From the NCBI GenBank assembly GCA_028823175.1, contig JAPKBZ010000013.1:1-64000 (forward strand): DNA of 64,000 nt, in the 5' to 3' direction. This DNA is from Myxococcota bacterium. Lineage in GTDB: Bacteria; Myxococcota_A; UBA9160; UBA4427. Shown one piece after another: positions 1 to 64,000 of the stretch (positions are counted from its first letter, which is position 1; each line of letters starts with the position of its first letter). Under the pieces are notes generated by a model. That model saw only the letters and a list, made by a program, of their open reading frames with translations, had not been told where the DNA came from and made no database searches. A program made the translations under genes and the position numbers.

Positions 1-104
1 GGGCCGCACGGTTGTGCGCGAAGCGCGGGTGCGTGAGGCGCCCGCCTGGGTCGAAGTGATTTCGATTCGCATAGGGTTCTCCGTGTTCCGTGTTCCGGGG
101 GTTC

Positions 105-141
105 GGCCCCGAGCGCTCCGGTTGGGGGGGCGCTCGGGGCC
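105..141. terminator. Strong GC-rich stem-loop before the tRNA gene
   Basis: A perfect 12-bp inverted repeat (105-116 pairing with 130-141) encloses a 13-nt loop and is followed by only three T. It could terminate a gene that ends left of the window. Bases 1-104 hold no complete gene. One frame (GRTVVREARV...) is open through this stretch and could be the 3' end of an upstream gene, but it also runs through the hairpin, so I do not call it. Confidence 0.45.
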
Positions 142-298
142 TTTGGGGGTGACGACCCGACCCTAGGCGAATAAAAAGCGAAAGTCAAGCGAAGCCAAAT
201 TCGCTCGCGTTCCCGGGCTCTTGCCCGAAGCGGCCTGGTAGGGCGCCGGCTTTCGGCGAGGCATAGACACGGCCCCCGCCGAGTGGTAACTAAGGCCC

Positions 299-373
299 GG
301 GCCCGTAGCACAATGGCAGTGCAAGAGACTTTTAATCTCTAGGTTCGGGGTTCGAATCCCCGCGGGCTCACCA
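299..373 (+). tRNA. tRNA-Lys(TTT)
   Basis: The cloverleaf can be drawn in full: a 7-bp acceptor stem starting at 299 (with one G-T wobble), a D arm with GTGC/GCAC pairing and GG in the loop, an anticodon stem AGAGA/TCTCT with loop CTTTTAA (anticodon TTT), a 5-nt variable region, a T arm CGGGG/CCCCG with loop TTCGAAT, and an encoded CCA at 371-373. Its 3' half is repeated at 18841-18884, which suggests that it served as an integration site. Confidence 0.95.
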
Positions 374-380
374 CCGCGAC
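337..380 (+). repeat. Direct repeat, left copy (putative att site in tRNA-Lys 3' end)
   Basis: This 44-bp segment runs from the 3' side of the anticodon stem to 7 bp past the CCA. It matches 18841-18884 at 39 of 44 positions in the same orientation, and all five differences are transitions. The 3' halves of tRNA genes are the usual targets of tyrosine integrases. The functional copy keeps the tRNA intact. Confidence 0.7.
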
Positions 381-477
381 CGCTCGAAAGCTCGGAGAAT
401 GCCTGAGGTCGTGGCAAAGCGGGTCGCTGCTTCCGTTGACTCGGTTGCGCTCAAGTGAATCGGGCGCCCGGTTCTGC

Positions 478-1143
478 CTAGTCGCGGTCCGCCTCGCAGC
501 TCAAAGCCTGATAGCTGACCGTTCTGATTCCGAGTTCGTATTCGTAGAGTGGGTTTCGCAGGCTTATATCCCGGCTATCCCAACGCGAGTTCAAAATTGG
601 AATAGCGTGTTTTGTCTCTTTGTATCGGATCTCGAGCCACTGCTCCCCTTGCTCGTCTTCCATGGGGATACTGCGTTCGGTTAAGCGCCCCTCGCTCCAG
701 CGTTCACGCAATGGATCGGTTCCGAACCTGAGAACGTGTTGTCCATCTTCGAGAGATGGCTGCGCGATGGGGTAGAAATAGATTCTGTGTACGTCGAGCA
801 GGATTCGATCGGGTGAGAAGGACCAACCGTTGAGCTGTAACGCATCGATCTCTAGATCTTGGCCGGATTGGCGCACGCTGAAAAGTTTTAGACCCAAGGG
901 CGAAAATCCTATGATCGTGAGTTCTCCGCAATAGCTCTGGATAATTGCCTCGAAGTCGCCGTTCATTTGAGGGGTCGTCACTGAAATGTGCTGGCGGACG
1001 ATGAAGTCTCCAGGGATTTCCAAGCTGGAGACCAATGGCCCCGTTAGGTCTGTGGGTCTGGGCGTCGCCACTGATGGGATTTTCCCAGCACAACCAAATA
1101 ATATGCCGATGAGAATAATCGACGCGGCCATCGAGGGCTTCAA
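478..1143 (-). CDS. DUF3261-like outer-membrane lipoprotein of the aryl-polyene cluster
   Basis: This is a protein of about 221 aa with a lipoprotein signal. A short charged start is followed by the hydrophobic stretch AASIILIGILFGC, with a lipobox ending in Cys. I chose the TTG at 1143 because an AGGAGGAG Shine-Dalgarno lies 5-7 nt upstream and the TTG overlaps the TGA of the exporter gene. An internal ATG at 1131 is too far from that site. Small lipoproteins of this kind accompany LolA and an MMPL exporter in aryl-polyene clusters, where they are thought to help place the lipid-linked pigment in the outer membrane. The family assignment rests on size, position and lipobox. The gene ends about 100 bp from the tRNA and is the last gene of its operon. 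Confidence 0.65.
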   Translation of the reverse strand: MKPSMAASIILIGILFGCAGKIPSVATPRPTDLTGPLVSSLEIPGDFIVRQHISVTTPQMNGDFEAIIQSYCGELTIIGFSPLGLKLFSVRQSGQDLEIDALQLNGWSFSPDRILLDVHRIYFYPIAQPSLEDGQHVLRFGTDPLRERWSEGRLTERSIPMEDEQGEQWLEIRYKETKHAIPILNSRWDSRDISLRNPLYEYELGIRTVSYQALSCEADRD

Positions 1144-3533
1144 GGCCTCTCCTCCTGCCTCTTGCCGTCGGCCAGAATCAATAACGCGAATAGGAGGCTT
1201 AGTAGAGTTCCCGTGCCGGTGACGATCCCGAGCGCATGCAGCGCCGGAAATGAGGAGAGAGAAAGAAGGCCAAAGGAGAGGCACGTCGAGGTGCAGGCGA
1301 TGGATAAACTGAGAAGAGTGGCCGGTTTCTCCTGGGGGTCGGCCTGAGCCGAAACCAGGAAGATGCTGTAGTCGACACCAATGCTGAGGACCAGAAGTAG
1401 TCCGAGTAGATGAATCAAGTTTACTTCTATGCCGCACAACGATAGTAACCCCAATGTCGTCGTCGCCGCGAAGATTGCAGGCATAGAGGTTGTGAAGGCA
1501 ACTTTGGCGTTGCGATAGCGGAGGGCGAGTAGAGAGGTAACCGCCAAAAGTCCGAACGCGATGGCGACGCTGGTTCGTTCTCTGTACTCGCGATAGATGT
1601 CACGAAGAAACTCTCTTTGGTCAAAGAGTCGTGCATTGGGAAGGCCGGCGAGGGTTTGGCTCAGAGCAGTGGAATCGTTAACGCCCTTTAAAAAGGTGAG
1701 GTAGGCAACGGTCTGTTCCGCGCTTTCCGGCATATGGATCCGGAAGGGGGCTACAAGGTCGCTCAGGGCGGACCCGGTCAAGTCTCCGATCCTCAGGGGG
1801 GGCGGCGGTTCGGCCTCGAGTGCTTGAGTGAACTCCGCGAAAGCTTCGGGCCGAAAGCCTTCGGACTGCAAGGCTGCGAGAGTACGCGAAGCCAGGTCAG
1901 GAGCCTGCGAAAATACGCGCAAGTTCTCTTGCTGGAGAGCCTCCGAAGTTAGAAACGTATGAAGCGAGCGAAAGTCATCGATCACTCCAGCGTCCCTGGC
2001 TTTGGCGAGCCTTGAGTACACAGCATCGTTGACTCTGAGTGCTTTTTCGTCGTCGGCACCGAACGCGACGATGAATCGGCCAGAATCCATTTGGGAAACC
2101 AAATTTCGGACCCGTCGGTCTTCTTGCAAACGTTCTGGATCGATGGGGATACTCAGCGAGAACACATCGTCGTCCCAGGAAAGCTGAGGAAGCCCAACGA
2201 TACATACGAGAGCTGCAATTGCGAAGGGGAAGAAGACCAGCAGGCGGCGCTCTCCGATTCTCTCGAGCGCCGCGGTGAGTTTTTGAGCGACACGTTTTTG
2301 GACTAGGGGTGCTTCTTGTCCCGGTGGCATTATTGCGGGAAGGAGGCCTCGAGTCGTCGCCAAGGCCCCCGCAATGCCCAGAGCCGAAAATATTCCGATC
2401 TCACGAATGCCAGGAAACTCTGCCCATGCAAGTCCGACGAACCCTGCCAAGGTCGTGGCTCCCCCCATGGCGATTGGGCCCCAAACTCTTTTGATTGAAC
2501 TTGAGCTTTCCCGCAGTCCTTTCTTGGCGGGCAGCATGGTATGGAAGCAGGCGTAGTGAATCGGGTAGTCGAGGCAAACGCCTAATAGTGTCGCGCCGAA
2601 GACTACGGTCATCAGATGCAACTCTCCGAATAGGAGCAGGCTTCCAGTGGCCGCTGTTAGGAGTCCGCCCGCGAGAGGAAGAAGAGTTATGGCTAGCAAC
2701 TTGAGAGATCGAAATAAGACTACGAAGAGGAATATGATTCCCAAGACTGAAAAGAGGCCAATTCGGTTTGCGTCTCGAGTAGCCGACCGTTCGGAGGAAA
2801 CCGAAAAAGCGTGGACTCCGGCGCGTTCAAGGTTCAGCTCTCCCTGGTAGTTTTCGTTTAGGGCAGCAAAACTATTCAGTAGATATACGTCCAAGGGAAC
2901 TTGATGGGAAGAGGCAAAGGGCGAGTGGATCGTGGTCAGGAAGAGGACAGCCCGCTTGGAGTCGATCTCCGCGAATTGACCGTCCACGACATCGAGAGAG
3001 CCAGTTTGCGCGCTGCGAAAGCGTTCGAGCAAGTCTCTGAATAAAAGGAGTGGATCAGCCGGAGCCAGCTTTTTGAAGAGAGCTCCCTCGGGCAGGTTGA
3101 GCGTCTCGCGAAGACGGAGCGCGGATCGTCTGAGGCCTTTGTCCTCGAGCAAGGGCATTAATTCGTATTCTGGTTGATTGGTGATGAACGCGAAGCGACG
3201 CTCAAAGTAGAGAGTGCGAACTTCATCAGTCAGCTTCGGGTCGGGCCCCGAAGAAATTTTTTCGACTTCCGGATGACTAGAGAGCTGGTTCTTCCATTCG
3301 GCGGCGGCAGCTAGGCTGAGGGCTACATCGTTGCTGGAAATGACCAGAACCATTCCCCGGGTGATGGGGGAATTCGCAAGGCTGCTCGAGAGGCTTGCGA
3401 GTTCTCGGTCTCCTTCGTTTGAAAGGAAATGAACTAGCCCGCTGGTAAGTTCCATCCGCGTTGCCAAGAAAAACGCCATGGAAGCGAAGAGGGCGGTGGC
3501 TGTCGCGATGGTGGCCCATCGGAATAAGCTCAC
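1140..3533 (-). CDS. MMPL/RND-family exporter
   Basis: This 797-aa polytopic inner-membrane protein has the duplicated MMPL layout: a single N-terminal membrane segment (about residues 7-25), a periplasmic loop to about 250, five or six helices to about 400, a short cytoplasmic link, a second periplasmic domain from about 450, and a final helix bundle (about 640-790). Homologues in aryl-polyene clusters are believed to move the lipid-bound pigment out of the inner membrane using the proton gradient. The GTG start overlaps the LolA stop (GTGA), and its own stop overlaps the lipoprotein start, so the three genes are translationally coupled. Confidence 0.85.
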   Translation of the reverse strand: MSLFRWATIATATALFASMAFFLATRMELTSGLVHFLSNEGDRELASLSSSLANSPITRGMVLVISSNDVALSLAAAAEWKNQLSSHPEVEKISSGPDPKLTDEVRTLYFERRFAFITNQPEYELMPLLEDKGLRRSALRLRETLNLPEGALFKKLAPADPLLLFRDLLERFRSAQTGSLDVVDGQFAEIDSKRAVLFLTTIHSPFASSHQVPLDVYLLNSFAALNENYQGELNLERAGVHAFSVSSERSATRDANRIGLFSVLGIIFLFVVLFRSLKLLAITLLPLAGGLLTAATGSLLLFGELHLMTVVFGATLLGVCLDYPIHYACFHTMLPAKKGLRESSSSIKRVWGPIAMGGATTLAGFVGLAWAEFPGIREIGIFSALGIAGALATTRGLLPAIMPPGQEAPLVQKRVAQKLTAALERIGERRLLVFFPFAIAALVCIVGLPQLSWDDDVFSLSIPIDPERLQEDRRVRNLVSQMDSGRFIVAFGADDEKALRVNDAVYSRLAKARDAGVIDDFRSLHTFLTSEALQQENLRVFSQAPDLASRTLAALQSEGFRPEAFAEFTQALEAEPPPPLRIGDLTGSALSDLVAPFRIHMPESAEQTVAYLTFLKGVNDSTALSQTLAGLPNARLFDQREFLRDIYREYRERTSVAIAFGLLAVTSLLALRYRNAKVAFTTSMPAIFAATTTLGLLSLCGIEVNLIHLLGLLLVLSIGVDYSIFLVSAQADPQEKPATLLSLSIACTSTCLSFGLLSLSSFPALHALGIVTGTGTLLSLLFALLILADGKRQEERP

Positions 3534-4243
3534 GACGGAGGAAGCGCGAAGATTGAATCAATTTCCTCGCTCTCGAACTCACGCTCGTTGTTGAATTCGG
3601 TGAAGCGGGTGATGCTGAAGTCACCACCGGCTTCCTGGACTTTTAGTTGTGTAATTTTGGTGCCACGCCCTTGTACTTCGATCGCACTGAGAACCGAGCG
3701 TAGAGCCGGATCCAAGGGTTTGAGCTGGAGCGCAAAAAGCCCTTCCTCTGCCGGGTCAAAGGCGGTCAGCTCTACTTCGTAGATCGTTCTCAGGCCGGAT
3801 AGGTCGCCGGAGAGCACCATGCGAAGGCTGTCTGCGAAGACTCGTACGACTGGATCCTCGTCGAGTCCGATTGTCATTAGGCCTCCCTCGCTTGTCATAG
3901 AGAGGCGGCCTTCACGAATCAGTACGCTTGATGGAATGGGTGAATCAACACGTCTGAGCAGAAGATTCGGAGGTGAGAAGTAGAGAGTGCCCTCGCTCAG
4001 TAGAGGGCTTACGAGGAGCGCTAGATGTTTCTCTTCGCGAAAGCGCGCGCTCAATCCAGGAACCGCAGCGAGGCGAGCAGCAAGTAATCTGAGCTGATCG
4101 ACCTCTGGGCGAGCATGGGCAGGAGGATGAATACCCGGAGTGGATAACATGGCGAAGGCAGCTGTCCCAAATATCAGTGCTGTACCGATAGAAAACAGGG
4201 CCTCGCGTACCCGAAGAGCTGCAGCTGCTTCTCCGTTTCGCAC
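3530..4243 (-). CDS. LolA-like periplasmic lipid/lipoprotein carrier
   Basis: The product is 237 aa from the GTG at 4243. It begins with an N-terminal hydrophobic stretch (ALFSIGTALIFGTAAFAM) that looks like a signal peptide. The mature part resembles LolA-related proteins: an opening helix (LAARLAAVPGLSARFREEKH) and then beta strands with a repeated 'GTLYFSPPNLLLRR' style. In aryl-polyene clusters such a protein is thought to carry the lipidated polyene across the periplasm to the lipoprotein. A TTG at 4273 is an alternative start. The purine-rich sequence before 4243 is the slightly better ribosome site, but neither is strong. It is the first gene of the minus-strand export operon. Confidence 0.75.
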   Translation of the reverse strand: MRNGEAAAALRVREALFSIGTALIFGTAAFAMLSTPGIHPPAHARPEVDQLRLLAARLAAVPGLSARFREEKHLALLVSPLLSEGTLYFSPPNLLLRRVDSPIPSSVLIREGRLSMTSEGGLMTIGLDEDPVVRVFADSLRMVLSGDLSGLRTIYEVELTAFDPAEEGLFALQLKPLDPALRSVLSAIEVQGRGTKITQLKVQEAGGDFSITRFTEFNNEREFESEEIDSIFALPPS

Positions 4244-4302
4244 TTTCTTCGCCCATTCGTGGTTCGGCTTCAACCGGAGTATCTCGGGTTATCGCTGCAC
4301 TT

Positions 4303-4342
4303 ACTCACTCACGCACTCACTCACTCACTCACTCACTCAGTC
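4303..4342 (+). repeat. Tetranucleotide (ACTC)n microsatellite between divergent operons
   Basis: Nine ACTC units run from 4303 to 4338, with one variant unit (ACGC at 4311-4314) and six perfect contiguous copies from 4315, ending in AGTC. The tract lies 30-60 bp upstream of the LolA start and about 190 bp before the acyltransferase ATG at 4530, in the control region of both operons. The plus-strand frame of the acyltransferase is also open through the repeat, so a start upstream of it would make the repeat coding. Slippage would change promoter spacing or that reading frame. Confidence 0.9.
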
Positions 4343-4529
4343 GGAGGGTGGCGCATCGTCTGCGCTCAGTGAATCCGTTAAGATTATCGCTCGCGCACCT
4401 GTTGGATGCAAATTTTGGAAAGCACCCTGCGGGTACTTTCTCCTCCGCGCCTTCGGTTCGAGGCCGGTAGCGGAATTGGTTGGGCAAGTAGAATCGGTGG
4501 CACTTCCAGTTCGGGCTAGGGGCAAGGGC

Positions 4530-5312
4530 ATGCGCAGACTTCTGAGCTTCGGACAGGGGCTACTTCGAGTAGCCGGGGCGGGCTTCTTATTTGCGGTGTT
4601 TGGGATTGGCTCGGTCGTACTCGCCCATGGTGTTTTGAAGGTTGTGGATCGAGGTTGCCCCCGACCAGAGCGTGAGCTTCGAGCCCAGGCTCGGCTCCAG
4701 CGCTGGTTTATCGCCTACATCGAACTGGGAAGGAAGTTGGGGATTTTCGGACTCACGACTTCGGGTATGGAGAGCCTGGGCGACGGGCCGACGCTGATCG
4801 TTGCCAACCATCCAACGCTATTGGATGTGGTTTTTCTCCTCTCACTCTTGCCCCAGGGGGACTGCGTTGTCAAGAAAGAGGCGTGGGAGAACAGGGCACT
4901 GGGCGGAATCGTCTCCGCGGTGGGGTATATCCCGAACCGAGGTGGAAGCGAATTTGTGGAGGCTTGCAGCGCACGCCTGTCTGCGGGCCGCTCCGTTCTG
5001 ATCTTCCCAGAGGGTACGCGCTCTTCCGAGGAAGGGCTTCGTCAGTTCAATCGGGGGGCTGCCCATATAGCGCTGCGGACTGGCTGCCGAGTCTTCCCCG
5101 TCTTGATTTCCTGCGATCCGCCTGCCCTAAAGAAGGGGCAGCCTTGGTACGCTATGCCCAATTCCCGTTTGCGCTATTCCCTTAGGGGGGGCAAGCCCTT
5201 CACCGCGGCAGATGTAGTGGGCAGCGGCGTGGCGACTTCAATGGCCGCGCGGAAGATTACTGAATATTTGCGCGATCAATTCGAATTAGGACTTGAAGAT
5301 GAAACAGCTTGA
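4530..5312 (+). CDS. PlsC-type 1-acyl-glycerol-phosphate acyltransferase family protein
   Basis: The product is 260 aa from the ATG at 4530, which has AGGGG 8 nt upstream; the frame is open much further upstream but without a good start. A membrane segment lies near residues 13-35. The acyltransferase motif HxxxxD is NHPTLLD (H94, D99) and the second block is FPEGTRS (159-165). Such acyltransferases in aryl-polyene clusters are proposed to join the polyene acyl chain or a second acyl chain to a glycerol-type lipid anchor at the inner membrane. It is the first gene of a tightly packed plus-strand operon running to 8776. Confidence 0.85.
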   Translation: MRRLLSFGQGLLRVAGAGFLFAVFGIGSVVLAHGVLKVVDRGCPRPERELRAQARLQRWFIAYIELGRKLGIFGLTTSGMESLGDGPTLIVANHPTLLDVVFLLSLLPQGDCVVKKEAWENRALGGIVSAVGYIPNRGGSEFVEACSARLSAGRSVLIFPEGTRSSEEGLRQFNRGAAHIALRTGCRVFPVLISCDPPALKKGQPWYAMPNSRLRYSLRGGKPFTAADVVGSGVATSMAARKITEYLRDQFELGLEDETA

Positions 5313-5583
5313 CGCAGTAGGGACGATCGACTTAGAAGTCGAACTCAAGGACCTCATCATCGAGGCTTTGGTTCTTGAGGACGTTACTCCAGAGGAGATT
5401 GTGAGCGAAGATCCTCTTTTTGGCGAAGGGCTTGGCCTGGATTCGATCGATGCCCTGGAGATCGGAATGGCACTCGAGCTGAAATATGGAATCATCACCG
5501 GTGAAGATCCGGATGAGGACCGCACTCACTTTTCCTGCGTACGAAGTCTCGCCGCCTTCGTTTCTGGCCACCGCACGAAGTAG
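5299..5583 (+). CDS. Acyl carrier protein 1
   Basis: A 94-aa acidic carrier with the phosphopantetheine attachment motif LGLDSIDALE (Ser49). The ATG at 5299 has AGGA 7 nt upstream; a TTG at 5293 is possible. It overlaps the end of the acyltransferase gene by 14 bp, which indicates coupling. Type II aryl-polyene synthases use two carrier proteins, one for the growing polyene and one thought to hold the starter or product. Which role belongs to this one cannot be read from the sequence. Confidence 0.9.
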   Translation: MKQLDAVGTIDLEVELKDLIIEALVLEDVTPEEIVSEDPLFGEGLGLDSIDALEIGMALELKYGIITGEDPDEDRTHFSCVRSLAAFVSGHRTK

Positions 5584-5596
5584 GGAACTAATAAGA

Positions 5597-5845
5597 GTGA
5601 CCAGACAAGAGGTTTTCGAAAAAACTCAAAGCGTGCTCGTCGACTTGTTCGAACTCGATCCGCAGAGTGTCGTGCTGACTGCCCACCTAATGGATGACCT
5701 TGATCTCGATAGCATCGACGCGATCGACCTGGCTGTTGCCACTGAGCGAGAAATGGGCCTTGATGTCAGTGAGGAAGAGATGAGGAGCTTGCAGACAGTG
5801 CAGGATGTTGTGGATCTCATTCATCTCCGGCTCGGCGAAAAGTGA
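5597..5845 (+). CDS. Acyl carrier protein 2
   Basis: An 82-aa carrier with the motif DLDLDSIDAIDL (Ser39 as pantetheine site). The GTG start at 5597 was chosen because the carrier fold begins right there; the longer open frame upstream lies inside the first ACP gene. It is the second of two adjacent, clearly different carriers, the usual pattern in aryl-polyene clusters. Its TGA overlaps the GTG of the next small ORF (GTGA at 5842-5845). Confidence 0.9.
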   Translation: MTRQEVFEKTQSVLVDLFELDPQSVVLTAHLMDDLDLDSIDAIDLAVATEREMGLDVSEEEMRSLQTVQDVVDLIHLRLGEK

Positions 5846-5982
5846 GTACAGGAAGCGCTGTCTCGGGAGCGTGCATCCGGTATGACATGACGGCGGGTAG
5901 TTGGGCCGGAGCGCGTCATCGGCTTTCGACTATGGTTTTGTTTCCATACCGGGCTGAGAAGCCCAGCCTGAGTACCGCGTGA
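5842..5982 (+). CDS. 46-aa ORF coupled by GTGA overlaps at both ends
   Basis: A small frame (begins MSTGSAVSGACIRYDM) starts with a GTG that overlaps the ACP2 stop and ends with a TGA that overlaps the GTG of the dehydratase. It therefore fills the only gap in this otherwise seamless operon. No domain is recognisable. It has no clear membrane helix or signal peptide; a short mildly hydrophobic stretch (STMVLFPY) lies in the middle. It may be a genuine small protein, a leader that keeps ribosomes coupled to the dehydratase gene, or the scar of a deleted gene. Confidence 0.45.
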   Translation: MSTGSAVSGACIRYDMTAGSWAGARHRLSTMVLFPYRAEKPSLSTA

Positions 5983-6356
5983 GCTCCCGGCGAGCAGGGG
6001 TTGGGCTCGACCCAGTGGTCGAGGGGGTCCGCAAGGGGCCTCGGCGATGGGAGTTGGAACTCGCGATTCCAGACGATCTCTCCTGCTTAGAGGGTCACTT
6101 TCGTGGCTTTCCGATCGTTCCCGGAGTTCTTCAACTCGACTGGGTGATTCGATATGCACTGGAGTGGCGGGGCCGTGAGCCGAATTCGCTGAACATCGAC
6201 AGGCTCAAATTCAAGCGACCGCTTCTTCCGGGAGATCGGCCGAAACTGACTCTTGAAACCGACGACGGAGGAGAATTTTTTCGTTTTAGGTTGGCAGACG
6301 ATGCCGGCGACTTCTCGACGGGAAATCTGGTTTGTGTGGGCGAGCACGATGCCTGA
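5979..6356 (+). CDS. 3-hydroxyacyl-ACP dehydratase, FabZ/hotdog type (first of two)
   Basis: This 125-aa hotdog protein carries the FabA/FabZ-type active-site region EGHFRGFPIVPGVLQLD, with the likely catalytic His at residue 40. It should remove water from the 3-hydroxyacyl-ACP in each chain-extension cycle to give the conjugated double bonds. Aryl-polyene synthases use a pair of hotdog dehydratases that form a heterodimer (ApeI/ApeP type), and the neighbouring gene is the likely partner. The GTG at 5979 overlaps the stop of the 46-aa ORF; the end overlaps the next gene by 8 bp. Confidence 0.85.
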   Translation: MSSRRAGVGLDPVVEGVRKGPRRWELELAIPDDLSCLEGHFRGFPIVPGVLQLDWVIRYALEWRGREPNSLNIDRLKFKRPLLPGDRPKLTLETDDGGEFFRFRLADDAGDFSTGNLVCVGEHDA

Positions 6357-6825
6357 GTTTCCTCCGGTCGCAGATCTGCTTCCTCACACGGGCGAAATGG
6401 TTCTCCTCCACGAGGTCTACTCTCATTCGGGCGATACGACAATCTGCACGGCTCTTCCTTCAAAAGAGGGGCTCTTCGCCAACGCGGATGGAAGAACTGG
6501 AGCATGGCTCGGGCTCGAGTTGATGGCCCAGTGCCTTGCGGTGCATTCAGGCTTGGTGAGGCGTCAAGAGGGGGGTGCTCCACGAATTGGCCTTCTCGTC
6601 AGTTCTAGGCGCCTACGTTTCCTTTGCACCCACTACGACCCGAGTCAGAAGCTGCGAATTCAGTGCCAGCATATTTGGGGAGAATCCACCGGGATGGTGT
6701 CCTTTGATTGCAGCATCCATGATGAGGAGAGCGAGGCGCTTATGGCTGAGGGTCGCTTGAATTGCTTTGTTCCAGATAATGGCGCAGGCCTTGAAATAAC
6801 TCTGAGAGCGGAGACTGAATCGTGA
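6349..6825 (+). CDS. Hotdog-fold dehydratase partner, ApeP-like
   Basis: A 158-aa protein that opens with VADLLPHTGEMVLLHEV, a start typical of the ApeP-like hotdog dehydratases, and continues with a helix containing LELMAQCLAVHSGL. The classic FabZ GHFxxxP block is absent, which fits a divergent partner that forms a heterodimer with the dehydratase encoded immediately upstream. The ATG at 6349 lies inside the end of that gene and the stop overlaps the ketoreductase start, so all are co-translated. Confidence 0.8.
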   Translation: MPEFPPVADLLPHTGEMVLLHEVYSHSGDTTICTALPSKEGLFANADGRTGAWLGLELMAQCLAVHSGLVRRQEGGAPRIGLLVSSRRLRFLCTHYDPSQKLRIQCQHIWGESTGMVSFDCSIHDEESEALMAEGRLNCFVPDNGAGLEITLRAETES

Positions 6826-7547
6826 AACGAAGGGTGCTGGTGACGGGTGCAAGCCGGGGCATAGGTGCCGCCATAGCTAAACGGTTGGCGAGCGACGGAT
6901 TTCACATCACAATCAACTACCGCAAAGGCAAGGATGCGGCGGCGGAGGTGGCATCCGCGATTCGTGGTACTGGAGGAGAGGCTGAGCTGCTCGCTTTCGA
7001 CATCTCTAAACGCGAGGAGGTTCTTGCCGCACTGACCTCTGAATTGAATGCAAAGGGCCCGTATTATGGCGTGGTTTGTAATGCGGGTGTGCATTCGGAC
7101 CACCCCTTCCCGGGGCTTGACGATGAAGCCTGGGATAGGGTTCTGCGAACCAATCTGGATGGATTTTATAATGTCCTTCACCCCCTGGTTATGCCGATGA
7201 TTCGCACCCGAGAGGGAGGACGCATAGTCACGATGTCATCAGTCTCGGGGCTGGTTGGGAATAGAGGACAAGTCAACTACAGCGCTTCAAAGGCTGGAAT
7301 TATCGGAGCGACGCGCTCGCTTTCCCTGGAGCTTGCCAAGCGAAAGATTACGGTCAACAGCGTAGCGCCAGGAATAATCAAGACCGATATGACTGATGCG
7401 CTTCCGATTGATGAAGTTAAGAAAATGATTCCCATGCGACGAATGGGAAGCGCCGAGGAAGTGGCCGCTGCGGTGTCCTTTCTGGTCTCGGATGAAGCGT
7501 CATATATCACCGGTCAGGTGCTCTCTGTAAACGGGGGCATGGTATGA
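6822..7547 (+). CDS. 3-oxoacyl-ACP reductase (FabG-type SDR)
   Basis: This 241-aa short-chain dehydrogenase has the NADP-binding motif TGASRGIG (7-14), NAG after the fourth strand, and the catalytic pair in YSASKAG (Y153, K157). It should reduce the 3-oxoacyl-ACP made in each cycle (ApeQ-like role). Length is normal for FabG. It starts with GTG overlapping the dehydratase stop and ends with an ATGA overlap with the ketosynthase gene. Confidence 0.92.
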   Translation: MKRRVLVTGASRGIGAAIAKRLASDGFHITINYRKGKDAAAEVASAIRGTGGEAELLAFDISKREEVLAALTSELNAKGPYYGVVCNAGVHSDHPFPGLDDEAWDRVLRTNLDGFYNVLHPLVMPMIRTREGGRIVTMSSVSGLVGNRGQVNYSASKAGIIGATRSLSLELAKRKITVNSVAPGIIKTDMTDALPIDEVKKMIPMRRMGSAEEVAAAVSFLVSDEASYITGQVLSVNGGMV

Positions 7548-8776
7548 CGCGGCGAGTCGTCGTTACGGGAATGGGTTGCCTTTCGCCACTAGGGTCAGAT
7601 TGGGATGCATTTTCGCGAGAGCTACGCGAGGGACGTTCTGGCATATCAGTTCGCGAAGAGCTGATTAAGATCGACGGCATGGAAACCTGCTTGGCAGCTT
7701 GTATCGACGACTTCAAAATTCCCGCGGACTATCCTCGCAAGAAGATTCGTAGTATGGGCCGAGTTTCTCTGTTGGCGACTCGTGCGACCGAAATCGCGCT
7801 GGAGGATGCTCTGCTCACCAATTCTCCCCTATTGGGATCGGGTCGCACCGGAATTTCCTATGGCTCAACGAGTGGAAGCCCTCCGGCGATTCAGGTTTAT
7901 TCAAGGTGCCTTATGAAGGAAACCGTCAGAGGCATCAGGCCGACTGACTATATTCAGCTCATGAGCCACACTGTCCCAGCCAACCTGAGCCAGTTCTTTG
8001 GGGTTCGAGGGCGCATCATGACCACATGCAGCGCTTGTACGGCCGGAAGTCAGGGGATTGGCTTTGGAATGGAATCGATTCTGAGTGGACGGCAGGATAT
8101 TATGATTTGCGGTGGGTCGGAAGAGTTCCATGCAGTCAATGTGGCTGTCTTCGATATCATGTTCGCCACATCCACACGGAATGATGCTCCGCACACGACG
8201 CCTCGGCCATTCGACCGAAACCGGGACGGTTTGGTTGTTGGAGAAGGGGCGGCGACTCTTATTCTTGAAGAACTTGAGCACGCCAAATCGCGGAACGCGC
8301 CCATTTACGCCGAAGTTTTGGGGTTCGGGACGAACGGAGACGGCAAGCACATCACTAATCCGGATTCAGATGGGATGCGTCGTGTGATGGCGATTGCTCT
8401 TGCCGATGCGGGTCTTGCCCCGGAGCAAATCGACTATGTAAACGCTCACGGGACTGCGACTGAGGCGGGAGACATCGCTGAGAGTTCCGCCATGCACGCT
8501 GTTTTTGGTAGCGGCGTCCCGACAAGTTCGCTTAAGAGTTACCTTGGTCATACTCTCGGAGCATGCGGAGCTATCGAGGCTTGGGCAACGATCGAGATGA
8601 TGCGTGAGGGCTGGTTGGCTCCGACTCTGAATCTAGATGAAGTGGATCCGCGTTGTGGAGATCTTGACTATATTCGCGGTGGAATTCGGAAAGCGAAAAC
8701 CGATATCGCGATGACCAATAATTTCGCATTCGGTGGCGTTAATACTTCACTGATTTTTCAACGCTGGGATAGCTAA
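7544..8776 (+). CDS. Beta-ketoacyl-ACP synthase (elongating type)
   Basis: A 410-aa KAS II-like condensing enzyme with the full triad: Cys165 in TTCSACTAGS, His302 in HGTATEAGD and His336 in GHTLGACG. It should carry out the decarboxylative condensations that extend the polyene, probably with the chain-length-factor homologue at 14635. It is the last gene of the operon; the next gene is on the opposite strand. A second, different ketosynthase lies at 13421. Confidence 0.93.
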   Translation: MTRRVVVTGMGCLSPLGSDWDAFSRELREGRSGISVREELIKIDGMETCLAACIDDFKIPADYPRKKIRSMGRVSLLATRATEIALEDALLTNSPLLGSGRTGISYGSTSGSPPAIQVYSRCLMKETVRGIRPTDYIQLMSHTVPANLSQFFGVRGRIMTTCSACTAGSQGIGFGMESILSGRQDIMICGGSEEFHAVNVAVFDIMFATSTRNDAPHTTPRPFDRNRDGLVVGEGAATLILEELEHAKSRNAPIYAEVLGFGTNGDGKHITNPDSDGMRRVMAIALADAGLAPEQIDYVNAHGTATEAGDIAESSAMHAVFGSGVPTSSLKSYLGHTLGACGAIEAWATIEMMREGWLAPTLNLDEVDPRCGDLDYIRGGIRKAKTDIAMTNNFAFGGVNTSLIFQRWDS

Positions 8777-8777
8777 G

Positions 8778-8800
8778 AAGCAGCATTACTTTCACTGCTT
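8778..8800. terminator. Small stem-loop between convergent genes
   Basis: A 6-bp stem (8778-8783 with 8795-8800) and an 11-nt loop lie directly after the ketosynthase stop and before the end of the opposing radical SAM gene. It lacks a strong T-run, so its role as a bidirectional terminator is only a guess. Confidence 0.3.
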
Positions 8801-8826
8801 ACCCCTATACGGTTAGAAGGCGACTC

Positions 8827-10200
8827 TTACTCAGGCGAGGGGAGGGGCGCCCTAAGGTGCTCCCAGAGGGGCCCGTGAAAGCCCTGGCGCCGGATGCGTC
8901 GGAACAGGCCTCTAGAGAAATTTATACCCAATGAGGGGATGACCCAGTAGGGAAACTCGTCCTTTAGCTCGAAGAGACGTTTTTCGATCTGCCTCCGAAA
9001 GCTAATGCGTTGTCGCCTAAGCGCCGGGTCCAGCGCCTCGTAGTCGTCGACCCAGACCATGATAATGGCTGCGAAGGGGTCCAGTGAGACGATGAATTCG
9101 ACTGATCGGTCCACATCATCGAGGGTTTCTCCTTGGGTCCCTAGGATGAAGGTATGACAGTCCTTGATGCCTGTGGATTCACAGATCTCATGCATTCGAA
9201 GGATGTGATCCGTGGTGAAGCCTTTGCGCAAGTTCTTCAACACATGATCACAGCCGGAATCTGAGCCGATCTCCATTCCTGTGCATCCCGCAGCCTTTGC
9301 AAGCTCGGCCATCTCGGTATCGAACCCCAATGGGTTGGCATAGCATGACCAGGGTAGCTGCCAATGGCGCGCGATTAGCTCGCGGCATACGTCCTTGGCA
9401 TGTGTGCGGGGAAGGTTGAAGACTGAATCGACCACGAAGAAATGGTGTACCTCAGGGTGAACCTCCAAGGCTTCGAACATCTCGTCTACCACGGAGACGG
9501 GATCTCGGGCCCGTCCTGACCGACCTTCGATGATGGGATAGGTGCAGTATGCACACTGCAGAGGACATCCTCGCTTGGTCTGAATCGACTCTATCCCGTA
9601 GCGTTCATAATACCGAGGGTCGAGAAGGGTTCGATCCAGTCTCGGCATATTTTGGAGGTTGAAAAAATTCGGTGGGGGCGGGTTGCTTTCGACCTCTCCA
9701 TCGACCAGCCGATGCAGGTTGCCAACTTTGTCTAGCCCCTTGCCACCCGCTTCCAATGCCTCAAGCAGGAGAGGAAATGCCTCCTCGCCTTCGCCAGAGA
9801 TTCCGTAATCGGGCTTTAGCCTTTTTGTCAGCTCCCGTGGCATCACGCTGAAGCCACTCCCACCGAGTACGATCGGTGCAGAGCTGACCTCCCGAACGGA
9901 GGAGATTATCTGAGCGTAGTACGAGAGCTGGTCATCAATGCCCGTGTAGTCTGCATTCTGGATGTTTCGCATTCCTACCGCGACGACTTCGGGCTCTAGC
10001 TTTCTGAGGCTGTCCTGGAGGGCCCGTATTGGATAGCGCTCGAAGCAGAGGTCGATAAGCGTAGTTTTGTGGTGCTTGGGAATGCTTCCGACGACGCTGA
10101 GTACTCCAAGGGGAATAACTGCATCAGGCAGCTTCTCCCGATTAGCCGAGACGAAGGCGATTCTCAAAGGGGCTCCGGAGTATTCGTGAAGCCCACTCAT
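8827..10200 (-). CDS. Cobalamin-binding-type radical SAM protein
   Basis: The product is 457 aa from the ATG at 10200; a TTG at 10236 is the longer alternative. The N-terminal part (about 10-140) looks like the B12-binding fold seen before radical SAM domains (RIAFVSANREK, then IVLGGSGFSVMP and ISGEGEE). The radical SAM core has the [4Fe-4S] motif CPLQCAYC (C212, C216, C219). Such enzymes methylate or rearrange unactivated carbons. Its position inside the pigment cluster suggests that it modifies the aryl head or the polyene, taking the place of the SAM methyltransferase found in other clusters. That function is inferred. It is transcribed alone, against the flanking operons. Confidence 0.8.
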   Translation of the reverse strand: MSGLHEYSGAPLRIAFVSANREKLPDAVIPLGVLSVVGSIPKHHKTTLIDLCFERYPIRALQDSLRKLEPEVVAVGMRNIQNADYTGIDDQLSYYAQIISSVREVSSAPIVLGGSGFSVMPRELTKRLKPDYGISGEGEEAFPLLLEALEAGGKGLDKVGNLHRLVDGEVESNPPPPNFFNLQNMPRLDRTLLDPRYYERYGIESIQTKRGCPLQCAYCTYPIIEGRSGRARDPVSVVDEMFEALEVHPEVHHFFVVDSVFNLPRTHAKDVCRELIARHWQLPWSCYANPLGFDTEMAELAKAAGCTGMEIGSDSGCDHVLKNLRKGFTTDHILRMHEICESTGIKDCHTFILGTQGETLDDVDRSVEFIVSLDPFAAIIMVWVDDYEALDPALRRQRISFRRQIEKRLFELKDEFPYWVIPSLGINFSRGLFRRIRRQGFHGPLWEHLRAPLPSPE

Positions 10201-10483
10201 TGCGACTGGGCTTTGTCGTCGAAGTATAACCAACAATTCTAAGGGTAAAGCGGCTGTTCGGTGTCAAGGGAGACTTGAGAGTCGGTTCGGCCGCGACTCG
10301 GAACTGCTGCCTTTGTGCACTTCGAATGGTTGAGAAAAGCAGGTGTCATGTGTTACGGTTTTGCCCCTGTGAAAAGCACAGGTTGGCGGCGCTCCCCTGG
10401 GGTTCGTCGTCTCCCGGCGACTTCTTAAGGGCCGCGCTCAGCCACAATGTGGAGTTGGCGACGCCGGAACTTGGAGAATGTGC
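10201..10483 (+). promoter_or_regulatory. Divergent control region with a 5'-leader hairpin
   Basis: This 283-bp gap lies between the radical SAM gene (minus) and the thioesterase operon (plus). It holds a perfect 6-bp hairpin CCTGTG-AAAAG-CACAGG at 10366-10382 in the leader of the plus operon. A TTGAGA at 10330-10335 could be a -35 element but has no convincing -10 partner. I found no cobalamin-riboswitch B12 box, although a B12-type enzyme is encoded next door. Confidence 0.35.
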
Positions 10484-10969
10484 GTGACCGACTCTCATCT
10501 AAGTGTTGCTGCCGGAAGTTCGCCCAGACGTTCGGCCAAGCGCCTGCACGAGGTTCGCGTTGAGATTGAGGTGCCTTTTCACGATGTTGATGCGCTGCAA
10601 GTCGTGTGGCACGGGCATTACTATAAGTATCTGGAGATTGCGAGAACGGAGTTGCTGCGGTCCAGGCAGCTTGATACGCGCAGTCTCCATAGGCTGAGTG
10701 TGGGATTGATGGTGATTGAGAGTCGCTGTCGCTATGTCTCTCCCCTGCGTTATGGCGATCTCTTTCAGGTCGCAGCCTGGTTTCGTGACCTTCGCTTTCG
10801 AATTATGGTGGAGTACGAAATCACGAATTTGGCCAAGGGTTCACGTGTGGCTCGCGGTCATACGGCTCTAGTGACGACCACTCCCGATGGCGCGATGCAT
10901 TACAGAACTCCAGATTCGGTGCTGGAGTTGCTGGCTCCACACCTTCTCAAAGGGGAGGAGGGCTCGTGA
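10484..10969 (+). CDS. 4-hydroxybenzoyl-CoA-thioesterase-type hotdog protein
   Basis: A 161-aa hotdog protein with the YbgC/4HBT signature FHDVDALQVVWHGHYYKYLE. The Asp and HGHYYKY segment correspond to the active site of acyl-CoA/ACP thioesterases. I placed the start at the GTG at 10484 because GGAG lies 7 nt upstream; an ATG at 10478 is almost on top of that site. Thioesterases in these clusters are thought to release or proofread acyl chains. It opens the second biosynthetic operon, and its stop overlaps the chorismatase start (GTGA). Confidence 0.85.
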   Translation: MTDSHLSVAAGSSPRRSAKRLHEVRVEIEVPFHDVDALQVVWHGHYYKYLEIARTELLRSRQLDTRSLHRLSVGLMVIESRCRYVSPLRYGDLFQVAAWFRDLRFRIMVEYEITNLAKGSRVARGHTALVTTTPDGAMHYRTPDSVLELLAPHLLKGEEGS

Positions 10970-11889
10970 GCGCAACCGCTGCGAGTCAGGCTGTGGATTC
11001 GCACGAATTCGTTCCTCGGCCTCCGAGCTATCTGGATTCCTTGCTTAGTAACTCTCGCATCCGGGAGGTTGCCTTCGGGGGCTTTCGAATCCAAATTGAA
11101 AGTTGTGAGCCTTTTCAATTTATGAGAGTTCGCGTTCCGGGTGCGGGGGTGCTGGACGCAGAAACCTATCATGACGCCGTTTATGGATGCTACCAAGCTC
11201 TTGGTGGGCTTATTCGCCAAGAAAATTTGCATCCTGTTCGCTTCTGGAATTATCTGCCCGGGATCTTACGGGAACATCCTGATGGCCGATCTGGGTACGA
11301 AATTTTCAACGCAGGCCGCTTTAATGCCTTGCAGGATCTCTACGGAAGAATGGCTCCCGAGAAGCTTGCGGTTGCATCGGCTGTAGGGGGGGCAGGCGAA
11401 GATCTTAATGTTCATGTCTTGGCGAGTTCTCAGGCAGCGCAACCGGTAGCTAATCCGCGGCAGCTGGCTCCTCACGAGTATTCTAAGCGCTACGGGCCGC
11501 TCCCCCCCGTCTTTGCCCGTGCTTGTGTTCTCGCTTCTACTGGAAGAGCTTTGCTCGGGCGATCGGCTTTGGTCGCTGGGACAGCCAGCATAGTCGGGGA
11601 GCATACGCTTCATCGGGGTCAGTTGGATCGCCAGCTCGATGAGGTCAGCCTGAATCTTGCGAGTTTATCGAACGCGTTGGCAGGAACACAGGTTCTTTCA
11701 ATGCCCGAGGCGCTCGCGCGCTACCGCGACCTGCGCGTCTATGTCCCAAATCAGCTGGACAAGTCCGAGGTTCTGACTTGGTTGCAAAATACATTTTCCG
11801 AGGTGTCCCACGCTGAATTCGTGCATGCTGATCTATGCCGTTCGGATTTGCATGTAGAGGTTGAGGGAACACTCAACTTCGCGGTCTGA
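10966..11889 (+). CDS. Chorismatase (XanB2/FkbO/Hyg5-like hydroxybenzoate synthase)
   Basis: A 307-aa protein with features of chorismatases: RFWNYLPGI, YEIFNAGRFNAL, and the C-terminal active-site block GTASIVGEHTLHRGQ, in a domain related to the YjgF/RidA fold. XanB2-type enzymes split chorismate into 3- or 4-hydroxybenzoate plus pyruvate and supply the aryl starter of xanthomonadin. Here the gene is embedded between the thioesterase and the aryl ligase, so it very likely makes the aromatic head group. Which hydroxybenzoate isomer forms cannot be told by eye. Confidence 0.85.
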   Translation: MSATAASQAVDSHEFVPRPPSYLDSLLSNSRIREVAFGGFRIQIESCEPFQFMRVRVPGAGVLDAETYHDAVYGCYQALGGLIRQENLHPVRFWNYLPGILREHPDGRSGYEIFNAGRFNALQDLYGRMAPEKLAVASAVGGAGEDLNVHVLASSQAAQPVANPRQLAPHEYSKRYGPLPPVFARACVLASTGRALLGRSALVAGTASIVGEHTLHRGQLDRQLDEVSLNLASLSNALAGTQVLSMPEALARYRDLRVYVPNQLDKSEVLTWLQNTFSEVSHAEFVHADLCRSDLHVEVEGTLNFAV

Positions 11890-11897
11890 AATATTAA

Positions 11898-13424
11898 ATG
11901 ACGTCTAATTTGGCGAAGCCAGCTGAGTCTGCAATAACTCTGATTGAATGTTTGCTGGGGCATGCAGCGAGGCGCCCCGAAGATCTGGCGATCTATGAGC
12001 CCGGAGCCCAAGGCGACGCAAATGGGCTCTGCTGGGCAGAACTCGGCCAGGCAGCCCAGGGAATTGCGCGACATCTGGCGACCCACTTTCAGGGCTATTC
12101 GGTAATTATCGCGCTTTCGAATTCTACCGAGACCCAAATTGCCTTGCTCGGAGCGCTGTGGAGCGGGGCTCAGATTTTACCTGTGTCACCGCTCACGCCG
12201 GAGAGCGAACTCATTAGGCAATCTAGAAAGCTTGGGAAGAGTCTCTTGGTTGCCGACTCGATTCTGGCCGATTCGCTGTCGCATAGTTTCCCCTGTCGGC
12301 TGACTTCCGAAGCGATTGCAGCCGGCGAATTTGCTTCGGACAGCGACTACCCAGATAAGAGCTTGCAGTCTTCTATTCTTCTCCAGAGTTCGGGGACGAC
12401 GGGGCAGCCTAAGCTCGTATGTCGCGGAATGCGGTCGCTTCTGATTACGGGAAAGAGCCTCGTGCGGTCGATACATTTGGTCCCCGCAGATCGAGTGCTG
12501 ATAAATATTCCACTCTGCCATTCCTACGGTATCGACATGGGTCTCTTGGCAGCAACGGTGGCTGGGAGCGAGCTTGAATTGCACTCGCGATATTCGCCCG
12601 GGGCTACTCGATCAGCGCTTTCTGAAGGGCGAATTACGGTCTGGCCAGGGGTCCCCCTCATGTTCGATACGATCTCCCGAAGCATGAAGGCACCTGCAGT
12701 TCACCGGCTAAGATCGGCGATATCGGCCGGGAGTCCTCTGCCCTTGAGGGTTTATGCGCAATTCCTGGAAGGGTTTAAAACCCAGATTGGGCAGCTGTAT
12801 GGTGCCAGCGAATTCGGTTCGGCCTTCTATAACTCGCCTGAGCTATCTCCTTTTGACCCCGCTGCTGTTGGGCATCCATTGGATGGGGTCGATGTGAAAA
12901 TTACTTCGATTCGTGACAGCGAAGAAAGCGAAAGAGCTGAAGTTTCCCTTCCGGCGGGCGCGGAGGGTGAGATAGCGATTCGCGCGCCAACGATGATGAG
13001 CCATTACATTGATGCAGCTGGCGGCCCTGACAGCAACGGGTTTTTGCAAACGGGTGATATAGGATCAGTCGACGAGAGAGGGATTCTCAGGATTTCTGGT
13101 CGAGTCAAGCTTTTGATCGACGTCGGCGCACAAAAGGTAAACCCTCTCGAAGTTGAGTCCGTTTTCTGTCAGCACCCCAGTGTGTCTGAGGCCGTGGTAT
13201 TGGCTCTGCCGTTCTCAGATACAGCTGATCGCCTGAAGGCGCTTGTTTTGCCGCGGCCCGGCACAAACGTCAATATTGGGGAATTGCGGGATTACCTTCG
13301 TGGCTGTTTGATTCCTTATAAGGTGCCTCGAATAATTGAGATAAGGAGCGATTTCCCTCGCTCGGCAACGGGAAAGATCTTACGAGAAGTTCTTCAATCC
13401 GAAGTTACAAAAGTGACTTCATGA
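11898..13424 (+). CDS. AMP-forming acyl/aryl-ACP ligase
   Basis: This 508-aa member of the ANL superfamily has the P-loop-like SSGTTGQPK (from about residue 164), the aromatic motif region QLYGASE, the hinge TGDIGSVDE...GR and the C-terminal lysine in ATGKILRE (K493). It is predicted to activate the hydroxybenzoate made by the upstream chorismatase and load it on an ACP as starter unit. The gene begins 8 bp after the chorismatase stop and overlaps the next ketosynthase by 4 bp. Confidence 0.88.
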   Translation: MTSNLAKPAESAITLIECLLGHAARRPEDLAIYEPGAQGDANGLCWAELGQAAQGIARHLATHFQGYSVIIALSNSTETQIALLGALWSGAQILPVSPLTPESELIRQSRKLGKSLLVADSILADSLSHSFPCRLTSEAIAAGEFASDSDYPDKSLQSSILLQSSGTTGQPKLVCRGMRSLLITGKSLVRSIHLVPADRVLINIPLCHSYGIDMGLLAATVAGSELELHSRYSPGATRSALSEGRITVWPGVPLMFDTISRSMKAPAVHRLRSAISAGSPLPLRVYAQFLEGFKTQIGQLYGASEFGSAFYNSPELSPFDPAAVGHPLDGVDVKITSIRDSEESERAEVSLPAGAEGEIAIRAPTMMSHYIDAAGGPDSNGFLQTGDIGSVDERGILRISGRVKLLIDVGAQKVNPLEVESVFCQHPSVSEAVVLALPFSDTADRLKALVLPRPGTNVNIGELRDYLRGCLIPYKVPRIIEIRSDFPRSATGKILREVLQSEVTKVTS

Positions 13425-14638
13425 TAGAGAGCTCCAAGGTCGAGTATGGCTGTCGGCTTGCCGATCTGGGGTTGGTGACGGCCCTGGGTTCGACTCCAGC
13501 AGAGAATTGGACTCGGCTGGTCAACGAGGACCCGGTTCGGATATGTCTACGCGATGACCTCATTCCGGGTGAGAGCTTGAAATTTGGATCTGTTTCGGAT
13601 GAGCTTCCTCCGATTCCTGAACACCTTCAGCGCTATGCCGGGCGCAACAATCAGCTCGCGCTCGCGGCATACGAAACCATTGCCGATAGTGCCAGATTGG
13701 CAATTGCCAAATATGGTGCCCACCGGGTCGGTGTGGTCGTTGGGTCTAGTACGGCCTGCGTTGCGGAAGCGGAGTTGGCTTTTAGAAAGCGGCAGCCAGA
13801 AGGAGATGTGGGAGCCGACTTTGCACTCGTGCAGATCTCATACGGTGGCCTTTCCGAGTTCCTGCAGGAGATTAGTGGCGCGGCAGGGCCGTGCTATGCG
13901 TTGTCGACGGCCTGCTCTTCGGGTGCGAAGGCGATAGCTGCTGCGAGACGATTACTCGACCTGGGGATTTGTGACGCTGTTATCAGCGGAGCAGTGGATT
14001 CGCTCTGTAAACTGACTTCGAATGGCTTCCGCGCGCTCCAGGCTCTCTCGAAGGATGTCTCGAATCCAATGAGCGTTAGCCGAGATGGTCTGAACCTGGG
14101 GGAGGGAGCCGCGCTTTTCCTTTTGCTTCGAGAGCCTGGCGGAGTCCAAGTTTTGGGTGCAGGGGAATCCAGCGATGCTCACCACATTTCGGCTCCATCG
14201 CCGGATGGCAGCGGTGCGTATCGAGCTATGGAGGCCTCTTTGGCGGATAGCGGGCTCGGAGTCAGTGAGATCGCCTACCTCAACCTTCACGGCACAGGAA
14301 CGCCTCAGAATGACGCTATGGAATCGGCGGCGGTCCATCGACTCTTTGGCTCCAGGGTTCCGTGCAGTTCGACGAAGCCGTTCGTGGGGCATACCCTCGG
14401 TGCTTCTGGGGCGGTCGAGGCGGCATTCTGCTGGCTGGTATTGGCGAGTCGAGTAGGCAACGAACTGATTTTGCCACCGCATGTATTCGACGGTGAATAC
14501 GATTCATCGATGCCGGAATTGTCTTTGGTGTCCCGTGGTGATCGTGCCAAGGTTTCGGCGGTGGCGTCTGTAATGAGTAATTCCTTCGGTTTCGGTGGTA
14601 GCAACTGCAGTCTCATTTTTAGCGCGGGGGCAGCTTGA
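13421..14638 (+). CDS. Beta-ketoacyl synthase, second copy (ApeR-like)
   Basis: A 405-aa condensing enzyme with an intact triad: Cys165 in STACSSGAKA, His290 in HGTGTPQND and His324 in GHTLGASG. It differs clearly from the ketosynthase at 7544. In aryl-polyene clusters a second complete ketosynthase is proposed to perform the first condensation on the aryl starter or to act in shorter chains. It overlaps the ligase (ATGA) and the following chain-length-factor gene (TTGA). Confidence 0.9.
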   Translation: MIESSKVEYGCRLADLGLVTALGSTPAENWTRLVNEDPVRICLRDDLIPGESLKFGSVSDELPPIPEHLQRYAGRNNQLALAAYETIADSARLAIAKYGAHRVGVVVGSSTACVAEAELAFRKRQPEGDVGADFALVQISYGGLSEFLQEISGAAGPCYALSTACSSGAKAIAAARRLLDLGICDAVISGAVDSLCKLTSNGFRALQALSKDVSNPMSVSRDGLNLGEGAALFLLLREPGGVQVLGAGESSDAHHISAPSPDGSGAYRAMEASLADSGLGVSEIAYLNLHGTGTPQNDAMESAAVHRLFGSRVPCSSTKPFVGHTLGASGAVEAAFCWLVLASRVGNELILPPHVFDGEYDSSMPELSLVSRGDRAKVSAVASVMSNSFGFGGSNCSLIFSAGAA

Positions 14639-15369
14639 AAAATGTGACGGTGCGGGCGTGGTCCGCTTGGTCTCCTGGGCTTGAGTCGGAAGAGGCGTGG
14701 GGCGAATGGGCGCGCAACCCGCAGCCCCTTCGCGGAGAAGGCGCGCCTCCCGTCCGTTTCGTTCCTGCCATTCTGAGACGCCGTTGCGACCAACTGAGCA
14801 GGATGATGCTCCACGTCGCCAATGAGAGTATCCCCGATCTTCGGCGGTCAGCACCGAAGTCTGTCTTCGCTTCGTGCTATGGGTCGATCTCGACGATGCT
14901 CGGGATGCTTGAAGAGTTGGCGGTTGACGCACCTCTCTCTCCGAGTCGTTTTAGCCACTCGGTACATAATACCCAGGCTGGTTTATTCTCAATCTGGGCC
15001 AATAATCACCAGGCCAGCAACTCGATCGCGGCCGGAGATGAAACTTTTGCGCATGGATTCCTCGAGGCAGTCTCGCTCATTCAGAGTAAGGCGGGTGCAG
15101 AAGAGGGCGCGCTATTCGTAACAGGTGATGAGTCGATGCCTGCGGTCGTCGCGGACCGGTCGGATGCGCCGGAGGGGGCGTACGCACTGTCCTTGGTACT
15201 TGAGCCCAGCAACGAAGACTGCGGGATCAAGCTGAGTATCGAGGCCGGCGCCGCCGGGGGGGACACTTCAATTCCTGATGCACTTCTGTTCTTGAGATGG
15301 TTTCTGTCCGGTGAATCAACGCTACGCCTAGTTCATCCCCTGAGAACTTGGGTTTGGACTCGGGTGTAG
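14635..15369 (+). CDS. Beta-ketoacyl synthase chain-length-factor-like protein (ApeC type)
   Basis: A 244-aa protein of the short ketoacyl-synthase-like family found in aryl-polyene operons. It has the typical block FSHSVHNTQAG but no catalytic Cys nucleophile motif and only the N-terminal half of a normal ketosynthase. It is thought to pair with the elongating ketosynthase and set chain length. The TTG start overlaps the upstream stop. It is the last gene of the operon and ends against the convergent LPLAT gene; the 108 bp between them hold no strong terminator. Confidence 0.85.
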   Translation: MKNVTVRAWSAWSPGLESEEAWGEWARNPQPLRGEGAPPVRFVPAILRRRCDQLSRMMLHVANESIPDLRRSAPKSVFASCYGSISTMLGMLEELAVDAPLSPSRFSHSVHNTQAGLFSIWANNHQASNSIAAGDETFAHGFLEAVSLIQSKAGAEEGALFVTGDESMPAVVADRSDAPEGAYALSLVLEPSNEDCGIKLSIEAGAAGGDTSIPDALLFLRWFLSGESTLRLVHPLRTWVWTRV

Positions 15370-15477
15370 CTAGATGTTGAGTTCTGGATAGCTGATCCGG
15401 GGCTCTGCTAGTGAGCGACGGGAGAAGTTTTTTTGGACTCTTGATCGCCGAGTGAGGCAGATCCTGTCTAGCCGACC

Positions 15478-16569
15478 TTATGGGTCGTATCGATGGGGTT
15501 GAGGCTTAGGTGCTTTCGCCCAGAAGTCGTAGAAGTTGAACCACTGGAAGGGTGCCAGTTTGCAGAGCTCTGCAAGAGAGTTCGCATATGCCTGAGCGTA
15601 TTTCTGCAAATGCACGGTTCGATCTCTTCGGGGGATATTGATCGCATCGCCGAAGCGCTCGACATGAATTTTGTATTTCCGACTGCCGGCGCGAAGGCCA
15701 GTCATCATTAGGACGGGGCAACCCAGGGCGGCTGCGAGCAGCATCGGCCCTTGAGGAAGTCGAGCTCGATCGCCGAGGAACTCGACTTCGACGTCTCGCC
15801 CCCGCTCATTCGGGTGGATGCGGTCGGCAAGGATGGCGACGGCTTCACCTCGGGCGATAGCTTGCTTGACCTCGAAGGTATGAGAAAATGAGCCCGGGAG
15901 GGCTTGGATAACCCCAACAGTGGTATCCGACCCAGCAAGTTTCCCCATCTGATGAAAAAACTGGTTGATTAAAGCCGCATGACGGGTGTACATCAGTAGC
16001 TTGATGTTGATGGGTGACTCCATTGAGGCAACTAGGCGCATTGCATCGAAGCTTCCCAAGTGAGAGCCCAAAATGATGGCTCCCCGGCCTTCCTTGACAA
16101 TCCAGTCAAGATGCTCGCTGCCATCAACCGAGAATTCGAAGTCTTCTGTTCGCGCTAGCCAGAATCCTAAACGGTCGAGAATAGTGGTGCCGAACTCCAT
16201 GTAATGAAGGAACACATGGCGAAGGGAGGGTTCCTTTGGAATGGAGTTGGACCCGGCGGCCTGAATGCGTCGTAGATATGCGATTGAGGCCCTGCGCCCT
16301 AGGCGGTCGGTTATGAAAAAATAAGCGACGACCGGGTAGAGAAGAAGGTGGGCGGCTCGCCAGCCGACTCGGCGGTAGAACCAAGCGAGGATGCGCATCC
16401 CCAGGAGAGAGCCACGCTCTCGGCTGCGGTCCCATTGCTCTTTGGGATCTCGGGGATCCACTTTTTCAGGTTGGCTTGCGCTCTCGGTTGAAGTGTCTTT
16501 CGAGGTGTTGAGCGAGGTGGAGTCTCGATCCAGTGTTGAGGGGGGACTTTCTTGCTTCTTTCGGCTCAT
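15478..16569 (-). CDS. LpxL/HtrB-type acyltransferase
   Basis: A 363-aa LPLAT-superfamily protein. After a polar, low-complexity head (about 1-52) come a membrane-proximal segment and the HxxxxD motif GSHLGSFD (H170, D175), then FEVKQAIARGEAVAILADR and further conserved blocks. LpxL-type enzymes acylate lipid A or related lipids at the inner membrane. In aryl-polyene clusters the homologue is presumed to transfer the polyene or a fatty acid to the lipid or sugar anchor. It is third in a coupled operon with the glycosyltransferase and the COG4648-like membrane protein. Confidence 0.85.
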   Translation of the reverse strand: MSRKKQESPPSTLDRDSTSLNTSKDTSTESASQPEKVDPRDPKEQWDRSRERGSLLGMRILAWFYRRVGWRAAHLLLYPVVAYFFITDRLGRRASIAYLRRIQAAGSNSIPKEPSLRHVFLHYMEFGTTILDRLGFWLARTEDFEFSVDGSEHLDWIVKEGRGAIILGSHLGSFDAMRLVASMESPINIKLLMYTRHAALINQFFHQMGKLAGSDTTVGVIQALPGSFSHTFEVKQAIARGEAVAILADRIHPNERGRDVEVEFLGDRARLPQGPMLLAAALGCPVLMMTGLRAGSRKYKIHVERFGDAINIPRRDRTVHLQKYAQAYANSLAELCKLAPFQWFNFYDFWAKAPKPQPHRYDP

Positions 16570-17303
16570 TGTTGGATCTCAACTTTGCGACCGAGCAGGT
16601 ACGGGAGGCGCAAGATCATGCCGAATACCAAGCGCGTATGTCGCCAACTTATGAGGACATTGTCCCAGATTTGGTTGAAATGAGATATTCCCTCGGGAGG
16701 GTAGAGAACTGTACTCGGCAGATTAATAACTGAGACACCTTCCCAAACAAGGCGCACAGCAATTTCGGGGTCGAAATCCATACGGTTCCCGCACTGCACC
16801 CGATCGAGAATCGCGATCAAGGGCTTGAGAGGAAGGCCTCGATAGCCGCAGAGCGGGTCGCGGATCGCGAAGGAACAGCATTCGACCCAGACCCAAAAGT
16901 ATGAGATGAGTCGCCCGTATCTTCGGAGTTTGGGCGCATTCTGGAAGGTTGGTTCAATAAGAACCATGGCTTCTGGGTAGGCTTTGATTAGCTTGAGAAT
17001 CTGCGGAATGTCGCTGGTATCGTGTTGTCCGTCTGCATCTAGTTGTACGACATGGCTGAAACCAAGAAGGTGAGCTCTTCGGTACCCATCTTTCAACGCG
17101 GCCCCTTTGCCTCGGTTCTTGGGGCGGGTCAGGAGATCGACCCAGGAATAGCGCTCATTCAAGTTTTTGAGAGTCGTCTTAGTCTTCTCGTCGCTCCCGT
17201 CGTCCACCAGCAGGCACGGCAGTCCGAAATTGTCTAGCTCGGCCAATACTCCCTTCAGTGGCTCGCCGTGGTTGTAGACGGGTATTAAGAGGCACGGATT
17301 CAA
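16566..17303 (-). CDS. Family 2 glycosyltransferase
   Basis: A 245-aa GT-A fold enzyme. It has the N-terminal LIPVYNHGEPLKGVL, the nucleotide-binding DDGSDE and the metal-binding DADGQHD. Dolichol-phosphate-mannose-synthase-like enzymes of this family accompany aryl-polyene clusters and are proposed to add a sugar to the lipid anchor. The TTG start overlaps the stop of the COG4648-like gene and the ATG of the acyltransferase overlaps its stop. A helix at the C-terminus may hold it at the membrane. Confidence 0.9.
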   Translation of the reverse strand: MNPCLLIPVYNHGEPLKGVLAELDNFGLPCLLVDDGSDEKTKTTLKNLNERYSWVDLLTRPKNRGKGAALKDGYRRAHLLGFSHVVQLDADGQHDTSDIPQILKLIKAYPEAMVLIEPTFQNAPKLRRYGRLISYFWVWVECCSFAIRDPLCGYRGLPLKPLIAILDRVQCGNRMDFDPEIAVRLVWEGVSVINLPSTVLYPPEGISHFNQIWDNVLISWRHTRLVFGMILRLPYLLGRKVEIQQ

Positions 17304-17995
17304 GGAGATCCCCCAAGAGTGGGGCGGGTGGTTTGGGAATCAGTGGCGCTCGCTCGTTTGGCTGAGACTCGGCTGGGTGGCAGAGTTTCGCTTTGGTCCG
17401 CTGGCGGAAAAATGCGTTTCAATAAAAAGTCGGTGGGTGCGCCTAAGTAGCGGCGAAAGCGCCAGTGGCGGTAAATATATTCCACCGCGAAAAGAACGCC
17501 TATTAGAACGTATGACAGTATGCCCGTATAGAAGGTCCACAGCGAAAGCGTGCCCCAGGCTGCCAGAGCGAACGCCACGGAGCCATTGACCAAGAAAAAG
17601 ACGCACCACACCCCAGTCACGCGTCGGCAATAGGAAAGTTCGGGCGCCGATAGATCGGGTACTTGGATTTTCGCTAATCGTTCTATGGTCGATTCGTCCT
17701 GGGCAAAGGACACCAAAAACGTCATCAAGAGCCCGAGATTGATGACGACTGGTGTTAGCAGCAAGCTGAGTGGGTGGTTGAAGGCGGCCGTGAGCATCAC
17801 CATGCCCGCCATGGCAGCTACCGGAACCCAGAAAGTTCTGGTGTATGCAACCAATTTTCGAGGGGCTACAACCAGTAGTCTTATGGCTAAGACTCCAGCT
17901 ATGCAGAAAGCAAGGCTTCGCGGTTCCATGACGCCAAGCCCGACATAGATGAGCAGTGGGTAGATGACGGCAAGGATGGTTTGAAACAGGGCCAT
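17300..17995 (-). CDS. Polytopic membrane protein, COG4648-like
   Basis: A 231-aa inner-membrane protein with about six hydrophobic helices in the first 180 residues and a polar Ser/Arg-rich tail. I chose the ATG at 17995, with AAGG 6 nt upstream; a TTG at 17998 is adjacent. Proteins of this size and topology sit next to the GT2 and LPLAT genes in aryl-polyene clusters and are known only as COG4648-like; no biochemical role is established. It is the first gene of the operon. Confidence 0.7.
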   Translation of the reverse strand: MALFQTILAVIYPLLIYVGLGVMEPRSLAFCIAGVLAIRLLVVAPRKLVAYTRTFWVPVAAMAGMVMLTAAFNHPLSLLLTPVVINLGLLMTFLVSFAQDESTIERLAKIQVPDLSAPELSYCRRVTGVWCVFFLVNGSVAFALAAWGTLSLWTFYTGILSYVLIGVLFAVEYIYRHWRFRRYLGAPTDFLLKRIFPPADQSETLPPSRVSAKRASATDSQTTRPTLGGSP

Positions 17996-18127
17996 CAATC
18001 ACCTTCGACCGAAAAAAAAGGGGTGGTGCCGTGGGAGTTGACATTTTGCACTAGACGCTATGAGTTCGCATTTTCTCTGTCGGCATCGAAGTCTTCGACC
18101 TTGGGGGCATGAAGGCTGAAATTTCCC

Positions 18128-18262
18128 TTATGTGTTTTTGAGGCAGGGCAATATCCTGGCCGAAGTGATGCACTGGGTAGTATCTTGGCGGTGGCCTCCG
18201 GTCAGCCAAAGCACCAGGAAGAGCAAGCCCGCCAGCCATCTCCGAATTTTATTGGAAGTCAT
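18128..18262 (-). CDS. Possible 44-aa peptide with signal-like N-terminus
   Basis: This small frame has an ATG at 18262 with GGAG 6 nt upstream and encodes a signal-like start (MTSNKIRRWLAGLLFLVLWL), then a short polar tail. About 20 codons in, a different frame becomes protein-like (PVHHFGQDIALPQKHIRE) and stays open to 18051. The longer gene may therefore have been broken by a frameshift. It lies 133 bp upstream of the COG4648-like gene on the same strand. I recognise no family. Confidence 0.3.
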   Translation of the reverse strand: MTSNKIRRWLAGLLFLVLWLTGGHRQDTTQCITSARILPCLKNT

Positions 18263-18840
18263 TAGGATCTCCGACTTGATTGGATTCTGGAGAGTTCGGA
18301 GCTTAGCTATATCCTGCCACAGGGGTCATATGCCTGAGCATTTTTCTGATGCCATCAGATAAATCGAATTTTGAGGCGATCCCCAGCACTGCCTTCTGGT
18401 TCGTACGTTTTATTTGGTGCCGTGTGGCTTTCTGGTGTCACTGGATTCAGCGCCTTGGGGGCCGTGCCACTGGGAAATCGGTCGATTATTTTCTTGGCTC
18501 CGAGCGGTATCTCAATCCTAGGCGAGGGGGGGAAGTTGCGGAAAGTAGTGAACGCGTTGGTGATGGTTTTCGTAGTGTTTCCCTTGGTGTACGTTACCGA
18601 TATCGGAGTACTTCCATTTCCAGCAACAATGCTTTTAGTTTCAACGCTCTAGGTGTCAATATCCATACGATTGGCCCAGAAATCATGTGGGGGCGCTGAG
18701 ATTGGTAGTCGCGATATTTGCGGTCAGGGGAGGGCGCAGCCCGCAGAAGCCAAGGCTATCAGGCGGTGTTCGGCTCTGGTCCCACTGTGAAAACCACCGA
18801 AAACAAAAACGATCGAGGGCTTCCCTTATAGCCCTCTAAC
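18263..18840. other. Gene-poor right end of the island
   Basis: About 580 bp without a convincing gene. The longest frame, 18349-18699 on the plus strand, ends in a strand-like region (FSFNALGVNI) that faintly recalls an outer-membrane barrel, but codon use and start are unconvincing. A hairpin with 6-bp stem GAGGGC/GCCCTC (18815-18820 with 18831-18836) stands directly before the tRNA-like repeat. No integrase motif was found in any frame. I read it as decayed DNA. Confidence 0.4.
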
Positions 18841-18884
18841 CTCTAGATTCGGGATTCGAATCCCCGCGGATTCACCGCCGCGAC
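18841..18884 (+). repeat. Direct repeat, right copy (tRNA-Lys 3'-end remnant)
   Basis: It matches 337-380 at 39 of 44 positions and keeps the T-arm core GATTCGAATCCCC. The upstream 10 bases still resemble the anticodon arm weakly (TAACCTCT), but there is no 5' half, so no functional tRNA can form. All differences from the intact gene are transitions. It marks the right border of the island. Confidence 0.7.
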
Positions 18885-18935
18885 TCGACCTGGTTGCCGC
18901 CGAGAACGGCGGGTGAGAAGGTCGCTGGGGGAGTG

Positions 18936-19370
18936 ATGCCGGGCGGGACCCGGCTGGAGGCGCGAGCAGTGATTACACGGGGCATCCGGGTACTTTGCAG
19001 CGAGGCCGAGGAACTCGTCGAGACGTGGACCGCCGAGCAGGCTCGGGAGCACATGGAGGACGACGATGTCGTGCTCGTCGACATTCGCGACGTGCGCGAG
19101 CTCCAGCGCGATGGCGTGATCCCCGGGGCCGTCCATGCACCCCGGGGCATGCTCGAGTTCTGGGTCGACCCCGAGAGCCCCTACGCCCGGGATGTCTTTC
19201 AATCAGGCAAGCGCTTCGTCTTTTTCTGCGCCGGCGGGCTGCGCTCGGCCCTGGCCGCCCGCACCGTCCAGGAGATGGGGCTTGCGCCGGTCTGCCATAT
19301 GGCCGGGGGCTTTGCGGCCTGGAAAAAGCACGAATTTCCCATCGAGGCGAAGGCAGCGTCGAAGAAGTAG
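18936..19370 (+). CDS. Rhodanese-domain protein
   Basis: A 144-aa single-domain rhodanese. The fold begins near residue 30 (TAEQAREHMEDDDVVLVDIRD), continues with GVIPGAVHAPRG, and the catalytic loop is FCAGGLRSA with Cys98. It is likely a cytoplasmic sulfur-carrier or persulfide-transfer enzyme; its substrate is unknown. The ATG at 18936 is preceded by GGGGGAG at short distance; earlier starts are possible. It begins only 51 bp right of the tRNA-like remnant and is the first gene outside the island. Confidence 0.85.
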   Translation: MPGGTRLEARAVITRGIRVLCSEAEELVETWTAEQAREHMEDDDVVLVDIRDVRELQRDGVIPGAVHAPRGMLEFWVDPESPYARDVFQSGKRFVFFCAGGLRSALAARTVQEMGLAPVCHMAGGFAAWKKHEFPIEAKAASKK

Positions 19371-19471
19371 CTCGATAAACGGGCGTCTCGACGCGCGAAG
19401 AAAGAGTTGCCAGAGTCGCGACGAGGACCGAAGTCAGAGGCGAGAGGAAAGCCTCGGAGGAGTACTTGGAC

Positions 19472-20110
19472 ATGAGACCTTCCCCGCGTGATCTCGTGGT
19501 GCTGCCCTTGATCGGGGCGATTCTGATGGGCGCCGTGAGCCTGGCGCCGGCCGCGGCCCAGGCCTTCACCCCCTACCGGTTGCTGGTCCAGGCCGTGCAG
19601 AGCCCCCAGCGTCCGTTGGTCTATGTCCAAGATCGACTCCTCAAAATGCACCTGCGCAAGGCTCTGCTCCTGGCCCAGCCCGAAACGGCGCTCTCGGTGT
19701 CGTCGTATGTGGCCGGTGCGCACGCCTACCTCGTGGGCTGGGTCGACGATGCCGCCCAGCGCGATTCTCTCGAGAGCGCGGCTCGGGGCGTGCAGGGGCT
19801 GCTCTCGGTGGCGATCTACCTGCCCGTGAAACCCACCGGCGCTGACGCGCCGGATTCGGCGAGCGAACTCGGGCTGAAGGCCAAGGTGATGGCGGCGATC
19901 GTGGCGAAGAGCAGCGCCAAGAAAGCGAATGTCGCGGTCGATGTCCTGGGGAGCCACGCGGTGCTGGTGGGGCTTGTCCAGTCAGCGGCGGATGTCCAGT
20001 CCGCAGTGGCGGCGGCGAGCGCGACATCGGGGATCACGGGCGTGACGAATTTTCTCGATGTGCCCCTCTCCGAGAACACCAAGCCGTCGCGCGGCCTGCT
20101 CCAGCGCTAG
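19472..20110 (+). CDS. Periplasmic protein with two BON domains
   Basis: A 212-aa protein with an N-terminal signal peptide (VVLPLIGAILMGAVSLAPAAAQA) and two BON-like repeats: about 55-115 (AYLVGWVDDAAQRDSLESAA and GVQGLLSV) and about 130-195 (AVLVGLVQSAADVQSAVAAA and GITGVTN). BON domains bind phospholipid surfaces and occur in envelope-stress proteins. The ATG at 19472 has GGAGGAG 9 nt upstream; a TTG at 19466 is closer but less likely. Confidence 0.75.
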   Translation: MRPSPRDLVVLPLIGAILMGAVSLAPAAAQAFTPYRLLVQAVQSPQRPLVYVQDRLLKMHLRKALLLAQPETALSVSSYVAGAHAYLVGWVDDAAQRDSLESAARGVQGLLSVAIYLPVKPTGADAPDSASELGLKAKVMAAIVAKSSAKKANVAVDVLGSHAVLVGLVQSAADVQSAVAAASATSGITGVTNFLDVPLSENTKPSRGLLQR

Positions 20111-20144
20111 GCCGGGTGTCATGAATGGTAGGGTGGGCCCTTTT

Positions 20145-20173
20145 GCGACTGCGACTGCGACTGCGACTGCGAC
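20145..20173 (+). repeat. Hexanucleotide (GCGACT)n microsatellite
   Basis: About 4.8 perfect copies of GCGACT lie in the 214-bp gap between the convergent BON and Hpt genes. The tract is non-coding. A second, unrelated hexamer tract lies 55 bp further right. Confidence 0.9.
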
Positions 20174-20228
20174 GTAGAGCGAGGAGCCGAATGCCTCGAG
20201 CACGCTCGGGAGCGTATCGCTCTTTCGG

Positions 20229-20258
20229 CTTCCCCTTCCCCTTCCCCTTCCCCTTCCC
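20229..20258 (+). repeat. Hexanucleotide (CTTCCC)n microsatellite
   Basis: Five perfect copies of CTTCCC form a pyrimidine-only strand, in the same gap between convergent genes. Transcripts of both neighbours may read into it. No regulatory role is evident. Confidence 0.9.
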
Positions 20259-20324
20259 GGGCCCCCAGGCCCAGGTCGCTTGGCGAAACCTCGCCCGGGC
20301 GGGCCAGGGGCGGGCGGGTGCGGG

Positions 20325-20705
20325 CTAGGGAAAAGTCAGGGCCTGGAGCGCGCGGAGATCCCTGGCGAGTGCCGTTTGTAGTTCTCCCATCGCGATTTGG
20401 GCGTCCTGAGTTTGGCCGTGGACCAGTTCGAGTTCGATCAACCGCGCGAGCCTCTCAGTCGTTCGAGCGCCCATGGTTGAGGCGGAACCCGCGATTCGGT
20501 GGGCCAGCATGCACGCTTCCTCGCTCCGATCCGAACGCATGGCAGCTGCAAGCGACGCGATATCCGAAGGGCCGGTGCGAAGGAATACCGCGACCAAGCG
20601 TGCGAAAAGATCGAGGTCGCCACATACATGCGACAGAGCCCTGGCCCCGTCTATGGCGTGTTCAGAATGGGCATCCCGGTTCGACTGATGTGAAAGCTCT
20701 TGCAT
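20325..20705 (-). CDS. Hpt (histidine phosphotransfer) protein
   Basis: A 126-aa helical protein with the Hpt phosphorylation motif AHRIAGSASTMGA (phospho-acceptor His69 counted from the ATG at 20705; a TTG at 20714 is an alternative start). Hpt proteins shuttle phosphate from the receiver of a hybrid kinase to a response regulator. It follows the NtrC-type regulator by 48 bp on the same strand, and the upstream kinase is a hybrid with its own receiver. It is therefore the missing relay step of this four-gene system. Confidence 0.88.
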   Translation of the reverse strand: MQELSHQSNRDAHSEHAIDGARALSHVCGDLDLFARLVAVFLRTGPSDIASLAAAMRSDRSEEACMLAHRIAGSASTMGARTTERLARLIELELVHGQTQDAQIAMGELQTALARDLRALQALTFP

Positions 20706-20753
20706 CGTGGCCAACTCTCCTCCGTCAACTCAGCTCAGCGCGTGAGAAAATTC

Positions 20754-22124
20754 TCAAGCTGCCGGTCTTCGGTAGAGAGTCGTCCTGTGAATGCCGAGAA
20801 TTTGAGAAGCGACAGTCTTACAGCCATCGACTTTTTGGAGAACTGTCTCGATATAGCGATCGTTGAGAGCCTGAATTGAGAGATCCATGCGAAAAGCTGC
20901 ATTAAGAAGCTCGTCGATGGAATTTTCGTCGGTTGGAATTCCGACGATGGGGTCGGCGACCTTCTCCAGATCTTCTCTTCCGATCAGCAAGGCATCAGTC
21001 AGGGTCAGGATTCTCTCAATGAAATTTTCCAGCTCCCGCGCATTCCCGGGCCAGGGTTTTTTGGAAAGAATTTCAACTGCCTCTCGAGAGAAATGCCGAT
21101 CGCCGTTCCCGTGGCGTTCTAGGAAGAGGTGGGCGAGGGCTCCAATATCCTCTGCCCTCTCTCTTAGCGGGGGCAAATAGATCGGGATTACATTGAGTCG
21201 GTAGAAGAGATCTTTGCGAAATCGGCCCTTGACCATTGCCGTTTGGAGATCGGCGTTCGTGGCGGCCACGATCCGTGCCCGGACGGGCACCGAGACTGTG
21301 GAGCCCACGGGGCGGACTTCCCTCTCCTGGAGGACCCGCAGGAGCTTGGCCTGAAGGGCTTCCGGCATATCGCCAACTTCGTCCAGAAAGATGGTTCCTT
21401 GTCCAGCCGTGACGAAGAGTCCTTCTTTGTGGGTAGTTGCTCCAGTAAAGGCTCCTCGCACGTGGCCAAAGAGTTCGCTCTCAAGAAGGTGCTCGGGCAG
21501 GGAACTGCAGTTGATGCCGACGAAAGTCTCGTTCGCTCGACTGCCCTGATCGTGCAGAGCACGTGCAATGACCTCTTTTCCTGTTCCAGATTCGCCGGTG
21601 ATCAGCACGGTGCTCTTTGAGCCGGCAACCCTACGCGCGATAGAGAAGACCTCCTGCATCGCTTTGCTGACGCCGGTTGCGTCTCCCAACTGTGTGGCGG
21701 GCGGTCGCCCCGAGCGTAGTTCGCGGTTTTCTTCGGCAATGCTGCGCATTGCCCATGCTCGTTCGAGGCAAATCTTGAGCCGAAGAGGGTCCAGCGGTTT
21801 CGAAAGAAAGTCGAAGGCCCCGAAGCGAATTGCCTCGAGGGCGAGATCAGTGTCCGCGTAGGCGGTCATGATCAAGGCGGGCGCACTAATTCCCCTGTCT
21901 CTCAATTGCCCCAAAAGGTCGATGCCGCTGGTGTGGGGCAGTCTGAAGTCAACCAGAATAAGGTCGGGGTCGATATCAAAGGCCTGATCGACGACATCAT
22001 AGGTTCCGGGGTTGGTGCTGACCCGGAAACCGTCCGCGGCGATGAGAGATGTCAGTTGCTCACGGACGAGTTCATCGTCGTCGATTATGAGGACGTGCCG
22101 CTGGGGTTGGGTTTTCGATGTCAT
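20754..22124 (-). CDS. Sigma-54-dependent response regulator, NtrC family
   Basis: The 456-aa product has three domains: receiver (about 8-125, phospho-acceptor Asp59 in LILVDFRLP), AAA+ domain with Walker A GESGTGKE (177-184), the sigma-54-contacting GAFTGA loop (224-229) and Walker B IFLDEVG, and a C-terminal Fis-type helix-turn-helix (TVASQILGIHRTTLYRR). All catalytic motifs are intact, so it should activate -24/-12 promoters. It overlaps the hybrid kinase gene by 4 bp. Two such promoters face outward in the nearby 25.5-25.85 kb region and are its likely targets. Confidence 0.93.
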   Translation of the reverse strand: MTSKTQPQRHVLIIDDDELVREQLTSLIAADGFRVSTNPGTYDVVDQAFDIDPDLILVDFRLPHTSGIDLLGQLRDRGISAPALIMTAYADTDLALEAIRFGAFDFLSKPLDPLRLKICLERAWAMRSIAEENRELRSGRPPATQLGDATGVSKAMQEVFSIARRVAGSKSTVLITGESGTGKEVIARALHDQGSRANETFVGINCSSLPEHLLESELFGHVRGAFTGATTHKEGLFVTAGQGTIFLDEVGDMPEALQAKLLRVLQEREVRPVGSTVSVPVRARIVAATNADLQTAMVKGRFRKDLFYRLNVIPIYLPPLRERAEDIGALAHLFLERHGNGDRHFSREAVEILSKKPWPGNARELENFIERILTLTDALLIGREDLEKVADPIVGIPTDENSIDELLNAAFRMDLSIQALNDRYIETVLQKVDGCKTVASQILGIHRTTLYRRPAA

Positions 22125-23962
22125 GCCCTACGTCCCTCCTTGGGGCTCAGGTCATAGATCTTCGCGCTAACGCAGCCCTTGCCCGGTGGCTTCGTCGCGG
22201 GGAGCCAGGCCCCGAGTGCATTGCTCAGCTTGTCGAGAGTAATTGGCTTGGAGAGATAAGAGTTCATGCCCGACTCAAGGCATTTAGAGCGGGCTTTAGC
22301 CTCGACGTTTCCCGTAAGCGCGATGATCGGAGTCCGTGTTTTCCGTTTCTCCTCAAGGGCGCGCATGCCGCCGGCAATTTCGGGTCCCTCTAGATCTGGC
22401 ATTCGATAGTCGAGGAAAACAACGTCAAAATCTTGATCCTCGAAAAGGGCGAGCGCTTCACGCCCGGAGGCAGCGACCACATGATCTAACCCCAGGAGCC
22501 TGAGCATCTCGCCGGAAACCATTTGGTTGATCTCGTTGTCCTCGACCACGAGAGCCCGGGCGCCGGATAGGATCTCCGGATTTCGTTGCCGGCTGAGGTC
22601 AGTGCCCATCGATCTGAGCTCAGCAAGTCCCTCAGCTGCGACAATAGTTAGGGGAACGGTGAAGAAGAATTGAGAGCCCGCGCCAAGCTGGCTCCGTACC
22701 CCGATTTTGCCGCCCATTGCTTCAACGATTTTTTCGCAGATTGCCAGGCCGAGGCCAGCGCCTGGTGTTGAATCTTCGTTTTCCGAACTTGCCCGGGTAT
22801 AGGGCTGGAATATTGCTTCGTGAACTTCGGGTGAGATTCCGGAGCCGGTATCGGTCACCGAAAACTCAATCTCGGAGAATTCAGCGTCGCGGCTGCGTTC
22901 TCTCACCCCGATCACGATTTCTCCCCGTTGGGTGAACTTGATCGCGTTGTGAACCAGATTAGAAAAAATCTGCCTGAGCCTTGAGACGTCGCCACGCAGG
23001 GTATTCGGCATCGAGTCGTCGATGTCTATGCGAATGGTGAGGTGATGTTCGGCTTCTGCTTCACTCAACTGGGCTAGGAAGAGCGCCGAGACCGTTCCGA
23101 GGAGGGAGGCTGGAGTGAAGTCCTCCTGCTTGAGTTCGACCTGCGGGTTTCCCAGGCATTGGAACTCAAAAAGATCGTTGACGATGGAGGAGAGCGCGTG
23201 GGCTGTTTGCCGGAGGGGCTGAATGTAATCAAGTGCCTCGGATTGAAGGTCAAGTTTTGAGAGAAGTTCGATGAGTCCGCAGAGGCCGTTTAGAGGATTT
23301 CGCAGCTCGTGGCTGACGCACGAGAGGAATTCTGATTTCTCGAGGTAAGCCTTTTCAGCTTCGCGTCGAGCTTCTTCAAGTTCGCTCCGTTGCTCGATCA
23401 GCTTGTCCATCGCGCTGCGAATTTCTGCTAGGCCGACGTCTCTGGTCTGCAGTAGAACCAGATAGTCGGCGATACGGTCGTGAGCGGCAAAGTCGGTGAG
23501 GTTGAGTCCGGAGGATCGGATCCTGGACAGGTCGGTCGCCCAGGGTGAGATGAGCAAGAAGAGCGTGTTGCTCTCGCTGCCAGCGACGATTTGTCCGCGC
23601 AACTCGACCAGGGATCCAGCGGCCGAGACGGGCACTAAGCAAATCGGCTCGCCCTCGCAAGAGAGTAGGGCTTCGGCGCTTAGGTGCGGCAGTTGGGGTT
23701 GGCGAAGTTCCAGTACGTCCGAAAGGCCCTGACCCACGCTGATGTCCGGGCAAAGTTTCTCCAGCCCTGAGCCAAGCTGCAAAATTCGCAGCCCATGGTC
23801 GAGAACCATGTGAAAGGGAAATGCCGCGCGGAGGCCTGCAGGCGGGAGGGAATGAGTTGCGGCTGCCACGACAGGGCCGGGGTCGGCAGTGCCTTGGGCC
23901 GCCGCCTCGGGGACAGCGGTTGCAGCTCTGGGATTCGCTTTAAGGGGAGGGGGACAACTCAT
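22121..23962 (-). CDS. Hybrid histidine kinase with HNOBA-like sensor domain
   Basis: The product is 613 aa from the ATG at 23962; a TTG at 24001 is possible and neither has a clear ribosome site. After a disordered Ala/Pro-rich head, residues about 45-165 resemble the HNOBA domain that follows H-NOX in guanylate cyclases (FPFHMVLDHGLRILQLGSGL, ELRGQI). A signalling coiled coil (about 180-210) follows, then the kinase core with H218 in VSHELRNPLNG, NLVHNAIKFTQRG and DTGSGIS, and a C-terminal receiver (VEDNEINQM, FLDYRMPD, YLSKP). No membrane helix is seen, so it is cytoplasmic and probably receives its signal from the adjacent H-NOX protein. Confidence 0.88.
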   Translation of the reverse strand: MSCPPPLKANPRAATAVPEAAAQGTADPGPVVAAATHSLPPAGLRAAFPFHMVLDHGLRILQLGSGLEKLCPDISVGQGLSDVLELRQPQLPHLSAEALLSCEGEPICLVPVSAAGSLVELRGQIVAGSESNTLFLLISPWATDLSRIRSSGLNLTDFAAHDRIADYLVLLQTRDVGLAEIRSAMDKLIEQRSELEEARREAEKAYLEKSEFLSCVSHELRNPLNGLCGLIELLSKLDLQSEALDYIQPLRQTAHALSSIVNDLFEFQCLGNPQVELKQEDFTPASLLGTVSALFLAQLSEAEAEHHLTIRIDIDDSMPNTLRGDVSRLRQIFSNLVHNAIKFTQRGEIVIGVRERSRDAEFSEIEFSVTDTGSGISPEVHEAIFQPYTRASSENEDSTPGAGLGLAICEKIVEAMGGKIGVRSQLGAGSQFFFTVPLTIVAAEGLAELRSMGTDLSRQRNPEILSGARALVVEDNEINQMVSGEMLRLLGLDHVVAASGREALALFEDQDFDVVFLDYRMPDLEGPEIAGGMRALEEKRKTRTPIIALTGNVEAKARSKCLESGMNSYLSKPITLDKLSNALGAWLPATKPPGKGCVSAKIYDLSPKEGRRA

Positions 23963-24234
23963 CACAAAGAGAGTGTGGCCCCAGATATTAAATAGTGGCA
24001 ATGGCTAAAAGTTTAGGTTGCTATCGTCCTCATCGGTTACGCGCGGTCTACTTTCGTGCGGCTTTCTACTTGTGCTTAAAGCATGAAGGTCGCCTGCGTT
24101 CTTGCGGAATCTGAAGTGAAGTTCTTGTGCATGAGGAGAACTGCATCGGCAAGCCAGCGGAATGCGGCGTCAGCGCGCGAATCCCCGGGGAATGAAAAAG
24201 AGATGAAGTGTCCCGCAGGGATAGTGTTCCGGTC

Positions 24235-24822
24235 TTACTCTGCGAGAGGAAAGGTAGGGGACCCATTCGGATTCAACGACGCCTGGCCGGCATCGATCTC
24301 GAAAGCGAAGCCCCCGTCGTCGAGGGGAGTGGCCTCCGAGATTTCGATTTCTGTACCGAAGCGTTGCGCCAAGGCCTTTAGGGAGCCGGCCAGAAAGGGC
24401 TTGAAGGCTTCGAGTTCGCTGGGGTAAGCGATCGTGAGTCCCGCATCTTGGAACTGGAAGTTGCACATGAAGGGGGCCCTAAGCCCGGGCAAGCTCGCTA
24501 CTAGGCTGGTGTGGAGGCGATCCATATTCCTCAGGTAGTCCGCGAAGGTCTCCGCCGAGAACTCCATCAGCTCTCCATACACGGCAGGGCCCCTGTGGGT
24601 GATCCAGAATTTGCCGGCCTCGCCCAGGACCTGCTCACACGAGATGCCGAGAAGCTCAGATGTTTTTTCGGCCAGTCGGAGAGTGATGTCGTCTGGATAC
24701 TCTTCGAAGGTTAGAAAATTGGCCTGCCCAACGCCGGAACTTTCGGAGACAGCAAGCCAGCACGCTCTGCCGGCTCGCTCGATGAGCCAACTCCTTAACG
24801 CCTGGTTGACGATGCCGATCAT
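24235..24822 (-). CDS. H-NOX (heme-NO/oxygen-binding) sensor protein
   Basis: A 195-aa stand-alone H-NOX. It shows the family pattern IVNQALRSWL at the start, DDITLRLAEKTSELLGIS, the helix NMDRLHTSL with the proximal heme ligand His104, and PGLRAPF. The YxSxR motif that grips the heme propionates is changed: YPSEL (133-137), with Leu in place of Arg. H-NOX proteins bind NO (sometimes O2) and control partner kinases. Here the next genes are an HNOBA hybrid kinase, an NtrC regulator and an Hpt protein. A 272-bp gap separates it from the kinase gene, so a second promoter there is possible. Confidence 0.85.
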   Translation of the reverse strand: MIGIVNQALRSWLIERAGRACWLAVSESSGVGQANFLTFEEYPDDITLRLAEKTSELLGISCEQVLGEAGKFWITHRGPAVYGELMEFSAETFADYLRNMDRLHTSLVASLPGLRAPFMCNFQFQDAGLTIAYPSELEAFKPFLAGSLKALAQRFGTEIEISEATPLDDGGFAFEIDAGQASLNPNGSPTFPLAE

Positions 24823-24858
24823 AGGTTCCGTACCTAGTCTTGGGTCACCGGGTTTTTT

Positions 24859-25512
24859 TTAGTCTTGGTCGAGCGAGCGGGAGCGACCGCCCGATCGGAG
24901 CGAAAGGCCGAGAAGGCCAATTCCGAGAAGCAGGGCCGTGGAAGGCTCAGGCGTAATGGTCACAGAGGTAGATCCAAAAACCACGTCCATGGGTGTGCTG
25001 GCGGCGCCGAAGCCGTAGAAAGGCCCAGGGTTAAAGGCGCTGGCGAACGAACCGATAGACGCCACGGCGCCAGGTGTGAGGGCCTGCAGGGTAATCTGGC
25101 CAATCGTCTGCAGCCCCACGTAACCGTAGGGCGGCGCAGCACTAAAGAACCCGAATGCGATCTCGAGAGGGGCACTCGCCGACCCATTGCCCGACCCACT
25201 GTTGGGGTTGAGGAGTCCGAAATTCCCCGAAAATGCAGCGTCGAAAGCGAAGGAGACGAACGAAAGAGAGGGGTCGAGGATGATCTCCATGCCACCGCCG
25301 CCCGTCGCTTCGGAAAAGTTCATCACAACATCGACAGAGAACTGATTCCCACTGGCGACACTCCCTGACCCGCAGTTGAGTGAAATCGTGTTCGACGCCG
25401 AAGCCGAACTGGCACCCAGAAGGCAACACATCAGCATGCTGATGAAAGCCAGTGCTGCCGCAGAGGACGTTGACTTTAGTTTTCGCGTGTAGCGCCGACT
25501 GTCTTCAAACAT
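24859..25512 (-). CDS. PEP-CTERM surface protein with a cohesin-like domain
   Basis: A 217-aa exported protein. It has a signal peptide (about 13-40, ending ASSASAS), then a domain of about 140 residues rich in beta strands with cohesin-like spacing (VASGNQFSVDVVM, GGMEIILDPSLSFVSFAF, IGQITLQALTPG, VTI). The C-terminus is a PEP-CTERM sorting signal: PEPSTALLLGIGLLGLSL followed by an Arg-rich end. PEP-CTERM proteins are processed by exosortase and placed at the cell surface. It is divergent from a multicopper oxidase gene whose product ends in dockerin-like repeats. The cohesin call is from pattern only. Confidence 0.72.
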   Translation of the reverse strand: MFEDSRRYTRKLKSTSSAAALAFISMLMCCLLGASSASASNTISLNCGSGSVASGNQFSVDVVMNFSEATGGGGMEIILDPSLSFVSFAFDAAFSGNFGLLNPNSGSGNGSASAPLEIAFGFFSAAPPYGYVGLQTIGQITLQALTPGAVASIGSFASAFNPGPFYGFGAASTPMDVVFGSTSVTITPEPSTALLLGIGLLGLSLRSGGRSRSLDQD

Positions 25513-25590
25513 TAGATGAAATTCCCGTTTCGTGAGTAGGATTGGCTTCCGCCGTAATTAGATTTCAAGAGTATCCGGGATGCTTCCATA

Positions 25591-25605
25591 GCAAGCGCCA
25601 TACCA
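25591..25605 (-). promoter_or_regulatory. Sigma-54 (-24/-12) promoter of the PEP-CTERM gene
   Basis: On the minus strand this reads TGGTAT-GGCGC-TTGC followed by T. The invariant GG and GC are in exact register (10 bp between them), and the consensus TGGCAC-N5-TTGCW is matched at all but two informative bases. The predicted transcript starts near 25580, leaving a leader of about 68 nt before the ATG at 25512. Confidence 0.7.
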
Positions 25606-25756
25606 ACTGTGGCGAACGGGCAGGAGCCGCTTTCACCGGACTCGGAAGCGGGGGGTGTTGCAATTCGCATCGTGAGTGTCGACGGATGCATCACGCGCTT
25701 GTCGTCGCCAGATGGAAAAAGCGATGGGAGCACCGGCAATGGGCGCCACAGAGATT
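25606..25756. promoter_or_regulatory. Candidate enhancer region between the divergent sigma-54 promoters
   Basis: This 151-bp non-coding DNA lies between two outward-facing -24 elements. It contains a nested dyad at 25667-25695 (CGTGA at 25671-25675 with TCACG at 25691-25695, and GCATC with GATGC inside it), a plausible binding site for the NtrC-type regulator. GTGGCG at 25610-25615 and its complement at 25743-25748 frame the region. None of these is proven. Confidence 0.35.
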
Positions 25757-25771
25757 GGGCATAGAACTTGC
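25757..25771 (+). promoter_or_regulatory. Sigma-54 (-24/-12) promoter of the multicopper oxidase operon
   Basis: The sequence GGGCAT-AGAAC-TTGC followed by T has the invariant GG (25758-25759) and GC (25770-25771) in correct register. Only the first and sixth bases of the -24 hexamer differ from the consensus. The predicted start near 25783 gives a leader of about 70 nt before the GTG at 25853, mirroring the promoter of the divergent gene. Confidence 0.7.
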
Positions 25772-25852
25772 TTTTATCGGAAAGATAAGTCTAAATGAAT
25801 TTTTGTATTAGTTCGAAACTGAACGCTACTCCGTGTCCCCCAGGAGAATCTT

Positions 25853-28708
25853 GTGCTGGAAGTTTTCAAGTTTTCATCGCCTTCCCTCTCTCGCTCCCAA
25901 CGCTCTCAACTCAAACGTATTGCTAAACGTATTGCTAAACGTATTGCTAATAGTTGGCGACGACAGGCTCCGTTTCATCTAGAGCTGAAAAAGGGAAACT
26001 TAGACTCGCAGAACGAACAGCGATCACGCTGGGGATTCTCTTGGGTTTCTGCTGCGTTGAACTTGGCCCTTGCTTTGACCCTATTGGCAGGAGCGCTCCC
26101 GGCGTCGGCGAAGAACGGGGTAGACGGCGAGTACGATGTGCCGACCGGAGCGTATCCCAGCCCTCTCTTTGGGGCCGAGCCTTTTACGGTTCCCCTGCTT
26201 CGAATGGAAGAGTTCGGTGGGAACAGTCTGCCCGTAACAGAGTGCGAGGATTGTGAACGGTTTCCGAATCCCGTGAACTGTAGGGAAAACGTTTCCGGGT
26301 ACGACCTTGACCGTTTTCTCGCGCAACGTCTATCACCGATGCCGCGCCGCTCAGCCAATACGCTTGACCCGAATCCGTGGGAAACCCTGATCGAGCATTG
26401 TATTCGACCGATGGCACAGACCGCCGCCGAAGGACGACCACCCGGAGAATGGTACGCCCACCAGCGCTGGGCAGATATGTATCCCGAGCAGTATTTCCAG
26501 ACCGCTACCCGGGGCGCTCGGAAAAACCTGGGCCTGAGAGACGGCGACCAGATGCACGGATACAAGGTAGGGGAGTTTGCTGAGGGTGGTCTCTATGGTA
26601 AACCCAACGGGGTAGGGCCGTCCACCAGTGGAATAGAGGTTCGGCTTCACAGTAATCTGCCGATTCAAGATCCGCACGCCCTCTGGACATTCGACGGCAC
26701 TTTTCCTCCCAAGGTTCTGATGGCTCGTTATGGGGTACCGCTTCTTTTCCGTCACTATAACGGTCTCCCCATTGACGACTCGATGAATTATGGATTCGGA
26801 CGCCATACGCTGAGCACCCACGAGCATAATGGCCACAATCCTTCTGAATCTGATGGCTATACGTCGGCGTTTTTCTTCCCCGGCCAGTTCTTTGATTATC
26901 GCTGGCCGATGGTCCTCGCGGGCCATGACACGATTAACCAGGATGCTTCGGACCCTCGAGCTGCAACGCCCGATGGAAATGGGGGAACTATCCAGATACC
27001 CGGTGATTGGCGCGAGACCATGAGCAGTCACTGGTTTCATGACCACATGCTCGATTACACGGCCCAGAACGTCTACAAGGGCGGCGCGGCGATGATGAAC
27101 TACTACAGCGCTGTCGATCGCGGAAACGAGCAACTGGACTGCCATTATGCCGACCCCGAGAAAAACGTGAACCTCTGCCTGCCGAGCGGTGATGCCCTTG
27201 ACTGGGGCAACCGAGACTACGATGTCAACTTGGAAGTGGCAGACAAGGCATGGGACTCCTCTGGACAACTGTTTTTCAATATTTTCAATCGGGATGGATT
27301 TCTTGGCGATCGCATGACCGTGAATTGGATGTATAAGCCCTACCTCGAGGTTCGAGCCCGGCGCTATCGATTCCGCATTCTGAACGCTTCAGTTTCCCGG
27401 TATATCAAGACTGCCGTTCTGGATGAGGCCGGGAATAGAGTTCCCTTTCACATGGTGGCGAATGACGGAAATATCATGGAGCACGCCGTTCCTTTTGAGG
27501 GAAAGGATTTGCCGATACAGGCCATCGCCGAGCGATACGACATTATTATTGACTTCTCGCAATTCGAGCCCGGTTCAAAGATCTATTTCGTAAACACCGC
27601 AGAGCATGAGGACGGCCGAGGGCCGAGGGACGCTCCGGTCCCCTTGAAGGATATCCTGAATGGTTCTTACGAGAGCCGTGGCCATGGAAATTTTGATGCC
27701 GGCGTTGGAGCCTTTATGGAAATGCGGGTCGTCGGCTATTCGGGGACGGATACGTCCATGGACCCGAAAATCTACGAGCCAGGGCGGTTGAAGATGATTC
27801 CCTTGCCCGGGTTCACTTCTGAGGAACTTGCTGGAGCCCGGCATCGAAGTTTTCGATTTGGACGAAGCTCTACCTCGGATACCCAGCCTTGGACGATCCA
27901 AGTAGACGACGAGCTCGTGGGCACTGGGATGAGTTCGGACAAGATCTCGGCCGCTCCGGATTTGGGCGCGGTGGAGATTTGGCACCTCGAGACTAGGGGC
28001 AACTGGTCACATCCTATTCATATTCATTTCGAGGAAGGGCAAGTCCTCACTCGGGATGGAAAGGAACCGGAGCTCTATGAACGCCTTGCAAGAAAAGACA
28101 CTTTTAGGCTGGGATCTGAGCAGGACTCCAGCAGGAATATTTCGGTTGCCCTCCGTTTCCGCGAGTTCCTCGGGAGCTATATGGAGCATTGTCATAATAC
28201 CCAGCACGAAGACCATGCGATGATGCTGAGATTTGACGCACAGCAATCGGACCAGGTGATTTTGATCCCCACGCCGGTAGCCGAGTGGGACGGCGTCTTC
28301 TATGAAGAGTCCTATCTAGCGGGCAGTGCGAAAACAGGTGATCCGAACCTACCCCAGCCTCCGCCTGGGGTGAGCGAAGACCAGGATGAAGACGGCGTGG
28401 CCGATGTGGCCGACAACTGTCAGCTCATCCCCAATGGACCGCTTGCGTTCGACTGGGGTGGAAACAGTCAACTAGACACCGATGGTGACGGGTTCGGCAA
28501 TCTCTGCGATTCCGACCTGAATAACGATGGCTTCACTAATTTTTCCGATTTTGTGGGTTTTGTCATCGCGTTCTACTCACAGCCCGGTCAACCGACATGG
28601 AATCCCAATGCGGACCTCAATGGCGATGACTTAGTCAACTTTGGAGATTTCTTTTCCTTTGTCGGCGGCTGGATGCGCCCACCCGGGCCGAGCGGATTGT
28701 CTCAGTGA
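25853..28708 (+). CDS. Multicopper oxidase with thrombospondin-3 and dockerin-like C-terminus
   Basis: The product is 951 aa from a GTG with AGGAG 6 nt upstream. A basic pre-region of about 60 residues includes three KRIA repeats; then a hydrophobic export signal follows (about 63-87, ending PASAK). Copper ligands of a bilirubin-oxidase/CotA-like enzyme are complete: HEHNGH (323), HWFHDH (393), HPIHIH (720) and HCHNTQHEDHAMM (779-791) with an axial Met. Residues about 840-885 form a thrombospondin type 3 repeat (DEDGVADVADNC). Two dockerin-type calcium loops follow: DLNNDGFTNFSD (888) and DLNGDDLVNFGD (921). The substrate is unknown. It is coupled by a GTGA overlap to the SCO-cytochrome gene. 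Confidence 0.88.
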   Translation: MLEVFKFSSPSLSRSQRSQLKRIAKRIAKRIANSWRRQAPFHLELKKGNLDSQNEQRSRWGFSWVSAALNLALALTLLAGALPASAKNGVDGEYDVPTGAYPSPLFGAEPFTVPLLRMEEFGGNSLPVTECEDCERFPNPVNCRENVSGYDLDRFLAQRLSPMPRRSANTLDPNPWETLIEHCIRPMAQTAAEGRPPGEWYAHQRWADMYPEQYFQTATRGARKNLGLRDGDQMHGYKVGEFAEGGLYGKPNGVGPSTSGIEVRLHSNLPIQDPHALWTFDGTFPPKVLMARYGVPLLFRHYNGLPIDDSMNYGFGRHTLSTHEHNGHNPSESDGYTSAFFFPGQFFDYRWPMVLAGHDTINQDASDPRAATPDGNGGTIQIPGDWRETMSSHWFHDHMLDYTAQNVYKGGAAMMNYYSAVDRGNEQLDCHYADPEKNVNLCLPSGDALDWGNRDYDVNLEVADKAWDSSGQLFFNIFNRDGFLGDRMTVNWMYKPYLEVRARRYRFRILNASVSRYIKTAVLDEAGNRVPFHMVANDGNIMEHAVPFEGKDLPIQAIAERYDIIIDFSQFEPGSKIYFVNTAEHEDGRGPRDAPVPLKDILNGSYESRGHGNFDAGVGAFMEMRVVGYSGTDTSMDPKIYEPGRLKMIPLPGFTSEELAGARHRSFRFGRSSTSDTQPWTIQVDDELVGTGMSSDKISAAPDLGAVEIWHLETRGNWSHPIHIHFEEGQVLTRDGKEPELYERLARKDTFRLGSEQDSSRNISVALRFREFLGSYMEHCHNTQHEDHAMMLRFDAQQSDQVILIPTPVAEWDGVFYEESYLAGSAKTGDPNLPQPPPGVSEDQDEDGVADVADNCQLIPNGPLAFDWGGNSQLDTDGDGFGNLCDSDLNNDGFTNFSDFVGFVIAFYSQPGQPTWNPNADLNGDDLVNFGDFFSFVGGWMRPPGPSGLSQ
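25913..25948 (+). repeat. Three perfect 12-bp in-frame repeats in the oxidase 5' coding end
   Basis: The unit AAACGTATTGCT occurs three times without a mismatch and encodes KRIA three times (codons 21-32), just before the export signal. Each unit is a whole number of codons, so copy-number change would lengthen or shorten the basic head without a frameshift. Confidence 0.95.
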
Positions 28709-29739
28709 GGCGCTGCAATCAGAGCGAGGACTCGGGGCAGGGTAGCCGGCGAGGGCCCCGCCTTTTTCCGGCCATGGGCTGGAAATCTGTATGCATACTC
28801 GTTGGGTTTGTCTTGAGTTTGGCGGGAGTGAGCTCTGCTGAAAAGGGTAGGCCCTGGGGTGAAGGCTATTTCCCCGATGTCTTGCTTACGACTCATGAGG
28901 GAAAGCAAGTTCGCTTCTACCAGGATCTGCTCAAAGATAAGGTCGTTGCAATCAACTTTATGTTTACTTCGTGCGAGAATGTCTGTCCCGCTGAGACTGC
29001 GCGGCTGAGTCAGGTGGCTTCTCTGCTCGGAGATCGCGTGGGCGAGGACGTACACTTTTATTCGATCTCTATCGACCCGGAGGTGGATACTCCCGAAGCT
29101 CTTGCCCGTTATCGCGAACGGTTTGACGTGGGCGAGGGGTGGACGTTTCTGACTGCTTCGCGTGAGACCAGCGATCTGATTCAGCGAAAGCTGGGCCTGC
29201 TCGTCGAGGAGTTGGATGATCCCAATGACCACGACGCGAGCCTGGTTCTGGGCAACGAGGCGAATGGGCGATGGATTCGACGCTCTCCCTATGATAATCC
29301 GAAGAGCTTGGCGCAGCTCCTGGCGGAATCTCTTCAGAATGGGCGCCGGCCCACGAGGGCTAACCGGACTCTTGCGTCGTATGCGGACGCACCGAGCCGG
29401 TCCAATTGGGGCAAGGGCGAGCGGATCTATCGTAGCCGGTGTGCGGCTTGTCACACGGTCGGTGAAGGCAATGGTCTCGGTCCCGACCTCGCGGGTATCA
29501 CTCAGCGCCGGGAGCGCGAATGGCTGGTTCGTTGGATCGTTGAACCTGATCTGATGATCTCTGAGAAAGACCCCGATGCTCTTGAATTGCTGCAGGCCTG
29601 GGATGATATTCGAATGCCGAATTTTGGGCTCGACCAGGCAGAGGCAGAGGCGATCCTTGGGTTTATCGAGAGATCCTCACCCAGCCCATCGACGGGTTCG
29701 GAGCGCTCGCTCTCCATGCGGGAGTCGGTCGGCCCTTGA
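28705..29739 (+). CDS. SCO1/SenC-like protein fused to cytochrome c
   Basis: A 344-aa fusion from the GTG at 28705; an ATG at 28774 directly before the signal peptide (VCILVGFVLSLAGVSSA) is an alternative. The thioredoxin-fold SCO domain has the copper-binding CENVC (C90, C94) and a downstream His in NDHDASLVLG. The C-terminal c-type cytochrome has CAACH (246-250) and a Met ligand in MPNFGLD. SCO proteins deliver copper or reduce thiols for copper enzymes. Coupling to the oxidase gene suggests that it metallates the multicopper oxidase and passes electrons to or from it in the periplasm. Confidence 0.88.
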   Translation: MRRCNQSEDSGQGSRRGPRLFPAMGWKSVCILVGFVLSLAGVSSAEKGRPWGEGYFPDVLLTTHEGKQVRFYQDLLKDKVVAINFMFTSCENVCPAETARLSQVASLLGDRVGEDVHFYSISIDPEVDTPEALARYRERFDVGEGWTFLTASRETSDLIQRKLGLLVEELDDPNDHDASLVLGNEANGRWIRRSPYDNPKSLAQLLAESLQNGRRPTRANRTLASYADAPSRSNWGKGERIYRSRCAACHTVGEGNGLGPDLAGITQRREREWLVRWIVEPDLMISEKDPDALELLQAWDDIRMPNFGLDQAEAEAILGFIERSSPSPSTGSERSLSMRESVGP

Positions 29740-29901
29740 CGGAGGCTGCCAGTTCTAACCCCGCGAGTTGATCATCCTTTTGCCAGTTGATACTGCTCGA
29801 CCCGAAGCAAAGACGGGGCTGTCGGGCGCGCTTTGGGCTGCTTGGAATTTGGGCTAGGCTTGGTTTTCTTTTGACCGAGTTAGCCACCCAAGGAGATCGT
29901 T

Positions 29902-33383
<3,482 letters not shown>

Positions 33384-33400
33384 CCGGCCCCGCCAGGGGT

Positions 33401-33424
33401 GCCCCGCCCAGGGTTCTTCGGGGC
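33401..33424. terminator. Stem-loop between convergent genes
   Basis: A 6-bp GC stem (33401-33406 with 33419-33424) and 12-nt loop are followed by CTTT. An overlapping alternative stem starts at 33386. It sits between the convergent flavoenzyme and VOC genes. Confidence 0.45.
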
Positions 33425-33435
33425 CTTTGCTGGGG

Positions 33436-33903
33436 CTAGGGCGCGTCCGGTTTTGGCATCTGGAGCAATTCTACGACGTGGCTCCCCGTCTCGGTGGGTG
33501 ATTGGAGGTAGGCGAAAGTGATCTCGGGCGAGTAACGCTGGTGAAAGATCACGCTGAACCCCGCATCTTTCATCGCCTCTATCTTCGTCTCGATATCCTC
33601 AACGTCGAATCGTATGTGGTGAAGACCTTCTCCGTGTTCGAGTAGGTGATCCTTGTGGGGCGGGTGTCCTTCGAGCACGGCGATCAATTCGATTTCGATC
33701 GGGCCGGTATTATTGGTCGCGACGTGGAGCTTGCAGTCAGCCTTTTGGCCCTTGATAGTGCATCCTTTCAGGGGCGCCTCGTAGGACTCAAAGGGGCCGA
33801 ATATCGCTCCGTATGACTCGAGGGCTTGGCTCATGTCGTGGACCACATAAGCAACCTGGGCGATCGGCCCGAGGCCGAATTTCTCGGAAATTGCTGACTG
33901 CAT
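33436..33903 (-). CDS. VOC/glyoxalase-superfamily protein (methylmalonyl-CoA-epimerase-like)
   Basis: A 155-aa protein with two beta-alpha-beta-beta-beta modules of the vicinal-oxygen-chelate fold. It opens with IAQVAYVVHDMSQALESY and later has HHIRFDVEDIETKIEAM and EITFAYLQSP..GSHVVELLQ. Candidate metal ligands are the His in GLHHIRF and the Glu in HVVELLQ; the usual first His after the N-terminal strand is not evident. Substrate unknown; methylmalonyl-CoA epimerase or a dioxygenase-like role are options. Confidence 0.7.
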   Translation of the reverse strand: MQSAISEKFGLGPIAQVAYVVHDMSQALESYGAIFGPFESYEAPLKGCTIKGQKADCKLHVATNNTGPIEIELIAVLEGHPPHKDHLLEHGEGLHHIRFDVEDIETKIEAMKDAGFSVIFHQRYSPEITFAYLQSPTETGSHVVELLQMPKPDAP

Positions 33904-33951
33904 GAAACCTCCGTCTTTTTTGATGCCTCGGACCCTAGCGGAACGACACTA

Positions 33952-35298
33952 TCAAGTCGTGCTACGAGGAGCCTGGGAAAAGAGTTGTCCACCTTCCTTG
34001 CGGATCGGACACCCCCCGAGCATTCCGTCGAGTTCGAGGAGTTCGAGGCCGTCTGGGAAGGTCGAGAGCATGTCCGCTACGGCTTCGCGCCCCTGGGTGT
34101 CGTAGGAATTCAGGGCGCGAGCGACGCGCTGGAGCCGCCAGGCGTGATATGCCGTGACCATTCTCCTCCCCGAACTGCCGCCAATCTGAAAATCCTGGGT
34201 GAGGGCACCTTCGCCGGTCTGGAGGTGTTCGAAGCCGGGGCTGGCAGTGAAGGTCTTGCCCGGAAGCTCCGCACCCGCAACGTGGGCATCACTAGCGATA
34301 TAGGCGCTCAATGTCCGGATGGAATCGCGCAGGACCGGCCACATTTCCTCGAAGAAGATGGCGAGAAGTGGCAGCAGGGTTGCGGGAACCTTATCCGCAT
34401 CTAGCCAGGCGCCTCCATCGCTGGTGGCCGGTCGAGGGACCAGCTTGGAATTTTCGTCCAGGGAGTAGAGTTTTTGGTCGTAGGTCCGAGCGTTGAGTGC
34501 GTTGTTTCCGTTGGTTCTCTCTACCCATTCAGTGACTAGCGGAAAATGAAGCGCCAGGGCGCCGCCGGGGACCGCATCTCGAAACAGGTGGGCGTAGAGT
34601 GGCGCCATTAGGCCAAAATCGCCCAGGGCAGGGAGCCCCCCCAGAGTGAAATCATGGACCGAAAAATGTTCTTCGAGCCGTTTCAGAATCCGCAGGCTGC
34701 TGGCCTCCCAGGCGGATTCGGTATTCGCGTCGCATCCCAGCTGGAGCAGGCCGGCATAGACGCCGCGAGGATCGGTGTGGGGTTGGGAAATTCCAAAGGC
34801 CAATTCGAAAAATTGGCCGGCCGAAGCTCGCCGGGCCTCGCCATCCGCGTTGGGGTTGAGAATAGCGCCCCACTGCTGCTCGTTGAAGCGGAGGTGGCAG
34901 GGCCAATCTCCTTCGAGGGAGAAATGCCATCGTTCCCAGAATCCATGGACGACCATCCACTCGTCCGCCAATAATTCCACGAGATAGCTCGCGAGATCCT
35001 GGCGAGGACGCGAAGGTCCGGGCAGGACAGGGGGGGAGGGATGAGCTGACTCGCAGAAATCAATTATCTCGGCCGTATCCTGGATCCAAGTTCCGTCCGG
35101 TGCTTCGAGCTGGGGCACGGTATTGCTGCCGCTGCGTGGAATGAGCAGGCCCATGATCAGATCCTGGGTCGCGAGTACATCCTCAAAACCCGTCTCAAGG
35201 CCGCCCATCCGTTGCTTGTACCGTAGGTAGCTCCGGGTCTTGCCGGAAAAGTAGCTGTGCTCCCACGAATAGTGGCGATAGTGACCTGGGCCGGGCAT
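33952..35298 (-). CDS. Glutathione-S-transferase-like protein
   Basis: A 448-aa protein with an N-terminal thioredoxin-fold GST domain (HYSWEHSYFSGKTRSYLRYK, then TVPQLEAPDGTWIQDTAEIIDFCE) and a long helical remainder that is about twice the usual GST length. The family is common in organisms that break down aromatic or halogenated compounds, but the substrate cannot be told. It starts with the ATG at 35298. The gene upstream on the same strand is a methyltransferase. Confidence 0.7.
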   Translation of the reverse strand: MPGPGHYRHYSWEHSYFSGKTRSYLRYKQRMGGLETGFEDVLATQDLIMGLLIPRSGSNTVPQLEAPDGTWIQDTAEIIDFCESAHPSPPVLPGPSRPRQDLASYLVELLADEWMVVHGFWERWHFSLEGDWPCHLRFNEQQWGAILNPNADGEARRASAGQFFELAFGISQPHTDPRGVYAGLLQLGCDANTESAWEASSLRILKRLEEHFSVHDFTLGGLPALGDFGLMAPLYAHLFRDAVPGGALALHFPLVTEWVERTNGNNALNARTYDQKLYSLDENSKLVPRPATSDGGAWLDADKVPATLLPLLAIFFEEMWPVLRDSIRTLSAYIASDAHVAGAELPGKTFTASPGFEHLQTGEGALTQDFQIGGSSGRRMVTAYHAWRLQRVARALNSYDTQGREAVADMLSTFPDGLELLELDGMLGGCPIRKEGGQLFSQAPRSTT

Positions 35299-35377
35299 TT
35301 AGGGTTTCCTTATTTGGGCGTTTGGAGAATTGCGGTCTTTAGAGTGGTTGGCTGACGAATTTCGGCTTCCGAGGTGC

Positions 35378-35995
35378 TCAAGTCGAACGAGTTGATTCGT
35401 CCAGCTTTCTCGAGACGGTGGCCAGCCAGGGCTGCTCTTCCCGGGGGCGACCGGCAGGCCTGAAATAGTGTGAAACGAGTTCGAACCCGGCTTCGCGGAC
35501 GAAGCCGCTCCACTGTTCGAGATCATGAAGGTTTCGGTAGCGGCCGCTGTTCCATTCCTCGACGTTCGCTCCGCGTGGGTTCGAGGCAAAGAGGATTCCG
35601 CCCGGTCTCAGAATGTCGTGAAGTTCAACCAAGACCCGGGGAAGTTCGCGGGAGGGGATATGAAAGAGAGAAGCATTGGCAAAAATTCCGTCGAACTCTT
35701 CGGAAGGAAGCTCCAGGGAGAGGAAGTCCTGGTTCCAGACCTCGCAGCCGGAGTGCCTCCGCGCCATGTCGCAGAAGCGACTGCAGCCATCCAGCCCGAT
35801 CGGCTGGTGCCCGAGCGCGGCGAAGGCTGCGAGATCCCGGCCCGGACCGCAGCCCAGATCGAGAACGGTGTGAGGGCCTGCGCCGGGAATAGCCTCCAGA
35901 AGGGCCGAGATATTTTGAGAAACGTCATGGTTCTTGGTGGCTTCCCAGAAGGAGTCTGGACTCGTCTCGTAGTACGCAAGGGTTTGCTTGCTCAT
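35378..35995 (-). CDS. Class I SAM-dependent methyltransferase
   Basis: A 205-aa protein with motif I VLDLGCGPGRDL, motif II GLDGCSRF, and the family block NASLFHIPSRELPRVL. These are typical of small-molecule methyltransferases (Methyltransf_11/25 group). I placed the start at the ATG at 35995 (MSKQTLAYYE); the frame is open to 36031. No substrate is indicated by the neighbours. Confidence 0.85.
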   Translation of the reverse strand: MSKQTLAYYETSPDSFWEATKNHDVSQNISALLEAIPGAGPHTVLDLGCGPGRDLAAFAALGHQPIGLDGCSRFCDMARRHSGCEVWNQDFLSLELPSEEFDGIFANASLFHIPSRELPRVLVELHDILRPGGILFASNPRGANVEEWNSGRYRNLHDLEQWSGFVREAGFELVSHYFRPAGRPREEQPWLATVSRKLDESTRST

Positions 35996-36136
35996 TTCGG
36001 CGGCGCGCGCTCCGCTTGAGGGCCTGTTCATTTCGGTTGCTTGCCTTTGCCCTTTCTGGGCCCTTCCCGGTTTTTTCGGCGGCTTTCGCTTTCCGCGAAA
36101 CGGAGGCTGGAGATTCAGCGGGCCGGACGAAACGCC

Positions 36137-37714
36137 CTAGCCCGTTTCGACCGACTCTCCGAGCGAATGCGCTCGATCGAGGCGCGACGCTTCATCCTCC
36201 GGCAGGTGTTTCTGCGCGAGATAGAGGAAAAAGAGCGCAGGGATGAAGATCAGCATTGAAAGCCCGATGGCGGAACGCAAAGCATCAGCATCATTCATCC
36301 CGCCCCTGTTCAGCACGTCGGAGATCTGCCCGATTGCGTAGGGGCCCAAGGCGAGGCCGACAAAGGTGTTGACGAGAATGTAGTAGGCGCCTGCCACTGC
36401 CCGCATCCTCGGCATCACCAGGTCGCTGGCTGTTGTCGGTGGAACACTTGCGCCGCACGCGGCTGGTATCGTGAGGAAGAAGTTGATCCAAAATGCGAGA
36501 ACCATGCTTTCGGTGTAGAGCAGAAGCAGGAGTAGGGGCACAACACCCAAGATGCAGATATAGCCGAGGACCATACGCCCGCTCGGGAAGCGAGTCTTGA
36601 GGTAGTCCGCGAGAACGCCGCCTAGGGTGATCCCAATGAAGCCACCCAGGGCAGAGCCGAGCCCAATATACAGGCCGATTGACGTCGCTGACACGTCGTG
36701 CATCCGGAGCAGGAGGGGGGGGATCCAGAACCCGGCCCCATAACCGACGAAGGCGATCATCGGAAATGCGAGCATCGTGTAATTAAAGGCCCGAGAGTGG
36801 AACATCATCGCATAGGTCGCAGGATCTCGAAGCTTCAGGTTTTGGGTCCATGAGAAGGTGATGTAGGCGCCGATGGCCGTAGCTGTCCATTGAGCGACGC
36901 TCCCGGTTAGCCAGATCAAGAAGGCGGCAAGCAGCCCGCATAGGGCACCGACGACCAGATTTTTTCGAAGTGCCCCTCGATGCCCCAGTAAAGGCTTCAG
37001 ATTGAAGGGAGGGATCACGGTCATCAGTTCTTCGGCTAGGAGTCGGAACGGAGCCGGATGAGGCTCGCTAACCAGCCCTTCACTCATGCCGCGCTGGGGT
37101 TCCCGAAGGGTGCGGACCCAGATGGCCATTCCGAGGCCGGGTAGTCCCACGACGAGGAAGGCCGCCTGCCAGCCCCTTAGGCCGAAGGGCGGGTTGGTCG
37201 GATAAGTGGAAGCCCACCAATCCAGGATAAATCCTCCGAGGAAGACCCCGATACCTGCCCCGATGTAGAGACCGGCTCCGTAGATGGCGATGACGGTCGC
37301 CCGCAAATGCCGAGGGTAGTAGTCGGACAACATTGAGTAGGCCGAAGGAGAAGCGCTGGCTTCTCCCACACCCACGCCAATCCTGAATGCAGTGAGCACT
37401 GGAAACGAGCGTGCCAGCCCCGAGGCAGCCGTCATGAGGCTCCAGAAGCCTAGTCCAACGGAGATCAGGGTTCGGCGAGTCCAGACGTCCGCGAATCGAG
37501 CGAGTGGAATGCCAAAGACCGCGTAGAAGACAGCAAAAACGGTTCCGTAGAGGAAACCCATCTGGGAATCGCTGATACCCAGGTCCGCTTTGATGTCCTC
37601 GGCGAGAATCGAGAGAATATTGCGGTCGATGAAATTGAATATGTAGACGATCATCAGCACGATGAGCACGTAGTTCGCGTACGGACCGCCGACTTCTTCA
37701 GACTGCTTCTTCAT
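36137..37714 (-). CDS. MFS transporter, spinster-like
   Basis: A 525-aa integral membrane protein with about 12 helices. The first contains YIFNFIDRNILSIL, followed by the MFS loop GIPLARFADVWTRRTL. It also has an extra-long central loop with a hydrophobic insert. The FxDRN start and the GxGVGEA motif fit the spinster-type subfamily that carries lipids or organic acids. Substrate unknown. Confidence 0.88.
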   Translation of the reverse strand: MKKQSEEVGGPYANYVLIVLMIVYIFNFIDRNILSILAEDIKADLGISDSQMGFLYGTVFAVFYAVFGIPLARFADVWTRRTLISVGLGFWSLMTAASGLARSFPVLTAFRIGVGVGEASASPSAYSMLSDYYPRHLRATVIAIYGAGLYIGAGIGVFLGGFILDWWASTYPTNPPFGLRGWQAAFLVVGLPGLGMAIWVRTLREPQRGMSEGLVSEPHPAPFRLLAEELMTVIPPFNLKPLLGHRGALRKNLVVGALCGLLAAFLIWLTGSVAQWTATAIGAYITFSWTQNLKLRDPATYAMMFHSRAFNYTMLAFPMIAFVGYGAGFWIPPLLLRMHDVSATSIGLYIGLGSALGGFIGITLGGVLADYLKTRFPSGRMVLGYICILGVVPLLLLLLYTESMVLAFWINFFLTIPAACGASVPPTTASDLVMPRMRAVAGAYYILVNTFVGLALGPYAIGQISDVLNRGGMNDADALRSAIGLSMLIFIPALFFLYLAQKHLPEDEASRLDRAHSLGESVETG

Positions 37715-37730
37715 GGGCCTTCTTTCGTGC

Positions 37731-38051
37731 TCATGGCCCGCAAACGCGCAAAATCTCTTGCGCTATCTGGCCTGGCTGCTCGACCGGAGCCATGTGCCCG
37801 GCCGCGATGATATTCGGCGAGGGCATCATGCCGTAGGCGTTTTGATGATGTTCGTTGACGCCGATCCCGTCGAAGCTCATGGCGTCTGCGAATTCGAGTT
37901 GGTCGATATATTCGTTATAGACTTGGTTCGCCCGCTCTGGGTTGAAGAGCTTGCTGGGAATATCAACCCAGACGGATCGCTCGGTCTGCCGAAAATCGTC
38001 GGGCAGATCGGGCCAGGGCATGAGATTGAACCCGCAGAATTTCACCGACAT
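37731..38051 (-). pseudogene. Chimeric remnant: luciferase-like monooxygenase head joined to alpha/beta-hydrolase tail
   Basis: A 106-aa frame starts at an ATG with GGAGGG upstream. Residues 1 to about 80 match the N-terminal part of a luciferase-like flavin monooxygenase (MPWPDLPDDF, DQLEFADAMSFDGIGVNEHH, YGMMPSPNIIAA). The last 22 residues (GHMAPVEQPGQIAQEILRV) instead look like the C-terminal end of an alpha/beta hydrolase, around its catalytic His. The full monooxygenase is about 300-400 aa. An internal deletion between two neighbouring genes would give exactly this. Neither domain is complete, so it is probably inactive. Confidence 0.65.
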
Positions 38052-38138
38052 AGCCAACCCTCCTCGTTGAGGCGGAGATACCCTAGCCCAGCGGATGGCG
38101 GAGATTGAGCCGTCGACGCTCTTTCTCAGCAGGGTTAA

Positions 38139-39125
38139 TTAAGGCGTCCGGTTCGGCCTTGATCTTTGCCGGAAGCGAGAAGGTGAAGTTCCCATAATGC
38201 GCTTGAAAGCCGTCGAGAATGAGAAGGCGCTCGCGTATCCGACCTGATCGCTGATCACTGCGATAGAGTAGTCGCTCTCCGAAAGCAGTCGGCTGGCCTG
38301 ATCCATGCGAAGGCGCTCGACCATACGGGCGGGGGACGTCCCGTGCTGCCGCTTGACAATACGGTAGAGGCTGGTGCGCGAGACCCCGGCAGCAGAGGCG
38401 AGGGTTTCGGTGTCCCAGGGCCCCCGTGGGCGGTCCGTGACCCGGCTCCATAATCGGGTCAGGGTGATGAACTCGTTGCTCGGGCTCCGGTTTCCCTGGC
38501 GGAGGAGCATCGACTCGACTCGGTGGCGCAGAATCCCGGCGTAGAGTTCGAAAGCGTCGGCCTGGGCCGAGCTTGGCATCGGTACCGCCTCGGTCTCGAC
38601 GAGACGATTCGCGTAGCGGGAGAGGAGATAGCGAGCGGGGTCTTCTCCCTCGGGCTGGGATTTCAGCGTATGGCTCGGAAGGGCGCCACCCAAGGGATGC
38701 TCGGCCAGCATCCCCTGGACCGGGGGGAGCAGGCGAGCCAGCCAGTAGGCGGGCAGGCGCCGCGCTTGAAGGCTAACCAGGGAGCTCCAGCGGTCGCTCG
38801 CACCCAGCCGGATCGTCAGAAATTTCCAGGATGGGTCGCGCGTCCCGTAGCGTCGGGGCAAACCAGCAGGCGCCAGGGCGAGGTCGCCTTCCTCGATTGT
38901 GAGCCGTTCTTCGCCGACCTCGAGGAAACCACTGCCGCCCGCGCTACCCAGGAGGAGGTGATTTGCGCCGGGTCCCGACCAGTCGAAGCCCGCGAGGACC
39001 TCGCTGATCCCCACGACCCGGATGTCGACTTCGGTCAGCAGCCGGGCGCGGGGGTCGGCGAGGGATGCAAACCAATCCCGGCTGCCCGCCGGAACGCGAA
39101 CCTTGTGGGGGAAGGGTGTGATCAT
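38139..39125 (-). CDS. AraC-family transcriptional regulator
   Basis: A 328-aa protein with a cupin-like sensing half (FLEVGEERLTIEEGDLALAP) and a C-terminal double helix-turn-helix (LASAAGVSRTSLYRIVKRQ, and ISDQVGYASAFSFSTAFKRIMGTSPSRFR), the AraC/XylS hallmark. I took the ATG at 39125 as start. It is divergent from the selenoprotein operon, 102 bp away, and may control it; that is inferred from position. Confidence 0.9.
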   Translation of the reverse strand: MITPFPHKVRVPAGSRDWFASLADPRARLLTEVDIRVVGISEVLAGFDWSGPGANHLLLGSAGGSGFLEVGEERLTIEEGDLALAPAGLPRRYGTRDPSWKFLTIRLGASDRWSSLVSLQARRLPAYWLARLLPPVQGMLAEHPLGGALPSHTLKSQPEGEDPARYLLSRYANRLVETEAVPMPSSAQADAFELYAGILRHRVESMLLRQGNRSPSNEFITLTRLWSRVTDRPRGPWDTETLASAAGVSRTSLYRIVKRQHGTSPARMVERLRMDQASRLLSESDYSIAVISDQVGYASAFSFSTAFKRIMGTSPSRFRQRSRPNRTP

Positions 39126-39227
39126 TGATCTAGCATGGCACGAATTCGTATGCATTGGGAACCCCCGGGGATTGCCCCCGAAGCCGCCCGGCCCATATAA
39201 TCTGGACTCCTTACGACGAGGCTCGAC

Positions 39228-40481
39228 GTGGTCAGATTGGCGGACATTTCTGAGGTAGAGCGCGCGCATCTTCTGGCGAAGGAGTGCGCTCCCTTCCCCG
39301 GCCAGCCCTGGGTCGAGGGATTGCCCCTGAGCGATCGGCGGGTGGCCCTAGTGACCTCCGCCGGGCTGCACCGGGTGGGGGAGCAGGCCTTTTCCCTGGT
39401 AGACCTGAGCTACCGGGTGATCCCGAGTGATCTCGAGGCCAGCGACCTGACCATGACCCACTCCTCGGTGCATTTCGATCGCGTCGGATTTCGGGAGGAC
39501 GTCAACCTCGTCTTTCCCATCGATCGTTTGCGGGAGCTGGAGAACGAGGGGGTGATCGGCTCGGTGGCCGACCGTCACTATTCCTTGATGGGGGCCGGCT
39601 GGCTCCCCCAGCAGATCGAGCCGACGATGCGCGAACTCGCGCGATTGCTCAAGGAGGACGATGTGGATGCGGTCTGCCTCGTCCCCGTCTGACCCAACTG
39701 TACCCGCGCGGTCGGCGCGGCCAGTCACTACCTGGAATCCGAGGGGGTACCCACCACCGGGATCAGCCTTGTTCGTGAACATACCGAGCAGATGCGGCTT
39801 CCTCGTTTCCTGTGGGTTCCCTTCGAACTTGGCCGGCCTTTCGGAGCGCCAAACGAGCCGGATTTTCAACGCCGAGTGCTGCGGTCAGCCCTCGAGCTCT
39901 TTGAAGGGCACTCGGGCCCCGTGGTCCTGGCCGATTTTCCCGACGACGCGCCGCTGCGGACCGAAGATGAATCAGAGCAGGTGGGCTGGGCTTGTCCCGT
40001 TGTGTTTGATTCCGTTCCCGAGAGCCGATCAAAATTCGTCGACGAAACCTTGGCCGAGATGAGTCGCCTCGCCCCGTGGCACGAAGTGTACGTCGAAGCA
40101 AGAGGCGCGCCGGCGCCCGGGGCAAGCGGCCTGCTGTTCTCTCGAGTCGTGGAGCTGCTCGGAGAGTTCGCCGAGGGCGAATTGAATCCCGAGGTGGAGA
40201 GCGAGAAGGCGACCCAGGAGTGGCTACGCCTTGGCTGCGATGACCTGCGAACCTGGTACATGGAGGCCGCTCAAGGCCAGCCGGGAAGAGCGTCTTCGGG
40301 CGACTTGCGAGATTGGTTCTGGCGCAATACCGCGCTGGCCCGGCTGATTGGGGCCGCCGCCGAGACATTGCTCGATCACCCCGAGCCCATCCTGCGGATG
40401 CTGGCCGCGCGGGCCTTGGTCCCTCGGGAATATTTTTCCGTCCTGCTGGCGGGCAAGGGTTCGATGCCTTCGGAAAACTAA
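39228..40481 (+). CDS. GrdB-family selenoprotein (glycine/sarcosine/betaine reductase selenoprotein B-like), UGA read as Sec
   Basis: The frame from GTG 39228 (GAGG 6 nt upstream) runs to TAA 40481 with one in-frame TGA at 39690-39692, giving 417 aa with selenocysteine at residue 155. The sequence around it, CLVPV-U-PNCTRAVGAA, is the redox centre of this family. Both halves fit one protein: DLSYRVIP, HSSVHFDR and RLRELENEGVIG before it, and GVPTTGIS, PFELGRPFGAP and DFQRRVL after it. In glycine/betaine reductases this Sec attacks the substrate; the present subfamily is common in environmental bacteria with unknown substrate. A hairpin fitting a bacterial SECIS follows the UGA. It is 11 bp from the dioxygenase gene. 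Confidence 0.88.
39690..39720 (+). other. Sec codon and bacterial SECIS-like hairpin
   Basis: The UGA (39690-39692) is followed 11 nt later by a perfect 6-bp stem CCGCGC/GCGCGG (39704-39709 with 39715-39720). Its 5-nt apical loop is GGTCG, starting 17 nt after the UGA. Bacterial SECIS elements sit immediately 3' of the UGA and carry G residues, often GGU, at the start of the loop for SelB binding; the E. coli formate dehydrogenase element also has GGUC there. No selA, selB, selC or selD lies in this window. Confidence 0.75.
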
Positions 40482-40492
40482 GGAGTGCGTTG

Positions 40493-41515
40493 ATGGCCAA
40501 TATGACCGAGACAATTATCCGGGAGCCCATCGAGACGAGGGGGGCTTGGCTGGGATCTGAACTCGCGGGTAGTGATGCCTGGCTCATTCCACTGGAGAAC
40601 GAGCATCGGAGAGAGCTTAGAGAGGTCGTCGGCCAGGTGCGGAAGAGGGGGCTCCGCCTCGCCGATATTGGTCGGGATACGTTCGCCCTCGAAAGCCTTG
40701 CGCCGGTCCTAAGCAGCTTGGAGCTCGAGATCGAGGATGGGCTCGGTTTTAGCGTGGTCCGTGGGCTCGATCTTCAGGGGCTCTCTCCCGAGGAAGCCGG
40801 CGCAGCGTATTTCGCGGTTGGCGCCGCGCTCGGTCGGCCGATCAGCCAGAATGCCCAGGGGCACTTGGTCGGCGACATTCAGGACACCGGCCGGGATATC
40901 ATGAAAGATCCCGGAGTGCGCGGCTATCAGACCCGTATCTCGCTCCCCTTTCACACCGACACATCGACCGATTTGCTCTGCCTGCTCTGCTATCGCCAGG
41001 CGAGAAAAGGCGGGATGAGTTCGCTGGTGTCGCTTCAAACGATCTACAATCGTTTGCTCGCCGAGGCGCCTGGATTGGTCGATGTCCTCTATGAGCGTTT
41101 CCACTATGACTGCCGCGAAGAGAAGCACCCGGATGGAATGCCTTTTTATAGTCGATCCGCGGCGAGCGTCTGTGAGGGAAAACTCTCTCTGCGGCATAAC
41201 TCGGGATACGCTAAGAGCGCAGAGCGGCATGAGTCCTGCCCTCGATTGACCGAGGCCCAGTCTGAGGTGATGGATTTGATCGACAGGTTCTCATTGGACG
41301 AGGAGATTCGATTCGATTTGCGACTCGAGGAGGGAGACATGCTCTTCGTGAATAATTATCAGATCGCGCACGCGCGCACGGAATTCGAAGACTTCGCTGA
41401 GCCCGAAAGGAAGAGGCATCTGCTGCGCTTGTGGCTTCACCTGCACCGGGGGCGTCCCCTCGCCGCGGATTTCGACAATCGCGGAGGAATCGTTCAAACT
41501 GTCGATCGACGCTGA
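40493..41515 (+). CDS. TauD/TfdA-like Fe(II)/2-oxoglutarate dioxygenase
   Basis: A 340-aa protein with the iron-binding facial triad in FHTDTSTD (H154, D156) and the distal His293 in QIAHARTEFED, plus a downstream Arg in RKRHLLRLW that would hold 2-oxoglutarate. The ATG at 40493 has AGGAG 7 nt upstream. The family hydroxylates small substrates such as taurine, betaines and lipids. It is almost certainly co-transcribed with the selenoprotein, which suggests a linked catabolic step on a methylamine or similar compound. Confidence 0.88.
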   Translation: MANMTETIIREPIETRGAWLGSELAGSDAWLIPLENEHRRELREVVGQVRKRGLRLADIGRDTFALESLAPVLSSLELEIEDGLGFSVVRGLDLQGLSPEEAGAAYFAVGAALGRPISQNAQGHLVGDIQDTGRDIMKDPGVRGYQTRISLPFHTDTSTDLLCLLCYRQARKGGMSSLVSLQTIYNRLLAEAPGLVDVLYERFHYDCREEKHPDGMPFYSRSAASVCEGKLSLRHNSGYAKSAERHESCPRLTEAQSEVMDLIDRFSLDEEIRFDLRLEEGDMLFVNNYQIAHARTEFEDFAEPERKRHLLRLWLHLHRGRPLAADFDNRGGIVQTVDRR

Positions 41516-41522
41516 CTAAATC

Positions 41523-42284
41523 ATGCCGAACCATTCGAACCGACATACTAGGAAGAAGTGGACATTATTTGTCTGTGTTCTCCTTGTGCTCGCCGCCCTT
41601 ATTTTTGTCGGCTCCAGCCTTTACGAGCGTTTCGGAAGCTACCTCTCGATGGAGGGGATCGAAACGATAAGGGAGTGGATCGCCGGGCTCGGATGGCGAG
41701 GCCCATTCATCTTTGTGGCGCTTGTCGCGTTTCGGCATTTTCTCTTTCTGTCGTCCCAGTTCGTTTTGATTTTGGGCGGTTTGGTCTTTGGGTTTTTCGG
41801 TGGGGCGCTATGGGGCGGTTTGGGTCTCATCCTCTGCGCGGTGGGCCAGTATTGGGCTGCGCGGGCCTTGGGGGAGAATTTCGGACGGGGACGCTTGGCG
41901 GGTCGACAGGCGATCTTCTTGACCCAGGTGCGCCAAGCGGGGCCGCTTCCCGTATTCCTGGCAGCTGCCTACCCGCTTGGGCCCATGACTGCGATCAGCG
42001 TCGCATCCGGGGCGGTGAATTTGGCCGTTTGGAAGTTCACTTTTGCGGTTTCGGCTGGCTCTTTCGTGCGAGCCGCCTTATACGCGGTTTTGGGTGAGTC
42101 GATCCTGCATCTGAGTTCGACCGATCTGATGGGATGGGGACTGCTGGTGACGATTTGCTTGCTGGCCCCCCTCCTGGTTCCCGGTGTACGCCGGTGGCTG
42201 AAGAGCAATTTGATGCTTCCACAAGACATTGATACCGGGAGCCCGAGTGCCCCTTCGGTGCCTGATCCCGAGGCGACCGAGTGA
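41523..42284 (+). CDS. VTT-domain (TVP38/TMEM64, DedA-like) membrane protein
   Basis: A 253-aa inner-membrane protein. An N-terminal helix (about 12-31) and a SNARE-associated/VTT core with several helices are visible, including the re-entrant motif GGLVFGFFGGALWG and PLPVFLAAAYPLGPMTAISVASGAVN. DedA/TVP38 relatives act in lipid flipping or membrane homeostasis. It overlaps the next gene by 4 bp (GTGA) and follows the dioxygenase by 7 bp. Confidence 0.85.
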   Translation: MPNHSNRHTRKKWTLFVCVLLVLAALIFVGSSLYERFGSYLSMEGIETIREWIAGLGWRGPFIFVALVAFRHFLFLSSQFVLILGGLVFGFFGGALWGGLGLILCAVGQYWAARALGENFGRGRLAGRQAIFLTQVRQAGPLPVFLAAAYPLGPMTAISVASGAVNLAVWKFTFAVSAGSFVRAALYAVLGESILHLSSTDLMGWGLLVTICLLAPLLVPGVRRWLKSNLMLPQDIDTGSPSAPSVPDPEATE

Positions 42285-43507
42285 GGTGGCTTCGCTGGGT
42301 CGCACTGGCGCTTCTCCTGTTCGTTGTCTTGATGGCAGGCCTGGGGCTCTGGATGCTGGAGCCCTGGTCCGAATACCGGCCCATGCGAGTCTATGCCGAG
42401 GTCCTGAAGATTTCGGTCTTCGGGGGGGACCAGCGCGAGGGCCTGGCCGAGGTTTTTCGTGACTGGGGCGGCGGCCCACCCCACGGCCGCCTGGAGCCGT
42501 CGCCCCGCCCCGAGCCCCTCCCGAGGTCGCTCCGGCCCCTCGAAGTTGACTACGAGATTGACGGCGAGTCCCGCGATTTCGAAGACTATCTCGAACGTGC
42601 CCGTGTCCAGGGAATTCTCGCGGTGCACGGCGGCAAGGTGGTCTTCGAGGAGTACCGAGGCGCAACAGATTCCGAGAGCCTCTTTCATCTTTGGTCGGCT
42701 TCGAAGAGCTTTACGGGGACCTTGATCGGAATGGCCCTCCACGAGGGGGCGATCGAGAGCCTTGACGACCCGGTTTCCAAGTACGCCTCCCAGTTCAAGA
42801 ATTCGGCCTACGGCGAAGCATCGATTCGCCACGTGATGATGATGTCGTCGGGCGTTGATTTCTTCCATTTCAGCGGCTTCCCCGAGCGTAATTGGATGTA
42901 CCTGAGGATCTTTCGGTTGGGTCATGACCTGGACGATTTTGCGGCGGAGTTGGGCCGCCGAGTGCCCCCAGGGACGGATTTCAACTACCTGGCAACGGAC
43001 ACCCATGTCCTCTCGGCCGTGCTTCGCGGTGCGTACGGGAAGCCGTTTCTGGAGATCGTTCAGGAAAATCTCTGGGATCGCGTTGGCTTTGCAGGAAATG
43101 CAATCTGGTCGCAAAATGTCAGCGGAGCCGAGGGCGTGCCCTTTGGGCATTGCTGCCTGGCGACTCGGCTCCTGGATTTCGCCCAACTCGGCGAATTTCA
43201 TCTGCGCGATGGGGTCTGGAACGGGCAAAGGCTGGTTCCCGAGGGATGGGTTGAAATGGTGGGGGCACCCAACGCGGCCTTCCAAGAGCCCACCGACGAT
43301 TCCTCCGGGTACGGAATGCAGTTCTGGGTTCCGCATGGCTACAACGGCGAGTTCTATGGAGCCGGCGCCTTTGGCCAATATTTATGGATTGATATGCGGC
43401 GAAAAGTTGTCATCGCCCAGTTCGCGGCTCAAATGCCTGAAGATGTCGAGGATCGGGAGCGCGACGCTGCGCTGCGAGCGTTGGCGAGGGCGGTCAGCGA
43501 GCCTTAG
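42281..43507 (+). CDS. Beta-lactamase-fold serine hydrolase
   Basis: A 408-aa class-C/penicillin-binding-protein-like hydrolase. It has an N-terminal membrane anchor (LRWVALALLLFVVLMAGLGLW), the nucleophile motif SASK (Ser139, Lys142), and a later Tyr region FNYLATDTH. The third, HxG-like block may be GAGAFGQYLW. Such enzymes are esterases or amidases as often as beta-lactamases. It ends the operon that starts with the selenoprotein. Confidence 0.85.
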   Translation: MRWLRWVALALLLFVVLMAGLGLWMLEPWSEYRPMRVYAEVLKISVFGGDQREGLAEVFRDWGGGPPHGRLEPSPRPEPLPRSLRPLEVDYEIDGESRDFEDYLERARVQGILAVHGGKVVFEEYRGATDSESLFHLWSASKSFTGTLIGMALHEGAIESLDDPVSKYASQFKNSAYGEASIRHVMMMSSGVDFFHFSGFPERNWMYLRIFRLGHDLDDFAAELGRRVPPGTDFNYLATDTHVLSAVLRGAYGKPFLEIVQENLWDRVGFAGNAIWSQNVSGAEGVPFGHCCLATRLLDFAQLGEFHLRDGVWNGQRLVPEGWVEMVGAPNAAFQEPTDDSSGYGMQFWVPHGYNGEFYGAGAFGQYLWIDMRRKVVIAQFAAQMPEDVEDRERDAALRALARAVSEP

Positions 43508-43586
43508 CGAGTCCATCCCCTTTGAACTTTCTGTGCCGTGGGCTTATATTGCCGGACTGACTCAGCCCTAGAGAAAAGGAGCGACT

Positions 43587-44717
43587 GTGCCCCCCGAGAT
43601 TCCTACGACCAGCCTGCAAATGCACTCCACTGTGAAGGCCAACGGCACGCTCGAGCTTTCGTTGGCTGAAGCCGAGATCCCGGCTCTCGGCGACAACGAC
43701 GTTCTGGTCAGGGTCGGTGCCGCCCCGATCAACCCATCGGATATGGGTCTGATGTTCGGCCCCGCGGATATGGCCACAGCCGTCCAGGGCGGCAGCGCCG
43801 AGCGCCCGACGCTGACTGCCAAGATTCCCGAGCCGTTGATGAAAACCGTATCGGCCCGGCTGGATCAAGCGATGCCTTGCGGAAACGAGGGCGCCGGAAC
43901 TGTGGTGGCTGCCGGTGGGTCGGATGCGGCCCAGGCTCTGCTCGGGCGAACGGTCGCGACCCTGGGCGGGGCGATGTACTCCGATTATCGAGCGGTGCCG
44001 CTGCCTTTTTGCTTGCTGTTGCCCGAAGGCACGACGTCCGAGCAGGGAGCCTCTTGTTTTGTCAATCCGCTCACGGCCTTGGGCATGACCGAGACCATGC
44101 GACTGGAAGGGCACACGGCGCTGGTGCATACCGCAGCAGCTTCCAATCTCGGCCAGATGCTTGTAAAGGTCTGTGCGGCCGATGGGATCCCGCTGGTCAA
44201 TGTGGTTCGTAAGAGAGAGCAGGCGGACATGTTGCGAGGCCTCGGGGCCAAATACGTCGTCGACTCGAGCGAAGAAAATTTTCGCAATGACCTTGTCGAT
44301 GCCTTGGCGGAGACGGGTGCGACTCTGGCTTTCGATGCCACGGGAGGCGGAAAACTGGCCAGCAATCTGCTCGGTGCAATGGAGTCGGCGCTCAGTCGCG
44401 GAGCGGATTTCAGTCGCTACGGTTCCGATACCCACAAGCAGGTCTATATCTACGGCGGCCTCGAGCGAACGCCCACCACCCTCGATCGGAATTTCGGCAT
44501 GGCGTGGGGGATCGGTGGCTGGCTGCTTCCGCCCTTCCTCCAGCGGATCGGTCCGGAGGTGGGGCAGCGCCTGCGCGAGCGTGTCGCCAGCGAGGTGACG
44601 ACGACTTTCGCGAGTCATTACACCCGCGGAGTTTCCCTGGCTGAGGCCCTGAAGCTCGAGAATGTCGCCGCGTATGGACGGCAGGCCACGGGCGAGAAGA
44701 CGCTGATTACGCCCTGA
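43587..44717 (+). CDS. Zinc-independent MDR-superfamily (quinone oxidoreductase-like) dehydrogenase
   Basis: A 376-aa medium-chain dehydrogenase/reductase with a GroES-like half (NDVLVRVGAAPINPSDMGLM, PCGNEGAGTVVAAG) and a Rossmann half (TALVHTAAASNLGQMLVKV). The zinc ligands of alcohol dehydrogenases are absent, which fits the quinone oxidoreductase/enoyl reductase branch. The start is a GTG with AGGAG 5 nt upstream. Substrate unknown. Confidence 0.85.
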   Translation: MPPEIPTTSLQMHSTVKANGTLELSLAEAEIPALGDNDVLVRVGAAPINPSDMGLMFGPADMATAVQGGSAERPTLTAKIPEPLMKTVSARLDQAMPCGNEGAGTVVAAGGSDAAQALLGRTVATLGGAMYSDYRAVPLPFCLLLPEGTTSEQGASCFVNPLTALGMTETMRLEGHTALVHTAAASNLGQMLVKVCAADGIPLVNVVRKREQADMLRGLGAKYVVDSSEENFRNDLVDALAETGATLAFDATGGGKLASNLLGAMESALSRGADFSRYGSDTHKQVYIYGGLERTPTTLDRNFGMAWGIGGWLLPPFLQRIGPEVGQRLRERVASEVTTTFASHYTRGVSLAEALKLENVAAYGRQATGEKTLITP

Positions 44718-44792
44718 TTCTCGTCGTCGGGGAGAGTCGGTAGAAGGCTACTTGGGCGACCTGAGGTCTAAATCAAGCTCGCGGAGGGGCAG

Positions 44793-46172
44793 GTGGTGAT
44801 CGCCGATAGGGAGCGAGGAGGCGGTCGAAACCGCGGGCGCACGCTCCTATGGGCGGGCCTCCCTCGTCTTCTTTCCGGGGTCCTGCTCGTTCTGCTCGCC
44901 CAGGCCGGTTGTTCCCAGCTGCCCGAACCGCGCCGTAGCTTGATCGTGATCTCCATGGACACCTTGCGGGCCGACCGCCTGGGGGCCTACGGGTATGCCC
45001 GCTCGACGAGTCCCAATATCGACGCGCTCGCGGCGCGGGGGGCGCGCTTCGCGCGCGCGCACTCGCCGGCGCCCTGGACCCTGCCTTCCCACGCCTCGAT
45101 TTTTACCGGTCTGACTCCCCAACGCCACGCCACTCACAGTTGGGGGGACAAAATTCCGAGTTCGGTGCCCACCCTGGCCGAACTTCTCCGGGGCGCGGGT
45201 TGGCGAACATTTGGCCACACGACCGGTGGCTTCGTTTCGGGGCGTTATGGGTTTGCGCGAGGTTTCGAGGAATACGTCGATGAGTTGTCCGGGTTCAAGA
45301 TGACCCTCAATGCAGCGCGTCGAAAGATCGAATCGCTTCCGGAGGGGGAGCCCTATTTTCTCTTTCTACAAACATTCACGGTGCACTGTCCCTACCCGGC
45401 AAGCTCCGCGCATAGAGCGACCTTCCGCCGCCAGCCCGAATCGGTCGTCATCGAGATGGCGTCTCCCTGTACGGTCAGGCCGCTTGAGAGCAATTTTTCG
45501 GAAGCGCAGAAGAAGCTGTTCTCCGATCGCTACGATGCCGCGATTCGTTCGGCGGACGAGAAACTGGCCGACTTCGTCGAATTCCTCGATCGGCGAGGCG
45601 AATTCAAGGATACGTATCTCGTGCTGCTCTCGGATCATGGAGACGAATTCGGTGAGCACGATGGGATATTTCACGGCCACACGCTCTACGAAGAGTTGCT
45701 TCACGTGCCGCTGATCATCGTAGGGCCCGGGGTCGAGCCTTCGGTTATTGAAGAGCAGGTGGGCCTTGTCGACCTCATGCAGACAGCCTTGGACCTCCTT
45801 CAAGTGGATATCGAAGCAGGGGAGGGTAGATCGTTGACCCGCTATCTCGGCGGTGATTTTCCTTCGAGCGCCCCCGCCAGAGCGCCGGTCGCCTACTTCG
45901 CGAGCACCGAAGAAGGAACCAAGCTTCGGGGCGTCAGTTTGGGAGATGACAAGCTGATACTCGATCTGGAAACCGGGCAGGCCCAGCTCTTCGATCTCGG
46001 AACAGATCCGGGTGAGAAGCGGGATATCGCCGCCGAGAGGCCATCGACTCGGGATCGTCTGCGCCGCGTTTTGGATCGCCATCTCGAACGGACAGACCTT
46101 GGTGAGGGTGGCGGGCAGGCTCTTTCCCCTGAGCAGATCGAAGAACTCGAGGCGCTGGGTTACGTTCATTAA
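44793..46172 (+). CDS. Sulfatase-fold lipoprotein with Thr in place of formylglycine residue
   Basis: A 459-aa lipoprotein (lipobox LAQAGC, Cys40). The alkaline-phosphatase-like sulfatase fold is seen in VISMDTLRADRLGAYGY, LLSDHGDEFGEH and IFHGHTLYEELLHVPLII. At the usual CxPxR site it has TLPSH (Thr96). It cannot therefore form formylglycine and may be a phosphohydrolase or phosphotransferase instead of a true sulfatase; Thr-nucleophile relatives include phosphoethanolamine transferases. It precedes a second, canonical sulfatase in the same direction. Confidence 0.85.
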   Translation: MVIADRERGGGRNRGRTLLWAGLPRLLSGVLLVLLAQAGCSQLPEPRRSLIVISMDTLRADRLGAYGYARSTSPNIDALAARGARFARAHSPAPWTLPSHASIFTGLTPQRHATHSWGDKIPSSVPTLAELLRGAGWRTFGHTTGGFVSGRYGFARGFEEYVDELSGFKMTLNAARRKIESLPEGEPYFLFLQTFTVHCPYPASSAHRATFRRQPESVVIEMASPCTVRPLESNFSEAQKKLFSDRYDAAIRSADEKLADFVEFLDRRGEFKDTYLVLLSDHGDEFGEHDGIFHGHTLYEELLHVPLIIVGPGVEPSVIEEQVGLVDLMQTALDLLQVDIEAGEGRSLTRYLGGDFPSSAPARAPVAYFASTEEGTKLRGVSLGDDKLILDLETGQAQLFDLGTDPGEKRDIAAERPSTRDRLRRVLDRHLERTDLGEGGGQALSPEQIEELEALGYVH

Positions 46173-46270
46173 GTTCTGGGGAGGCTATGGAGCCGCCCGA
46201 GTGAGTGGAAAGTCGGAAGAGGGTCGCGGATCTCTGGGTTGGGCCCGGGCAATGATCGTTGGGGGGTGTG

Positions 46271-47932
46271 ATGGGTCGAGGAGCGCGATGGGGTTTGGGT
46301 GTTTTGGGCCTTCTGCTGTTGGTGGGCAGCGTGGCCTACATGAACCGGATGGAGATCTTGCTGAAAATCGTCGGTATCGCGGCGAGCCGCGGACTCCCGG
46401 TGGGCCCAAGCCAGGACATCGTTTGGTCAGGGGGCCCCGATCTCCAGGGCCGCTCGAGCGAAGAGCGCCCGCCCAATGTCGTCTTGATTCTCGCGGACGA
46501 TCTCGGCTGGAATGACCTGACTTTTGGTGGCGGCGGCGTCGCGGGGGGCACGGTTCCTACTCCCAATATCGACTCCATCGCCACGGCGGGCGCGAATTTC
46601 CAAAACGGGTATGCGGCCAACGGGACTTGTGCACCCTCTCGGGCGGCGATCCTCTCCGGGCGGTACGGAACCCGCTTCGGGTTTGAGTTCACGCCCACAC
46701 CTCCGGGAATGATGCAGATCGTTCCCGCGCTTTCTGGGCCGAATCCGCGCTTGAGGGATGCTGTCTTCGTTGAAGAGGTCGAGACGAGTTCGTACGACGA
46801 TATGGGGATGCCCGGCTCGGAGATTAGTCTTGCGGAGTTGTTGGGTGATCAGGGCTACCACACGGCGCATATCGGAAAGTGGCATCTCGGTCGCACCGGA
46901 GGGATGGCTCCCCAAGATCAGGGCTTCGATGAGAGCCTTCTCATGGTGAGCGGCCTCTATCTGCCCGAGGATCACCCCGACGTCGTGAACTCGAAGCAGG
47001 CTTTCGATCCCATTGATCGTTTTCTGTGGGCCGCCTTGCGTTTCGCCGCCTCGTTCAACGGAGGCGATTCATTCGAACCCGAGCGCTACCTGACCGACTA
47101 CTACACCGATCAGGCCGTGGACGTGATCGAGGCTAACAAGGATCGGCCCTTCTTCCTCTATCTCGCACATTGGGCTCCCCACACGCCGCTTCAGGCGACT
47201 CGGGAGGATTACGAGGCGCTTTCGCATATTACGACCCATCGCGAGCGCGTTTACGCCGCGATGATTCGCAGCCTCGATCGTGGGGTCGGGAGAGTGCTCG
47301 ACGCCCTCAAGCGCAATGGGCTCGAGGAGAACACGCTGGTTCTCTTTACCTCGGATAATGGCGGTGCGGGCTATATCGGCCTCCCCGACGTCAATAGCCC
47401 CTTTCGGGGTTGGAAGATCACCCTCTTCGAGGGGGGGATTCATGTTCCCTTCTTCGTCAAATGGCCCGCACGGATCGAGGCCGGGACGACGGTGAGAGCG
47501 CCGGTGCACCACTTCGACCTTTATGCCACGGCTGCGGCTGCGGCGGGGGCACCGCTGCCGACCGACCGCAAAATGGATGGGGTCGACCTTGTCCCCTTCG
47601 CTCGGGGTGAGGCCCCGGGCGTTCCTCATCGGACTCTTTTTTGGCGCAGTGGCGCCTCGCAATCGGCATTGGTGGATGACTGGAAGCTCAACGTGAGCGA
47701 CCCGCCGGGGCGAAGCTGGCTTTTTGATTTAGCCAACGACCCCACCGAGCAGAATGACTTGTCTGCCGAGCGACCGGATAAGCTCGCCGAACTTCGGGCG
47801 GCCCTGGCGGCGCACAACGCCGAGCAGCCCGAGTCGCGTTGGTCGAGCCAGGTCAGCTTTCCGATCAATATCGACAAGGATCTGAGCCAACTCGATGCTC
47901 CCGACGATGAGCATATCTACTGGTCGAATTGA
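46271..47932 (+). CDS. Arylsulfatase-type sulfatase (formylglycine type)
   Basis: A 553-aa sulfatase. It has an N-terminal membrane or signal segment (WGLGVLGLLLLVGSVAYM), metal-binding ILADDLGWND, and the formylglycine signature CAPSRAAILSGR (Cys120). HIGKWHLG and TSDNGG with a C-terminal domain follow. It should hydrolyse sulfate esters in the envelope or outside. No maturase gene is in view. The ATG at 46271 was chosen; a TTG lies 12 nt earlier. It is the second of two sulfatase-fold genes in a row. Confidence 0.9.
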   Translation: MGRGARWGLGVLGLLLLVGSVAYMNRMEILLKIVGIAASRGLPVGPSQDIVWSGGPDLQGRSSEERPPNVVLILADDLGWNDLTFGGGGVAGGTVPTPNIDSIATAGANFQNGYAANGTCAPSRAAILSGRYGTRFGFEFTPTPPGMMQIVPALSGPNPRLRDAVFVEEVETSSYDDMGMPGSEISLAELLGDQGYHTAHIGKWHLGRTGGMAPQDQGFDESLLMVSGLYLPEDHPDVVNSKQAFDPIDRFLWAALRFAASFNGGDSFEPERYLTDYYTDQAVDVIEANKDRPFFLYLAHWAPHTPLQATREDYEALSHITTHRERVYAAMIRSLDRGVGRVLDALKRNGLEENTLVLFTSDNGGAGYIGLPDVNSPFRGWKITLFEGGIHVPFFVKWPARIEAGTTVRAPVHHFDLYATAAAAAGAPLPTDRKMDGVDLVPFARGEAPGVPHRTLFWRSGASQSALVDDWKLNVSDPPGRSWLFDLANDPTEQNDLSAERPDKLAELRAALAAHNAEQPESRWSSQVSFPINIDKDLSQLDAPDDEHIYWSN

Positions 47933-48186
47933 TCCCGAACCAGGAGAAATCTTGGCCAACCGGCGCCGGGCAGGAGGGGCCGGAAAGCCGGCTGGGAGTA
48001 GGTTCGGAGATCCGGAAACGCCTCGCGGAATCACGAGTCGAAAGGATGATCGCAGACCCCAGCATGTAGCCCTTGGCATCGGCACTGATCGCCCCGATGT
48101 GCGAGGTGTGCCAATCTCAAAGTGAGTCTCTTGCCGCATTGGGGAAGAGGCTGATGGCTCTTGCCGGAACCGTCGAGGAGGAGTGC

Positions 48187-50478
48187 GTGGGGGCGAGTGA
48201 AGATATCGTGAGGCGATCGGGTCACCCTCCGGTCGGGGGTATTTGCGTTCTCGTGCTTCTCGGGCTGCTGCTATCCGCAGGCTGCGACGGAGGTCCTCGC
48301 CAGGAGGAAATGAAATCGCAGGGGGCTGCCAAGCCGCCCGCCGTCGTCGCGGCTGGCCTCGAAGAGCAGCGCGCAGCAATTTCGCAATGGGAGGATCGAG
48401 TTGAGTCGGGTGAGCGCGGCGCGGCCGCGAAGCAGATTCTCTTCGGTGACCTCCATGTCCACTCGACCTTCTCCCAGGATGCTTTCATCTTCTCACTGCC
48501 GTTGATCGGAGGGGAGGGCGCTCATCCCCCCGCCGATGCCTGCGATTTCGCACGCTATTGCGCGAACCTCGATTTCTTCGCTCTCACGGACCACGCCGAG
48601 GCGCTCAGCCCAGAGCATTATGAGGTTTCAAAGGAGAGCATTCGGCAGTGCAACGCGCGCTCGGGGGATTCAAAAAACCCGGACCTCGTGGCATTCATGG
48701 GTTTCGAATGGAGCCAGGCTGGGCTCACGCCCGAAAGCCATTACGGCCACCGCTGCCTGATCTTCCGAGAAACGGCCGACGATCTCCTGCCCAAGCGACC
48801 GATCGCCTCCGAGGACAAGCGAAGGGGTATTTTGGCCATGGCCGGTTCCCTGGCAAAGCTTCGCTATGCCGACCCTCTCCATTGGGGCCAGTACACCGAC
48901 TTCGTCGCGTACGCCGAGGCGCTGCAGGTCGCTCCGAGTTGTGAGGAGGGAGTCCCGAGCGATGAACTCCCGCCGGGTTGCTTCGAGGTGGCGGAGACCC
49001 CGGGTGCCCTTCACCGAAAACTCGATGAGTGGGGAGGGGATGTGCTCGAAATCCCCCACGGCATGGCGTGGGGCGTCTATACGCCGGCCACGTCCACGAT
49101 CGACAAGCATTTGGCTCCAGAGAACTACGACGCGGACAAGATGCGGCTCGTGGAGATTATGTCCGGCCACGGAAACTCCGAGGAGTACCGTCCCTGGCGC
49201 GAGTGGGAGATCGACGAGGAAGGCCGACGCATTTGCTCCGAGCCCACGGAGAATTTCTTGCCCTGCTGTTGGCAGGCGGGTGAGATCATGCGTGGGCGCT
49301 GTGCAGGGTTGGACGAAGACGAGTGCGAGCGCCGTGTCGCGTTGGCCCGGCAATATGCGACCGAGGCGTATACCCGGGTGAACCGTGTTTTTCCCGACGC
49401 AGATCCCGAGGAATGGCTGGATTGCGACCAGTGTCGCGATTGCTTTAAGCCGAGCTTCAGCTATCGGCCCAGAGAATCTGTTCAATACGGGATGTCGTTG
49501 GCCCTCCCGGAAGTCACCGATGAGGACGGCAAGCCCTTGCGATTTCGCTATGGCTTCGTCGGTTCGAGCGACGAACACTCTTCCCGCCCGGGAGTGGGCT
49601 ACAAGAACTACAACCGCGGACTGATGACCGATGTCAACAAGACGCCCGAAGGGGGAGTCGCCTCCATGATCGGCGGCTCCGCAATGGAAGACCCCCAGAT
49701 GCCGATTCGACCGGGGACTGAACAGGTCGGTGTGAGCGGAAACGACGGGCGCACGAGTGCATTTCTCTACCCGGGCGGTCTGGCGGCAGTGCATTCTGAA
49801 AGTCGGAGCCGGGAGGACGTTTGGGAGGCGATGGGGCGGCGGGAGGTCTATGGGACGAGTGGCCCCCGGATCCTCCTCTGGTTTGATTTATTGAACACTC
49901 CCGAGCCGGGTTCGGGTCGCTCACCTATGGGTAGCCAGTTAGAGATGGCCGTGGCGCCCGAATTCGAGGTGCGGGCTCTGGGCTCCTTCGAGCCGCGGCC
50001 CGGTTGTCCCGATTGGGCACGGGAAGGACTCTCACCCGAGCGGATCACGCGGCTCTGCCAGAACGAGTGCTATTTCCCGGGCGATGAGCGCCGCTCGATC
50101 GCGGCCATCGAAATCGTGCGTATCCTGCCCCGGACTTCCCTGGAGGAGTCGGCTGACGACCTGATCGAGGATCCCTGGCTTCGCCACGAGTGCGACCCCT
50201 CGCCCGGGGGCTGCGTGTTTCGTTTTAGCGACGATGAGTTCTCAGGCCTGGGCCGGGATGCCCTCTACTACGCGCGTGCTCTAGAGGAGGCCCAACCCGG
50301 CATTCTGGGACGTCCGCTGAGGCCTCAGCGCGACGAGAGCGGAAAAGTGGTCTCTGTCGAGGTTTGCTCGACCGGGGACGATTGCCGGGATCCTGTCCAA
50401 GAGCGCGCTTGGTCCTCGCCGATCTTCGTAGATCACCCGGCCTCGCGCCTCTCGCTGGCTCGGATGGGCGGGAAGTAA
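48187..50478 (+). CDS. DUF3604 (PHP-like) lipoprotein, large form
   Basis: A 763-aa lipoprotein (signal VLVLLGLLLSAGC) of the DUF3604 family. The metal-site motifs of a PHP-like fold are visible: GDLHVHSTFSQDA, LTDHAEA, and IPHGMAWG, with GSSDEHSS near the end. It is rich in Cys (for example CDQCRDC), which suggests disulfides or a metal site outside the membrane. The family's substrate is not known; it is probably a metal-dependent phosphoesterase or similar hydrolase. I chose the GTG at 48187 because GAGGAG lies 6 nt upstream. A second family member is at 52112. Confidence 0.85.
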   Translation: MGASEDIVRRSGHPPVGGICVLVLLGLLLSAGCDGGPRQEEMKSQGAAKPPAVVAAGLEEQRAAISQWEDRVESGERGAAAKQILFGDLHVHSTFSQDAFIFSLPLIGGEGAHPPADACDFARYCANLDFFALTDHAEALSPEHYEVSKESIRQCNARSGDSKNPDLVAFMGFEWSQAGLTPESHYGHRCLIFRETADDLLPKRPIASEDKRRGILAMAGSLAKLRYADPLHWGQYTDFVAYAEALQVAPSCEEGVPSDELPPGCFEVAETPGALHRKLDEWGGDVLEIPHGMAWGVYTPATSTIDKHLAPENYDADKMRLVEIMSGHGNSEEYRPWREWEIDEEGRRICSEPTENFLPCCWQAGEIMRGRCAGLDEDECERRVALARQYATEAYTRVNRVFPDADPEEWLDCDQCRDCFKPSFSYRPRESVQYGMSLALPEVTDEDGKPLRFRYGFVGSSDEHSSRPGVGYKNYNRGLMTDVNKTPEGGVASMIGGSAMEDPQMPIRPGTEQVGVSGNDGRTSAFLYPGGLAAVHSESRSREDVWEAMGRREVYGTSGPRILLWFDLLNTPEPGSGRSPMGSQLEMAVAPEFEVRALGSFEPRPGCPDWAREGLSPERITRLCQNECYFPGDERRSIAAIEIVRILPRTSLEESADDLIEDPWLRHECDPSPGGCVFRFSDDEFSGLGRDALYYARALEEAQPGILGRPLRPQRDESGKVVSVEVCSTGDDCRDPVQERAWSSPIFVDHPASRLSLARMGGK

Positions 50479-50560
50479 AGGTCGTCGCCGGCACCGTCGG
50501 GCGCTGTTATTCTCATTGGCTTCGAGAGGCCTTTTGAATGCCCGAGGGAGGGGAAGAGAG

Positions 50561-51970
50561 ATGAGTGCAACTGCCATAGAAATTTTGCCGGTGCCGAGTT
50601 CGTCAGTGAGCGAGATCCCGTCCCTTGTCGCCGGTTTGCGGGCCAGCTTCGAATCGGGCAAGACCCGTCCACTCTCTTGGAGGAGGGCTCAGCTCGAGGC
50701 CTTGCTTCGTCTCGTCGAAGAGAATGACGACGCTCTGGTGGCAGCCCTGCAGGCCGATCTGGGTAAGCCGGAACTTGAGGCCCGAGCCGCGGATATTGGG
50801 CAGGTCACTATCGAGGCCAAGCTCGCGCTCAAGAATCTCAAAAAATGGACCCGGGCCGAGGGCGCGGGCACCGTGCCGCTCATGGGGAAGTCCTTCGTCG
50901 TGCGTGAGCCCCTGGGCGTCGTATTGATCATCGCCCCGTGGAATTACCCGATCGGCTTGCTGCTCTCGCCCTTGGTGGGGGCTATTGCTGCGGGGAATGC
51001 CGTCGTTCTCAAGCCGAGCGAAGTGACTGCCCACACCTCCGCCATTCTGGCTCAGCTAATCCCGGACTACCTGGATTCCGAAGCGATCGCATTGGTCGAA
51101 GGGGGGGTGCCTGAGACTACCGCGCTGCTCGAGCAGCGATTCGATCACATCATGTACACGGGAAACGGCAGTGTTGCGAAGGTCATCATGGAGGCAGCGG
51201 CAAAGCACCTGACGCCGATTACCCTCGAGTTGGGAGGCAAGAGCCCGTGCATCGTGGACAAAACCGCAGACCTCCGGGTGGCAGCCCGACGAATTGCCTG
51301 GGGTAAGTTCATGAATGCGGGGCAGACATGTATTGCGCCCGACTATATTCTCGTGGAAGAATCGGTCGAAGAGGATCTCATCGCTGAGCTCGAGAAGAGT
51401 GTTAAAAGCTTCTATTCAGGCGAGCCCCGAGATAATCCCGACTACACCCGCATCGTCAACTCCCGTCACCATGAGAGGATCTCTCGGTTGATGGAGGGGC
51501 AGGAAATCGCTTTCGGCGGCGCCACACGCATCGAGGATTGCTACATAGAGCCGACGGTGCTGCGGAACGTCTCGCCAGATTCGCCGATCATGCAATCCGA
51601 AATTTTCGGTCCTGTGTTGCCGGTGTTGCGAGTCAAGGACGTCGACGAAGCCATTCGTTTCGTAAATCAGGGCGAGAAGCCCCTGGCGCTCTACCTGTTC
51701 AGTGCCGACGCAGCGGCGGAGGAGCGCGTGCTCTCGTTGACGAGTTCGGGGGGCGTGACGATTAACGGAACCATCATGCATATCGCCAACGCAAAGATGC
51801 CCTTCGGCGGAGTGGGCCCGAGCGGGATGGGGGCCTACCACGGAAGGCATAGCTTTGAGACGTTCAGTCATCGCAAGGCGGTGCTACGTCGGGGATTCAG
51901 GTTCGACATCAAGATGATGTATCCGCCCTACACCGAGTGGCGCACGAAGATGGCGAAGAAAATGCTTTGA
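50561..51970 (+). CDS. Aldehyde dehydrogenase
   Basis: A 469-aa enzyme of the class-3/coniferyl-aldehyde branch of the ALDH superfamily: IIAPWNYP, LELGGKSP with the general base Glu223, and NAGQTCIAP with nucleophile Cys257. The C-terminal stretch (RRGFRFDIKMMYPPYTEWR) is like that of fatty- and aromatic-aldehyde dehydrogenases that sit at membranes. It lies between the two DUF3604 genes. Confidence 0.92.
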   Translation: MSATAIEILPVPSSSVSEIPSLVAGLRASFESGKTRPLSWRRAQLEALLRLVEENDDALVAALQADLGKPELEARAADIGQVTIEAKLALKNLKKWTRAEGAGTVPLMGKSFVVREPLGVVLIIAPWNYPIGLLLSPLVGAIAAGNAVVLKPSEVTAHTSAILAQLIPDYLDSEAIALVEGGVPETTALLEQRFDHIMYTGNGSVAKVIMEAAAKHLTPITLELGGKSPCIVDKTADLRVAARRIAWGKFMNAGQTCIAPDYILVEESVEEDLIAELEKSVKSFYSGEPRDNPDYTRIVNSRHHERISRLMEGQEIAFGGATRIEDCYIEPTVLRNVSPDSPIMQSEIFGPVLPVLRVKDVDEAIRFVNQGEKPLALYLFSADAAAEERVLSLTSSGGVTINGTIMHIANAKMPFGGVGPSGMGAYHGRHSFETFSHRKAVLRRGFRFDIKMMYPPYTEWRTKMAKKML

Positions 51971-52111
51971 GCCCGGCTTGGCGGTGCAGCGGAGTTTTTA
52001 AGAAGATCTGAGTGCCCGAGAGGGCTTCTTCCGGCCTGGGGATCGCGGGATATCTGGGCTCGGTCGGTGGATGGATACGGAAACCCCTTTTTGTTTATGG
52101 AGAGAACGCCC

Positions 52112-53947
52112 ATGGTGCGTTTAATTTTGGCGGGATTGGTGTTGGGATTTGCAGTGCAGGCTGCGACCGCCAGCGATGGCTATTCGCCCTATGTCGGCGA
52201 AGACTTTCCGATGCAGTTGCTCTGGGGCGATACTCACGTGCACAGTTCGTTCAGCATGGATGCGAATGTCATGGGGAATACCCGACTCGATCCCGGCGAT
52301 GCCTATCGGTTTGCCAGTGGCGAGACAGTGACCTCGAATACCCAGCAAGAGGTCCGTCTCGATCGTCCTCTCGACTTCCTGGTCGTCTCCGACCATGCTG
52401 AGTACATGGGCGTGCTACCGAGATTGAGAGCTGAAGATCCGACGTTTTTGGCCGATCCCGCCGGCCGGAGAATCTTCGATTCTCTGACCGGAGATACCGA
52501 GGCTGCTCGGGCGATCATGGACGAGTTGATCGGGTCGCTCATGACCAATGAGCCAATTTTCGACAACGAAGAGGCCAGGCAGACTATCTGGGGTGAGATC
52601 ACGACCCTCGCGGATCGATACAACCAGCCGGGCGTGTTTACCGCCCTGATCGGTTTCGAATGGACTTCGATGCCCGGCGGCGACAACTTGCACAGGGTCG
52701 TTGTGTATCGGGACGGCGCCGAGCGTGCAGGGCAGATGATCCCTGTCTCGGCCTTTGATGGGGACCGGCCGGAAGACCTCTGGTCCTTCATGCAGAAATA
52801 TGAGGACGGCACGGACGGGCAAATCCTTGCGATTCCTCATAACGGGAACCTCAGTAATGGCCGCATGTTCGGCGTCGAGGATTCGGATGGGAAGGCTATT
52901 GGCCAGGCATACGCGACCACTCGGGCGCGTTGGGAGCCTCTGGTCGAAGTCACCCAGATCAAGGGCGATGGGGAAACCCATGCCCTGCTTTCGCCCGATG
53001 ACGAGTTTGCCGACTTTGAGACATGGGATCGGGGAAATTTGGCCCTGACCGGCATGGTCCCGAAGGAGCCGGGCATGCTCCGATACGAGTATGCGCGCTC
53101 GGCGCTCAAGAGCGGACTAGAACTCGAGGCGAAGACGGGAATCAACCCCTACAAGTTCGGAATGATCGGAAGCACGGACACGCACACTTCCCTGGCGACC
53201 GGCGCCGAGAATAATTTTTGGGGCAAGGCGGTTATGGTCGAACCGGGTCAACCCCGGACCAACGAGACCTTTATCAAGTCCGCCGCGGGCAAGGAGTTCG
53301 ACATCATTGCCTGGGAACAGGTGGCCTCGGGTTATGCCGGCGTGTGGGCAAAAGAAAATACTCGAGAATCGATTTTCGATGCGATGCGAAGACGCGAGGT
53401 CTACGCCACGACGGGCTCCAGGATGCAAGTGCGTTTCTTCGGGGGGTGGAACTTCGTCGCAGAGGATTCTTTGGGGCCCGAAGCCGTCTTGGTCGGCTAT
53501 CGCAAGGGCGTGCCCATGGGAGGCGATCTGCCCTCGTCACCGAAGGCAGGGGCCCGCGGGCCCGGATTTCTGATCATGGCGCTCAAGGATCCCCTGGGCG
53601 CCAACCTCGAGCGTGTTCAGGTGGTCAAGGGCTGGTTGGATGAGGCGGGGCAGGCACAGGAGAAGGTCTACGACGTGGCGGTCGCCGAGCCCGGCTCAGG
53701 CACAGTCGATCTCGAGGAGGCAAGCTACGAAAATGACGTGGGCAGCGCGCAGTTCGCCCAGGTCTGGCTCGATCCGGATTTCGATCCGGCTCAAAGCGCC
53801 TTCTATTACGCTCGGGTGATCGAGATTCCGACTCCGCGCTGGACGGCGTATGACGCCGCTCGCTTGGGTACGGAGATCGTTTCAGGGGCCCGCTTGATGG
53901 TGCAGGACAGGGCCTACACTTCGCCCATCTGGTATACGCCCCGCTGA
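52112..53947 (+). CDS. DUF3604 (PHP-like) secreted protein, short form
   Basis: A 611-aa paralogue of the gene at 48187, with a Sec signal (LILAGLVLGFAVQAATAS) instead of a lipobox. It has GDTHVHSSFSMDA, VVSDHAEYMG, IPHNGNLSNG and GSTDTHTS, the same metal-ligand order. The C-terminal third carries a beta-rich region ending AYTSPIWYTPR. The function is unknown, and metal-dependent hydrolysis of an extracellular substrate is likely. The ATG at 52112 has GGAG 9 nt upstream; an ATG at 52097 is also in frame. Confidence 0.85.
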   Translation: MVRLILAGLVLGFAVQAATASDGYSPYVGEDFPMQLLWGDTHVHSSFSMDANVMGNTRLDPGDAYRFASGETVTSNTQQEVRLDRPLDFLVVSDHAEYMGVLPRLRAEDPTFLADPAGRRIFDSLTGDTEAARAIMDELIGSLMTNEPIFDNEEARQTIWGEITTLADRYNQPGVFTALIGFEWTSMPGGDNLHRVVVYRDGAERAGQMIPVSAFDGDRPEDLWSFMQKYEDGTDGQILAIPHNGNLSNGRMFGVEDSDGKAIGQAYATTRARWEPLVEVTQIKGDGETHALLSPDDEFADFETWDRGNLALTGMVPKEPGMLRYEYARSALKSGLELEAKTGINPYKFGMIGSTDTHTSLATGAENNFWGKAVMVEPGQPRTNETFIKSAAGKEFDIIAWEQVASGYAGVWAKENTRESIFDAMRRREVYATTGSRMQVRFFGGWNFVAEDSLGPEAVLVGYRKGVPMGGDLPSSPKAGARGPGFLIMALKDPLGANLERVQVVKGWLDEAGQAQEKVYDVAVAEPGSGTVDLEEASYENDVGSAQFAQVWLDPDFDPAQSAFYYARVIEIPTPRWTAYDAARLGTEIVSGARLMVQDRAYTSPIWYTPR

Positions 53948-53965
53948 TTTTTGAGAGGGCCCCCC

Positions 53966-53987
53966 CCCGGCTTTCCGCTCAGCCGGG
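53966..53987. terminator. Stem-loop at the convergent DUF3604/ASCH junction
   Basis: A 7-bp stem CCCGGCT/AGCCGGG with an 8-nt loop overlaps the last codons of the ASCH-like gene and follows a run of C. It is likely to stop transcripts in at least one direction. Confidence 0.45.
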
Positions 53988-54320
53988 TTGAGCTTCCAGC
54001 AATTTGAACCGGTGGACCCAGACCAGATGTTCGGGTTCCCATTCCATGCCCTTGTGCATCCTGAGGATCAGTTTTCGGTACTGATCGAGACTCTGAAAAC
54101 CTTCTGCACGAGCCCCCTTGTCGTCGAGATTGCCCAGGGGTTCATGGGTCAGGGAGGTGACCTCGAAGGTGCGGCCCCCGAGGTCGAAGGTCTCTCCGGG
54201 GTAGGCGTAGACTCCGTTACGGCGCTGTTCGGTCTTGGTTCCTGCGAGGGCCGCCGTCACCAGCATTTTTTGACGGACCAGACGGTCGATGGTGCAGGTT
54301 TTTTCGGGAAAATCACTCAT
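53979..54320 (-). CDS. Small ASCH-like domain protein
   Basis: A 113-aa protein with a compact beta-barrel look. The block LGNLDDKGARAEGFQSLDQYRKLIL is shortened here to its key parts: a D-x-x-A-R-A-E-G-F core followed by SLDQY, resembling ASCH domains (PUA-like, RNA or nucleotide binding). The start was set at the ATG at 54320; the longer frame upstream has no support. ASCH is my best guess, and a more general PUA-like fold is possible. Confidence 0.5.
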   Translation of the reverse strand: MSDFPEKTCTIDRLVRQKMLVTAALAGTKTEQRRNGVYAYPGETFDLGGRTFEVTSLTHEPLGNLDDKGARAEGFQSLDQYRKLILRMHKGMEWEPEHLVWVHRFKLLEAQPG

Positions 54321-54571
54321 TCTGTGGTGACCTCGGCAAATGTCCTCGTCCGGCTTGGACGCGGAGCCTATGGGAAAGGCAAGGGCAGCCAGATACCTAG
54401 CCCGCAAGAATCGAGATCGCAATTGGCATTTCCCTTGTGCGGTCGGTTCTTGAGATTCGTGCCGCCCGGCCCGCTGCCCCAAGCGGCGGCCCCGGATTTC
54501 ACAGGGATTCCTGCGTAGTCTATATTTGCGGCGCTTCAGACCCGAGCGGAACCACACGGGGGAATGCCAGA

Positions 54572-56128
54572 GTGAATCCTCGATTGCTACACGACGAACT
54601 CACCATCGCCGCAAAGGCCTGGCCGGACGAAGTCGCGTTCATCACGCCGAAAAAAGAGATTTCTTTCGGAGAACTCAAGGAAAAGCAATCTGGCTTGGCC
54701 GGGGCTCTCCAGGGGCTTGGTCTGGAGCGGGGTGCTCGGCTCGCGATTCTCGGCCACAACAGCGCCGACTATATCGCCTGGCACTACGCGGCTGCCGAGG
54801 CTGGGCTGATCTTTCACGTTTTGAATACTCGGCTGGTGATGAGCGAGCTGAAGTGGATGATCGACAACGCTGAGAGTGCCGCCCTGGTCGCCGATCCTGA
54901 TTTCTCCCCCCTCGCCCAGGAATTGATGGCGGCTTGCGCGTCCCTGGGATTCCTGGTGGGCATGGAAGGCGAGGAGGGACTCGACTACGAGACGGAGGCG
55001 CTCGTGGCCAGGGGCGATGAACCACGGCCACCCGGGATCGATCCCAAGGATGCGGCCCTGATGATCTACACGAGCGGAACCACAGGCCGACCGAAGGGAG
55101 CGCTCCAGAGCCATGCCGGTTCGCTGATCGCGGACGGTCTTACGCGAGACACAGTGGACATCACGAGGGAGGACACCTACCTCGCACTCATGCCCTTCTT
55201 CCATCAGGCGGGCCTAATCCGAACCCGGGCCACGCTTCTGGCTGGCGGGAGGACGGTGATCGCCGGCAAAGTTGAAGCCGCTGCTACGGCCAAGGCCATG
55301 GTCGATTACGGGGTCACTTTCACGATGCTTGCCGCGCCCCAGCAAAACGCGGCGATTCGAGAGAAGATCGAGCATGAGGGCGTCGAAGGCTTCCGAAACC
55401 TGCGAATGATTCTCGGCGGGGGCGGAGTCGGGCAGCGGGCCACTCGAACGATTCAGCGGACGTGCGAAGCCCTCGACTGCCAATATTTTGGAGTCTACGG
55501 CCAAACCGAGACAACGGGCCCAGCGGTCTATATCACGGGGCAGGACGTCTTCGACCGGCCCGCCTCCTGCGGCAGGCCCCTGCCCGGGGTGAAAGTCGAA
55601 ATCTGGGACCCTGAAGGCAGGCGGCAGAGAGCCGAGAGTGTGGGTGAGATCATGGTTTCGGGCCCAATTACGGCAAGCTACTGGCGCAACGACCAGGCGA
55701 ACCAGGCGCTGTATAGCGGTGCTTGGATCCATACGGGCGATCTCGGATATCTTGACGAAGACGGTTTCCTCTATATCAAGGGTCGGGTTAAAGAGTTGAT
55801 TAAGACCGGGGCCGAGAACGTCTACCCCCGAGAGGTCGAGGCGGTTCTGGAGGAACATCCGGCTGTTTCGGATGTAGCGATCTTCGGGCTGCCCGACGAC
55901 CGCTGGGGGGAGGTGGTCGTCGCGGCGCTTGTCTGCCGAGGCGGGGAGCCTCCCAGCCTGGAAGAGTTCAAGGAATTCTGTCGCGGGAAGATCGGCGCCT
56001 ACAAGATCCCCAAGGCCCTGCTCTTTGTGGAAGAGATTCCTCGCAATCACACCGGGAAGATCTTGAGGGGAGCCTTGAGTCGGCAAGCGCTCGAGCGTCG
56101 CGGCAAAAAATCGGAAATCGAGCCGTGA
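54572..56128 (+). CDS. Acyl-CoA synthetase (AMP-forming)
   Basis: A 518-aa ANL-superfamily ligase: YTSGTTGRPKG (ATP binding), VYGQTETTGP, TGDLGYLDEDGF with the hinge, and the C-terminal lysine in NHTGKILRG. It should form an acyl-CoA from a carboxylic acid, probably a fatty or aromatic acid. The start is a GTG at 54572 with GGGGGAA upstream. It is divergent from the ASCH-like gene. Confidence 0.92.
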   Translation: MNPRLLHDELTIAAKAWPDEVAFITPKKEISFGELKEKQSGLAGALQGLGLERGARLAILGHNSADYIAWHYAAAEAGLIFHVLNTRLVMSELKWMIDNAESAALVADPDFSPLAQELMAACASLGFLVGMEGEEGLDYETEALVARGDEPRPPGIDPKDAALMIYTSGTTGRPKGALQSHAGSLIADGLTRDTVDITREDTYLALMPFFHQAGLIRTRATLLAGGRTVIAGKVEAAATAKAMVDYGVTFTMLAAPQQNAAIREKIEHEGVEGFRNLRMILGGGGVGQRATRTIQRTCEALDCQYFGVYGQTETTGPAVYITGQDVFDRPASCGRPLPGVKVEIWDPEGRRQRAESVGEIMVSGPITASYWRNDQANQALYSGAWIHTGDLGYLDEDGFLYIKGRVKELIKTGAENVYPREVEAVLEEHPAVSDVAIFGLPDDRWGEVVVAALVCRGGEPPSLEEFKEFCRGKIGAYKIPKALLFVEEIPRNHTGKILRGALSRQALERRGKKSEIEP

Positions 56129-56221
56129 GGCCCCGGGGGCCTGCGTGGTCCGAGGGCCTGCGTGCCCCGAGGGTACCGGGCAACCCCCGAGCGCGCGCGC
56201 GCGGCCCGCTACACTCGCGTG

Positions 56222-57160
56222 ATGCCATACCGGGTGGAACGTCACGAGGCCCCTCGGCCGGGGCAAGGCGAAATTCCGGCTCTCCCCGCCGCTTGGGTGA
56301 GCGTTCTCCTGGCGATTGTCATTGGGACCGCGGCCTGCGCTGCCCTCGTCCTCTTGCCGGGCTTCGCCAGGGGAGATGGCTTCTCGGGGGAGCGTCTGGT
56401 CCGAGCCGATCGTCGGTTGGCGGCGAGCCCGGAGGATCCGGGCGCGTACTGGCAGCGAGCGGATCTGCGGCGAGAGACCGGAGACTTCTTAGGGGCCTTG
56501 GCGGATCTCGGTCGGGCAGCTGAACTCGCTCCGGGAAGCCTCACTACGGCAATTCTGCGCGCCCAAGTCTATCTCGACTCGGGCCAGGCGCTGGCGGCCC
56601 TCGAGGTTCTCGGCCCGGCGGCGCGCAACGAGGAGAGCCTTGCGGAGGTCCAGCGCCTGCGCGCCGAGTCCCTCCTTCGGCTGGATCTTCCCGCGGCGGC
56701 GGCCGAAGCATTCTCGACGGCGATCGATGCCCGGCCCGGCGCGGGTCCCTCTCTCTATTTGGCTCGAGCCCGGGCTCAGGTCGAGGTGGGAGCGGAGGCA
56801 TTGCCGGCAGCGCTCGCGGGCCTCGATGGGGGCATCGCCGAGATGGGCCCGGTTCCCGGCCTGGTTCGCGAAGCGATCGAAATCGAAATTTCTCTGGGGC
56901 ATGTCGACCATGCACTCGAGCGAATTTCTAGGGCATCCGGCGAGAGCAGGCGCAGAGGAACTTGGCTGGAATGGCGCGGCCAGATTCTAGAGAAAGCGGA
57001 CCGACCGGGTGAAGCCCTGGAAGCTTATCAGGATGCGATGGACGAACTTTTGGAGACCCCGTCGCGTACACGTTCGAGCTCCGCGATGCAGGCGCTCGAG
57101 GGTCGCCTCGGCCAATCGATTGCGAAGCTATCGGGCGCTTCGGAGGAGGAGGGAGACTGA
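56222..57160 (+). CDS. Membrane-anchored TPR-repeat protein
   Basis: A 312-aa protein with one membrane segment (about 25-47, VSVLLAIVIGTAACAALVLL) and several tetratricopeptide-like helical pairs behind it (AYWQRADLRRETGDFLGAL, AAEAFSTAIDARPGAG, GEALEAYQDAMDEL). It is probably a scaffold in the periplasm. Its stop overlaps the start of the metallophosphatase (TGATG), so the two are coupled and may act together. Confidence 0.75.
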   Translation: MPYRVERHEAPRPGQGEIPALPAAWVSVLLAIVIGTAACAALVLLPGFARGDGFSGERLVRADRRLAASPEDPGAYWQRADLRRETGDFLGALADLGRAAELAPGSLTTAILRAQVYLDSGQALAALEVLGPAARNEESLAEVQRLRAESLLRLDLPAAAAEAFSTAIDARPGAGPSLYLARARAQVEVGAEALPAALAGLDGGIAEMGPVPGLVREAIEIEISLGHVDHALERISRASGESRRRGTWLEWRGQILEKADRPGEALEAYQDAMDELLETPSRTRSSSAMQALEGRLGQSIAKLSGASEEEGD

Positions 57161-59112
57161 TGCATTCGGTCAAAGTTGTCTGGGGGATCGTCGTTTTCAG
57201 CTTCATTTCCTTTGTTGTTCCAGAGGCTTTTTCGGCGACCCTCGTCGCGGCCGGATCTCACTGGAGCTACCTCGACGATGGGTCAGATGCCGGCACCGCT
57301 TGGCGAGAGTTCGCCTACGACGATTCGGCATGGGCGTCGGGCCCGGCCGAGTTGGGCTATGGCGACGGTTTCGAGGCCACGGTGGTGGCGACGGGTAGCG
57401 GCGGTATCCGCGCAATGACGACCTATTTTCGCCACTCTTTTGATGTGTTGGGTGCTTCCGAGATCGCCGTTCTGAGATTGCAGCTTCAGCGAGATGATGG
57501 AGCCGTCGTCTACCTGAACGGGGTGGAAATTCATCGCAGTAACCTGCCCACCGGAACGATCAACTCGACGACCCTGGCCTCTGGGGCCGTGGGAGGCGCT
57601 GGTGAGACCTCTTTTGAGGATGCCTGGGTCGATTCCGCAGTGCTCGTCGAGGGCAGCAACCTTCTGGCCGTTGAGATCCACCAGGCTGCCGTGACGAGTT
57701 CTGATATCAGTTTCGATCTTGCCCTGACCACTGCAAACCCAGCTATCGTTCGAGGTCCCTACCTTCAATTGGTGAATACCAGTGCCGTTACCCTCCGCTG
57801 GCGAAGCAATACACCCATGGAGTCGGTCATTCGCTACGGCTCGGCGCCCAATGCACTTTCCTCGCTGATTTCTGACCCGGTGGGCAAGACAGAGCACGAG
57901 TTCAGGATCGATGGCCTTGCTCCGGGTACTCGCTACTACTACTCGGTCGGCTCGACGAGTACGGTTCTGGCGGGTGCCGATGCCGATCACTTTTTCGAGA
58001 CCGCTCCAGCGGGTCCAGGGTTGGGACCAGTGCGGATCTGGGTCATCGGAGATTCGGGTGAGTGCGCGGTGAGCGCCCAGGGCTGTGTTGATGCGGGCAA
58101 GGTTCGAGATGTCTACTTGGCTCGAGCAGCGACCGCTAAAGCGGACTTGGTGCTCATGTTGGGCGATAACGCCTACGACTCGGGAACCGACGGGCAGACG
58201 ACCAAGGGGGTCTTCGAGACCTTCGGCGCAGTGCTGCGCAATACACCGGTTTGGCCGGTTCCCGGCAACCACGAATTTTACAATGGGGTGACTTTTTCAG
58301 CGACGGGAGAAGGACCCTATTACGACGCATTCACACTGCCGCGAGCGGCCGAGGCCGGTGGTCTACCCAGCGGCACAGAAGCCTACTATTCCTTCGACTA
58401 CGGAAATGTTCATTTCGTTGCCCTGGATTCTCATGATACGGTCAGGAGCGCCTCGGGAGCGATGTATGCCTGGCTCGAGGCTGACTTGCAGGCGAATCAG
58501 TCGGACTTCCTGATCGCTTACTGGCACCACCCGCCATATTCGTTCGGTTCCCATAGCTCGGATTGGTGGCAAGAGACTCGAATGATCGAGATGCGGGAGG
58601 TCTTTGTTCCCCTGCTCGAGGACTACGGAGTCGATCTCGTGCTCACGGGCCATAGCCATTCACTCGAGCGGTCCAGGCTGATCGACGGGCATTACGGGTT
58701 TTCGGCATCGCTACTGCCTGAGAACGTGCTCGATGAAGGGATGGGGAACCCTGCAACGGGCAGTGGCTACGAGAAGGCTTCTCAGGGCCCCGCGCCCCAC
58801 GAGGGAGCAATTTATGCGGTCATTGGAAGTTCTTCGAAAAACAGCGGGGGCCTCACGAGGCATCCGGTCATGGCCTTCATCTATAACTACGAGGGAGCGA
58901 TGCTGATCGAAATCAGTGGCCAAGAGATGGACGCCACGATTGTCGATGCCGATGGTACGGATCGGGACGAATTTAGAATTACAAAAGCGGTACCCGAACC
59001 GGCACAGGCTCTTCTCTCGCTTGCGGCGGTGCTGGCCGTCTTGCTGGTCAAACTAAAGTCGGCCAACTCGGTATCGAGTGCGCGGAAGCCACCGGTCGGT
59101 GGCTGGGCATAG
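57160..59112 (+). CDS. PEP-CTERM metallophosphatase (purple acid phosphatase-like)
   Basis: A 650-aa exported protein. Order: signal peptide (IVVFSFISFVVPEAFSA), a beta-sandwich module (about 25-185), an Fn3-like domain (PYLQLVNTSAVTLRW), then a purple-acid-phosphatase catalytic domain with GDSGE, GDNAYDSG, GNHEF, HHPPYS and GHSHSLERS as metal ligands. It ends in a PEP-CTERM signal: VPEPAQALLSLAAVLAVLLV, then Lys-rich residues. Surface location via exosortase is therefore expected. It is the second PEP-CTERM protein in the window. Confidence 0.85.
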   Translation: MHSVKVVWGIVVFSFISFVVPEAFSATLVAAGSHWSYLDDGSDAGTAWREFAYDDSAWASGPAELGYGDGFEATVVATGSGGIRAMTTYFRHSFDVLGASEIAVLRLQLQRDDGAVVYLNGVEIHRSNLPTGTINSTTLASGAVGGAGETSFEDAWVDSAVLVEGSNLLAVEIHQAAVTSSDISFDLALTTANPAIVRGPYLQLVNTSAVTLRWRSNTPMESVIRYGSAPNALSSLISDPVGKTEHEFRIDGLAPGTRYYYSVGSTSTVLAGADADHFFETAPAGPGLGPVRIWVIGDSGECAVSAQGCVDAGKVRDVYLARAATAKADLVLMLGDNAYDSGTDGQTTKGVFETFGAVLRNTPVWPVPGNHEFYNGVTFSATGEGPYYDAFTLPRAAEAGGLPSGTEAYYSFDYGNVHFVALDSHDTVRSASGAMYAWLEADLQANQSDFLIAYWHHPPYSFGSHSSDWWQETRMIEMREVFVPLLEDYGVDLVLTGHSHSLERSRLIDGHYGFSASLLPENVLDEGMGNPATGSGYEKASQGPAPHEGAIYAVIGSSSKNSGGLTRHPVMAFIYNYEGAMLIEISGQEMDATIVDADGTDRDEFRITKAVPEPAQALLSLAAVLAVLLVKLKSANSVSSARKPPVGGWA

Positions 59113-59123
59113 AATTCTAGCCC

Positions 59124-59924
59124 TCAGCCGCGCAGCCCCGAAAGGGGAACCTTCGTCATGCCATAGTCGGCTTCTGCGGGGATGCAGAGCATTAGTTCGC
59201 CGCCGTCTTCCTTGGCCACCCAGGGCAGTACTGTCGTAATCGAGCTCTCTCGGGCCGCCTCGATTGCCTGGTCCATAGTGGCCGAGCGCCCGAGTTTTTG
59301 TAGGTTGGCGAGTGTGGCGAAGACGATGGTTCGCTGTCCGTCGGATTCTGCGCGCAGGGCGTTGTCAGGGGTTGTCCAGACTGAGTCGACGGATTCGGAC
59401 CCGTCGTGAAGCGCCAGCTGGTCCCCCGGTGCGACCGCGAGGAAAAAGTGGGTGTCAAAGCGCTTGGGGAGCATATCTGGAGTGATCCAATGCGCGAAGG
59501 GCGTGAGTTGGTCGCAAGCCAGAATCAGGCCTTCGGATTCGACCATGCTCCGAAGATCGATTTTGCCTTCCTGCAAGGCACTCCGGTACCGGGTCTCGAG
59601 CTGGGCGAGCTTGTCTGCGCCGACGAGTTGGTCGCTTCCTCGAGGGCGAGCGAGAAGGACGCCGGACTCTTCGAAGGTTTCTCGAATTGCGGTGACCCGC
59701 ACGGTGATGGCGCCGTCATCGAGATCATCGACGCCTGCGCAGTATTCACGCATGGCCGCGCCCTTGTCGGCCTCTTCTGCCTTCCCACCGGGAAAGACTA
59801 GGGCACCGGTCGCGAAATCGATCTGGTGGTGACGCTCTACCATGAAGACCTCAAGCTGATTTTCAGAGTCTCGTAGCAGCATGATCGTCGCGGCAAGCTT
59901 GGGCTCGACCTTGTCCTTGGTCAT
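59124..59924 (-). CDS. Nudix hydrolase, NUDT19-like
   Basis: A 266-aa Nudix protein. A conserved start of the box (GALVFPGGKAEEAD) is separated by a longer insert from the second half (AIRETFEESGVLL) that holds the metal-binding Glu residues. This split arrangement is seen in NUDT19-type acyl-CoA diphosphatases. The ATG at 59924 has an excellent GGAGGAAGA upstream. It probably hydrolyses a nucleoside diphosphate derivative, perhaps a CoA ester. Confidence 0.8.
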   Translation of the reverse strand: MTKDKVEPKLAATIMLLRDSENQLEVFMVERHHQIDFATGALVFPGGKAEEADKGAAMREYCAGVDDLDDGAITVRVTAIRETFEESGVLLARPRGSDQLVGADKLAQLETRYRSALQEGKIDLRSMVESEGLILACDQLTPFAHWITPDMLPKRFDTHFFLAVAPGDQLALHDGSESVDSVWTTPDNALRAESDGQRTIVFATLANLQKLGRSATMDQAIEAARESSITTVLPWVAKEDGGELMLCIPAEADYGMTKVPLSGLRG

Positions 59925-60131
59925 TCTTCCTCCGGTGGGGCTAGGGATTGAGTCAGAGTAGCGAGGTGCCTTTCGAGAGACAGGGGGCCATTTGGCCAAA
60001 GCCGCTGTGGGTTTGATTCAAGCTCTTTGGCCGCATGAGTTGTAGTACACTCAGATCGCTCATCCGGTGAAAGAGGGGCGGGAAGAGGGCTGCTCGGCGG
60101 GGTGCAAGCCAGGGCAGACGGGAGGCTGGGA

Positions 60132-62417
60132 ATGAGTATCGCGGACACCGAGATCGAACAGGCCGGAGAAGATGAGTGGCACAGTACAGCCTGCATCCTC
60201 TGCGGGACGAATTGTGGGCTCCAGGTTCGCCTTGCCGGAGGCAATTTCAGCAAGATCAAAGGGGATAAAAAAAACCTCCGATCGCGTGGCTACACGTGCG
60301 AAAAGCCCGCCGCGCTGGGACGCTACCAGGCAAATCGGGAGCGCTTGACCAGCCCTCTACGCAGGCGCCCCGATGGCGGATTTGACGAGATCGATTGGGA
60401 TACCGCGATTCGAGAAGTGAGCGAGAGACTCGCGGGAATTCGCGATACCTACGGGGGCGAGAAGATTCTCTACTACGGTGGGGGTGGGCAGGGAAACCAT
60501 CTGGGTGGAGCCTACAGCGCGGCCACCCGCCGGATACTCGGCATGCGATACGCTTCCAATGCCCTTGCTCAAGAGAAGACCGGTGAGTTCTGGGTGGAGG
60601 GGCAAATGTTCGGAGGCCGCCCCGAGCCCGATTTCGAGAACGCCGAGGTCTCCGTTTTTATCGGCAAAAACCCGTGGCATTCCCACGGACTCGATCGCGC
60701 GCGGGTCACGCTTCGGGAGATTTCTCGGGATAAAGGCCGGTCCTTGGTCGTGATCGATCCGCGCCGGTCCGAGACCGCTGAGTTGGCGGATTTCTTTCTT
60801 CAGGTGCGGCCAGGGACTGATGCTTTCTGCTTGGGGGCGATGCTTGGGGTCATCGTTCAGGAAGATCTCATCGACCTGGAATTTCTTTCGCGCCACGCGG
60901 GGGATGGCGGTCCCCTGCTCGAGGCTCTCGCCGATATTCCAGTGCCCGAGTATTGCGCGCGGGCAGACGTTCCCGAAGAACTTGTGCGCTCTGCGGCCAG
61001 GCGATTGGCCCAGGCAGAAAGTATCGCCGTTCTCGAGGATCTCGGTATCGAGATGGCGCCCCACAGCACCCTGAACTCCTACTTGCAGAAGCTCCTCTAT
61101 ACCCTGACGGGAAATTTTGGTCGCCCCGGCACGATGAATCTGGGGACCCATCTGGGGAAGTTGACCGGCAGCTCGAAATCGGATCGAAGAACACCGGTTG
61201 GCGGTCATCGGATCATCACCGGCCTCATCGCCTGCAACCATTTGGCAGATGAAATCCTCGGGGACCACCCGGATCGTTTCCGGGCCGCACTGATCGAGAG
61301 TGCCAACCCCGCTCACTCCCTGGCTGATAGCGCGCGCATGCGCGAAGCCCTGGACGCCCTCGAATGCGTCGTTGTGATCGACGTGGTCATGACGGAAACT
61401 GCCGAACGCGCGGACTATGTGCTGCCCGGATCCTCGCAGTACGAGAAGCCGGAGGCGACCTTCTTTGGCGGCGGATTTCCAGATCATGTCTTCCAGATGC
61501 GCCACCCCCTCTTTCCGCCCTCCGAAGGGACACTTCCAGAGCCGGAGATTCATAGCCGCCTGGTAGCGGCGCTCGGTGGCTATCGAGACGAGGATCTCGA
61601 TGGCCTGCGGTCTGCTGCGGAAGCGGGACTTCCCGAATTTGGAAAAGCCTTTATGTTCGCCCTGTCAGAGCGACCGGAGTGGGCAGGCATCGCGCCGGTT
61701 CTTCTTTACGAAACCCTTGGACGTTCCTTGGCGCCTGGTCTGGCCCCAGCTGCCCTATTCTGGGCCGCTGCCCAGACCTGCGCGACGACGTACGCTGATT
61801 CGGTGCGCCGCGCGGGTTTCGAGGGGGAGGGCCAGGCCCTGGGCGATTCGCTCTTTGAGGCGATTATCTCGCGCAAGGAGGGTGTGGTCATCACGTCGGA
61901 CCCCTACGAGATCAGCTTCGAGCGGATCGCCACCCAAGATGGAAAAATTCAACTCGTGATCCCTGAATTGATCGAGGAACTCGAGGGCTTGCGCGATGAG
62001 CACCCGGTGACGGATGATCCCGATTATCCCTTCGTTCTTGCCGCGGGCGAGCGTCGGGGAACGACAGCCAATACGATCATGCGCGATCCCCGATGGCGCA
62101 GGAAAGATTTTGAGGGAGCGCTTCGAATTTCCACCGAAGACGCCGAGGGGTTGGGGATTGGCTCTGGGGATCGGGTTCGCATCATCAGCAAGCGTGCCTC
62201 GGCTGAGAGCGTGGTGGAGGTGACTGATACCCTGCGATCCGGGCATATTACCCTGCCCAATGGTCTGGGTCTGGCCTACCCAGATGAAGACGGAAAGCGC
62301 GTTCTACACGGAGTCGCGCCCAACGAATTGACCGCTTCGGAAGATCGGGATTGGCTGGCGGGGACGCCTTGGCATAAGCACGTCCGCGTACGACTCGAAG
62401 TCGTCAGCACAGCCTAG
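60132..62417 (+). CDS. Molybdopterin-dependent oxidoreductase (formate dehydrogenase-like)
   Basis: A 761-aa protein of the DMSO-reductase superfamily with an N-terminal [4Fe-4S] site, CILCGTNC and GYTC (C21, C24, C28, C56). Binding regions for two molybdopterin guanine dinucleotides follow (VFIGKNPWHSHGL, VVIDPRRSETAEL, and the C-terminal beta domain with RGTTANTIMRDPRWR). At the place where formate dehydrogenases have Sec or Cys, the sequence reads ALAQEKTGEFW, so no Cys, Sec or Ser ligand is obvious there. No partner subunits are adjacent. It is probably a cytoplasmic oxidoreductase of unknown substrate. Confidence 0.85.
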   Translation: MSIADTEIEQAGEDEWHSTACILCGTNCGLQVRLAGGNFSKIKGDKKNLRSRGYTCEKPAALGRYQANRERLTSPLRRRPDGGFDEIDWDTAIREVSERLAGIRDTYGGEKILYYGGGGQGNHLGGAYSAATRRILGMRYASNALAQEKTGEFWVEGQMFGGRPEPDFENAEVSVFIGKNPWHSHGLDRARVTLREISRDKGRSLVVIDPRRSETAELADFFLQVRPGTDAFCLGAMLGVIVQEDLIDLEFLSRHAGDGGPLLEALADIPVPEYCARADVPEELVRSAARRLAQAESIAVLEDLGIEMAPHSTLNSYLQKLLYTLTGNFGRPGTMNLGTHLGKLTGSSKSDRRTPVGGHRIITGLIACNHLADEILGDHPDRFRAALIESANPAHSLADSARMREALDALECVVVIDVVMTETAERADYVLPGSSQYEKPEATFFGGGFPDHVFQMRHPLFPPSEGTLPEPEIHSRLVAALGGYRDEDLDGLRSAAEAGLPEFGKAFMFALSERPEWAGIAPVLLYETLGRSLAPGLAPAALFWAAAQTCATTYADSVRRAGFEGEGQALGDSLFEAIISRKEGVVITSDPYEISFERIATQDGKIQLVIPELIEELEGLRDEHPVTDDPDYPFVLAAGERRGTTANTIMRDPRWRRKDFEGALRISTEDAEGLGIGSGDRVRIISKRASAESVVEVTDTLRSGHITLPNGLGLAYPDEDGKRVLHGVAPNELTASEDRDWLAGTPWHKHVRVRLEVVSTA

Positions 62418-62525
62418 GCTCTGCGCCCGACGATGGCGCACGGGGGCCTTCGCTCTGTCTAGGGGGGCCCGGCTGCACAGGGTGTGCTTAGCCTGTCGAG
62501 AAGAATTGATCGAGCAGGAGGGCCG

Positions 62526-62939
62526 ATGTTAAAAAAATTCGTCTATCTGACTGGCGGCTTGGATTTCTTGGTGGGGGCCGCCACCTGGGCGGGAGCGCTC
62601 GCCAACCCGCAACCCGGGCAATTCGTTGCGCTGATGACCCTGGGCACTTTTCTGATGATGGCCGCGGCGTGCCTGATCTGGGCTTCACGGAATATGATGG
62701 ATCGGGCGCCGGTCATCTTCTGGCAAGGCCTTGTTCGGCTCACGGCTGCTTGCTCGGTTCTCTATGCGGTTCCCGCTGGACTTTCCGAGACCTGGGAGTA
62801 CGCCCTAGTGGCCTTCGATGGCCCGGTGGCGATCGTCTATCTGGTAGGAATGACGCGGCTGACCGGCGCCTCGCCCGTCAAACTTCTTCTGTGCCGGGAT
62901 TCGGGTCCTCCCAGGGACGCTTCGGGGGCTCTGAACTGA
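62526..62939 (+). CDS. Small four-helix membrane protein
   Basis: A 137-aa protein with about four hydrophobic helices: YLTGGLDFLVGAATWAGAL, FVALMTLGTFLMMAAACLIW, a third near 72-95, and GPVAIVYLVGMTRL. I recognise no family. The ATG at 62526 is preceded by GGAGGG. It lies 3 bp before the PhoD-like gene and is probably co-transcribed with it. Confidence 0.7.
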   Translation: MLKKFVYLTGGLDFLVGAATWAGALANPQPGQFVALMTLGTFLMMAAACLIWASRNMMDRAPVIFWQGLVRLTAACSVLYAVPAGLSETWEYALVAFDGPVAIVYLVGMTRLTGASPVKLLLCRDSGPPRDASGALN

Positions 62940-62942
62940 ATC

Positions 62943-64000
62943 ATGCAACTGAACCGACGGGCCTTGGTCAAGGCATTCTTGGGGTTGGCCTCGAGTAGTT
63001 TTTTGCCTTTTCAGGCAAGCGCCGAGGATCGGAAGCTGAAGCATATCCTGTGCGCTTGCTCGGATACGAAGATGGCGGTCTGTCTTTCGACGGATCGTCC
63101 AGTCCAAAGCCTGACTCTTTCCGTCGGTGACCGCCGACAGAAAGGGGTTCGGACGGACAGTCAGGGCTTTCATTGGCAATTTCTGTTGGAAGACCTCTCT
63201 CCGGGCACTCAATACAGTCTGCAGGTCTGGCAGGGCGAACTGCAGTGGGGGACGTCCTGGCTTTTGAAAACGTTCCCCTCGCCGGGCGAACCGGTCTCGA
63301 GGTTTCGCTTGCTCGCGTATACCTGCGCGGGGGGAGGAGATGGTTTCGGGCTCCCCGGTCGACAATTTTTCAAACCCCACGCCTTTCGCCAGACGCTCTT
63401 CGAGGCGGCCTTGGCCCAGCAGCCCGATGCGGCCGTGGCGATCGGTGACCACGTCTACTGGGATTTGAGAAGAGAGGCGCTCCCTCAGGTTGGGCGCAAG
63501 AATCGCCTGATCAAGTTCATGATCGGGGGCTATCTGCGCTTTCGCTATGGCGCCTTTGATCGGGATCAAGCCCTGATCGGGACGCCCAACGAAGAGGTGC
63601 TTCGTAGCATCGGTAACGAACAAATTGCTGAGCTCTACGGAACCCGGTTTCGTTCAATTCCAATGTTCTTTGTGGCCGATGACCACGACTATTTCGAGAA
63701 CGACGATGCCGAGCCAGAGTTGGTGACTTTTCCGGCCGACGCGTTCAGCCGAGCGGCCCATCGGGCGATGGCTGACCTCTACTATCCGCCCTTGCTCGAT
63801 ACCCCGTCGGGGGAGCCGGATCGCTCCTTTGGCTTGATCCGTTACGGCGATCTCTTCGAAGCACCTCTGCTGGATTGCGCCGGTCAGATGAGTCTTGGTG
63901 GCGATCAAGCAGGCCTCGTTCCACCCGAAATAGAGCGCTGGGCGAAGCAACGAATGGCCGTTTCTCAGGCGAAGGCTTTCGCGCTAGTTCCGTCACATCC
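62943..64000 (+). CDS. PhoD-like alkaline phosphatase family protein (partial, cut at window end)
   Basis: The frame is open from the ATG at 62943 to the last base, so the C-terminus lies outside the window. The first residues form a Tat-like signal (NRRALVKAFLGLASSSFLP). An Fn3-like stretch (SPGTQYSLQVWQ) follows, then the metallophosphatase region with AIGDHVYWD and FFVADDHDYFEND, which are PhoD-type metal ligands. It should release phosphate from diesters or monoesters in the periplasm. 352 codons are seen. Confidence 0.85.
   Translation, partial: MQLNRRALVKAFLGLASSSFLPFQASAEDRKLKHILCACSDTKMAVCLSTDRPVQSLTLSVGDRRQKGVRTDSQGFHWQFLLEDLSPGTQYSLQVWQGELQWGTSWLLKTFPSPGEPVSRFRLLAYTCAGGGDGFGLPGRQFFKPHAFRQTLFEAALAQQPDAAVAIGDHVYWDLRREALPQVGRKNRLIKFMIGGYLRFRYGAFDRDQALIGTPNEEVLRSIGNEQIAELYGTRFRSIPMFFVADDHDYFENDDAEPELVTFPADAFSRAAHRAMADLYYPPLLDTPSGEPDRSFGLIRYGDLFEAPLLDCAGQMSLGGDQAGLVPPEIERWAKQRMAVSQAKAFALVPSH

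What the first reader, a model, noticed from the sequence alone, without database searches (positions are those of the whole stretch)
39228..40481. Selenoprotein hidden by an in-frame UGA
Two open frames in the same phase are separated only by TGA at 39690-39692, and both halves match one GrdB-family protein. The UGA falls at the family's redox-active site (VPV-U-PNCTR). Automated calling would split it into two genes or call it a pseudogene.
Basis: partly seen in the sequence, partly recalled or inferred. Interest (0 to 1): 0.78.

Follow-up and report, generated by a model that had tools for sequence, protein, structure and literature searches.

The report
Selenocysteine-containing PrdB-like redox enzyme
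This gene from an uncultured Myxococcota bacterium reads one UGA "stop" codon as selenocysteine, giving a two-domain redox enzyme related to D-proline reductase; the reading is correct, but selenoproteins of this kind have been known for about twenty years.

Summary
Reading TGA 39690-39692 as selenocysteine gives one 417-residue protein, 39228-40481. Four independent lines support decoding. (1) The genome carries selA, selB, selD and a tRNA-Sec with anticodon UCA. (2) Every homologue that spans the site, over 130 matches in 98 related genomes, has an in-frame TGA; in 35 inspected residue by residue the motif is always U-P-x-C. Clostridial PrdB also has U there; alphaproteobacterial homologues have Cys. 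(3) A hairpin 17 nt after the UGA meets the published bacterial SECIS constraints and covaries strongly: 96.7% of pairs kept, 38 compensatory cells, 0 of 500 shuffles as good. (4) Both sides of the UGA are under purifying selection (dN/dS 0.14 and 0.18). Corrections: the relative is PrdB rather than GrdB proper, and it is unlikely to be a D-proline or glycine reductase: 118 bits against PrdB's cut-off of 300, and no pyruvoyl-subunit partner (PF09338) found in the genome. It has an extra C-terminal helical domain with no curated family, and in 8 of 12 readable loci a TauD-family dioxygenase follows it. PrdB-type selenoproteins were counted in marine metagenomes in 2005 and 2008, so the kind is known; the substrate is not.

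The parts
39228..40481 (+). Complete selenoprotein gene, GTG start to TAA stop, 417 aa with Sec155
   Evidence: Translation with TGA=U; homologues align from residue 1 to 400-417; purifying selection on both sides
39690..39692 (+). UGA codon for selenocysteine 155 in the U-P-N-C redox motif
   Evidence: TGA in all 35 homologues inspected at this column; U in Peptoclostridium PrdB and Cys in Haematobacter and Roseomonas homologues
39699..39701 (+). TGT codon for Cys158, invariant partner of Sec155 (UxxC)
   Evidence: Invariant column C158 in alignments A1 and A3
39704..39720 (+). SECIS hairpin: 6-bp stem 39704-39709 / 39715-39720 and apical loop GGUCG 39710-39714; the loop lies 17 nt after the UGA
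   Evidence: Fold -15.9 kcal/mol; covariation over 25 distinct sequences; meets the bSECIS constraints given in PMC13188914
39327..39947 (+). PrdB/GrdB-like alpha/beta domain, about residues 34-240
   Evidence: TIGR04483 and PF07355 matches; AlphaFold model
40023..40478 (+). C-terminal all-helical domain, residues 266-417, no curated family
   Evidence: Predicted alone at mean pLDDT 91.5; invariant Glu, Asp and Thr; no Pfam or NCBIfam match above chance
40493..41515 (+). TauD/TfdA-family Fe(II)/2-oxoglutarate dioxygenase, 11 bases after the selenoprotein stop, probably co-transcribed
   Evidence: PF02668 E 8.8e-29; a TauD gene lies directly downstream in 8 of 12 readable loci
38139..39128 (-). 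Divergent AraC-family regulator; its true start is probably near 39128, the listed ORF runs to 39269
   Evidence: PF12833 E 2.7e-23; an AraC-cluster ORF is also divergent in about six related loci

Best explanation
The gene encodes a selenoprotein. SelB and Sec-tRNA(UCA) read the UGA at codon 155 as selenocysteine, directed by the hairpin just downstream (shown by comparative evidence, not by experiment). The product is a two-domain oxidoreductase of the PrdB-like branch of PF07355. Sec155 and Cys158 form a UxxC redox pair in the alpha/beta domain (position shown by alignment and model; redox role inferred from PrdB and GrdB). The most likely chemistry is reductive cleavage or reduction of a small substrate by nucleophilic attack of the selenolate, with Cys158 resolving the intermediate and a thioredoxin-type donor restoring it (inferred). 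The helical C-terminal domain may take over a role that a partner subunit plays in D-proline reductase, such as substrate pocket or oligomer contact (inferred, weak). The divergent AraC regulator and downstream TauD dioxygenase suggest an inducible module for one small organic compound (inferred). The confidence given is for Sec decoding and family placement; for the stated chemistry it is about 0.4.
For: Machinery: SelB 269 bits over cut-off 242, SelA 476 over 268, SelD 277 over 125, tRNA-Sec 67 bits over 47 with anticodon tca. Conservation: every match in 98 genomes that spans residue 155 carries a TGA; the three matches without a stop end before it; 35 of 35 inspected sites read U-P-x-C. 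Two homologous loci are from other classes, a Rhodospirillaceae and a Gammaproteobacteria MAG. Cys stands at the site in Haematobacter and Roseomonas, U in Peptoclostridium PrdB. SECIS covariation 0.678 against 0.215 shuffled, 0 of 500 as high, slid controls at most 0.12. dN/dS 0.143 before and 0.175 after the UGA against the closest relative.
Against: No experiment. Hairpin energy alone is unremarkable (z about -1.2), so the SECIS case rests on covariation. The covariation shuffles ignore relatedness of the sequences, although the slid-partner control keeps it. The neighbourhood is conserved only in part: no TauD in four of 12 loci.
Confidence: 0.95

Rival explanations
1. Pseudogene or sequencing error: the TGA is a nonsense mutation and only the first 154 residues are made, or nothing.
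For: An ordinary stop codon splits the frame; the assembly is a draft MAG of 235 contigs.
Against: The same TGA is kept in independent genomes down to about 33% protein identity, and the downstream half is about as constrained as the upstream half.
Confidence: 0.01
2. Two separate proteins, with translation restarting at an ATG after the stop (39792).
For: An ORF of 229 aa starts at 39792.
Against: Conservation runs straight through the site, including residues between the TGA and that ATG such as Cys158, Arg160, Glu170, Gly173 and Thr176. A fixed TGA with a SECIS would be unexplained.
Confidence: 0.01
3. UGA is read as another residue such as Trp, by a changed genetic code or plain read-through.
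For: None found beyond the open frame.
Against: Homologues without UGA have Cys at the site, not Trp; a tRNA-Sec with UCA anticodon and SelA/B/D are present; many homologues end in TGA as a real stop.
Confidence: 0.01
4. It is a true D-proline or glycine-type reductase working in amino-acid fermentation.
For: Best profile is PrdB (118 bits), with the Sec at the homologous position.
Against: Score far under the equivalog cut-off of 300. No PF09338 pyruvoyl-subunit family in the genome, although the same search finds three in Peptoclostridium. Different neighbours.
Confidence: 0.05
5. It is a selenoprotein, but a thiol/disulfide or peroxide-detoxifying protein rather than a substrate-cleaving catabolic enzyme.
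For: A UxxC motif is common in redox-defence selenoproteins (PMC1088965; PMC2398784).
Against: No thioredoxin-type family matches, and the AraC and TauD neighbours point to a specific compound.
Confidence: 0.3

Closest known systems
PrdB, Sec-containing subunit of D-proline reductase (TIGR04483)
   Same: Homologous alpha/beta domain over residues 32-226; Sec at the aligned position; UxxC motif
   Different: 417 against 238 positions; extra helical C-terminal domain; no PrdA/PF09338 partner found; other neighbours, with TauD
GrdB, GrdF and GrdH selenoprotein B of glycine, sarcosine and betaine reductases (PF07355)
   Same: Shared PF07355 domain and Sec site
   Different: Aligns only to the C-terminal part of GrdB (PF07355 profile 223-345) and lies far under the GrdB/F/H cut-offs
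Marine 'proline reductase PrdB' selenoproteins of the Sargasso Sea and GOS data sets (PMC1088965, PMC2398784)
   Same: Same UxxC motif and Pfam family, abundant with Sec in marine DNA: 42 and 235 sequences
   Different: Sequences were not compared here, so whether the two-domain form is among them is not known
Alphaproteobacterial 'glycine/sarcosine/betaine reductase selenoprotein B family protein' (WP_035710215.1, WP_207415257.1)
   Same: Homologous over roughly residues 33-239
   Different: Cys in place of Sec (VPNCPxC); about 300 aa

Membership tests
Bacterial selenoprotein (UGA-Sec) | SelA, SelB, SelD and tRNA-Sec in the genome | tested here: met
   All over their cut-offs; anticodon UCA
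Bacterial selenoprotein (UGA-Sec) | Bacterial SECIS hairpin just after the UGA: 3-9 nt loop with G in its first two positions, stem of 4 bp or more, 16-37 nt spacing, energy -7.5 kcal/mol or lower | tested here: met
   Loop GGUCG, 6-bp stem, 17 nt, -15.9 kcal/mol; covariation
Bacterial selenoprotein (UGA-Sec) | Sec/Cys pair among homologues | tested here: met
   Cys in Haematobacter and Roseomonas, U elsewhere
Bacterial selenoprotein (UGA-Sec) | Selenium in the purified protein | not testable with these tools
   Needs 75Se labelling or mass spectrometry
PF07355 GRDB | Score over Pfam gathering cut-off | tested here: met
   46.5 over 22 bits, and all 19 members of the alignment match
D-proline reductase PrdB (TIGR04483) | Score over equivalog cut-off of 300 bits | tested here: not met
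   118.4 bits
D-proline reductase PrdB (TIGR04483) | Pyruvoyl proprotein partner PrdA (PF09338 family) | tested here: not met
   No match in own genome, 91% complete; positive control rings in Peptoclostridium
Glycine reductase GrdB (TIGR01917) | Score over equivalog cut-off of 602 bits | tested here: not met
   48.8 bits

The most novel reading that the evidence does not exclude
The two-domain protein and its TauD partner form an undescribed selenium-dependent catabolic or detoxification module of uncultured Myxococcota, with relatives in some Proteobacteria, in which a PrdB-type selenolate acts without a pyruvoyl subunit, the helical domain supplying the missing function.
Probability: 0.25. 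Interest if true: 0.55.

Novelty: new member of a known kind. Interest (0 to 1): 0.3.

Why it matters
It confirms one more gene that ordinary gene calling would cut in two, and shows that PrdB-like selenoproteins are widespread in an uncultured myxococcotal group (68 of 98 relatives, often several per genome), without a D-proline reductase context in the genome examined. Their substrate is unknown, so a common use of selenium in these bacteria is unexplained.

Tried and rejected
PDB search by sequence found nothing with the single protein, with the family profile, or above chance with the C-terminal profile. Foldseek and VIA-align gave no match that stands out for the whole model (best Z 7.3; best E 0.02) or for the C-terminal domain (best Z 4.0), and the viral library gave none; a missing match does not show a new fold. 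Hairpin energy against shuffles was not significant and is not used as evidence. A scan of the window for further in-frame TGA with open frames on both sides gave ten other places, none with a U-x-x-C or C-x-x-U motif judged by eye. Literature searches for PrdB-like selenoproteins and for selenoproteins in Myxococcota gave no paper. The chance estimate for TauD downstream assumes independent loci and is only an order of magnitude; its gene total of 4300 was my own assumption.

Full report
What is in the sequence. The frame 39228-40481 opens with GTG and ends with TAA; its only internal stop is TGA at 39690-39692, codon 155, in the motif VPV-U-PNCTR. An ordinary ORF list breaks it into 39228-39692 and 39792-40481. 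Reading TGA as a residue gives 417 aa. The PrdB profile TIGR04483 matches residues 32-226, straight across the TGA, and PF07355 matches residues 34-152.

Machinery. The window belongs to a draft genome of 4.64 Mb in 235 contigs, 91% complete. A genome of the same genus is labelled a Myxococcota MAG. The window's genome has SelB, SelA, SelD and a tRNA-Sec that scores 67.1 bits against a cut-off of 47 and that ARAGORN also reads as tRNA-SeC with anticodon tca.

Homologues. In 98 genomes of the same genus, family, order, class and phylum, 68 have a match, many of them several. Every match that spans residue 155 contains an in-frame TGA; the only three matches without a stop end at residues 122, 131 and 141. 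In the 35 cases read residue by residue the TGA sits at exactly this column and is followed by P-x-C. Two loci come from other classes, a Rhodospirillaceae MAG with two tandem copies and a Gammaproteobacteria MAG. In Peptoclostridium PrdB the aligned codon is also TGA; in Haematobacter and Roseomonas plasmid homologues it is a Cys codon. The second refutation test fails too.

SECIS. The window's RNA folds into a six-pair stem with loop GGUCG, the loop beginning 17 nt after the UGA, at -15.9 kcal/mol. This satisfies the bacterial SECIS constraints given in PMC13188914. Energy alone is not unusual. Covariation is: in 25 distinct sequences 96.7% of the pair cells are standard pairs, 38 cells differ on both sides from the commonest pair, and the covariation score is 0.678 against 0.215 in shuffles (0 of 500 reach it) and at most 0.119 when partners are slid. 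The loop keeps G then U at its second and third place in nearly all. The stem changes together with the encoded residues, for example R-A-V-G-A to Q-A-V-S-L.

Selection. Against the closest relative (89% identical) dN/dS is 0.143 before and 0.175 after the TGA; more distant relatives give 0.07-0.30 and 0.13-0.43, though with synonymous sites near saturation. Both halves are under purifying selection, which excludes a pseudogene.

What the protein is. It belongs to PF07355 but fails the PrdB, GrdB, GrdF and GrdH cut-offs by wide margins. PF09338, the family of the pyruvoyl-bearing partner subunits, has no match in the genome, while the same search finds three in the Peptoclostridium record, one of them just upstream of prdB. 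The genome is 91% complete, so a small chance of a missed gene remains. D-proline or glycine reductase activity is therefore unlikely. The AlphaFold model is confident (mean pLDDT 85.6, pTM 0.85): an alpha/beta domain with Sec155 between a strand (148-152) and a helix (158-171), and a separate helical domain, residues 266-417. The helical domain has invariant Glu, Asp and Thr but matched no curated family or solved structure in the searches made.

Surroundings. A divergent AraC-family regulator lies upstream and a TauD-family dioxygenase starts 11 bases after the stop. Of 12 loci of the roughly 400-residue form with readable downstream sequence, eight have a TauD gene directly downstream, six of one TauD type and two of another. 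The genome holds 11 TauD genes, so this is far above chance even allowing for relatedness. An AraC-cluster gene is divergent in the window and in about six relatives. I infer an inducible module for a small organic compound; the compound is unknown.

Comparison with what is known. PrdB-type selenoproteins were the third most abundant known family in the Sargasso Sea data (42 sequences, PMC1088965), and 235 Sec forms and 110 Cys forms were counted in the GOS data (PMC2398784). A Sec-containing PrdB-like protein in an uncultured bacterium is thus a new member of a known kind. What I did not find described is the two-domain form, its link with TauD, and its abundance in this myxococcotal group; absence from the library searched is weak evidence.

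Noticed in passing
L010 (G000:C57:12922-13836, minus): selD of this genome lies in a 781-residue open frame, behind what looks like a pyridine-nucleotide-disulfide oxidoreductase domain; the SelD N-terminal active site reads ECGGCAAK (Cys form).
   Followed up: partly
L022 (G000:C19:86910-87521, minus): A second PrdB-like selenoprotein gene in the same genome, 35% identical, with TGA at the same site (VPV-U-PVCHQ) and its own SECIS-like hairpin.
   Followed up: partly
L055:2774-5194: Two tandem copies of the selenoprotein gene in a Rhodospirillaceae MAG, both with the in-frame TGA, between murJ and a class I (W/Y) aminoacyl-tRNA synthetase gene.
   Followed up: no
L065:6142-7569 and L071:4776-6248: A selO gene (protein adenylyltransferase) lies next to a PrdB-like gene in two unrelated genomes, once with the Sec form and once with the Cys form.
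   Followed up: no
L077 (NZ_CP007453.1:258999-260039): A PF09338 (PrdA-type) open frame directly upstream of annotated prdB in Peptoclostridium acidaminophilum has no entry in the gene table at hand, which is known to be incomplete.
   Followed up: no
window:42281-43507 and L060:9311-10549: A beta-lactamase-fold (PF00144) gene lies two genes after TauD in the window and directly after TauD in L060 (the same cluster also in L058 and L059).
   Followed up: no
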